A stretch of DNA of 64,000 bases from Dysidea avara (Eukaryota; Porifera; Demospongiae; Dictyoceratida; Dysideidae), in the NCBI RefSeq assembly GCF_963678975.1, contig NC_089279.1, positions 27,390,004-27,454,003 of the forward strand, given 5' to 3'. This document shows positions 1-64,000 of the stretch, in pieces. Position 1 is the stretch's first letter. Each line of letters begins with the position of its first letter. Under the pieces are notes generated by a model. It worked only from the letters and a program-made list of their open reading frames with translations. It was not told the origin of the DNA and made no database searches. Both the position numbers and the translations under genes were made by a program.

Positions 1-633
1 CTGAAAATGAATCATTTTTGCATTTATCTCCCTGAGGCTTTATTTTACACCGTTAAAACATGGTATCAAATTAAAGGTGTTGATCTAAGAACTATATTGA
101 CTTTTGTTTGAAGTTTGTATCTCATTCCACTACAAAGTTGTGATCATTTTTGTTAGTCATAAAATTCTTTGCCCTTGGGGTGTAAATACTAATGGGCAAG
201 TAATTCATAGAATATCATGGTTAATATAAATGATCATAACTTTGGAATGCAATCACCTATTGACTTCAAATAAAAGCTAAGTAGTTCGTTTTAGCAGCAC
301 CTTGGTGACCGACCAATAAACCAGTGATCAAAATTTTGTAGGTGCACAGGTCTACTATATAGTACTATTGTACTGTATGATACTGGTGTTGAAGGATTGT
401 AATTATAGCTTTTAAGATTGCTACTTGCTAGGTTTTTTTTTTTTTTGCACAGTTATACTGCAAATACACAAGAGTTTTTAGTTCCAATAAACAATACTAC
501 ATTTTACAAAACTGTGACCTTTTCACTACCAGCAGTACACAAACCATCACATGACAACATGTACTAGTAATTATGACATGTAAAAGAAGAAATGGGTGGA
601 AAGAATTGCAGTGAAGTTGACATGTTCTGATTG
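1..633. other. 3' flank of the EF-hand gene, no gene seen
   Basis: AT-rich sequence with no exon-like frame on either strand. It holds an A/T homopolymer run near 432-446. Nothing else could be supported. Confidence 0.5.
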
Positions 634-3600
634 TCATTTCTGTTTTGTATGTACTGGAGTTCTAGATTGTAAACTATCACCCGATGGTAATGCCACATCC
701 ACATTCCTCATTCCATTTTCAGCCATTAGCACCGGACAATCATTAAACTCGGTACCAAAGTCATAATACAACTCTCGACGAGCTTGTCTCTTGTTCTTAG
801 ACCCTTTAATCCCATACTTCTCAAGGGTGTATTGAGGTGCCAAGAAACTAGAATGTTGACAACTTGACTCAGTAAAAATCGCTACCACTTGATGTGTTGA
901 ATATCCCAAATGTTCTCTGATGATTTCCTTGAGGCTGTGTATGGTTGTTGAAGTGGTAACTGTTGTTGTGAAGTGACCAGGATGATTGACAGTGTGTTGA
1001 AATGGTGCCAGTACCATGTGGACATTGACAAACCTGTTAAGATATTATACATAACAAACACACGTTGAATTGACTGATATCAACTCTGCTAATCAAACTC
1101 ACAATTTTAATGGTAAATTTGCCTAAACAGAGACTCTTCACTTATATTTTTGATTTGTTCACTTAATTTAAAGCTTAATATTTCTTCCGCTACTGGTTAA
1201 AGGATACCACAGTTTAGGCCCGAGTTTAGACCTTGACTAGACAATAACGAGCGGAGTGCAAATTTGTCATCAAATTTATTGTACTGTAGGCTCTCCCTTA
1301 ACTTATCCTGTTATCATTATCACTTCTGTAATATATTTAACAAAGGTGACAGATATAAGGTCAATGACCTTAGTGTGGTTGTAATTGTGACCTATTAAGA
1401 TGTAAGATAAAAACGATTGTTAGAAGTATCAAATGAGATACATCAGAGACCAAGGGGTATAGCAAATATAAAAGTGATATCCATACCAAAACAACCAAGC
1501 TCTAAAAAAAAGGTGCAGCTTTGGTGCTTAAAATGTCGTGAAATCGAAGTTGGCAGCCAAGAAATGGCTACAGCCACATTTGATTCACAACTCTGGTTTA
1601 TTGAAGGCTACACATTTTCACAACTTGGCTATACAGTTTAACATGAACGTACTGTGTAAGAAGGTTGAACTTTGGTGTGTGTGAAACACGCTGGCTCATA
1701 AAATTATAAAATGAATGTTAAGTAGTATGGCTTATTGGTACTTGAACCATGAAACCTGATAGCCTTGTCTTGGTCTACAAAAGCCAACAAATTTTTATTA
1801 CTCACACAAAAGTGGTTTATACAAAAGTACTTGAACCCTGATACCTTTGGTCCACAGAAACCAACTAACTTCAAGTACAAAAGTACTTGAACCCATAAGC
1901 AAACCAACTGTATTGTATGTATTAAGGTGGCTCGGAACAGTTTTTATATGGCTACCACAATGTTGCATAAGCCGTCGCATGATGGATTTTGTGGTTGAGC
2001 CACAAACAGCCTTGTAAAAGCCACAAACAATCTGTAAAGTATTCACCATGAATTAGACTAGTGTTTCTTGCTGTTCTTCAATCTTTCTAAGCTGTTCCTT
2101 AGCCCAAATTCTTCGCGCAATAAACAACTTTTCCGCATACTGTCGATTATTGCTTGCATACGGGTACTTAATTTGTGCGCGCCGTGCGCTATTGTTACAG
2201 GTGCCATAACAAAAGGAAACTGCCAGCCGGGTTTTAAAGATACGACTGTTGAATTTTATATGGGTAATAAGCAGTAAATAAAGAACATTTGTGCGGAAGC
2301 CGATTTTTAAAATTCACTTCCACCTGGTCGAGACGAATTTTATAAAAAACCACTTCGAATCTTCATGTGGCGTTGGTAGAAGTATCGATTGAACTAAAGT
2401 CTTGATGGCAAAAGTAGCTCCGCACGATGGTAGGTAATTAGGTAAATAGTGTCTAACAGTAAATCCAGCGCCGTTAAGCCCTATGCGAAGGAAGAGTTTC
2501 TTCTGAAGGCCTAAAATCGAATCTCGCATTACACGCATCCTAGAAAGCCCCGGTTTGTTTTGAAGGGTAGAGAATCAAATGTTTTATTGAATTCTGTTAG
2601 AAAAGGCTCCTTTATGCCCACGGTTTGCTAGTAGCAGTGATTACAAACTTCACAGGGAAGCCATGTTAAAACTGTTCCGAGCCACCTTAACAATAAAATA
2701 TATTCACTGCTAAAAAGGAGGAGGTAAATGAAGATTCATACTACTTTATATTGTGAGATTGCTTCTTTTTTACTTAATGGCCATATTGTCAAATGGGTCC
2801 TACCGTGCAGTGCAGTGCACGTGCTTCCATGACCTCCATTAATAATGTTATATCATTATTGAGGTCATGTTTTGGCTCATATTGATTGTGGTTTTTACAA
2901 AAAGGTAAAATGTTAAAAGATAAATAAATGATCAATAAGAAATAAAATACTAATTAATTAACAATTAAATGCCTATTGCAAACTTTCATTTGCAGTACAG
3001 AGTTCATGAATTTTTCATAAGCTCATATTAATTTTATGGATTTTAATTTTATTCAATAAAATGCTTAAGAATATACCACAAAAAAAAAAATTACAGATAC
3101 AGTTTAGATGAAATGGTGAGAAGAGCAATATTAACACAGGTAAACAAGTATAGTCTCCTTGATTGTCAACTAGAGGATTGAGTTAGTAAACTAGCCATGT
3201 TCAGTTGTGTAATGATGGAGATGTGTAACATCCAACAGAACTAGCTATTAAGTCAGCAATTCAGCTCAGACACACAGTTCTTCATTATAGGAAATGAGTA
3301 TTGTTCAGTATGCGCTTTGATACCAAGTAGATTATAGGGACTAACTCAATTAATATTCATGATATTTGTAGTACCATGGAATTGATTTTATTTACTACAG
3401 TACCCATAAAATATCATAATTGAGATTCAATTATTTCATAATGATCCACCTATCATTGAATGAAAATGACTGTTCAATTAGAGTATTTCATCTCGTCTCA
3501 TGTATTCTACTTAACAGAGTACTACTTTTGCTAAAAATTAGAATGCTCCATTATACTTTTCCTTTATGAGTGTGTATAGTAGCATAGCTAGAAAAAAATT

Positions 3601-6600
3601 TTTACCGAGGCAAAGTTTATACATTGACCTAATTGAGAGGGTCTGACTCAACTGATTCACAAACAATTTCAAGCTTGGTTAACTGGTTGGATGGAAGAAA
3701 CTGTTTCAGAAGACTCTGAGCATTTTTCCACATGTCATAAGTAATGCTCCAGCTTAGTTAATGCTACAGTATACCATGCTTCAATCATTAGACTAGTTTA
3801 ATTTCACTCAGCACAAAAGGCTGACTTACTCTGAAGATATTTTTAGAGGTCAGGCAATCCATGAACTGCAACAGAGGTCATAGTCATGCACACTATACTT
3901 TTATTGATCTGATGTGATATTTAAGTCGGAGATTATCTCTTTCATGTGATATTCAGCTGCATGTCAAGCTAGGAGTATGAGGGCATGCTCCCACAAGGAA
4001 ATATATGATTTGAAATGGTATGTGGAAGCTATTTTTTGATTGTAACTGCTAATGCATGATGTGATCAATTCAGTAGCTCAGTGCAATGCCATGCAGTTGA
4101 CTCATTGGAACTTTTGAAAAGTAATTTAAAGACAATTAACATAAATGTAAATGATTGAAACCAAGCAGTGTAATGAGAACAGTGACTATAATCTGTACTG
4201 AATGTTCTATTAGAGTATACACAGGTATTAGTAAGCTTGTGTTCTACCTGCCTGTACAATCACAATTTCGTATATCTTACTTATACTAAATACACAAGCA
4301 AATATTTAACAAATGAAGGTGAATTAAAGATTACATATCATAGCCATATGGTACATGGCATTGATAAATTTAGTTATTAGTCACACAAACATCACCAATA
4401 CAGATCAAATAGAGCAATTGCATGCGTACTGATTGGTAATCTACCAGCATTTGATTACGTCTGTAGGGTATTTTAAGAAACAAGAGGTGTACACACATTT
4501 AATATTACTCTATTAGAACAGTCAAAATTATAATGAAGCCATCTTTCATTAGTTATACTTCTAGAAAAATCCGAAATGTGATGAAATTCTGTGGAGTGTT
4601 CTAGAATATTAAAACAACCTAGAGAATTCCCTTTACATTACTGAAACTTCTAGAATGTTCAAGAACATTACCAGTTGTGGTCTGGAGTAAGTAGACAAAA
4701 AAGTTAACAGGGCATATTATTACCAGTTAAGCACACATAGAAAATATCATTTAAATCACTACTGTAAGCTCATGCTACATAGAACAAAACTGTCAGTGCA
4801 CACCAGAAGTGTCAAAATATATTCGATGTCCCACCAGGCATGTGTCTATCAAACGCTACCACCTATAGTAACAATAACTACACCTACTGCTGTTTCCTTG
4901 TCTGAAACAAAGTGCTCTGGAAAATGTGGCAGACACAAACAATGTTCTGCTTTCAGAATCCACAAGCGTATGCACTTAACAAGTATATATTTAATGACAA
5001 CTATCCCTCTAGGGACCTGCAAGGAGGCTAACAGCAAGCCTGTGAAGCAGGGAGTGTAAATGGTTAACTTTAATTTCTCCAAGTGAATGTACAGAGTCTA
5101 CAAAATAGATGCTCTTTTCACAAGAGATATACTTTCATATGTGCCCCACTTTCACAATTACCAACTCCAAACACAATGGATGTAAAATGACTGTTCAATT
5201 AGAGTATTTTTGTCTACAGTATCGATTCAGTATGTATTGAAGTAGGAATATAACATTTCTTTTCTTTTAAAGCTACTGTGGTGTTCAGGTTACTGAGTCA
5301 CCCATACAGGGCCATATATCCCTCTTTTTTCCTCCCATTTCAATAGTTTATCCACCTAGTTCTTAGCCCTATACAATACTACATATTAAACATACATGGG
5401 GTCTTTCTCAGTTATAAACTTGGGCAGGCCAATTTCACAGTTTGGACATTTTTCTGATCGATTTGACTCCATTAGTTGTCTCATTCTCTCCTGTATCAAC
5501 ACTGTATGGGTACTAGTGAGCATTGCATCCAGTTCATCTTCTGTGTCGCTCTTTCCTCTACAGATAGAAATTAATAGAATTAATGTGTAGTGTTTAGTTA
5601 TAGAAAAACAGGCCTAAATTTACTGATCAATTAAACAAGAATGACAAACAATGTGATGTGCTAGTTTCAGAAAATGTTTGATGTGTTTTTCAGGTTTAGG
5701 TATTGATGATTTGAGGGTTGAGACATGGTGCTCTTAGATAATATACGAACCATGGATTAGAAACACCTGTAGAGTTTATGGCCTAGACAGGTGGAAGATT
5801 TCGCTGTTCTTGTAAACCGCCAAATTAGTGTTTGTTGTTTACAGCTGGGTTAGTTACCACCTACACTAATTGGAGGCTGGACAGTAAGAAAATTCAGGTT
5901 CAAAGGTGAAATATGGTGTTTCAAAATGGTTGTGCAAATTTCCTGAAGAAACAGAAAGTACAGTGTTGTTTCTTTGCTGCTGTTTACACCACTTGTAGCA
6001 GGTAGAGTGTATTAGGCTATATAGCTATATTTCACTGTTTTGCTGTGTATTTCCACTGTACGTCAGAAAACAGGCACTACTTTGTGCAATTGTTTAGCTC
6101 AAGCTGAGAAGTACTGTGGCATAAAATGTATCACACATTTCTTTGGTTGTGTAAATGCGGTGACGAGAAGTTGGCTAATAGTACTGGTGCTGAAATATTA
6201 GCTGGTGTGTACCTGCCATTGTCACCAATATTTCTCCCAATGTCCACAGACATGCTGTGTTCTTGTTCAGTACACAACGCAACACAATAAACAATGTAAA
6301 AGGAATGTCCACACCTTCAAACAAGCAAGAGAAGGCCAAACAACCACTTAGTACATTTCAACAAATTTCCGAATGTACAACGGGCGTTTCCAATCCTTTA
6401 GGAACGCATAGGTTATCTATGGTTACACTGAGAAAATCACTATACTGATGTAGCAACTACCACTAAATTATACTACTTTGGTGCCCTTGCATCTATATTC
6501 CATACTTTGATTTGACAAACACAATGGTGACTGTTCTATTAGAGTATTTCAGCATAGTGGCCTAAAGTGTACACACAAGTACTTGATGGCATCATGAATT

Positions 6601-9240
6601 GTATTGATTACATACACAGACTTACCCTCCCCTAAATACATGTTCAAATTCCATGAGGTCAATTTGTCCATCATGGTCCCTATCCATTAAATCAAGCAGC
6701 ATGTTGATCTCGGCCACAGTCAAGGGAGCATTTAACTCCCTCATTCCAATAGTGAACTCTTCATGGGATAGGAAACCATCTCCATCAAGATCAAAGCAAC
6801 GAAATACATCAACCACTCGACTGTAGTTACTGTCCATCCATACTCTCACACGATGTAAAAATAACTGCAACACTTCCTCAGGTGTATCAGTTTGTTTCTT
6901 GTTCTATTGAATTATGAGGAAAGTAAAACTACTTTTGGTCACTAATCACTATTAAAACTAATCAATTATCCCCACAAGAAAGCTGTACTGAAGCTTGTAA
7001 AGGGGAACACATAATGTGGACACCTACGCAATGCAAAAAGTCAAATCAACTACCTAACTATTGCCATGTGAGTGTAACTTAAATAGCACCAGCATGGCAG
7101 CCTAGTTTGTCACTTTCTTCTAGTAGAAAAACACTTAAAATCACATGATTTTTTGTTGCAGTGATTCGTGGGTTCTTTGTATGCCACTATATTCATTGTT
7201 CAAGTAGTCTATTATTAACTCAAAGTATCAGTGGTTTATTTTATTGGTTAGTTTTGTTGACACCACGATCTGTGCAGCCTTTTGATGATAAATGAAAAGT
7301 TTCTTCCTCTGGAGCGCAGGACAAGCAGAACAACAACTGCGCTGTGGGTCAGTACTACCTGCATGCTGAGTATGGTTAAAATCGGAGCTTGTTAGCCATC
7401 TGGCTGAGCCATCTATATACTGAAATTTGGCCAAAACAATGCGATTTTTGCAAACAAATACCAGATGAATCACAGAATCAGTGAAACAGTCTCCAATACC
7501 AAGGATACAACACTTATGAATACCTAACAATACAGCCAGTAATTGGAGAGCAATCCAATGCACGAAATCAGAACTCATGCTATCGAAATTCAAATCACAG
7601 ACAATCTATACTCCATTCCGATGACCTTAAAATCACTTGAAATCAAATTACAATAAGTTTGTATGCATTAGGTCCACATATCAATTAGGCCAGCAATCTA
7701 CGACTTACCCTATGATCCCATCACAGTATAAGACTCACCTATGCTGGCCCAGACCATATCTGAGTGAACAATTAACACAAATGTTTACAAAAGGAGCATA
7801 CTACAAATGTAAGGTTCCTTTTCAGAAATGAAGTAATTTCAATCACGTGAGTGCCTATTTCATGCATTGGATTGCTCTATGCGTTTACTGGATGAGATAG
7901 CCGTATTGTTAGGTATTTATAAGTGTTGTATCCTTGGTATTGGAGAATGTTTCACTGATTCATCACTCATTCTGGTATTTGTTTGCAAAAATTGCATCGT
8001 TTTGGCCAAATCTCAGCTTATATGGTATAGAGGGAAACTTTGGCGGGGGTAAACTTTGGCGAATAGCCAGCTAAATTGTATTTGGAGAAACAAACTTTGG
8101 CAAATTCAAGCTAAATCTTTAGCTATAAATCAGGCACTACGAGTAATTCGTGGGTTGAATTTGTAGCTAATTGCCAAATTCGCCAAAGTTTTCTCCCACC
8201 AAAGTTTCCCTCTACACAGTAGATGGCTCAGCCAGATGGCTACCAAGCTTCAATTTTATAACCATACTCCGCATGCAAGGACTATTGGTTATTACTGGCC
8301 CATGGTGCAGTTGCTGCTATATTCCAGAGGAAAAAACGTTTTGTTTGCTGTCAAAAGCCGCACAGATCGTGCTGCCACCAGAAATTAACCAATAAAATCA
8401 AACCACCAATACTTTGATTTGATAATAAACTACTTGAACAATGTGGAGGGTGAATACAGTAGCATATGAAGAACCTTACGAACTGTTGCAGCAAAAAATC
8501 ACATGGTTTTAAGATATTTCTATCGTTTTCTACTAGAAGTGACAAACTTGGCTACCACACTGGTGTTATTCTTAGCCTAACACATGACAACAGTTAGGTA
8601 GTTGATTGGAAGATATCGATTTATTGTGTCGTGGATCCTACCTTGGGACCAAACCAAAACCCTAGTCTGGTGCCACCTGCCTCTTCACAAAAAGTAAGGG
8701 TCTGGTGAAATACAAATGCTAAATCATTTCTACCGCCCAGATTCAGTAGTAGCCAATTAATGCATGCCAATGACGTTCACACATAAATCGCCTTAGCAAC
8801 GCAATGCATTTGTTCGAATTGAAGGGCAATCACCTGACATCACAAGCAGTAACTGCGCTGTCTAATTGAATTCCTTTTGGTATTTGTATTTCCCCAGACC
8901 CTTACTTTTTGCGAAGAGGCGGGCGGCGCCAGACTACCAAAACCCTAGGTGCCCTCATATGTCCAAAGATAAGCTACTCCAAGACAAAACTAAACTGCAA
9001 TATCTCACGCATATTAGGTACGAACCCCACACATATACTTACTGCTGCGGCTGCACTAGCTAGCTCCTTTGTGGCTTTCCTGTGTCGAGCAGTGAGGGAA
9101 ATGACAGAATTATCGTCGGAGGTGAGCAGAGAGAAAGCCGACATGACACATACAGTTGGAGAATAAGATATGAGCGTAGGTACTGGTAACACATTACGTG
9201 TAATTACTCACTTTGGCTTCTTCTTTTTCTTAGTAGGCAT
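634..9240 (-). CDS. EF-hand protein with possible ubiquitin-like C-terminal domain, 5 exons
   Basis: Exons (minus): 9240-9212, 9079-9043, 6897-6626, 5557-5396, 1033-634. All junctions are GT/AG, phases match, and the 900 nt make 299 residues plus stop. The protein opens with a lysine run (MPTKKKKKPKK). It has two EF-hands with loops near residues 58-69 (DLDGDGFLSHEE) and 94-105 (DRDHDGQIDLME), both with full calcium-ligand patterns. A KCPNC motif follows, then a stretch from about residue 165 whose hydrophobic spacing resembles a beta-grasp (ubiquitin-like) fold. The fold call is inference and I do not recognise the gene. A calcium-binding adaptor role would fit the EF-hands. Exon 2 is only 37 nt. 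Introns 2 and 4 are long and full of transposons. The start lies 143 bp from the dehydrogenase gene, head to head. Confidence 0.82.
1926..2686. mobile_element. Inverted-repeat DNA element flanked by TTAA
   Basis: The ends are inverted copies (GGTGGCTCGGAACAGTTTT at 1926 and its complement ending at 2686), and similarity continues with mismatches for about 30 bp. TTAA lies on both sides (1922-1925 and 2687-2690), as for piggyBac-type targets. TTAA could instead be part of the repeat around a TA target. The 761-bp interior has no transposase, so this is a non-autonomous copy in intron 4 of the EF-hand gene. Confidence 0.7.
7046..8612. mobile_element. Foldback (long inverted repeat) element in intron 2
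   Basis: The segment 7046-7600 reappears in reverse complement at about 7870-8612, with small differences and one insertion in the right arm. Both arms translate to the same peptide fragment (CCILGIG, FVCKN), which is why look-alike frames appear on both strands. No transposase is visible in the roughly 270-bp centre. Arms of about 550 bp would form a very long hairpin. The element lies in intron 2 of the minus-strand EF-hand gene. Confidence 0.7.
8031..8214. mobile_element. Small MITE inserted in the right foldback arm
   Basis: The sequence opens with AGAGGGAAACTTTGGCG and closes with the near inverse complement. It interrupts sequence that is continuous in the left foldback arm (near 7405), so it is a later insertion of about 180 bp. 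No coding content. Confidence 0.65.
8664..8935. mobile_element. MITE with an 11-bp target duplication
   Basis: Terminal inverted repeats of about 42 bp begin AGTCTGGTGCCACCTG on the left and match the complement of the right end (…CGGCGCCAGACT). The 11-mer ACCAAAACCCT flanks both sides (8653-8663 and 8936-8946). A 9-11 bp duplication is typical of Mutator-like elements, so this is probably a non-autonomous MULE. The 272-bp body has no gene. Confidence 0.78.
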
Positions 9241-9383
9241 CACTACAAAATTGCACTTCTCTTTGTATCGGTACTTTGTTTACAACTCTAATTAGCGATC
9301 CCCTAGATGCAAGCGCCACGTGAGCTGGACTGAGGCAGAAACGCCAGTTGACAGAGCAGCCAGAAGACTTCAGCTGGTGTGTT
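9241..9383. promoter_or_regulatory. Bidirectional promoter spacer
   Basis: Only 143 bp separate the divergent start codons of the EF-hand gene (9240, minus) and the dehydrogenase (9384, plus). The spacer is less AT-rich than its surroundings and contains an E-box-like CACGTG near 9317. No TATA box stands out. That both genes are driven from here is inference from spacing. Confidence 0.5.
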
Positions 9384-10262
9384 ATGGCTGGTAGCTTGAA
9401 GGTAGGCTTTATTGGTTTGGGCCAGATGGGCCTTCCATTGTACAGGCGTGTAGCTGCCAAGTTTCCAAGCTCCTGTTGGGCATTACACCCACCAAGAACT
9501 TCAGACCATGATTTCAAGATGGCTACTGGTGCTAGTGAGGCTGTCAGAGAGGCTAATGTCATTGTTACCTGTCTGCCAAATTCTGATGTAGTCCGACAAA
9601 TTTATAATGATATTCAGCATGCTCTGATTAAAGACTCTGTTTGGATAGACTGTACATCTGGTGACCCATCCATCAGTAAATCTCTGTCAGAACACAGTGT
9701 ATCAAATTCAAGGCATTTTCTTGATTGTGCGGTCTCTGGTGGTCCGTTGGGTGCACAAAAGGGACACTTAACTACAATGGTTGGTGGAGATGTACAAGCA
9801 TTTGATCAATGTAAAGTGATCTTAGAAACATTTGCACGTAAAATAGTGTACATTGGCCCATCAGGAACAGGTCATGCTGTTAAAGCAATCAACAATGCAT
9901 TGTTGGCAATTGGTATTTGGAGCGCAGCAGAAGGGTTGCTTGCTCTCAAGAAGTTAGGAGTGTCACCATCGCGAGCACTGGAAGCCATCAACTCATCATC
10001 TGGGAGAAGCTGGGCTACTATGCAACGTTATCCTGACCACGTAATACCCAGGACATTTGATTATGGATTTTCTCTTGATTTGTTAAAGAAGGATTTAGCT
10101 ACAGCCTGTCGCATACTGAAGGAAGCAGATGTCCCAGCAAGAATGATGGGTGAACAACTTAGTTTGGTTGAACAAGCTATCGAGTACACAGGACCAACTG
10201 CAGATCATTTGGAAATGATAAAACTGCTAGAGAAGTGGTCTCAGGCGTGTATTGAAGAATGA
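9384..10262 (+). CDS. Beta-hydroxyacid dehydrogenase (3-hydroxyisobutyrate dehydrogenase-like), intronless
   Basis: An uninterrupted 292-residue frame. The first ATG (MAGSLKVGF) sits directly before the Rossmann motif GFIGLGQMG, which binds NAD(P) in this family. The substrate loop DCAVSGGPLGAQ matches the family D-x-x-VSGG pattern. The conserved lysine and Asn pair occur in GTGHAVKAINNALLA, and the C-terminal helix pattern FSLDLLKKDLATA is present. The family oxidises 3-hydroxyisobutyrate or related short beta-hydroxyacids; the substrate here cannot be told from sequence alone. Length is normal. The lack of introns contrasts with intron-rich neighbours on both sides. The next gene starts 157 bp downstream on the same strand. 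Confidence 0.92.
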   Translation: MAGSLKVGFIGLGQMGLPLYRRVAAKFPSSCWALHPPRTSDHDFKMATGASEAVREANVIVTCLPNSDVVRQIYNDIQHALIKDSVWIDCTSGDPSISKSLSEHSVSNSRHFLDCAVSGGPLGAQKGHLTTMVGGDVQAFDQCKVILETFARKIVYIGPSGTGHAVKAINNALLAIGIWSAAEGLLALKKLGVSPSRALEAINSSSGRSWATMQRYPDHVIPRTFDYGFSLDLLKKDLATACRILKEADVPARMMGEQLSLVEQAIEYTGPTADHLEMIKLLEKWSQACIEE

Positions 10263-10419
10263 AATGTTTATTTCTGTAAATACTTTACTATATTTACAAT
10301 TACAATTTTTAATGGGCGTGCCGAATCGTATGGGCTGTTGCTTAGGAATGTTTGTTTACATTGTTTAACGGAAACGTATGCAAAACTGATGATGTTGAGA
10401 CTGTGAAAGGATCAGTATT

Positions 10420-21177
<10,758 letters not shown>

Positions 21178-21518
21178 GACTCAACACTATCATATAATGA
21201 TTATACCAATGCGATGAATTTTCCAAGTAGCTACTTTGTAGCTGACAAATATTTTTGTATTATTTCTGTACTATGGTAAATGTGTGTATACCCATAGTGT
21301 CTATTATTTGTCTATACTGTACATACATAGCCTGTGCTAGGTCTGGAAATTTTAAGAAGTTTCTACTGTGAACTTCCTAGTACCTATAGTTTGCAAGACA
21401 CTTCAATTAAGTCTCATGATTTTTATGTTTTAACACCCCGTCACTATCCCTATGACTAAACATTGGGAGTGTTTCAAATGTACTTATCAATTAACTGTGA
21501 GGCACTTCAGCTGTTATC

Positions 21519-21524
21519 AATAAA
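21519..21524 (+). terminator. Probable polyadenylation signal
   Basis: AATAAA lies 342 bp after the stop codon of the four-EF-hand gene and is followed by a T-rich run. It is the first canonical signal downstream of the stop. Confidence 0.5.
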
Positions 21525-21664
21525 GATTTTTTTTCAAATGCAGTGTTTAAACTAAAGCATTAGCTAGAGGTTATCAATAATTTGGTTTCTGTACACTTTA
21601 CTATAGTACGTATAATATCTCATGCATTAATTTTAATGCTGATAAGATAGCCAAGATTATATTC

Positions 21665-21745
21665 TTAATTTATTAAGGCTTTACAGCACAAGCGCTGAAG
21701 GTCTGTAAGACACCTGGTCCTACAGCCTGTTTTAAGTTGTTACAT
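21665..21745 (-). mobile_element. SINE 3' tail fragment
   Basis: About 80 bp (TTTATTAAGGCTTTACAGCA… to …GGTCCTACAGCCTG) match the tail of the fuller copy at 53170-53400, in the same orientation. Its head is missing here. It lies about 490 bp beyond the end of the four-EF-hand gene; the rest of 21178-22391 shows AT-rich sequence and one copy of the dispersed CTCTAWTAGAG motif near 21825. Confidence 0.6.
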
Positions 21746-22391
21746 AAAGTGAGTTTGAAAAGGTGGTTCTTAATTGTTCTTGTCTGAAACTGCTGTGACC
21801 CATATACTTCATGTTACCATTTGATGTTCTATTAGAGTATATATATATCAATCTTTTTAGCAGCTTTTGAGCCCCAACCAGATCTTAGACGTGTATATAT
21901 ATTTGTTTCTAAGAGCATCCTTCAATATAGCCCCTGCCAGAGACCATTCCCCTTGTGTGACTGAATATAAATTTCTACTTGATTACTGCATGTAAGAATC
22001 TGATTGTGATACCCAATGTGTAGAACTGGTTTCTCTTTGAAGCCTATATCCACAACTAGGAAGTACAATGGGCCCAGGGCTACTGTTATTTCTGGTATAG
22101 CTACTGCATGTTATAAATGTCATTTCAGATAACTGTGTTTATATATAAACAAAACCACTATAACATTCTTTAATATCACATGCATGCATTGAAACTGTAA
22201 TAGCAAAGTATATATGTATTCAGAGTCCACGGAATGTCATTATATTATTAGTACAGTGTATTTGACTATTGCTACTATTCTAGAACAAATGCTCCCCATC
22301 TTTTATACCATATTAATAAGAATTAATGATATAGAAAGCAACTGCAAAACAATAGGCATACAATACTAGTTCTCACCACCGCTTTGCCTCA

Positions 22392-23459
22392 CTAGTTAAT
22401 TTTTACAGGTGTTCCATCATTGACCATAAGAACAACAAAATCAAATTCTTCCTTTTCATCAAGATGCACACTGTCTTGATGTTCAATAACTAACTCAACC
22501 CTGTAGCCATGTGGTGAGTGGTCACGTTTGCCTCTTTTACCACTTAAGCGCAAAAGGTAAGGGTGGGGAGTGAACAGTAAAGAAGCACTATGAACACTGT
22601 TGTCTCGAAGATCCTTGTAGTTAAGTAATTCCGGATGATACAGTTGTGATGAAGCAAATGTGATGACAAATGGTACTCGGTCACACAGTGTATCCACTTC
22701 ATATGGCTGGTAAGGTCCATGGGAATCTGATGGCATACGAGGTGGGCAAAAATCCATACCTTTACTTTGAAAGTCCACAAGCTTTCTTAAGCATTGATCA
22801 CAGGCATCTAACTTCGAGAAGAAATGAAATCCGATACAATCCAAAACCCTCTTTTCAGGAACTTTAGTTCGTTGCTTTGTTTGCTTTAAGAAATTTATCC
22901 ATAATGACTTTTGTGTTTGCTGATCCAGAAGGAAGCTTATTGCCCTTTCTTCTGTATGATCACCTTTGCATGGCACATGTTTAAACTTTCGTTTTTCTTT
23001 ATCAACTGTCATGATTTCATCTATGGTGTGTCCTGTTTCCCAAACACAAGAAAATTCATCACTCTCGAATTCATTACAAGTTTTGACAGGAACTTGTACA
23101 GCTCTACACATAATTTTGCCCTTTCTCCGATAGCTCCAGATTCCAAAAAAACAAACACCCAAATAATTAGTCTTTTCTTGTTTCTGCGCAAACACGTGAT
23201 CACGAATGGCTTCGAAGACTTTTCCTTTGGTGATTGATCGATCACCACAGTATTTTACAGACTTAGCATAAACCCCAATCACTTGGTTAGGATTTCTATT
23301 GGCTTTTGATTGGACTCTATAAAAGAAACCAGGCTTGATTTCTTCAGAAACTCGATCTGGTGGAAGCTTGCTGATGTCAGCAATTGTCTTGGCAGTTGTA
23401 CGATTTTTGCTCAAGTGATGATGGTCTTCAATCTCATCTTCAACAATTTTACAAGCCAT
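22392..23459 (-). CDS. Deaminase-fold-like protein, intronless, 355 aa
   Basis: A single open frame, started here at the first ATG (MACKIVEDE). The middle of the protein carries a pattern typical of zinc-dependent cytidine-deaminase-like domains. HTEERAI gives His168 and the would-be catalytic Glu170, and 50 residues later KLDACDQCLRKL gives Cys220 and Cys223. In that fold the His and two Cys hold zinc and the Glu activates water. A beta-strand-like segment (VLDCIGFHFFS) precedes the CxxC as expected, and PFVITFASS could be the next strand. The rest is unfamiliar, with no signal peptide or membrane segment. Absence of introns next to intron-rich genes fits a retrocopy or lateral gain from bacterial deaminase families, but neither is shown. 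It could instead be an unrelated zinc-binding protein. Confidence 0.6.
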   Translation of the reverse strand: MACKIVEDEIEDHHHLSKNRTTAKTIADISKLPPDRVSEEIKPGFFYRVQSKANRNPNQVIGVYAKSVKYCGDRSITKGKVFEAIRDHVFAQKQEKTNYLGVCFFGIWSYRRKGKIMCRAVQVPVKTCNEFESDEFSCVWETGHTIDEIMTVDKEKRKFKHVPCKGDHTEERAISFLLDQQTQKSLWINFLKQTKQRTKVPEKRVLDCIGFHFFSKLDACDQCLRKLVDFQSKGMDFCPPRMPSDSHGPYQPYEVDTLCDRVPFVITFASSQLYHPELLNYKDLRDNSVHSASLLFTPHPYLLRLSGKRGKRDHSPHGYRVELVIEHQDSVHLDEKEEFDFVVLMVNDGTPVKIN

Positions 23460-24474
23460 GTCATACACGTAGCTATAGCTCACAGTTCATTCGATCAGTA
23501 ACACTGCTAGTATAAAGATCCGGATGGCTCAGAGAATCCATGATGACGTCGATGTATCTACTACTTCCCCTGGAAATTTCCCCTACTTTCCCATTACATC
23601 GTTATCCTCCGCGAGGTGTAAGGTAGATGCTGGTAATGGGTCAAAGGGGTATTAAGGGTTGCAAGGCTTAAAATATGTCATGCACTGAGACGGTTAAATC
23701 CTGCAGATTTACTAGTAGGGGAAATGGATCAGGGGCGGATCAAGGAGCTGGCAAGGGGAGGGACACAAACAAGCTAAGTTGTAGCTAGGTGGTTGGGGGA
23801 GAGCAGATCATTTGTTAGCAGATATAATCACCGCTATTAATTGCTATATGGCTTCACATGCACATTGATCTGTCCATTCCTTTTTGTATCAGATGTGTTT
23901 GTGGTACTTAAAAATCACCATCTCCGGTTAGAAGTACTGACTTTAAGACTCAATTTAGTATTTTATACCTAAAGAATGGAAATTCTACAAATTTTGGATC
24001 TATAGTCTCACACTGAGTTTTGATTCTACGCTTGTTAAACTTTGTCATCTGCTACCATATTTGTAACAAAAGTATGGAAGTAATTTTCTCTAAAATGTCT
24101 ATGAAAAACAGTGATCTCCTCTTTTGAAGCCATAGTAGTCATATCTAAAAATCTGTTTCCATACATTTAAAGATAATACTATTACAAGCCACTGCAAGAA
24201 TTTTTGGGGAGTTTCACAATTAGCTTTAGGAGGAGAATCAATTTTAGTGTTACAATTACAGTGTTTTGTAACCACGCCACATACTTCAGAGAATTTCACT
24301 CATATTTGCACTAAACAGAATTTCAACGTCTCAGCTAAAACATGTTTTATTCCTCAGGTGGGGGAACAGTATCTATGTTGGTTTTACAGCTCCATATAAA
24401 CACATAATTTTATTCATGGAAGCCATACACTGTTAAAACAGTTGGTTGCATATCACACCAAACTGCAGATGATA

Positions 24475-24645
24475 TGCTTCCTCACATCGAGCATTCCATT
24501 TGTTGTGTGCATTACTGACCATTCTACCCATAGTACGTAATGCACACTGTATTCCCAGTATGATCTACATCCATAATGCATTATTATAACCATTCTAGCC
24601 ATTGTATGTAATGCACACTGTTTTTTTGGTATGATTAACATCCAT
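24475..24645. repeat. Two to three tandem units of about 70-75 bp
   Basis: The phrases GCATTACTGACCATTCTA/ATAACCATTCTAGCC and GTAATGCACACTGT recur at about 70-75 bp spacing. Similar short phrases (AGTATGTAATGCA) occur near 35910-35960 beside an ACAGTGTA end, so both may be remnants of one element family. The rest of 23460-25000 shows no supported gene. Confidence 0.5.
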
Positions 24646-25000
24646 TTACAATTACAAATACATATTTCAAATTATTGCTAATTATATTTATTGTTCTAGG
24701 TTTCGACACTGCATATCTGAACATCTAAGATGAATGACATCCATGGGAACTGCATACGGCTATCACTATCTTCTATTTCTGCAGTTGTTTCTATGGCACT
24801 ATTATGGTATGCATTGTGAACAGATGAAGCCAAGAAACAATGTACTTACCATGCATGGTTGAAATCTCTTTCAGAAGCAATGTATAGCTAATTCTGTCAA
24901 TTATTATAGATTATGAATTTTAATGTAAGAATTGTACGGTATAATACCTGTTGTTATTGAATCAGTTGTGTCTTAATAGCATAAGACTGGTCTTATACAT

Positions 25001-25533
25001 TTACAAATCGGTGTTCTGGGAAGAAAAAATGATTGATAAATCATAGCATTCCATAATCTTACCATGTTTGGTGGTCTGGCCATCCTGACTATATAGCAGT
25101 ATTTCAATCCATGTCACTAGAACTAATTGCTGTTTGCTAGAAAGGATATGATATGTGACATGATAACACCTTTGTATTGTCCGTACCTGGTGTCACTTCA
25201 TCCTGACCTGTCACTTCTGTCAACACTTTTCTGTCAGCATACCTATATAAAAACTAAAAGCCACTGCAAGTAACATAGTTACCAACCTGTTATCAGTGCT
25301 AGTATGTAAACCCCGGCCGCCGGAACTGAGAGAATGGCAGTTAATTGAACCCGCCCCCTGAGCCGCCGGCACAGGAGCCTGCGGAGCGCCTTCGTACAGT
25401 TCATGGTCGACTGCAGTATGTAGCCGCCTGCTAAAAAGTTTAGTCAAGCAAGAAATTATTATCAGTATAATGAAACAAACCGAATAGTCTGGTATGGTTC
25501 AACCCAGTTGCGGCAGCTCAGTCCAACACCGGC
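25001..25533 (-). CDS. 3' part of an unrecognised multi-exon gene
   Basis: Exons: 25533-25481, 25430-25287, 25242-25187, 25088-25063, 25015-25001. Every GT/AG junction keeps one frame to a TAA stop. The 97 residues include CRNWVEPYQTIRRRL, then a Pro/Ala/Gly-rich stretch (EGAPQAPVPAAQGAG) and a polar end (TGQDEVTPVRMARPPNMNTD). Exon 25287-25430 is distinctly GC-rich. The arginine cluster followed by a polar, proline-rich end would suit a cytoplasmic tail, but no membrane segment was found. Upstream exons beyond 25533 were not identified, so the gene is partial. No family recognised. Confidence 0.5.
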
Positions 25534-26117
25534 CTACACCATGCACCACCAGCTCTGACAACTTTAAGTACAGCCCTACCATAGATATTATATCTATGGC
25601 CCTACTCAACAACCTCCGTTTGTGAATATTCGACTCAACGTCATATGTCCAAACGGTTGTTAACAAATTGCAGTTGTCGATACCATCCTCACGTGAGTGT
25701 TATAGGGATGGTGACAATTAAATGGAACACGGGATGGAACATCGAATCATGTGAGTACAGCAAGGTTAGTTGTGATTCCAAGTATGTGAAATCTTATCTA
25801 CTGTACGATTCCTTGTCAATGTAGAGTCACTTCACCATCACTTGAGGCGCCTACGCAAAAATAAACTGAGTCGGCTAGCTACCTGAGCTACCAGACAATC
25901 ACTCGCTGCCAAGTTTGTGGCGGACTACCGCTACTATGCTGCTTTTATTCCAGGTAGATATACAGTACTCATGTTGAAAGTTTGCATCATCAGATTGAGG
26001 TCACTCTGCAATTGGTAGTCACTTCCACACTGCCAGTTGATGATGGGTGATGCACTTTCAACTGGAGTAATGAACTGTGATCATCAATATTTTTCCTTCT
26101 TGATCACCATTTTATAT

Positions 26118-26722
26118 AGAGGTTTCAGAAGAATCTGGAAACACATATTTACAGAAAGCCATTACATTTAAACTCGCGTCCGTCAATAGCCATGATGTTT
26201 TACAGAACTTAGGTCACTATGGATGTATAAAACATGGGGTGCTCTATTAGCATCTTGAAAACCACCACTGCAAATTGGCCACTGAACAAGTATGTCTTTA
26301 AACACTATAACATACCCATAATATTATTGTCTGAGGAGTATTGTAGCTTAATTCGGGCTGGTGGGACGAAATTCACATTTGACCAAAATCTTTTTGGCGA
26401 CTAAAGCATACTTAGTCACTGGCTTTTCTCAAAATATAGTGCTGGATAATCTTTGTTTATATGTTTATATATAATACTGACAAGCATCTATCAAGATTTC
26501 ATAATATTATGAACTCTTGCTTCCATCCTTCACTGTTTCTTTACACAGTCTCCAAAGTCAAGTTACAAAAATTCATACGTCCGGAAGTCTGAATCGCATC
26601 TATTATTTTCACATGACTTCCAATGTTTCTTATAGATTGTCAGGGCTATTACATATGACATAAGGTTAGACATAATGATGTCCTGTGATAATACATGTTT
26701 ACGGATTCTTCTGAAACCTTTA
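26118..26722. mobile_element. Inverted-repeat element of about 600 bp
   Basis: AGGTTTCAGAAGAATC near 26119 is mirrored by GATTCTTCTGAAACCT near 26704, and the similarity continues inward (…GGAAACACATAT against ATACATGTTTAC…). No coding frame or clear target duplication was seen. Confidence 0.5.
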
Positions 26723-27481
26723 TGGATTAAAGTGAAAAACTAGTGAATTATCCTAATTGTAAGGTCCAAGGTTGTGTGTTTCTGCAACACCAAGCCAGCA
26801 ACAAAACAGTTTCATATACAGCCAAGCCAACCCACGTTTTGTAGTGACAGTACAGGGTCAGGGCCCGGAGATTTTGAGTGGTCAGGGGGTCATGAACACT
26901 TTTATTGATCTGATGTGATATTTCATGTGTGAAGCATGTATATGTGTGATTGAATTCATCGCTTTTACATTACATTTTGTCACTTTTGCACAAGAATTCA
27001 TCATAATTGCATCGTCTGCAGTAAACTAGCCGCTTATCACAAGGTGGATCATTTTACCATAGAGAATACCACTTGAGACACTAGATGCCAAAGGCCTTCA
27101 AGTTAATTAGTTTGTTGGCGAGTGACCACACCCATCACCAATGGTTAAGCAAAAATTGTAAAGCTGTTAAGAAGCTATAAGAAGAATTAAAGAGTTGTTT
27201 ACAACAGTTGTGCTTTAACAAGATTGTCAAGCACTTGCTATAATCTTGTTTTCGTGTTTACTGCAGCTGCCAATCTTGTTAAGGATGATAAAATCAATAG
27301 CAAAAGAGAATTCTGCAAAAGTGACAAACTCTATTGCAAATGGGACAAAATCAATTGTAAAAACCTGTAAATTCAATGTCACGTCCTCCAGTAGATTGTA
27401 TTATTCATGATACAATAAATTGTGAAAGTTTAGTTATTTGAGATTTGGAAGAAATTTGCTTTACTGACCAAACTAAGATAA

Positions 27482-27812
27482 GGCCACTTCAACTAAATCT
27501 TTTGTTTCTCGGGCCCGACCGACCCTATATTTTCAGCATAAAATAATTATGTTAATCACGTGATCACCTTGCAAAGAGTGATAACGCCACGAAAGAGTTG
27601 CAAATTTATCTTTAAGCTCTTAAAAAGTAAGTAACACTAAATATCTCAACATATAGCTGCCTACTCACAAGTGATACAGCAACCGTAATGTAGCTTAGCC
27701 ACCGCTTGACTCGCAATATCACTCTTCAGCTAGCAAAATAGCCTATTTTTATTTTACCGACCTTTATTTGGCTGAATTTCGCCCGAGAAACAAAGATTTA
27801 GTTGAAGTGGCC
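27482..27812. mobile_element. PIF/Harbinger-type MITE, copy 1
   Basis: 331 bp with inverted ends GGCCACTTCAACTAAATCTT and its complement, flanked by TAA on both sides (27479-27481 and 27813-27815). A 3-bp TWA duplication is the mark of PIF/Harbinger elements. A near-identical copy in the opposite orientation is at 34976-35305. Confidence 0.82.
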
Positions 27813-27879
27813 TAATGGTACTACTTATAGCTGGATCCCAACCTGGCTTACTCGCTACCACATGGTTCCAAACCCACTC

Positions 27880-28035
27880 TCTCCATTTTGAGATACCTTT
27901 TACTAGAACAAATCACTAATAAATTCAGCTACTACCCCAGATCTACCTGTGATTGGAATAACCTACTCATTGACACTATAGAATCTCAATCTCTGGAAAC
28001 ATTTTTAGGTAACTATAATATAATTCTTATTTTGT
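27880..28035 (+). mobile_element. LINE reverse-transcriptase C-terminal fragment
   Basis: The plus-strand frame reads YYPRSTCDWNNLL…SLETFLG, the pattern that ends the reverse-transcriptase protein of CR1/L2-like LINEs (YPRT-x-x-WN-x-LP … SL-x-x-F). Nothing upstream of the last 50 or so residues is recognisable. A short 3' dead-on-arrival copy. Confidence 0.6.
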
Positions 28036-31000
28036 GATTTGTAACCTCCCCGAATATATCAGTTATAACTGTACTCTTCAGTATTCATAATCATAAGTGG
28101 CTACAGCTATGGCCCTACTTTTTTCACAGAAACACTTTTAATTCAATTAAGAAGAAACCTTTTGCATATTAATAACCATATAATATGTGCGCTGTTCTAT
28201 TACTTTTATACTAAGTGGCTTTTACTTTTATACTACATACCATAATATTCCTTTGCCAGCACTTTTGAGAGCTCTGTGTGGGGAAATCAAGTATTCCCAT
28301 GGCATTTCAAACTTTGTACAAACAGACTGTTAACTATATAGTTTGTTGCATTTAGAATGTGAAGAATATTTGTCATCATATAGTGCACAGTGGGTCTGCC
28401 AACATTTGCATGGGCAGTGGTCACAGAATGTACAACAATGACCAGATGGTTTATTACCACACAAACTGTATGGGATGCAAGGCTACATTTGGCTATAGGC
28501 CAACATTACCTTTTATCTGTCACTGTGCAATGAAACCATTAGACAGTATACATCAAAAATTGTTCTCAACATGTTTTAGTCAACTAACGTAATCCCATGT
28601 TACATACAAATATCCTGTAGTGATTCACATAGAATGAAATGACCAACATTAATTATTCTTGGTCCAGGAATATAGCTATAGTACACTAACACAACAGAAT
28701 TACTCTCCTTGCACTTGCTTGTGCATATCCAGCAAATTCGCAGCAATGAATATATACTATGGTGAACGATCAGCTTATTACCAAACATGGGAGGAATTAT
28801 GTATAGTGCAGATTTTATTTGTGTTTCGTCTTCCAGTTGTATTGGTAGGAAATAACATGCACGTTAGAGGTTTTGCAGGGAATGTTCACCTAATATGTGC
28901 GCAGACATTGTGGGTGAATGTACATACCAAAACCCACAATACATTACAAAATTCATAGCTACATGTCAACCCTCAATATTATACATATTTGCTAGAGATA
29001 GCCACTTGTTACAATGGCTTTTTAGCACATCCCAGTAAAACTTCTCGCTTTGTGCTTTTAAAAATCAATGTAGAATCCTCAATCCACTAGTCAGTGCATA
29101 CATGGCTAAGGAATGTGTACTGCAAAACCTCTATGTATATTCACTGCAATACATTTATTTCATTTTCACAATTTTAACATATATAGTTAACTTTCGTGGA
29201 CAATGTATTTGTATTTGTGTGGTTATCTGCACAGTATGTGTACATAACCAAAAAGTTCATGAGTACTACACACAACACAGCACATTGATAAATGACTGAA
29301 CACCTTGAGAAAACAGTTTTTAGTTTCGTATGGTTGATGAAAGGGATTCAGAGAATATCCCTCACTTAGACCTGTGTACAGAGTTGCTGTATGTTGAGTA
29401 CACATTAGTTGGGCCAGTTGCCAGCATCATACATAAAGCCTGTATGGTCCAAGTACATCCATAAAAACACTGACCACAGGTCGGGGAAACTTTGCCTCAA
29501 CAAGATACCAAAACTGAAAGCTACGTATTCTATTGTTATCTCCATACTGAAATAATATTGCAAACAGTACAGTTCATACAAAGTTATACAAGAACAAGAT
29601 ACATCTTTTGTATCACTGTTTCAACTGGTTGACGATGATCCAGTGTCAGCTCCTATCAAATGAGATAGCTTTCACTCTGCATGCACAACACCACATAATA
29701 CACACAAAAAATGTTTAATGAGTGTTTCCACAGTTTCTAAAAATAATTTTACCATCAAAATATCCAAATAGCTACTCTAATAGAGCAGTCATACTTTTCA
29801 ACTAAACATTTGTCATGCTACGTAAGTGCTAGTATGAGTGTTAAATGGCGGTTAACCATGCATGGAAATAATACTGTATAATGGGAATCATTCGCGGAAG
29901 ATAACGTTTGTGAATTTGCGATTTTAGATGCATTCATGAAAGGTTTTTAAATTGACAAAAATGCCCCCCTCTTTCCCAAAAAAGCCTTTGTACTAATTTC
30001 CAACCTTCCCCATATGATTCACACCTTAGTTCATGCAGTACTGACATAGTGACAAGCATAGTGAATGCATGAGTGGATGATACTATTAAAGATTTGTTGT
30101 AGCTACTTGCTAAACTGCTATGTATGCGTGACACTACAGTCAGGCACAACATGACACAGTTTGAACAGAGATATAAACTTCAGTGACAGTAGTTACGTAA
30201 GGTGACAGTGCAAGAAAGAAACCAGTGCTATATAATCATGCAAGAGAAATGGGATATTTCACTGTGATGTGCCCCCAGGCTGATTGCCCATTTATATTGC
30301 GAATGTTACCTGCTTCTCTGCTTAAAAACAGCCATCTATGCAACACATCACAGCCCTCCCTTAACAATCAAGTATGCATCCATGATTTACTAGTTGTAGG
30401 TGTGTGCCCAATCCGTAAATTACTTCACACAATAATTTGCAAACATTTTCTCACAAACAAGGAAAGGATAGACAATTTGTGGATGTTTTCTTCCATGAAT
30501 TATTCTCCCAATATACAGTATGGATGAATGGGTAAAGAACTGGTCTTGTATTTCAGACCTCAAAACCAGTGAGCAAATTTCTAGTCCTGGACACACAGTA
30601 CACACACACACTACACACACCTGCATGTGTGGTGCGTGCATGCGTGCGTACATGACACACTGCCACAAAAACAAACAGACAAAAAAAAAGTCCAGGTAAA
30701 CTGGTCTAGCCGGACTAAATTAACTGGTTGAGCTCAAAATAACAGCCTGTCATCTGTCATTTTTCCAACCCAAAAGTCGCAATGACTGACCAAATTAAAA
30801 ATGGTCTGACATTATCACCTATCAAAATAGGCATTTAAAAATACACTATATATGTAAACTGTTACTACGTATCATGTACCAGTGGCCAACCATGTTGCAT
30901 GTTGGTCTGTCATTTTGACAGATCAAGTCATTGTCAGACTGATTACATTCAACAAAATTTATTCTGGCTGAACCATTATTATTTATTAGCATTCTAAACT

Positions 31001-31140
31001 GATGGTCTAAGCATATGCAAATTTTATAATTGGTCAACAACTAGCTCTTGCATATGTAATGCAGCATTGCTTCAGTCCATGGTCGAGCAAATAGTCAATG
31101 CACAGTGCTACAAGCACGTATACAGTGCTACAAGCACGTA

Positions 31141-31331
31141 TACAGTCGTTGTATGCAAGGAAATTCTGATCTAAGAAAAATTTGACGAATTGGTTTAATT
31201 CGTCAAAATTAAATGTCAAATATCCATAAGTGTTTTAAAAAGTGCATGCTTTTATCTACAATTTCTTGATTTTTGTAATTCAAATCTAACGAAGTATGAA
31301 TTTGTCAAACAACATTTCCTTGCATACAGTA
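31141..31331. mobile_element. Palindromic MITE, diverged copy
   Basis: The ends (GTATGCAAGGAAATTCTGA and TTTCCTTGCATAC) and interior (TTGACGAATTGGTTTAATTC) match the better-kept copy at 32346-32553. It is preceded by a perfect tandem duplication (TACAGTGCTACAAGCACGTA, twice near 31105-31144). Confidence 0.6.
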
Positions 31332-32345
31332 CCCCATAGCTACAGTTATTGTAACTAGATATCAACTGGCCATGGTATATCATTAACATTCATGGTCACT
31401 GCTTGAAGAAGGCTGTTTTACCATGTTTTACTGTTAGTAATCAACCTTCTGTTGATTTACTAGTTGGTTTACTGCAAGTAAATCATCAGTAACCAAAACG
31501 TTCCTATCTGTTAGTTTACTGTTTGATTTTTATGGTGATATACTAACAATAAAACATGGGTATTTTAGTAGTTACCAACAGGTTAATAACTAGTTGATTT
31601 AAGCAAGGATGGCAAGACCTAAGGGAGTCAAAATGAGGGAACTCCTACAATAAATGAAAGTGAGGGGTCACTGACCAAGTATGCATACACAATTTCTAAG
31701 CTGCTTCACCTGTCCAAAATTAGCCAACACAAAATTGGTTGACTAAGATAGGTCCACAGTTTTGGTCAGTGATCAATAATATTTTGAATGCCAGAGTTCT
31801 GACCAAATTTGGTTTGACTGAAAATGACCCAGCTGAAACAATTTTTGTCCCAGATCTAAATTTTTATTGCAGCAATCAATTCAAATTCAAACAACTTACC
31901 AGTCTCTTCCTTCTAACTGTCTCTACTGTTTCCATGTATATTTGCAGACTTCGCCCTCTAGGAACCAATGTTAGCAAACACCTATTTTTTTAAAATCTTT
32001 ATAACCACTCTAAACAGTTTAACACACAACATATAAACCAGGACTTCATTGCCGCCATCCCTTGACAAACTCTCACCCCATTAAATTTTTAACAATGCAT
32101 CAGAAGCAATCCGAGAGTCTAAAATACAAAAATTTCATGGCAAACATGTGGTACCTGAGAATGCACAAGAAGCCACCTATGAGAGTTTAAAATGCAAAAA
32201 TGTCCTGGAGTGGCCTTGCATTCTCATGTACCTGAGAATGAACCACAAGTAATTTGAGTCTAAAAATGGCATGTTATTCTCAGGTAATTGAGAATGCACC
32301 ATAAGCAATTTGAAACAAAAATACAAAATTTTCTTCACTCTGAGA

Positions 32346-32553
32346 TACCGTACGCAAGGAAATTTTGACGTCAAAAAAATTTGACGAATCGGTTTAATTC
32401 ATCAAATTTAAATTTGTCAAATGTTTATAAGCGCCCTTAAAAGTACAGGTTTTGCCTACAATTTCTTCATTTTCGTCAACATTTTATTCGTCAAATCTGC
32501 TGAAGTCTAAATTCGTCAAATTTTTTGACGTCAAAATTTCCTTGCGTACGGTA
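32346..32553. mobile_element. Palindromic MITE of about 208 bp
   Basis: Near-perfect inverted ends begin TACCGTACGCAAGGAAATTT and extend about 50 bp (TTGACGTCAAA…TTTGACGAAT). The TA at each tip fits a mariner-type TA target. Non-coding. It sits inside a run of roughly 60-bp tandem phrases (GAGAATGCACCA…, 32100-32650) in segment A of the duplication. Confidence 0.7.
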
Positions 32554-34975
32554 CTCAAGAATGCACCAGAGGCAATTTAAGAAAGCCTAAAATTTCTGGA
32601 GTGGCATGGTCATCTTCAGGCACACGACAATGCACCTGAGAGTGTAAGATACATCCTAGGTGGAGTGTGCATAGGGATGAACACGTGGATCTTTAATTAT
32701 TGCCCACTCATGGTTATCCCCCCCACCTTGAGTCATTTCCTAGATGAAGGCCTGTATTAAAGGCAAGGCTTAGAATCTTTGTTTATGTATAGGTTATTAA
32801 TCCCACTTGTGACCCTCGGTTTTACCATAGACTTTCTCTACGCGGATATCGAATACTAAAAACTCACCCTGTTACTATACCAGTCCGCGCGCAATTTAGT
32901 CAACTCGTTTCTTCATGATCCTTCAGTCTCTAAGCCTTACTCCTTCGAGTATTTCTCCCCCAGACCCTGATGCTGACGCTCTTGTAAGTGCCTATTCCAG
33001 CATAAATGTTCCAGATAAGAGGTGCTTATTCCTGTGGGTATGACGTCAGCACAGCAGTTATATTACTATAGGAAAAGTATAACATGTCATGAGGTAAGAA
33101 ATAACTTTATTTGTACCTACTCCAACATTTGCATACAGCTCCATGCAATCTGTTCTTATTTTCCACCCTAAGAACGTTGTCACCTGATGAAGCAATAGAA
33201 GCAGAAATGCATTGTGACTGCTATAAAGTTCTTAGTTACCTGACTATTGACAATACCATTGTCAGTGTCTACAGGCATTCTAACTGTCTTTACAGATCTA
33301 GAGTTCCTCTTTTGTTTTCAATTTACTCTCTGTACCAATATAATATAATATAAACAAGTTTATTTGCATATAAACTAACTTTTGATAGTTTATTTCCATA
33401 AGTAGAAACTACGAGGACTTGTAAGCCTCCAGTCTCCTGGATGAGTTCACCGATGTGATCACAGAGACACCATCTAAACTGAAATCTCGACAGTCATTCT
33501 CCAAGGATACTGAATATACCTTGGGTCTGTAACCATTTAATCAGGTAGAGTCGATGCCGCTGAACCATATTATTCAGATAAAATCAACATATGCATAGCT
33601 ACTCTAAAATAACAATCATACATTTCAACAGAGCAGTCGTCATGCATACGTGTGTCAAACAGTAGCTAACCATACATGAAAATATACACCTAAATAAGCA
33701 AAGCAACTACTCCCTGTATTTCAGAACTTGAAACCAGGTGAGCAACATTTCTAGAACTAACCCTGGACACACACAAAAGCAAACAAAAAGCAAAGCCTTC
33801 AGCTGTCTTGCTAGTATGGTCATGCCTACCCAGTGAACAAGCACAGGAGTCAGTGCAGGCAAATCCTAGGACTAGTAACCCCGCAGGAGGCTGTACCATA
33901 TCCCACAAGTGAAGGTGTAGGCACCCGAAGTCTCACACACGCACACGCACACACACACACTGTACAATATTATCTAGCATATTCCGATTTAATATCATTT
34001 AAAATGGTTACCCATATCACTGTGTGAACAGTCTCCTCCACCTGATACTACCGTGCACACATACCCTAGTCACAGCTATCATTGAAATCTATATTAATGT
34101 AGTAAAGGTAGGCCATTGACAAAGTTTATCAGTGAGTTATATCATTAGGTGACAGTACAACCATGCACTTGCTTAGTTGTGAGAACGTTAATTGAGCATG
34201 TACAGTGTATCTTAGGATTAATCTAAAATTTCAATACCACTATATATGAACCCATAAACAATAACTATATCTGTATACATCTGCTGACTTGCTTTTGAGG
34301 TTACTGGTCCATAGTTCTATTACATGAAAAACAATCTGGTTAATCAAGTGTTTTGAATGTAGGTAATTAGCTGGACCAAATTTGGATATCAAACTGGTCT
34401 AGCCGGACTGATTTTGTTTGACTAAATGGCTGGACCATTATTAGCATCTAAATGGGTCTACCTATAGGCATATGTAAATAATTATTATAGCCAACTCCAG
34501 CTAGCTCCTGTTTGTATAATGAAAGCCGTAGAGCAGAATAGCAAGTTATATTAATGTAGCAAATAGCCAACATGCAGTTTTAAAAGATTGCATACAGTTA
34601 CCCTCTACTGTAACTAGACAGAGACCGGTGTATCATTAACACTCACCTGCAGTACTTCAGTGGCTACCAAGGGCTGAATGGCTAGTTACACCACTGCTAA
34701 GATGTACTTATATTACAAAAGTGCATGACTGCTCCAAACACAAGGCCACTCTAAATAAAGGCTCTGTTTCCCGTCCTCCACTGGGCATACATTTATGCAA
34801 GCGAGCAGTCCATTTCCATTATAAAATTGGTAGCTTTTCCTGAACATAGCCAGCATAAAATTAAGTTGCAGGTAGAACAAAATGTAAATTTGTAGAGACT
34901 CAATGCACACTGACACATTATAAAATTGAAACTGTTCAGTATGCAAGAAAAAACAGAAGAATTATAATATTATTA

Positions 34976-35305
34976 GGCCACTTCAACTAAATCTTATGTT
35001 TCTCGGGCGAAATTCAGCCAAATAAAGGTCGGTAGGTCGGTAAAATAAAATAGGCTATTTTGCCAGCTGAAGAGTGAGTCAAATGGTGGCTAAGCTACAT
35101 TACGGTTGCTGTATTACTTGTGAGTAGGCAGCTATGTTGAGATATTTAGTGTTACTTACTTTTTGAGAGCTTAAAGATAAATTTGCAACTCCTTCGTGGC
35201 GTTATCACTCTTTGCAAGGTGATCACGTGATTAACATAATTATTTTATGCTGAAAAATATAGGGTCGGTCGGGCCCGAGAAACAAAAGATTTAGTTGAAG
35301 TGGCC
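34976..35305. mobile_element. PIF/Harbinger-type MITE, copy 2
   Basis: Reverse-oriented copy of 27482-27812, 330 bp, flanked by TTA on both sides (34973-34975 and 35306-35308). It lies inside the second copy of the segmental duplication and is absent from the first copy, so it inserted after the duplication. Confidence 0.82.
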
Positions 35306-37409
35306 TTAGTGACACGGATGCAGGCAGTGGACTGGAACAGAGAATTTATTTGGAGCGACCAAAGCAATGCAGTTTCATTGTAGAGGCATGCATGAAGTTA
35401 GTCAACACGGATCAAATTTAAATTCGATTGACTAAGATTCAGCCAAACTTTCATTGGATGCCAAAGCTGGTTGACTGAAAATGGCCCAGCTGGGTCTGGG
35501 TATGAGACAGATGGTATTCATTATCAACTCTAACAGTTACACAACATATAAAGGAGCTTGGAACAAGGCTTAGAACCGAACCAGAGTTTATTTAACCCAC
35601 ACTTGTCACGGGAGTTATAATTGTAATCTATGGTTTCCTGAAACCGTTGCTTATCAAATACTAAGAACTCACTCTGTGCTTCAGTTTACTCGACTCGTCA
35701 TGATCCTTCAACCTCTTTCCCTCGAGAGTTTCTAACAAGCTCCCAAACCCATCTCGCATCCAATGCTTTTGTATGCGCCTATTCACAAACGCTCCATATA
35801 AGAGGCGCTTATCTTCCCATATAAGAGGCGCATATCTCTGAGCTATGGCGTCATGGTATGCTCACAGGGTATGATATTTCATACCAATATGTTAGTGTGA
35901 TATGCTAACATTTTTAGTATGTAATGCATGCAGATCTGTTTCATACCTTCTAGTGTAGCAACTCAGTATGCAATGCATACAATTTTGGTATGAAATGCAC
36001 TCAGGCTTTTTAACAGTGTAGGACATAGTTGCTTGCCCCCTTAAAGCTATTTTCTATCATTTTATACGCATCCCAATTCAAAATGTTCAGTCTGAAAAGC
36101 TGTTTAAAAGGCTATGAATGTCTTATGAAACACCAGTAACACGATAATTATTTTTCAGGCTCTTAGTATGCACAAAGTAGCTGGGTCACAGTTTGACATC
36201 TGTTTCAACTTTGATTTCAGCCTCTATGGCGGGGGGGGGGGGCATTTAATTTGTCCCAAATGCCCCACCATTGTGGATGATACTATACTTCAGATCAACA
36301 TTGACAGTGATCGTAAGCTAACCACAAAACCAATAAAGAGATAACATAGCTCACTGTATTACTATAGACTATAGGAATATACTGTCTCAGATTAACTATA
36401 TATATCTGTATCCTTCACCACAAATAGTAAGGAGTATATGCGTGAGAGATATAATTGAAGTAAAAAAAACCAAGTCAACTATGGTGTTTTGAATGCATAC
36501 ATGTGATTGTCATTAGGAATTTAGGAATGCCTGTAAATATTTCCATAACATTTACCATACATGGTGTAATTGGATATAATGACCTTATGAACATAGTGAG
36601 TCATAATAGCAACGCTTACAGTGCAAGACATGGCAGGAAATTTTTTTGAAATTTTATAATAAACATTCAGATTCGTAGTGTAGTTTTACTAGTTTAAATG
36701 TTTGTGGTACAAACGTTCAGTTTGAGATACTCTAATAGAGCAGTCAACCACTGTAAATACATAGCTGGCACTGATTTACCTGTAAAAACACAGAAAAATA
36801 ATCTAAAATACTAATATGAAATTTTTCCTGGGGGCATGTCCCCCTGACCATCTGCTGTATGATTCAAACTTCATATATTGTCCCACCCTATACATTCTTT
36901 AGCTCCATCACTCCTGATATTGTGCCAGCAAAAGTAAGCACAATCATGCAGCCTATATATTATGTATAGTATTAGTGCAGTATATTATATGTCAAAACAT
37001 ATGTGGAGAAAATGTAAACTTTTAAACACTTTTTTGTAAAAAATGCTCATGCAGATTCAATTTCAGACCGGCTTTAAAATTTTCAAAAATTCTCTGCACT
37101 AGCAAGCTATACAAGTGTGTTTGAAGCAGGAACAACACCTAAATTCCTGGGATGCCCTTGTATCCTGGCTGTAAATTAGCAGATTGCATGAGGATGCACT
37201 CAGAGAGTGTAATGAACACATATATACGCCGTGCAGCATGAGGAAACACTATAGCTTTAGGCACAACTTATATATATTATGATTCTCAAGCATGTATGTA
37301 TGAGCAGCTATACGTACTTGGTGCCAGGATATCCAACTTGAACTGGGAAACATTAATGCACAGTGACATATTGAATTAAGTTAACAATGTTCCTGTACAT
37401 AACTTAGTT

Positions 37410-37625
37410 GAACTATATGATATATCTAGTTGCATTACTCGTACCAGCTAGTAGCACTATACTAGATATAAGCTGTCCATTCCATTTTCAAGAATTGATG
37501 CTTATAAATACAGCTTTAAAGTTGTTTTCATCATGGAACAACTTACCAGCTAATTTAGTTGCAAGAGCAGAGTCAATTGACACTTATTATTTTGTTATGC
37601 CATTCACACACTTGAGTTTTTAGTT
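37410..37625 (+). mobile_element. LINE reverse-transcriptase C-terminal fragment
   Basis: The plus frame contains FSSWNNLPANLVARAESIDT, matching the WN-x-LP…V…SI end of CR1/L2-like reverse transcriptases. No upstream catalytic motifs. It lies just before the decayed EF-hand exon copy at 37650. Confidence 0.55.
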
Positions 37626-37649
37626 ACAAATTATAGAAACCATGCACTG

Positions 37650-37830
37650 ACCATATTGGCGACAACTGCACAATGCCAAAATTAAGTAAGCTTGTGACAA
37701 CTTTTGAAATGGCAATGAGACTCTACACTGTGATAAGTAGCTGATGGACTTTGTGAATATTTTTGTATCAGCTTGCTGTTATTTTTGTACTATGATATTA
37801 TAATTAAGTGTGTGTATAGCCAGCTACTAT
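37650..37830 (+). pseudogene. Decayed copy of the last exon and 3' UTR of the four-EF-hand gene
   Basis: ACTGACCATATTGGCGACAA…CACAATGCCAAAATTAA followed by GGCAATGAGACTC, then AATATTTTTGTAT and TGTACTATG…GTGTGTATA, follows the order of 21118-21300. Similarity is patchy and the reading frame is lost. It may be a fragment of a duplicated EF-hand gene whose other piece is at 43526-44092. An A/T-rich run follows (37925-38000). Confidence 0.65.
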
Positions 37831-38445
37831 GCAGATGGTATACAACAATTAAGATTAATTCAGCATCTATCACAATATACGTAGTAACGTAGCTATAGTA
37901 TGTACAAGCTGAAAAACAGCTAAAACAAAAAAAAAATTTTTTTAATTAAAAAAATAAAATAAAATATATAAAATAAAAAAATATTAAAATTAAAAGTGGA
38001 TTTTTTTCTTAAGAGAGTAAACATTTCAGCCAACCAGATGATTAGTGGTGACAGCAAAGGTGTCACTGAACAACAGACACATACAGTTTGGCTCTATACA
38101 AGTTCTGTAATGAACACTGCACTTTTATGGCTTCTCCATAGGAAATGTATATGGTGAAAATTTTGACTGGCCGTAAATATTATGTCAGACATGAGACATT
38201 GAACGAAAAGATTTTGAAATATTTTTAGTGGGTCAAGCAGTACTACAGGTGTGCCAAATTTCAAGATCATGTGTAACTGCATCCATGAGTTATTAGATGT
38301 TTTTGAGAACCCAGCTCAATGCGTACGTACATACTATAATACTTACAAGTATAATGCCATCATAGTAGATGAACTTGATAATAAGGAGTTTAACTAACAA
38401 CTGTTGCCCCCTCTGATAGTGAATGTTCTATCTAGTGGGAATAGT

Positions 38446-38894
38446 CAGGGGCGTAGGCAGGATTTCCAAAAGGGGGGTTCTGCCCTAAGTATAGAATCTC
38501 CACAGCGGGGGCCGTGTACACGTGTACACGTGTAAACATGTGTATTCTAGTCCATTCGCAATAGCGAGTAGAGGCAGGGGCGGATCCAGAGTTTGGAAAG
38601 AGGGGGGCACCTTTCTGAAAAACAGTTGAAGACCAAAAAAAACTTGCTGAAAACCAGTTGAAGACCAAAAAAAAAAAAAAAAGGTCGCGACAATAATAGC
38701 TAGTTATCCTTACCAACTATATCACGTCTGTTATGTAAAATAAAATCCTATTTATAGCTTCATAGGTAAGCTACACTGCCTCATGAACATTGTGACTGCT
38801 TTATTAGAGTAACTGACTGCTCTATTAGAGTATCTCTTAACTCTGAAAAGGGGGTTCGTCCGAACCCTTTGAACCCCCCATGGCTACGCCCCTG
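38446..38894. mobile_element. Inverted-repeat element with another element inserted
   Basis: Left end CAGGGGCGTAGGCAGGATTT is mirrored by CATGGCTACGCCCCTG at the right end. Inside, from 38576, starts a second element of the type seen at 43214-43522 (AGGGGCGGATCCAGAGTTTG…). Two copies of the dispersed CTCTATTAGAG motif lie side by side at 38793-38832. Non-coding. Confidence 0.6.
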
Positions 38895-38966
38895 AAAGTG
38901 AACTTGACTGATGTCAGCCATATCTTGCCAGCACTGCTATTTTTTAAGATAGGGAAGAAAATCCAG

Positions 38967-39039
38967 TCCTCCTGGCCGAGTGTGGCCCCGGCTAGACATT
39001 GGGTGACCTGCATGCGGTTCGAATCCTGGAGTAGGAGGA
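38967..39039 (+). mobile_element. tRNA-Ser(AGA)-like sequence, probably SINE head or tRNA relic
   Basis: 73 nt fold like a tRNA: ends TCCTCCT and AGGAGGA pair as a 7-bp acceptor stem, TGGCCGAGTGTGG gives an A-box-like D arm, CTAGACA gives an anticodon loop with AGA (Ser), and GGTTCGAATCC matches the B box exactly. The anticodon stem (CCCGG/TTGGG) relies on G-U pairs, the T stem pairs poorly, and the long serine variable arm is missing. A T-rich stretch follows. Likely a SINE promoter region rather than a working tRNA gene. Confidence 0.55.
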
Positions 39040-40714
39040 TTTTCTTTAGCCCTTTTCTGTTACACCTTATTGTTAGCTAGGTCAAGTACTGTTCTTAGGT
39101 TTCCAGTTCCAGGGCCGGAGGAGGGAAAATTGAGTTGGTCAGGCCATTGACTATAATGTTGAAATTGCTACTATATACATGCTAATGAGAGAGGAGCTGT
39201 TGCACAGTGTGCGAAGCACACTCTGTGAAGTGCGAAGCACAAGCATTCTAGGGGGGTCTGGGGGGATGCCCCCACAGGAAATTTTTGAAAATTAGACACT
39301 CATGTACTCAGATATGCAATTTTAGTGATATTTCACTGCTAGCTAGCTATATAAATATGCTCAAGCCTATCTGTTGTTCTTCAGACTTTCTATACTATGT
39401 ATAATTGTAGACCTGACATACAGGGGACACAGCATGAAACTTGCTGTATGGTTCATTTAGTTATAGCTAGCAATTAGAAGTTCAAGGGGGAGCTGCAGAA
39501 TTTTTGCAATTTAAAGGCTTGAAAATGCCTTAAAATTTAAAATTGATGCTAAATTTTAAAGTAAAACTAGCTAGCAACTTGCAAATTTCCCCCCAAATTT
39601 CACAGGGAACTCATGCAGCATGGCCCCCTTTAGCTAGGATATAATTACTATACAGTGAATTCACACAGCTACAATAAAAAGCTACACAGCTACAAAAATA
39701 CAGTATACTACTATACTGGTTTGTATGAAGTGAACGGATCATCACGTAAATATACTGGTGGACAGTCACGAGATCAATCAGTATTCGAAAATGGCGCGAT
39801 GTGGGTGAGACTGAGAGTTTGCTTGATATCTCGACAGGACGAGTGGGTAGTTGAAGAGGAGTGATTTCTACTCAACATCTCATCCAGATGGCCACCATGT
39901 AAATGTATGGGTGTACAGCTTCTTGCTGCGAATGAATCATCTGGTTTGTCACTGCCAGCCCTTCTCCCAGTAAAAGAAGCCAAGAGAGACAAGCCAAGGA
40001 ATGCTACTGACTATTTTATGAAGATTGAATTGTGATATAAGTGTGCTGGTTTAAAATCAAAAAAGGCACCTGTCTTACACGTGATAAATGCCAACTGTCA
40101 GCACACGTGATACTGTACGTAGAACCCACGGTCATTTCTGTACAAAACGATGCGAATGCTATGCTGTACTGTAAGGTAATTGGAGGTACTATACGTGTAG
40201 TTCTGTGCTTTAGTTAGGCTGAGAAACTAGGTAACTACTCGTGTCATGCATTTTCAATAACATCTGTAAAATGGTATGTAGCTACATGTAGATGTGATCG
40301 TCCAAAGATTGCATGAGAGTATAAATGTAGTTCGAGCTGGTCAGTTAGTTGGTTCAACTCCAGATTATTGGTCCAGCTCAGGCCTGACCAACTGGACCGT
40401 CTCCTCCGGCCTTGAGTTCCAGTTTGCTAGGTTAGGTAATCCAAAGGCTGCAGCACATGTTGCTGTCAGGCCTTCAGTGCTGGTCACTGTAAAGCTTCAA
40501 TAACAATAACTTGAAGACGTATCAAGTTAGGCCATTCACCCGTACACTGAATAATATTGTATACTTAATTCAGGTTGCTAGGGACAACTTTCATTAGTAT
40601 GAAATTCATCATTAGTCTCCCCTAAATTATAGAGGAAGGAGGGGTCAGGTGCAACAAGGTTGAGCAATGTTGCTAAAAATATAATTTTTGTAGATTTGCA
40701 AACACTTTTATTTA

Positions 40715-41250
40715 TTTATTTTATTTTACTTATTGTTTGCTTTACAGCATACATACAACAAGATACATACAGTCAGTATAAACATTAGTAGTCCTTAAAA
40801 TCTAGTGTAAGCATGCTGAAGGTCCACTGGCATCCAGTGCCAGTGGCCAGGAGTAAGTAGTTATTAAGATTAGTTATAGTTACTTATATTATATTTAAAA
40901 ATCATTTAAAGCAAGGTTTACAGGTGATCAAAGTTGGGAGGTTTAGGGGACTTATTACAATATAGAGACAAACAAAAGAAAAAGTGCATGCATTGTCAGG
41001 ATCAAAATTTAGTTCAAAATGATTCCATAGAAAGTTTCAAGTTTGTACTTGATAGTAGGTAGGCTAAGATTGTAATCTATTATTGGTAAAACATTCCATA
41101 TACGAGGAATAGAAGTTGCTGCTGGAAACATTAGTATTTCTTATGTGTTGCAGTTTATAGCTAGATCCTGATCGTGTGTTTCTTGAAGTATTTAATATAG
41201 TCAGTGATATTAAATGCATTTGTAGGGGCTTTAAGGTTACGGTATAGTCA
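40715..41250 (-). mobile_element. LINE 3' end fragment
   Basis: On the minus strand the frame reads SIPRIWNVLPIIDYNLSLPTI, then KYKLETF, the typical C-terminal end of a LINE reverse transcriptase. An untranslated tail follows and ends in AATAAATAAATAAAAG-type sequence at 40709-40730, as a LINE A-rich tail would. About 530 bp, truncated at its 5' side. Confidence 0.6.
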
Positions 41251-41552
41251 CAGGCAATCGTTCAAAATTTTGAATGCCTATAGATACTTTTTGAGAAGCC
41301 CATAAAACCAGTCTAGCAGCGTAAAAAGTTTTAAATGAAGGTGAAGCCCTTCATATTTAATGTTTTTATGTAGCTACAGTGTAGTTTGAGGCAGGTGGAA
41401 CACTACAATTTGTTGTAGTAACACAAGTAAGCCAGCCCGTACATCGCTCAGCTCCAGCTGTCACTACCATGTTTTTCCGCCGCCAAATACAGCAAAAGCT
41501 GTAGGCTCTATTGGCTTTTCTGGGGCATAGTGATATTGTATATTAAATTTAT

Positions 41553-41701
41553 TAGGTCCTGTGGAAGCGTTTTTGGCGTGTTTCTTCCCAGTGACTCAGA
41601 TACATGCCTTCAAAGAGCTTGTTTCACTCGAAAAAACTACTAAAAGTTCAATAAAACGTCTATACAACCAGTAACTTAAAAAATCGCTTCCACAGGACCT
41701 A
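41553..41701. mobile_element. MITE of about 150 bp
   Basis: Inverted ends TAGGTCCTGTGGAAGCG and CGCTTCCACAGGACCTA are exact over 17 bp. TA at each tip suggests a TA target. No coding sequence. It lies about 520 bp upstream of the ankyrin gene. Confidence 0.75.
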
Positions 41702-42223
41702 GATATTTAAATTGTTTAGCCACTTGTGTTGAAATTATAAGGATTCAGTAATCTGTTAGTCTGGTTTTTGGCGGCGCGTTTTTATAAAACATCGCTCTAT
41801 TGTGGACCACACACTCAAGAACAGTCGTTGTTCTGTAGTAAAAACAAACAAGCACAATTAGTTGTATTGCTAACACAACACAGTTGTTGAAATTATTTAT
41901 CCCTGCTTGGTTTAAAGCAGGTTTTGTAATTTGTTCCGCCCACGCATTTAAGCTTTTGATTAAAAAAAACATTATGTCGCAGATGTCCAAAACATACATT
42001 AAAGGTTACCTCCAAAACATTTTAGAATTTTCGCTGATAACACCCAAAACCGCGAAATCAGCGAAAATTTCCCCCTTCGAAATATTTAGGCTAAACGTGG
42101 CAAAATCTCCAGCAGCAGTTGCGGTTGTGTGACGACCCACACACGTGCATGTACTCAGTTTCCTAGAATAATGTTGTAAGGTTTCACTCTATTAAATCCC
42201 AACGTTTTTAAAGTTTCGTTCTA

Positions 42224-43084
42224 ATGTATAGGATTTGTACTAGTAGCAATGAAAGGAGGCCTACTAGTGATGCAGAGATTGACGAGATACTTAAAATAGC
42301 AAGCGATGGCGATATCACCGCCTTGGTAGAGTTGTCGTTTACAAATGAAGTGGATGTTACTACCGCCTGCAATACAGATGGAGTAACAACGCTACATGAA
42401 GCGGCGAGAAGCGGCAACAGTAAGTTAGTAAAGATGTTAATAGATGCCAAAAGTGTTGTTGACAGCAAAGACAGTCATGGGACAACCCCACTTCATATAG
42501 CAGCCACAAATGGTTATGTAAGAGTAGTCAAGGAACTGGTAAAAGCAGGTGCTGCAATAGATGCTAGGGATAACTTTGGAGTTACACCACTACATGTTGC
42601 AGCAAAGAATGGACACAAGAAAGCCATCAAGGTGCTAGTACAAGCAAATGCTCTAGTGGACACAGAGGATGTATATGGCTGGACACCACTTGCTTCAGCC
42701 GTTGTCAATGACAGCAGTGATATCATTAAGTACTTGGTCAAAGATGCTGGTGCTGATCGTAGTAAAGTTAAGTATCAATTTCAAAACAGGATAGGAGTGT
42801 TAATAGGAGAGATAGAACCAAGTGTTGAGAGACTCAATGAGAGACAACAACAGGATACATCACCTGCACAAGCTCCATGTCAAGAGAACGTTCATCTTAG
42901 AAGTAGTAATGTTGCAATTGAAGAACTAACCCCTAAAAGCCAGGAAACAACCACTACAAATGAGCCAGATAGAGATATTGAGCACAGGGTTGAAACCAGT
43001 GGATATCACGTATCATTGAAGAATACCACTGATATTTGCCCTCCAGCTGAAGAAATGAAACTAGGCTGTTGTGTCATTGTTTAA
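42224..43084 (+). CDS. Ankyrin-repeat protein with C-terminal CaaX box, intronless
   Basis: An open frame of 286 residues from the first ATG. Four ankyrin repeats run from about residue 52 to 180 (DGVTTLHEAARSG, HGTTPLHIAATNG, FGVTPLHVAAKNG, YGWTPLASAVVN), each with the TPLH-type turn and helix pairs. Residues 20-45 may be a partial first repeat. A polar, probably disordered linker (200-275) leads to the end KLGCCVIV. The last four residues CVIV fit a CaaX box, so the cysteine is expected to be prenylated, and the cysteine before it could be palmitoylated. This predicts a protein held on a membrane that binds partners through the ankyrin repeats. No signal peptide or membrane helix. Partner unknown. 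Confidence 0.87.
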   Translation: MYRICTSSNERRPTSDAEIDEILKIASDGDITALVELSFTNEVDVTTACNTDGVTTLHEAARSGNSKLVKMLIDAKSVVDSKDSHGTTPLHIAATNGYVRVVKELVKAGAAIDARDNFGVTPLHVAAKNGHKKAIKVLVQANALVDTEDVYGWTPLASAVVNDSSDIIKYLVKDAGADRSKVKYQFQNRIGVLIGEIEPSVERLNERQQQDTSPAQAPCQENVHLRSSNVAIEELTPKSQETTTTNEPDRDIEHRVETSGYHVSLKNTTDICPPAEEMKLGCCVIV

Positions 43085-43213
43085 ACCGTCGTAACCAGTA
43101 AATAAGAAAAGTAGAAAAACTTTGTTTTTAAAACAATCATTGTAAAATCTGTCATTGTTCATTTATGTGGTTGGTTGGTTTCTGTCACTATATTTGGTGT
43201 GTTTTGTACCTAC

Positions 43214-43522
43214 ACAGAGGCGGATCCAGGGGGGGTTCAAAGGGTTCCATGGAACCCCCTTTTGGAAGAGCCTCTAATTCAAGATACTCTATTAATAGAG
43301 TCAAGATCAAGATACTCTAATAGAGCAGTCACAGTATTCTGAGGAGCAGTGTAGCAAGCTACGTATGTAGTTATAAATAAGGAGATGGAGTTGGTAGAAA
43401 GATGTAGGGCAGCTTTGTTAGCAGGTAGTTATCTTTTTTTTTGGTCTTCGACTTACAGCTAGGCTGAAGTTGCAATTCCAGAGTGGAACCCCCCTTTTAA
43501 AAAGTTTGGAACCGCCCCCGCT
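43214..43522. mobile_element. Non-autonomous inverted-repeat element
   Basis: Left end AGAGGCGGATCCAGGGGG and right end GGAACCGCCCCCGCT are imperfect inverted copies, and GGGGTTCAAAGGGTTCC and GGAACCCCCC blocks echo inside. Two copies of the dispersed CTCTAATAGAG motif lie at 43291-43333. The decayed EF-hand fragment starts just after its right end. Confidence 0.6.
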
Positions 43523-43525
43523 ACA

Positions 43526-44092
43526 TATAACAGATGGGTAGACTAGAGCACATGCACACACATCACCAAGCATGCATATGTATTCCCATACACATTTCCA
43601 CTAGTGTGCATCCATTCATCATCATATTCTTTTCTCCATTCTTAGTTGGATGGTATCGTTGATGGAAGACATATCGAATGAAGTTCCGAGAACTAGACAT
43701 ATCGAATGAAGTTCCAAGAGCTAGACATTGATGGTAGTGGCAGTATAACTCTTGATGAGCTAAAGGCTACTCTATTTGGTGCTGCCTCTGATGCAGACAT
43801 CGAGTTTATCATGTCTGTAAGTGAATCTTAAAATACTCTCTAATAGAACACACATTATGACACACTAGTGGCCCTAATAGAACACACCTGTAAAATACAC
43901 TGTTTTTTTTTTCTCAGTTGTTTGACTTGGATAACAGCAACAGTGTAGAACTGGAGGAATTCATTGCAGTGGCTTCACTGAATGATAAAATACTGGGCAA
44001 GAAGAGAACAGCTGATGAGCCATTAGAACTGGACCTAGCACAACTCAGACAACACCTGCAACAATACAAAGTATGTAACACTAACACTTTGT
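43526..44092 (+). pseudogene. Duplicated fragment of the four-EF-hand gene (exons 4-5)
   Basis: This copies about 11925-12490, including part of intron 3, exon 4, intron 4 and exon 5, with splice sites still present (CTTAG/TTGGATG, TCT/GTAAGT, CAG/TTGTTTG, AAA/GTATGT). Exon 4 carries a 28-bp tandem duplication (ATATCGAATGAAGTTCC twice, near 43671-43726) and an early stop. Exon 5 is still open and nearly identical to the original. Intron 4 also retains its TACTCT…AATAGAACA motif. With no upstream or downstream exons nearby it is a gene fragment. High similarity of exon 5 implies a fairly recent copy. Confidence 0.85.
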
Positions 44093-44884
44093 ATGGCATG
44101 TTATTGTAGCTGTGTGTCTTTATCTGATGTGGTGTTTTTTTTGTACTGGTGACTAAAATTGCAGACTTTTAATTGCAAAATTTACAGGTGAAATTTGTTT
44201 GCCAAAAATCAAAGCACATACCAAGAAAGCCAGTGCCCCACACTGTCAGGTATTCTGACAGGAAGACTCAATTGCAAAGCACACCATTAAAGTTTTGCTT
44301 TATAGCTATGTACAGCACGAAAGTAACCCATGATACAGCATTTGCATTAAAAAGATTGAATTATTGTCAAGGCTACATGCAGGCTAAGGTAATAATAACT
44401 TAAAAACTGGTATGTACATATAAGCTTACCATTGTAGCAGTACCTTTTGATAGCTTGAAAGAAACCAAAGTAGTGGATACAGAATTAAAAAGCAAGAACC
44501 ATAGAAGTGTAAAATTGTAGGTCTAACAAAATGGGATAAGGAAATGCATGAAATGTCATGCCAAGTTTGAACCAGGGAATTCCACACCTAACACCAAATC
44601 CTTAAATACTAGTTTCTACCTTATAAATGAAAGTTTCAGTTTAAATTTGCTTAAAATGCATCTATCAATGGAAATTCTAGGTGTGTTGTATTAAAAGTCC
44701 TCCAAAAAATGTGGACTCTATTAGAGCATTGTGAGTTTGTAGACAAGTAGAAGTGTGGGTCAATTCAAGAGTTACATGCTTCTTTCCAGTTAGAGTAGCG
44801 CTTAGCACACAATTGCAAGATTTGGTGGTGTTATTACAATTGATTAAAAGGTTTATATTATACTCACTTTAGAAACTTTCTACG

Positions 44885-44995
44885 ATTACACCTGCAGATA
44901 TACTAGTATTACATTTAATCCCTACTTCAGTCTATACCCATGGCTGAATAATAATGTCCACTAATAAAAACTACATCTGCAGGTGTAGGCAATCT
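44885..44995. mobile_element. Small MITE with CTGCAG-containing ends
   Basis: GATTACACCTGCAGATAT on the left is mirrored by ACATCTGCAGGTGTAGGCAATC-type sequence on the right. The same end sequence (CCTACACTGCAG and CTGCAGGTATAGG) bounds a shorter copy at 57501-57575. The rest of 44100-46000 shows no supported gene. Confidence 0.5.
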
Positions 44996-46006
44996 CCAGT
45001 CCCTTGTTTCACTACTTTTTATGGCTATATGATCGCGACATTCCTTCTTTACATACTGTGGTGTAGACCTCGAGCTTGTTTCACTTCCTATAATTCCTAC
45101 ATTTTCCCTTCTACTTATTTATAGGTGAATAGATTTCTTACAGTAATGAAAATATTGACAGTGAGTAACTACAGGAAACAATGGGTAACGGCAGGTAACT
45201 ACAGGCACAAGTAGGTAACTGCAGGTTGACTGGATTGATTGCAGAGGCACTTCTTGTTACCGTTCCAACACTGTGTAATGGGCAGAACTTGACATAGCTG
45301 AAAACGAAGTATAATGGTTGCTTCACTTTTCTGTACTTGATAGTTAGGGCATGTGTTCAGATGAAAACATTAAGTGTAGCGCCATTCTTTCTTGTGATGT
45401 GTTATGTGCTGGTCTGGTTAACCAGTCATAATTGTGTTACAAAAAAGTACAACGGCTTTTCACTGAGTTTCAGAGCATCTACAGTTTCAGAGCAGCTAGT
45501 CTACAAGCTCTACAGTTTCCCACTATTTTATACAGGCTTTCCACAAGTGTTGCTGGATCACAAGTCCACACATAGGAGTACAAGGTAGGTGGTGGTGTCA
45601 AATTACATGCCCCTGGGAGCTCTAGATGGACCATGATGGCACAAAACACATTTAGTAATGTTTGTGTAACTTTTCCAGCCACTCCAAGTCAATGACATGG
45701 TCTCAAGTCACTCCAGTGTCTTCTCAAGGCCTAAGAACAATGCGTATGTGTGAGCTTTGATACACCTACAAAAGTCCATCTCTAAAAAACCTGAGACAAG
45801 GTTAGTGTGAAAATTGTTTAACATGGTATCTTCATATTCATTACCTGCATAGCAGCCAAAGTTGGTGAGTTACTGTATATTCAAAATACGATTGTACATT
45901 GCACCCAAAAGAAAGGTTTTCCAAACTCAGGTCACAAATATGCATAATATTAACTTTTACATGTTTCAGCACTAGCAAATACACATCATATTACTATAAA
46001 AGGTCC

Positions 46007-46880
46007 TTAAAGCACATAAATTTCCAATGTTTCAATTGCAGTATCCTCATCAGGGTGAGGCTCATTTTTGCATATTCGAACTTCAATATCTTCACTCAGT
46101 CTAGTTGGAGTCCTCCTATAAAACCATGCAAGGCATCCCCAGAAAAGCACAGCATCCACTGTCTTCTGGGCAGCCATCTCCATCCCAAAGGACATCTGAC
46201 AAGTAAAAATTAGCATGACGTACCTGTCCAGTAGTTCCAGATTCACAGTAGTAATCATTTTTAACAAATGCTGGAGGTGGGGTACCTGGTACAGGAGCAC
46301 ATGGACAGTTACTTGATCTATAATTTATATGATCACTGGCAGTGACAGTATAAGTCCACACATGCTGACGTGGTGATCCTAATGTTATTGATATTCCATC
46401 AACATATGGTGAATTTATGGATTGTATGGAGCGAAATGCATCAGGAGCTCCTTTCTGATAAGACTTAGTTTGTCCACATATGTGGTTGAATTCTACTCCA
46501 TTGGTAGAGAAATAAGCTGAATCACATCCTGCAGCTAAACCACCTACACAAAGTCTCCTAGGAGATGTAATGGTTTGCCATGTTCCAGGACAGGCCTTAT
46601 CATGATTCATGTCTACATCAACAACTTGCATCCATCCTCCTTCAACACCACCACAAGTCAGCTTCATGTTACAAGTAACCTCATGTAATCCATCACTTGT
46701 CCTTATCCAGTACTTTCCATTGTTTCCTCTACTAAAAGGATTAAGTTGGTATATCTCCTTGCAAGAACTACCAGGATTAGCCTGAGCCATACCAAGGGTA
46801 ACATCATCATGAGCTAGTCCAGTGGAACAAAGGAGCAATAGAATAACTACTGAAATCATCACAGTGTTAACTATGATCAT
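46007..46880 (-). CDS. Secreted fibrinogen-like protein, frameshifted near the end
   Basis: The start (MIIVNTVMISVVILLLLCST) gives a signal peptide. The segment SCKEIYQLNPFSRGNNGKYW, ending in a GGWMQV motif, matches the N-terminal half of fibrinogen-related and intelectin-like domains. Many cysteines follow (RRLCVGG, FNHICGQ, SSNCPCAP, YYCESG, GDGC, SGCC). The first frame stops at 46116 after GMPCMVL. The next frame continues sensibly as WFYRRTPTRLSEDIEVRICK to a stop at 46007. A single frame change near 46125-46140 therefore splits an otherwise continuous C-terminus; it may be a real mutation or a sequencing error. A role in recognition or adhesion outside the cell is inferred from the family. 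An upstream 5' UTR exon ending near 46982 is possible. Confidence 0.72.
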
Positions 46881-47377
46881 CTTAGCACTCCAACTTTCCT
46901 CGTCAACTTCTTCTACTGAATGGGCTTGATCTGAGACTGGATCTTTTACAATGCAGCTGAATATGCAATATTGACTCTTACCTGAAAAGAATTTCAAAGG
47001 AATGAGAATTATTTCAAAGGAATGAAGAATTATGTAAACTGGATCGTGATTAGTTTCAAAATGTGCAGTGCAATGTGTACATGCCTAATCACTACTTACA
47101 AATTTTGGCTTGTCAGCATGTGTTTTGTTAGTACATGCGGGATGACATCATGTCAATAATGATTCTAAAAACATTAATTAATAGTGAAGAGTCTGCTTAT
47201 ATATAGTCAACTGAATTATACAATTATTTTTACTTCTCGACTATACTGTACATGTGGTGTAAACTAGGTACTCATTGTATTAGAGAGTTGTCTTTTTCTA
47301 TACTTACATATATATCATGTAATTTATGTGTATAATGTGTATTGTAGCTATCATACAGTACGATAGTACTGTGTAGT

Positions 47378-47900
47378 CAGTGTTGGGAGTAACACGTTAC
47401 TTATGTAACGCGTTACGTAATATTATTACTTTTGTAGTAACAAAGTAATATAACAAAATACGCTATGAAAACAGGTAATATAACGCAAGATACTTTACTT
47501 ACAAATGTAACGCGTTACCTAAGTAATATAATTATTGTAACGAGTCTAATATGACGTAATATTATTACTTAAAGTAACGAAGTTACTAATCTCGTTAGTA
47601 ATCCTCTGAGTAATGCCTAACCACAATGGAGTAACGAGGCCTATTGAATGAAGCTTATTCACTAGCTTCTTACTTATAACCAATATTTGTACATTGTCCA
47701 ACAACGCAATCATGTCACGTGATAAGGTGGTAGATTCACACGTGACAGCTTAAGGCTGTGGACACAAAGTAATATAATATGTAATATTATTACAGTTACT
47801 TTATTTTATGGGTAATATGTAACTGTAACTAAATAGTTCTGTTGCAAGTAATATGTAATATGTAACTAGTTACTTTTACAAAGTAACTTGCCCAACACTG
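47378..47900. mobile_element. Inverted-repeat element with GTAACGCGTTAC ends
   Basis: CAGTGTTGGGAGTAAC on the left is mirrored by AAGTAACTTGCCCAACACTG on the right. The 523-bp interior is a dense array of GTAAC, AATATTATTAC and complements that can fold in many ways. No coding frame. Ends of this kind are found in many animal genomes; the superfamily was not settled. The decayed relative is at 19905-20385. Confidence 0.7.
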
Positions 47901-48100
47901 AATATAAATAAGTAGCTTTCAGTATAAAAGTAAGCAGATATCAGGCTAGCATTAGCCAACAGCTGACAGGAACCATGTAGCAGCAGCAACAATAAGAGCT
48001 ATAATAGCAGATAGCAAAAGATGAAGTTAGCATGCAGTAGTATCTAGAAAAAGCTCACAGTACAAAGTAGCAGCTGCAGTGTATAATGTTGGATTTATAA

Positions 48101-48516
48101 TAGGGACCCGCCGATTATGCTGGCATAATAATGAGCATAGTAGGTGCCTGAAAGCATTGAGCATAATGCTAGCATAATAGGCAGAACACTTGTGTATTAC
48201 CGTAAATTCTTGCTTATCAAAATACATATCACAGGAAAAGATCGATATACCCTAATATAACAGTCAGAAAATAATCAGACAGCTGACTGTTCTATTAGAG
48301 TATATCGATCTTTTCTGTGACATGCAGTTTGACAAGCAAGGATTTAGAATCTGTGCTTCAGCAACTTACTGTTTTCCCATAAAGTGCAAATTTACTAAAA
48401 AAAACATAGGAACTGAGGTATAAATATTGAGCATAATTTGAGCATAATAGGCAAAATTTTGAGCAGTGCAGCATAGCATAATAGGTAAAATAATGAGCAT
48501 AATCGGCGGGTCCCTA
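48101..48516. mobile_element. hAT-type MITE with 8-bp target duplication
   Basis: Inverted ends TAGGGACCCGCCGATTATGC and complement bound 416 bp. The exact 8-mer ATTTATAA lies on both sides (48093-48100 and 48517-48524), as expected for hAT elements. Inside, 48210-48345 is a second, tighter inverted repeat (CTTGCTTATCAAAATACATA… and partner) whose loop-proximal ends carry two facing copies of the dispersed GACTGTTCTATTAGAG motif. Confidence 0.82.
48290..48306. repeat. Dispersed near-palindromic motif (representative copy)
   Basis: GACTGYTCTATTAGAGTAT, with core CTCTAWTAGAG, occurs in either orientation near 3470, 4507, 5190, 6530, 12252, 21825, 29773, 36728, 38795, 38814, 43291, 43313, 43838, 44706, 48252, 48294, 51552, 60918 and 62135, with a truncated copy at 60110 and a diverged one at 33602. 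The core is its own near reverse complement. It occurs in introns, intergenic DNA and inside several different transposons. Confidence 0.8.
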
Positions 48517-49420
48517 ATTTATAATCTATCAAAATTTTCTTAAATTATTAGCTGCAGCTGCATTGAATCTCCCCTCCAGTAAATTATTCCATGCATAGAT
48601 TAACAACTTGCCAACATCTATTTAATGAATTCTTCCTGTATGGATACTGGCTGTTGACTGCTCCTATACTAACTGCTTCAAAGTCGACGGGTATAATATT
48701 GTACTTAAGATAGGGTTATATTAACAGACTATAACGTGCAGCCTTGTTTTAAAAATAATAGTTATAACCATTTTAGAGTGGAGCTACTACTACAAAATTT
48801 AATCATACTGTAATTGTGGCTGAGATGGTCACCCTCAGGCCCATCTTAAGTAACAGCAAGTGACCACTTTGTATTTTAGACAGCTGCATGCTTTTGGTGA
48901 CCACCTATATGGCAGTTGCCTATCCTGCATGCCACTAACAACAATTACTACTGCTAGCTAATGATATAGCTTCTGTTGTTGACTATAGTTTTTGGCTGCC
49001 AGCTATTCTGCTACTGTCTAGATCTGCTATTACAAGTACTGTATCTGATAGTTTCTATACACTGCTGGCTGTACTTGTACTAGCTGCATACCTGCGTGCT
49101 GTTGGCTACTGAGTACTAGAATGGTATTGTATCCATGTCTGCTACTGTATGCTTCAATTCAACAGTGTAGTTTTCATTACCTAAGTTTTCCCCCCATGCA
49201 CTCTTTGGCCTGCTCCTCCACCTCTTATTACATCTTATAGTCCCATGTATGGATATATGAATAGTACTTAAAGAACTGTGGAGGAAGGAGGGAGGCATTT
49301 GGAGCATGCTGCATCTGCCATAAATTGTTATAATAAAACTAACTATAGATATTTAAAACATATATATTTAGCAAACAACAAAAACAAGTGTCCACAAAAG
49401 CAGGTTTACATGAACACTAT

Positions 49421-52400
49421 TCAGATCACAGTAGGCATCAAGTCCTCTGTGCTTCCCTTCTTTTCAGAATCTGCTGATGGTTCTGATGTGACCTGATCAT
49501 TAGATTTGTCTGCATCAGTTCCCTAGTGTACAATAAATGTGCCATACAGTTATGTGACCTAATTTGGGAAAACCATCGATCTACACACATCAATAGATTA
49601 TGAGATATGCTATTTTAAACATTGCAATCCACTATAGTTTGGGAAAGACAAAAGATACGAGTTTGAATTTTCACCGTGAATGCAGCCAACCATAGTGTTT
49701 AAAGCAAGCTGTTGATATAACCATGATTTTGAGCACCTTTTTTTCACGACGGTATCTGTAACACAAGCACGTCATCATGGGTGGTGGTGGCTGGGGTGAT
49801 GGCGGGGGTGGTGGTGGGTGGGTTATTGATATATGAACAGAAAATGGCCGAGTGGGTGATATGGTGTCTCCAGTCTTAATATTGGGCTCTCAAGACCACC
49901 TGTGCCACTGAAAAACACAGAAATGTATGTAGAAAATATCTGGACAACTGTCCAAGGCTGCTCATGTTTCTAGTCTCGTGTTTCAGCTTGCCAGTGACAT
50001 TACAAGGTTCCAGAGCATTCCCAGTGGCTGGCACATCTCTAGAAATCCACTCGCGAAAAGCAGTCTGATCAAACCAGAGGCATGGCTGTGGTGCAAATGT
50101 GAGGGCTATCCATTCATGGTGAAAAGTGAACTTCACTGGTGTGTGCGTAGATCGACAATTTTCAAAATTTTGGTCACATATACTATTACATATTTCAGAG
50201 ACATATTTACCAGATTAATAGTGGTCATTTCTGTCGGGCTAGTTGGAGCACTTTCAGCTGATTTTAATGGAGTGTAGTCTAAATCGTTATCATCAGCAGA
50301 CACTCCATGAGACTTAACTATTTTAGTCCTCATACGACGGCAGATTACCCCAATCAACTATACACATAATATCATTATACAAACATTAATATTGCATCAT
50401 CATTTTACCAGGCCACAAGTAGCACAACATCCAATACCCAATAATCCTATAACTGCAAGAATTAATACTCCTGCCCACTCTTCTAGTCCTAGGATGTTAT
50501 TAGAGGTTGAGCTGGAAAAGATTCCATAGGCAAGATTAGCACTCTCATACTAGATAAATGTAAAACAACAACCTATACATGTCAACTGATATCATAATAC
50601 AGTCACTCACCATCAAAAGTGTGTCATTACTCGTTAGTTCATTAAACAGCTGTCTTGTTAAAGTTTGTGATGCACGTGGTGTTGAGGTTATTTGCTCCAA
50701 GACAAATACTTGCACTAAACAAGTATCACTTCCAACAGTAGAGAAATGTGTGCATACTTTAATTGTGTTTGAGCTCATCACAAGATCTTGTAAAACTGTA
50801 TTAAGTGTCATATTAATGTCACAATAGAGATCATTGCTGGTGTCACATATAACTTCAATTTCAATGTGCACAGTAGTAGCTGGTTTAAAGAACTGTCGAC
50901 ACTGCTGATCACTTTCTTCACATCTACTAACTGAAACAATGATCATAAAATGTTTGTGCGACAATACACACTGTCAGATATCACTCTCTTTATCCAAGCA
51001 TCTTAGTTCTAAACAGTAGTTGGGATCTTCAAAACACAGGATTCTATGGAATTTAGCAACCTGAAGGTGCTGTGTTGTGGCACCCTCACTATGCTTGGTG
51101 TTACTACAGGGCCTGAGGGTCACAAAATTATGTAGAACCCTGTGTTTTAAAGTCTAACTAATTTAGACAACAACTCATTATACCTTGACAACTGCTTGTA
51201 AACAAGAAAGATAGCAGAAACAGACACATTACAACTCTCTCTTATTCAATGGCTGTTATTTTAAATGTCCATGCATGCATTGCCAATGTTACAGGCATGT
51301 AATTAAAATGTTTTACATAGCTTCAGAGTGAGCTTCAGAGCATGTAGGACATGATTGTGGCATTATGAGATTTAGAGACCCACGATTTCCATCAAATTTC
51401 ATCATTGAACTTGTTGAAGTTTAATTCTTAAATCAAACTACAATTAAACTAGCATACTCTGACAGCTATAATTGTCACATTGTAATATAATCCACCCAAA
51501 AACAGCCAAGCTGTGAAAAAGGTGTGGCCTTAAAAGGCCCAGGGAGTGATTGACTGTTCTATTAGAGTAGATCTCAACTGTTTGGTGGAAGCCTAGAATT
51601 ATAGTATTCAGAGTGTGGTAGCTCATCAATGGTTGAAGCTACCTACGTGCACCAAATTTTGCAAGTTTTATACCAATTTTTTGCCTTCTAGAACATCCAC
51701 AGTACAAGTAGCCAACAACTACATTTCCTGCCATTTTTTCTTAAGTATGACTATCTGGCAAGCTCCATTAGGGGTGGTGGGTGGGAAAAGAGTTATTTTA
51801 AATGAAACACAATTACAGAGAGATAGGCTCAGTTATGGGCTAGACCAGTAGCAGTAAAAGATCACCGATAGGTGTGTAGAATCTGTATGTGGCTAGCTGT
51901 CTTTTAACATGGCTTTCAGTTGCTTTTAAACTCAACAATTAGCTGGTTGAGAGTTTATTTTCAAAGAGGCTTCCAGAAACTCCCCTTGGTATGCCTCTGA
52001 CTTCATTTTAGTGGTGGAACATGAAATCTGCTGTCATGGGCGACAATACCGATTTTCCTAGACCCAGTTATATAGCTAACTTTGTAATGACATGGAAGTT
52101 TAAATCATCAATTCGCATGCTAAAACTAGCTCCAGAACACACATTTGTAACTAATTATGAACTGTTGAAACCCAGTATGTTATATAGTGTGACTATTATA
52201 AGCAATGATCAAGGCTATGTACATCATGACTTGATGGTTATATCCATATTAGCTATCTATGTAGACAACAACAGCCTTTAGACCTCCAGTTTAGCTCTGT
52301 CTGCTTTGAAGGTAATTGTGCAAGGGACAGTAAGTCATGCACTTTCACCACTCATACACTGTAAATGTCAATGTACAACTGGTATTGTCATCCATACTCA

Positions 52401-55400
52401 GTACACATGACCAGTGCCTCAAGGGCTACCCAGTGGTACTACTGCCAGAGAGAAATGATAGCTGCCCTGTGTGCTACCGTATTTACTCAGTTTGTGCCCC
52501 AGGGATACTATTATATTTTTGTCCAAAATAAGGATAAAACCACACTACGGTATTCTAGGGTGCACTACTAATATTTTTAACCTACCACTGCAATAGTCAT
52601 TCTACATTATAGTTTTATAAAACAATCACAACACGTTGCTACTTACTTCTTCTATACAGGACCTTTCTTTCGCTTAAGTCCTTGAAAAAGGTGTAAAATC
52701 AAAAGTGGCAGCCAACAAATGGCTGCAATGATGTTAATTATAACAGCTATTATTAGCATTGACATCATTGCAGTCATTTGTTGGCTGCCACTTTTCTTTT
52801 TCAGCTGGGATTTTTAGGCCACACTTTTTTTACAGCTTGACTGTTTTTGTGTGGATATCACTTGTTTTTGTAATTGCAAGTTCCAAAGCCAGCCTTGATA
52901 ATTCCTTTTAGCTTTTTCCCCTTTACTACAGGAATCGTCGAAGACTGTGTGGCTATACATATTTACAAAGAACTGAAATAAGAAGGCACGTATATCCCAA
53001 TGATAGCTGAGCAGATTCAACTCAAATTAGGAATGGGAGATGCCCTACCCTGAGGAAGTTTGTACAGCAGAAATGGTTAATTACCAATCAAGCACTATAG
53101 GGCTATGGATACATGAAAACAGAGTTTTCTTACTTCTGTAAAACAAGTGTGTCGCCAGCTATAAATATGACATTATTTATTTATTTATTAAGGCCTTACA
53201 GCACAAGTGCTGAAGGTCTGTAGGACACCTGGTCCTACAGCTTGTTTAAAGTTGTTGCAGAAAGTATGTTTGAAAAGGCGGGGAAGGAGATAAAATCGAT
53301 GACTGGACCTGGGCAGCCTTGAACCTGCAGCCATCCAATTAGCGCTCGAACACTTACAGGAGTCTGCCAGGCGGCCAGGATGTTTTTTCCTTGTAAATTT
53401 CATGTGTGTGTATCCATATATAGGAACTCTAGAGAGTGACTTGTTATCTCGAAGTGCCCCATTTGGAACCAAATGGATTTATTAAGGCTTTACAGCACAA
53501 AATCATGAGAAACTTCAAAGGGGATAGATTTGGACCCTGTGCCTCTATACCTATGTACTATCATCACTCACTGTCAGTGGTTTGTAAAACTAGTAAACCT
53601 TACTGTACTATATGAAAGTTATAACACAATTTTAGTTGGCATTTGCATTACATATTTTATGTGATATACCATATACTCATACCACAAATAAACAGTACAA
53701 ATATTTTGTGCATACCTGTTGGTGGGAGTGTAGTAGCTGTTGATAAAATAATATAATTATGTAATAAATATAGTGCCCTTATAATTTATGTTTATATGGT
53801 AAAGGCATTCACACTCAATATAATTTGTTGTGTTATATGCATGAATTAAAAGTGGCCATGTACCTTCTCTACAGGTATAATCAAAATTTCTGAAGAACCA
53901 ACCAACTATATGCAAATTTACATACATGCATGCATCAGCAGTCTTCTGCTTTGAAATGTCATACCAAACGTTGCAAATTCTGTATTTCTTGCTAATAACA
54001 TATTTCTATGATGATTTATATCAGCAGCATTTTGAGCACGCTATTCTGTTTTGGATTAAATACTATTATGTATTGCAATTTATGATTATGTGGCTAGACC
54101 ACAAAAGTGTTTTATTGTACTTCCTGGTCGTCTTATTCAGAGCAATTTTCTTGAGTACCTGAATCGCTTCAGTTGGACTATCAGTAAGTTGGCATATAAT
54201 CTATTTGTAGTTGTAGAACAAACTGGCAGGATTAGTTTGGCTAGTTTAAACATTTGACAGTGTCACAAACATGGTACGTCGTGCTGTCTGTGTGCATGTA
54301 AATTTCTAGTCATAGAACCAACTGGTAGGATTAGTCTGGCTATTATTTACAATGTCATGCATGTGACCAATCATGGGGTTGTTTTCGTAGCATTCCTTAC
54401 ATAAACGCACAGCGTAACTGTTCTGTATTTGCCCATAACTGTACTGTATTTGCCCATAACTGTACTGTATTTGCCCAATTAGCCATATAACTGTGCTGTA
54501 CGACTCATACAGTACAGTTATGCAGCTAATCAGTACAATATGGAAAGTACAGTATGCGGTAGCACTTTGATCCTCCCACGCAAAGTACAATAAAGTGAAT
54601 TATAGCAATTATAGTGAATATTTGTTTATGCTGTTGAAACATTTATTGGCTTTGAAAACATGATTTATCATGCACAAGTGTTTTATATAAATATTTTACT
54701 TAATATTTTATGGTAAATGCAGTCCTTCAAAATGATAGGAATAAAAAAAAGATGCCTGATCACTTGGGGAGTTTGCAGGCCAGGACCAGAAACATAATTA
54801 ACTTGTTCAGCCTTACAATAATTGGTCAATTCATATATACCTGCTCAAGTATATATTTCAAAGTGTGCATAATTATTAAGCTTATACGATGATGTTACAC
54901 TGTACTGCAGTTACCAAATATATGGTAAGCTACAATGAATAAATTAGTAAAGATGGCCAGTATAGTCTACACTATGTCATAATTGTTAAACTCACCACAC
55001 TCTGCTTCGTCCATACACACTCCTTCTATCAATACTTGTCCTACAGGACAAAAGCATCCTTCAGCACATCCACCTTCACACAGTACATCAAGGTTATCAC
55101 ATGTTTGAGGACACAGTGGACCACACTGTTGATATATCATCCCATCTGGACACTGAAGTGCTGGAAAAATAGATAATATAGCTAATAGCATTCATAAACT
55201 GGTTAACAAAATTGCACACAGAGCATGAAAAAGAACATGTCAACTTACGACAAAGAGTTGGTGACCTCCAAGTAGACAGTGATACTCCAGCATCAGCACA
55301 AGCACTAGCATAACTGGACAATGCATCACAGTAACAATCTTCACGTTCTGCCTCACTGCAGCAACAGTAGTCAAACTCACAATTGTTGATAAATTGTGTT

Positions 55401-57345
55401 GCATTAACCATATCACTACAATTAATAAAAGGTAGTTGTTCCAAAATATTACACCTTTGTTGGCCTTGTGCTGTAATATTAGGATCAGTGGAACAATTAC
55501 TCACACCCAGTGCATTTCTTTTTCCCACTACCTGTCCACTACAACGAGAAGTGGTAGGGTCTGGTACTAACCAACTATCACCAAACACATCTACTGAAGT
55601 TACCACTACACCATCAGGTGTCTGAAGATCATCACCTTTATCACCATTATAAGTACCACACAGTCCACAAAGATGTCCTTTTAGTGTGGACGATACGGTA
55701 ACCTCTACACGATACACACCATTCCAGAACACCCGAACACCATGTATTAATAGGAATACGTTGGGATATCCACCAGTGCGTACTACAGCTACTGTGTCTG
55801 TTTCATATACTACTCCATCACCGGCATAGGGCTGTAGAATGTTATTGACAGTAATAGTTCCTAAGCTACCTCGTTCTAATACAATGTCAAGTTCTTCACT
55901 TGGAATTCTGATCCTTACTAGACCAACACAAGCTACATGACTACCACGATGTCCAATATTACCAGCAGAAATAATGAAATCTTCACTATCACATGGTCTG
56001 GTAAGAACATATTCACAAGTTCCTTGAAAGTGATGCCAAAACCCATCAAATGTTTCATAATGAGGATCACCAACAGCCTGACAAGTTGGTCCATCATAGG
56101 AACAAGGTAGTCGTTTGCATTTAAAGATTCCTCCAGGTCTACATGAGCATCTTGTCGAGCAGTTTGTTTGTAATTGTTCTCCAATACGATAGAAACGTCC
56201 TTCGTATGTACAATCTAAAATAACGGAATACCACAGTTGTATGACATATATCAAAAATAATAGTATTATATATTAAATGTACAGCAATCTCCTGCAGTTG
56301 GTATGTTCTGGCTATGTTTGTCAATATGAATAAGCAAGTCCTAAAGATATCATGGAAATTTCAGTTAAGTGGTTAAATGTTTTACTTAAAGCTGTTAAAT
56401 CATGCTTTGTTGGGGAGTGGTTGTTATATGTAATGTCTGTACTCAAAACACTTGTGGATAAGCTATACCATTAGTTCTCACTTTTATATAACACTGCTAG
56501 ATATCAAGGATAACAAAATGCTTTCACCTGAGTGCTTTATGGCAATAATCCTAGTCACACATAATAATCATGTGATATGTAGCCCAGGCAACTGGCCAAC
56601 TGGACTACACTGCAAATGTATCCCAAGCTGCTTTTTGATTCATCCATGCACTCACTGAAAGAATATACCATATGCGAAAAATTCTTAATTTTTACTATTA
56701 CTTATACATTCTAATGTCCACAATACAAGTGTCTAACATAAGTAGTGAATGTAGAACTGTAGGGTGTGGTATGTATGTATGTATGTATGTATAGTACAAG
56801 TGTTAAATAGGGTTTCCTCCAAAAAATCTGTCAAATTTACTGTTGGTTGTACAGTAGACCCTCATTTATCTGAACCTCTTTTATCCGAACCCTTGTTTAT
56901 CCAAAGTTGGAAATGACTATTCTAGTATTTTGATCAACAGAGCTGTGTATATAAATGTATGGGCTTCAGGTATCCAAACTATTCACTTATCTGAACACCT
57001 TTACCATTGCCTGAGACACATTGGGATTCAGATAACTGAGGGTTCATTGTACCATAATTGCTCTTTAGTACAAAATATGTACCAATAACTAACCTGGTGC
57101 TTGCACTTCAACAGTAGCAGAACCAGTACCATAACTGTTGGTGACTTCACAAGTATAAACTCCATACTGAGTAACATCAGAAATTGTAAAATTTAAGCTA
57201 GAGTCTGAAGATATTTCAAGTCCTTTTGCAGTGATCCACACATAAGTGAAGGGTGGTGAGCTACCAGCTCTACATACCAGTGATACATCATTACCAAAGG
57301 GGACAAGATCAATTTCTTCTATTGTGACTGCTGGTGGAAATGTTG
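49421..57345 (-). CDS. Single-pass membrane receptor-like protein: Ig-VWC-VWD-C8-TIL-TM-tail (5' end missing)
   Basis: Exons: 57345-57094 (Ig), 56214-55249 (VWC, VWD, C8), 55160-54996 (TIL), 53736-53716 (21-nt linker), 50930-50611, 50549-50409 (TM), 50357-50211, 49522-49421. All phases agree, giving about 703 residues to a TGA stop. The Ig exon has VSLVCRAG…YGVYTCEV. The VWD part shows GDPHYETFDG and CGLCGTYNG, followed by a C8 cysteine cluster (CEFDYCCCSEAE) and a TIL module (CPDGMIYQQCGPLCPQTC). An unassigned extracellular region of about 107 residues with paired cysteines precedes the membrane helix (WAGVLILAVIGLLGIGCC), a basic stop (RRMRTK), and a tail ending DLMPTVI, a class I PDZ ligand (T-x-I). 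No signal peptide was found; 5' exons probably lie beyond the repeats. Confidence 0.82.
52704..52800. repeat. Hairpin with AAGTGGCAGCCAACAAATGG arms
   Basis: Arms of about 34 nt (AAAGTGGCAGCCAACAAATG… and its near complement) enclose about 30 nt. Related outer sequence (AAAAAGGTGT… and AAGTGTGGCC…) suggests the core of a larger inverted-repeat element, and a diverged relative lies near 1505-1590. It sits in an intron of the VWD gene. Confidence 0.6.
53170..53400 (-). mobile_element. tRNA-derived SINE
   Basis: On the minus strand a tRNA-like head carries an A-box-like CTGGCCGCCTGGCAGAC and a B box GGTTCAAGGC. The body passes through GTCCTACAGACC and ends CTTAATAAATAAATAAAT, an A-rich tail. 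A tail-only copy is at 21665, and a short tail fragment follows at 53479-53503. In an intron of the VWD gene. Confidence 0.65.
54180..54475. repeat. Tandem repeats in a VWD-gene intron
   Basis: Two copies, about 110 bp apart, of a segment reading ACTGGCAGGATTAGTTTGGC / ACTGGTAGGATTAGTCTGGC are followed at 54418-54475 by three copies of a 24-bp unit (CTGTATTTGCCCATAACTGT…). Non-coding. Confidence 0.65.
56852..57049. mobile_element. Tigger/pogo-type MITE
   Basis: Ends CAGTAGACCCTCATTTATCT and CAGATAACTGAGGGTTCATTG are inverted copies, each with TA at the outside. The sequence TTTATCCGAAC between is typical of pogo/Tigger-like non-autonomous elements. 198 bp, in the intron between the Ig and VWD exons. 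Confidence 0.72.
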
Positions 57346-57500
57346 CTGGAGGAATGATACATTGCATAACATGTATTCCTTTAAGAGATGCGATTTTAAA
57401 TTCAGCAGACAACTTGTCAAGCATTAATCAGAATAAACTATGTCATTGGGCATAAAATAGAATACAAGTAATTTTAAGGGCTCATAAAAAAACAAACAAT

Positions 57501-57575
57501 GGAGGCTGCCTACACTGCAGTGCACTTTTCATTAGTTGAAGTAGAGATACTTACTGCAGGTATAGGTAGCCTCCC
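57501..57575. mobile_element. Short MITE copy
   Basis: GGAGGCTGCCTACACTGCAG and CTGCAGGTATAGGTAGCCTCC-type ends face each other across about 30 nt. Same end family as 44885-44995. It lies upstream of the Ig exon of the VWD gene. Confidence 0.6.
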
Positions 57576-58467
57576 TTATTTCATTTCTATCAGCTCTTGA
57601 AATTCCTTGTATTTGTTTGTTAATTTCGTTGTAACATAATTTGTGACTGGTGAACCAATACATACCACATCAAAGGAAAGGAAGGTGTCACACATGCCAT
57701 ATATTAAATTTGTGCTTGAACATGTACCCCATGCAGTATTGATTGCTAAGAAACTACATGGCCATTTCACTTCATTTTCAACATGTTCCACTCAACAAAT
57801 GAGCAGTATGAGAAGCACCTCTGCAGTCATTATAGACAATTTTATAAAAGTATGATAGTCAGTACAAAGAAGCCATTACATGCTACCTGCAAATCAGCAC
57901 CTACATGGTAGTGGAAAAAGAAATGGGACACAAAGGAGGACAAAGTAAAGTCCATGATGCATGCATTGTAGTAGGAGAAAAGGCACATCTCAGGCCTAAG
58001 TGACATTGAAAGAGTAAAGAAATCAAGCCTATAGTGCTTACCATGGCCGAGTTATGCTTGGCAGAAGGCATCAGTTAGTTAGATAGTACTTATATATGAG
58101 AACTTAAAACTCCCCCTGAAGGAACTTTAGAGCTTGATTATATATGCTTACCAAACTTTTGTGAAGGAAAAGCAAGGCTAGTTGTATGGTGATATTTTGT
58201 GGCACGATGTGCAAACCATCATGAACCTAATTCAGCAGGAGCTTGATTATGATGACAGGTATACAGAAGGTTACTATCACAATTACCAGATGAGCACTGT
58301 GAAGCTTGAATTAACCATCCCAAGCATGTGTGTGTGTATGTGTGTGTGTGTGTGTGTGTGTGCGTGTCTGTGCGTGTGTGTGCATGCTAGGGAGAAGGTC
58401 CATGTGTGTAATGTAATGTACATATATGTTTGTGATGTGCCTACAAGTATTCACATGTGCCCTCCCC
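57576..58467. other. Stretch upstream of the Ig exon, no gene supported
   Basis: No exon with matching phase for the VWD gene was found here. A GT-rich microsatellite lies at 58329-58383. Open frames exist but lack composition or splice signals that would support them. Confidence 0.4.
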
Positions 58468-59134
58468 CTCCCTCACCATACTATTACCCTTACCACCCAC
58501 AACACACTAACACTGGGTTGTGTGCTACCAAGTGTGGGCTACTGTTTTTCAAACTGTTAACCAACACAAACTTACAACTGCATACAACAATTACCTAGGC
58601 ATGAACAACTGGAGAGTGGGGGCTTAGCAACAACTATGATAAGAGAGAAATAATAAATTTGAGACTGCCCAGCCCAAAACAGCCTCAGGAAAAAACCTGG
58701 CAGTCGTTTTTTTTTTTTTGCCTACCAGGAAAAACCCAAAATTTTCTCCACTCTCATGTATGTGTATGCACCAACAAATCAGTTTAACATTCCAGCATGT
58801 CTCTTGTCCATTATCATCAGCAAATCTATCTATAGATAGTCAAGGAAGAAAAAAATATAAAAATCTTTACATTTTTAACACCATCACACTAGGGAGGGTG
58901 AGTGGGTGTACCCCACTAACCTTAACACATGGCATAGAATGAATAATCATGCCTAACTTAGCCTTATAAACCTTTATGTCATGTGAGAGAGGCTCAGTTT
59001 GTAGTACAGTCCTATCTTTGTTACCCTAGAGTTGGTTAACAGTTTGAAAAACAGTAGCCCACGCTTGGTGACACACAACCCAGCTAGTGTTAGGGTGGCA
59101 AGGGTAATAGTATAGTGAGGGAGGTGTATTTTCT
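58468..59134. repeat. 100-bp inverted repeat pair beside the recombinase
   Basis: 58468-58565 and 59031-59134 are reverse complements with few differences (for example AACAGTTTGAAAAACAGTAG on the right). About 465 bp of non-coding sequence separates them. The right arm ends 36 bp from the 3' end of the recombinase frame, so the pair may be a terminal structure of that element. Confidence 0.7.
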
Positions 59135-59170
59135 GTCAGTTGAATGTAATGAAATAGACAGAAAATGAAC

Positions 59171-60103
59171 TTATAAGCCAAGCTGCTTGATTACGGATAA
59201 TCTGTGCCCCAATGAATCCACTATGTATCCATCCTTCGCATTTTCTGATTTCCATCTACCATGGCACTTGAATAACCTGTCGGGGACTCCAGCATTAGCC
59301 GCCTTGGTAGCTCCACCAACTCTCATACTGTGTAGCCCAAAATCCTTTGGATCATAACCCAGATTTTTAAGTTTCTTTTTAAACAGCCCATGAAGGCAGG
59401 TGTAACTTATGCTGCCCAACTCACACAACCTGTCCCCCAGCTTGGTCTTACATATTGGGCGGAACAAAAACCTTTGATCCCTCCACGAGATCTGCATTCT
59501 CCTCATGTATTCTTCCAGCTTGCCGACTGGGCAGGTGGCTGAGCCACATCTGGCAATCACCACTTCCTCTCCTTTTCTCGATTGGTCTCCCTTACTATGT
59601 GGAATATGTAGCACTATGTACTCTTCGTGGACAGAGATATAGCACGGCCGAATATTCACCAGTTCACTGAACCTCAAAAACCCTGCAAAAGATAACAGGC
59701 ATGCAGTGGTAAGCCTTAAATCAGTTAGGGTGCCACTCATCTTTGCATCTTCCACCATCTGCTGCAGCATAGCTACCATCACAGGAGCTTTTTTGACAAC
59801 AGGTTTAGCCAAAGATCTCTGAAGACCCTCTAGGATAGCTTTAACGAAGGGGGAGGATGATGGAGAGACTAAGCCTGCTGTGGAGTGTACCCATGCTAGG
59901 GAATTGCATGCTTCCTCCACTGCTGATTTTGAGTCAACTGTACCAGCCAGGTGTTGCAAGTAGAGGCCAACATGGTGCTCTTTGGCTGGCATTCCATACC
60001 TTTTAGCCCAGCTCTTCTGCTGTTTGTATGCCGTAAAGTATTTCTTCATTGTGGAGTTTGTTCTACTATGCAGGATAGTGTTTGGGAGCTTAGTACTGTA
60101 CAA
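59171..60103 (-). mobile_element. Tyrosine recombinase of a DIRS-like element
   Basis: An open frame of about 290-310 residues (first ATG near 60049) belongs to the tyrosine recombinase family. The expected active-site residues are present: Arg in FAGFLRFSEL, the HSMR box, the HGRW box and a late Tyr in DGYIVDS. The wording HSMRVGGATKAANAGVPDRL resembles recombinases carried by DIRS-type elements in cnidarians, sponges and fish. The frame looks whole. No reverse transcriptase or other element part is visible in the window, and a foldback transposon begins right at its upstream side. Age looks modest because the frame is intact. Confidence 0.72.
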
Positions 60104-60119
60104 TCAAGATACTCTAATA

Positions 60120-63100
60120 TAGGGTCCGCAATGAAAAAAATCGATAATCACAAAATTCCTCCCCTACTATTTCAACCTGTAGGGCATATCAAAGTATTTT
60201 TCTACATACCAATAAACCTTATTTATCTTTCTCCACACAACAGAAATCGTGATTGATTTGTGCTGGAAATCCTGAAAAATTGTGCGCTCTCTGGATGAAG
60301 CATGGGTTCCTTCCTATACTTGGCATATATAGTCCAGGTCTATACCTGATTATAACCAACAGCAGAAATAAATTGATTTGCTACTGTGGATTTAGGACGG
60401 AGCTACTTTTTGCCAAAAATCGGCCGTAAATCACGTATTTTTGGATTCAGAGCAACCCAGCAATCAACAAAAGAAAAGCCCACAAACCTTCACTATACAG
60501 AAATATAGTTTGGTTATCACTTCATGCACAGCGCAAGTTTCATATGGATCTGAGCTATCCTTCCATCAAACTAAGCAGCATGAAATTTCTTCCTAGTGCA
60601 TCTGAGATTAAAACAGGAGGCATGGCTGCAATAACTCCAAGTTTTAGTTTCTCCAGCAAGTTATTTAGGCTTCAAAATTATGTTGTGACCACCTAGTGGT
60701 ATTAGTTCCCAACTAGAAATGGATCACGTGATTATCGATTGATTGTTAGTGCGCATTATAGCTACATGGTTAGCTACGTAGTGGTATAATCCAGGCAAAA
60801 CTTCACTTGTACTTTTATCAACATTTGACTGTGACACCACTGACGAAGCTACTAGAGTTAGGCATAATAAAACTTCCAAAAATGGCAGGGTTGTTTGTAT
60901 GCAAGATAGAGATAGCTACTCTAATAGAAAAGTCACATAAATAGTTGTGTTATTTTAACGGATTTGAAGCAGGCAGCTGACAAAGAGTATTATTGCATTT
61001 TATATTTTTTAAACCCACCAAAAATCATTTACATCAGTGGTATATAAGTTTAGCTAGTTTGTACTCAATTTTTCTTCTTAAAAGTTAGGAAGGTATGTCC
61101 TCAATCTTATTTTTTACATCAGGCTGTAGGCAGTTACTCTGTGCTATGAGCCTTTAACAAACAAAGTTTTCACTCATAGCTGAAGGGTATTACTTATTTT
61201 TGGCTTTATATCGTAAGAAACACCAAAGGCCTGTTGGATATGGATAACTGTTATACCAACAGCCACAATATACTGAGTGCTCTATAATACATGTATAACA
61301 CTTTGTAGAGCTGTCTATGCATGTGTATAGCCATTCCTGAATTTATATGAGGTTTATAAGTCATTGAAGCAAATCACATGTACTTTAGAAATCACATTTT
61401 AAGTCACATTTAAGGTAATAATAGATCCATAGTGGGAAGACGCAGGCCATTGAGACTGCATGTTATACCGAGTATCATAAGTCTTTAAATTTATAAAAAG
61501 GATATCTATAGTATATGTCTACATCTCACACATGCAATATGCTACCAAATATACAACATACATAGTCTAGCTCAACATACAATTGCATGCACATCCTACA
61601 TGCAAGCAAAACAGAAATTTAAAAACTTGCAAAATTAATTAAAATATAATTAGTTTTGCATTTGTACCATAAAAATCGACAACCAGTTTGCATGATGAAT
61701 TTTTGGTTAGCAGTATGTTAGAAGGACCTATACATATCATTACAATTATTCAATGTACAAAACTTACCATTACAGTTTAGTATGAAGGTAATAGCTAATT
61801 TATCAGAAGTGTGTGTTGTGCCATTTAGTAGTGCAAGGTGGCCAATTAATACCAATATTCATTTTTGAAATGCCCCTGTAACTATATAGAATCATTATTA
61901 TAGTGAATTGAAACTCTAGCAGCATAATAATTCTTATTACTATAAATATTGCCTCTAGGTATAGCCATGCACTCATGATGTGAAGTCATTACGGTGTGCC
62001 CTCAACCAGCAATCTGATACTCTTGAGGTTTCTTTCCAATTGCACTTTTACCCTGATATTTAATTCTTCCTGCTTTGGATTCCGCCTTCTTACTGAAGAG
62101 TACAGAATAGTAGAGAAACTGGAGACTGTTTGCATGACTGCTCTATTAGAGTATCTTGATCTTACATACAAACATCCCTGCCATTTTTGGTAGAACCCAC
62201 GTTTTACTATGCCTAACTCTATGCTTTGTCAGTGGTGTCTCAGTCAAATGTTGATAAAAGTACTAGTGAAATTTTACATGGATTATACCACTACGTTAGG
62301 GTCCACAAACTGAAAAATCAACGTTTACAAATCGATCCCCCTACCAATGTGGGATGTTCATTGTAGTATACCATTGCTACATCCACCATGAAACCAGGTG
62401 CATGATTGTTGTCCTTACAGAAATATCGCTTTTTGTATCTCACGAGATGCAAAATTTATTTTTTAAATTTTGTGTTTCACACAAAGGATCGGATGAAACT
62501 TGCTACTTAGCCACATCTTATCTAGAGTTGTAGTTAAAAAATACACACAGCAATAAGCAAATGATTTGCTACATTTGTGGCACAGAGCTGCTGTCTTTTT
62601 AAAATTACAAGCGAAACACAAACTTTCGAATTCAAGCTGCCCTACCAGCCAAGACAAGAAAAGCCAAATATTCTTCACAGTATTGTGATAAGGTTGGGTG
62701 CATAGTGTGTCTGTGCTGTAAGTCTGGAAAGGATCTGAGACTTCTCACCATCTGGGTGATGAGCATCAAAATTTTCTGCAACATTTGGGAATTATATTGT
62801 GCCTTCTAGCCATTTATAATGCTTCTGCAGCCACAACACCCATCAATGACAGACTGGAACGATGGCAAAAGATGTCCCAGGACAGTTGGTGCCAGTGGTT
62901 GTCAATTATTATTTCATCGATACCCTCCATGCATCGTTCAAAGCTCTAGACCACTGGAGGCAGCTAAATCGTCCAAAACTGACTTCACCTATCATGTTCC
63001 ACAGTGGCTTCAGATCTTTACTATATCACCCTACAGCACCATCGTGTTGCAAAATATTCAAAAATAGACTGAAAAAAGCATGAAATCTTTCATTTTTGAA

Positions 63101-64000
63101 TCAAGCTAGGTGGGGTTCCCGGCAAGCTGCTGGAAACTACATCATATGAAATCACAGAAACAATGACTGCTACTACTGCCAAACATTTTGGTCCATCTTT
63201 TATCATCATTCTAAACAAAATTAGGTGGTCAGTGTAGCATCAGAGGTGCTGGAAGGCACTTCAGTGTTATTGAGAGAATCCTGTGAAATGAAGCACAAAA
63301 TTTTTGACACTCGTCACCCAGATGGTGAGAAGTCTTAGATCCTTTCAGACTAACAGCATAGATAGACTATGCACCCAACCCTATCAGAATGCTGTGAAGA
63401 ATATTTGACTTTACTTGTCTTGGTTGGTAGGACAGCTTGAATTTGAAAAGTCGTGCTTCGTTTTGTGATTTTTGAAAGAAAGCAGCCCTGTGCTGGGAAT
63501 CAAACAAATCAATTGCTTATTGCCGTGTGTACTTTTTAACTACAACAACTCTAGATAAGACCTGGCTAAGTATCAAGTTCCATCCGGTCATTTGTGTGGA
63601 GCATGAAATTTAAAAAATATATTTTACGTCTCATGAGATATAAAATTCAATAATTCTGTGAAGACAATAATCGTGCTTCCGGTTTCATGGTGGATCTAGC
63701 AATGGTATGCTATGATGAACATCCCACAATGGTAGAGGAATCGATTTGTAAAAGTTGATTTTTCAGTTTGCTGACCCTAACTACGTAGCTAACCATGTAG
63801 CTATAATGCACACCAAAATCAATTGATAATCATGTGATCCATTTCTAGTTGGGAACTAATACCACTAGGTGGTCACAACATAATATTGAAGCCTAAATAA
63901 CTTGCTGGAGAAACCAAAACTTGGAGTTACTGCAGCCACGCATCCCATTTTAGTCTCAGATTCGCTAGGAAGAAATTTCATGCTGCTTAGTTTGATGGAA
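60120..64000. mobile_element. Outer foldback transposon, right end beyond window
   Basis: The left arm (about 60120-60960) begins TAGGGTCCGCAATGAAAAA. Its inner part reappears in reverse complement at 62110-62296 and 63780-64000, where it is split by another element. The centre (60960-62110) is AT-rich and shows no transposase. By symmetry the right end should lie about 450 bp past the window. Copies of the dispersed CTCTAATAGA motif sit near the inner ends of both arms (60918 and 62133). Confidence 0.75.
62297..63779. mobile_element. Inner foldback transposon with 7-bp target duplication
   Basis: Ends TAGGGTCCACAAACTGAAAA and complement; arms of about 490 bp (62297-62790 and 63283-63779) are imperfect inverted copies. 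ACTACGT flanks both sides (62290-62296, 63780-63786). The uninterrupted target is visible, in reverse complement, near 60770-60780 in the other arm of the outer element. The central 490 bp has no recognisable transposase. End sequence resembles that of the outer element, so both belong to one family. Confidence 0.82.

Follow-up and report, generated by a model that had tools for sequence, protein, structure and literature searches.

A candidate zinc-dependent deaminase encoded by a small family of single-frame animal genes

The gene and its surroundings

The window, a stretch of 64,000 nucleotides of DNA, contains on its minus strand a candidate zinc deaminase gene (22392–23459), recognised by an intact single frame of 355 codons and by paralogues elsewhere in the genome. 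The frame runs from an ATG at 23459 to a stop at 22394–22392 with no internal stops, and the coordinates and frame proposed in an earlier note on this DNA were accepted on checking. Nine further open codons precede the ATG, the nearest upstream in-frame stop starting 30 bases before it, with GACATGG as the start context. Given how often stops are observed, only 6e-7 open runs of this length are expected in the whole window, so the frame is not a chance run. Its GC content at the three codon positions (0.50/0.34/0.32) resembles that of two recognisable frames in the window, one hydroxyisobutyrate-dehydrogenase-like (HIBADH-like; 0.53/0.45/0.34) and the other ankyrin (Ank; 0.53/0.41/0.32), while a third window frame, at 46 kb, gives 0.49/0.48/0.26. 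The CpG observed/expected ratio is 0.48 in the gene versus 0.40 in the window.

The encoded protein has no membrane helix, the highest mean hydropathy over 19 residues being 0.79, which bears out the earlier observation that a membrane segment is lacking; nor is a signal peptide apparent by hydropathy, with no segment hydrophobic enough to form one. Five features of the protein recur in the analysis below. Residues 168–170 (22950–22958, minus strand) form an HTE motif, containing a candidate zinc ligand (His168) and a candidate catalytic residue (Glu170), and residues 220–223 (22791–22802, minus strand) form a CDQC motif, containing two further candidate zinc ligands (Cys220 and Cys223). The translation confirms both motifs at the positions first noted, the separation described as about 50 residues amounts to 52 from H168 to C220, and alanine indeed stands before C220 in place of the usual proline. 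Immediately upstream of CDQC lies a hydrophobic, putatively strand-forming segment (residues 205–219, VLDCIGFHFFSKLDA; 22803–22847, minus strand), which holds Cys208 and His212 within the stretch VLDCIGFHFFS and agrees with the earlier description of a strand-like segment before the CxxC. Two further conserved blocks emerge from a three-way alignment with the paralogues: one N-terminal (residues 38–69, SEExKxGFFYR...IGVYAxSV; 23253–23348, minus strand) and one C-terminal (residues 327–355, HQ......E...F...VL.VN.G.PVK; 22395–22481, minus strand).

The remainder of the window holds several features of separate interest. A tandem array of a 121-base unit in 7.7 copies, also called at a period of 246 bases, occupies 17931–18866, and 16027–16209 is a perfect (CA)n repeat of 91.5 dinucleotide units. 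A 310-residue frame on the minus strand (59174–60103) matches phage integrase, a tyrosine recombinase, with an E-value of 0.0036, below the curated cut-off, and is possibly a mobile-element recombinase. Domains such as VWD with C8, together with the size of the assembly, are the basis on which the genome is taken to be that of an animal. A possible second deaminase in the window, at 50548–50973 (APOBEC4_like, E 0.095), was rejected since its translation carries no HxE...CxxC.

A family of dispersed copies

Searching the window's own assembly (550.8 Mb in 108 contigs) with the 355-residue protein returned five places: the gene itself, one intact paralogue each on contigs C4 and C2, a short match on contig C8, and a chance match (E 3.9). 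The C4 paralogue, 360 residues as listed from an upstream TTG, is about 42% identical to the window protein, and the C2 paralogue, of 324 residues, about 43%; overall, the two show 42–44% identity to it and 40% to one another. Queries with the C4 and C2 members recovered only the same three intact copies, together with one chance match (E 8.7). Three is therefore a lower bound, because the genome search scores only the best candidates and reads them exon by exon.

All three intact copies, situated on three contigs, are single open frames. As both paralogues remain open over their alignable length, the single-exon structure put forward earlier is supported, and the gene is apparently intronless, as predicted from genomic frames. 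According to the three-way alignment, invariance extends to 90 of the 355 positions in the window protein, among them H168, T169, E170, L217, D218, A219, C220, D221, C223 and L224. The CxxC reads CDQC, CDEC and CDQC across the copies, in each case after an alanine. Variation of the motif residues among homologues had been named in the earlier note as evidence against a deaminase, and H168, E170, C220 and C223 proved to be invariant in all three copies.

Pairwise dN/dS among the copies is below 1 (0.29, 0.34 and 0.30, with broad bootstrap ranges of 0.00–0.44, 0.16–0.50 and 0.00–0.46, respectively), and dS, at 1.6–2.0, is near saturation. Ratios of about 0.3 suggest that the family has been under purifying selection.

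The short match lies about 97 kb to the right of the gene (C8:27510414–27510494, corresponding to L004:1501–1581 and to about 1915–1995 of L008). At the protein level it is marginal (E 0.075), but at the DNA level 61 of its bases align with the motif region at 87% identity (E 5e-15). The strand-like segment is preserved, S and Y replace the two cysteines, and the enclosing frame is 68 codons long; we read it as a probable decayed relic of the family. Some 0.8 kb from it is a frame very similar, as judged by eye, to the ankyrin frame of the window (42224–43084), so that the ankyrin gene seems to have been locally duplicated. Near the C2 copy, at a distance of about 1.1 kb, is a short open frame (L003:3525–3788) that looks reverse transcriptase-like by eye (DPLGPLLF, YLDDG) but has no Pfam match at E-values up to 0.1.

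These observations bear on the origin of the gene, which the earlier note had suggested might be laterally gained. Recent lateral gain finds no support: the composition is host-like, the copies are scattered over three contigs and nearly saturated at synonymous sites, and searches of prokaryotic, phage, plasmid and viral sequences turned up no relative. Scans of bacterial, archaeal and viral contigs through exact short peptides, a requirement that restricts them to close relatives, returned no relative, and tblastn against phage and plasmid records returned none either, save one plasmid match at E 9, which is chance. Scans of that reach leave room for a distant bacterial origin of the family. 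A transposon or retrocopy origin was also considered: 11 inverted-repeat pairs of 14–23 bases occur within the 5 kb surrounding the gene, and none frames it convincingly. When window positions 19–27 kb were compared with the paralogue loci, similarity was limited to the coding part, the best flank match having an E-value of 0.19. The dispersal of single-frame copies suggests either old retroposition or an intronless ancestor.

Motif tests and profile searches

Zinc-dependent deaminases carry [H/C]xE in a helix and a downstream CxxC, usually after proline, within a five-stranded sheet with helices. In the window protein, the HxE...CxxC motif alone is weak evidence of such a fold, because a loose pattern, HxE-x(15–90)-CxxC, arises in 6.0% of 20,000 composition-matched shuffles of its 355 residues; allowing [HC]xE raises this to 8.9% of 20,000 shuffles, while the stricter HxE...PCxxC, which the protein lacks, occurs in 0.4% of the same number.

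The surroundings of the two motifs were compared with deaminase templates while the motif letters were held fixed. Around CDQC (21 residues, two cysteines fixed), the match to lamprey PmCDA1 was reached by 0.1% of 20,000 draws, and those to the N- and C-terminal domains of APOBEC3G by 0.8% and 1.6% of 20,000, respectively; with TadA (20 residues, cysteines fixed) the figure was 5.6%, again of 20,000. The surroundings of HTE matched no deaminase template beyond the fixed letters (p 0.10–0.86). The anchored test thus favours CDQC only, not HTE. With an unfiltered profile built from five AID/APOBEC sequences, the HxE part of the profile fell on residues 151–172 of the window protein and the PCxxC part on 213–232, in the right order and with insignificant scores; in the C2 protein the same profile picked up the CxxC segment alone, and in the C4 protein nothing.

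Smith-Waterman profile alignment gave z-scores of 2.6, 1.7, 1.0 and 1.8 against four of six deaminase templates (TadA, 1.8), and of 1.7 (a dehydrogenase), -0.7, -0.5, -0.1 and -0.9 for five unrelated window proteins; since an unrelated control reaches 1.7, PmCDA1 is alone in standing out, and does so only slightly. When the motif residues were fixed, the observed scores against the four templates were reached by 3, 15, 23 and 14 of 150 shuffles. Alignment by hhalign to an APOBEC alignment and to TadA was null (P 0.42 and 0.64), the aligned regions lying outside the motifs.

No deaminase match came from Pfam or NCBIfam with any of the three proteins, or from PADLOC or PHROGs with the window protein. 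The sole return from the Pfam scan of the three members was PglZ, in one member (E 0.14, over residues 56–89; 0.016 with the N-terminal 99 residues alone), and as it is absent from the paralogues it was put down to chance. The conserved blocks at 38–69 and 327–355 matched no known domain in Pfam in any of the three copies. Against solved structures, the window protein gave three chance-level matches (E 0.19–0.56), none of them a deaminase, and the family profile gave no match. A single-sequence AlphaFold2 model of the protein was unusable, with a mean pLDDT of 34.9 and no residue at or above 50.

The genome was also searched with profiles of established deaminases. The dCMP_cyt_deam_1 profile (PF00383) found three places over its cut-off, one of them with internal stops and none belonging to the family, which indicates that the genome profile search works. 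SNAD4 (PF18750) returned two places and APOBEC4_like (PF18774) one, all below cut-off and outside the family, in searches that could miss genes split by introns. These matches, to SNAD4 and APOBEC4_like on contig C13 and to SNAD4 on contig C6 (E 0.7–0.9), were set aside, as no frame with HxE...CxxC was seen around either place.

Interpretation and comparison with known deaminases

On balance, these data make it somewhat probable that the family consists of divergent, non-secreted nucleic-acid deaminases that depend on zinc. An undescribed animal deaminase, as suggested in the earlier note, thus remains the leading, if unproven, reading: the four motif residues vary in none of the three intact copies, but no search ties the family to a known deaminase. 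Also in its favour count the local match around CDQC to PmCDA1 and APOBEC3G, the high conservation of residues 201–220, the low dN/dS and the relic, which has lost the cysteines yet keeps the adjoining segment; against it stand the alanine before CxxC and the longer spacing from H to C. By analogy with the AID/APOBECs, His168, Cys220 and Cys223 would together hold one zinc ion and Glu170 would shuttle a proton, so that a zinc-bound water could attack C4 of cytosine or C6 of adenine, with release of ammonia. According to passages of one source (PMC8201067), it is the glutamate of HxE in AID/APOBECs that serves as proton donor, while the histidine and two cysteines hold the zinc. One may guess that the family acts on nucleic acids and serves innate defence, against viruses or transposons, because its best-matching motif is that of AID/APOBEC and because it does not match PF00383.

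The main rival is a structural zinc protein with no enzymatic activity, perhaps an adaptor or nucleic-acid binder, in which C208-x3-H212-x7-C220-x2-C223 would bind one zinc ion and HTE would be coincidental. The bin of residues 201–220, around CDQC, is the most conserved stretch of 20 residues in the alignment (13 of 20 invariant), and the four proposed ligands, all invariant in three of three copies, belong to this most conserved part; HTE, moreover, does no better than chance against deaminase templates once its letters are fixed. Nevertheless, H168 and E170 are invariant too, although only 3 of 16 histidines and 4 of 23 glutamates are (compared with 6 of 12 cysteines), and joint invariance of H168, E170, C220 and C223 would be expected by chance in about 0.7% of cases, at rates taken after seeing the alignment. 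C208 and H212 also sit in a hydrophobic, strand-like segment, which would make a poor zinc-finger loop, and profile searches with the family members gave no zinc-finger match. We consider a structural zinc site unlikely. The conserved blocks at 38–69 and 327–355 are explained neither by this reading nor by that of a deaminase.

A deaminase fold that does not actively mutate nucleic acids, being either an inactive, binding-only member or a deaminase of small molecules or nucleotides, appears less likely still. It is consistent with the alanine that replaces the usual proline before CxxC in all copies, and with the extra N- and C-terminal blocks, whose conservation suggests other functions. However, every intact copy retains all four putative catalytic residues, as an enzyme that had lost its activity would not usually be expected to do, and the family is unlike PF00383, the profile that holds the deaminases of nucleotide metabolism. 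Pure coincidence of the motif, in an unrelated animal protein that evolves fairly fast and lacks a metal site, is the least probable reading and is thought very unlikely, as H, E, C and C are jointly invariant across three copies that are only 40–44% identical, even if 6.0% of shuffles contain the loose motif and profile or fold support is lacking.

Within the favoured interpretation as a nucleic-acid deaminase, a more specific proposal can be made tentatively: that the copies represent an undescribed clade of animal polynucleotide deaminases, marked by an Ala-CxxC variant, an unusually long stretch from H to C and three dispersed single-frame copies, which may edit viruses or transposons as AID/APOBECs do elsewhere. 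Its setting would be a genome in which neither a SNAD4 nor an APOBEC4-like gene rises over cut-off. Antibody diversification and antiviral mutation both depend on AID/APOBEC enzymes, whose early history in animals has been little sampled. Should deaminase fold and function both hold true, the family would add a clade missed by the profile libraries searched here, the DNA/RNA mutator repertoire of early-branching animals would appear undercounted, and a cytosine or adenine editor with a new sequence preference might be obtained. Were the deaminase reading to fail, a conserved protein family with no match in those libraries would remain.

Among known families tested by profile, none claims the family. 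No description of it occurs among the literature matches listed, nor in passages of PMC5956068 and PMC8195603; the main survey (Krishnan 2018) lies outside this scope and may list the family under another name. The deaminase domains of bacterial polymorphic toxins, some of them very divergent relatives of AID/APOBEC and a proposed source of animal deaminases according to passages of PMC3482391, are comparable in their high divergence and related motifs, whereas here the gene stands alone, with no toxin architecture and no match in Pfam or NCBIfam.

The dCMP/cytidine and tRNA deaminases (PF00383; TadA/ADAT2) share the zinc-site pattern of HxE and CxxC, but the similarity to TadA is not usefully above that of the unrelated control (z of 1.8 against 1.7). 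SNAD4 (PF18750), an AID/APOBEC-like clade, likewise has a deaminase-type motif of the sort seen in the window protein; as far as passages of PMC11004436 and PMC8201067 relate, sponges are the only group in which it has been identified, and a signal peptide is present in SNADs, in contrast to the protein described here, in which none is apparent, and PF18750 reaches its cut-off nowhere in the genome.

The AID/APOBEC family (PF08210; APOBEC4_like, PF18774) differs from the window protein in several respects: the latter yields no profile match, has alanine instead of proline before CxxC, separates H from C by 52 residues as against 31 in PmCDA1, and carries 167 residues ahead of HxE together with an extra conserved C-terminal block. 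There are also likenesses to AID/APOBEC. HxE and CxxC follow in the same order, no signal peptide is apparent, and the surroundings of CxxC match locally to both PmCDA1 and APOBEC3G. APOBEC4 in particular is reported, in passages of PMC8201067, to be without introns, a feature paralleled by the single-frame copies of the family presented here.
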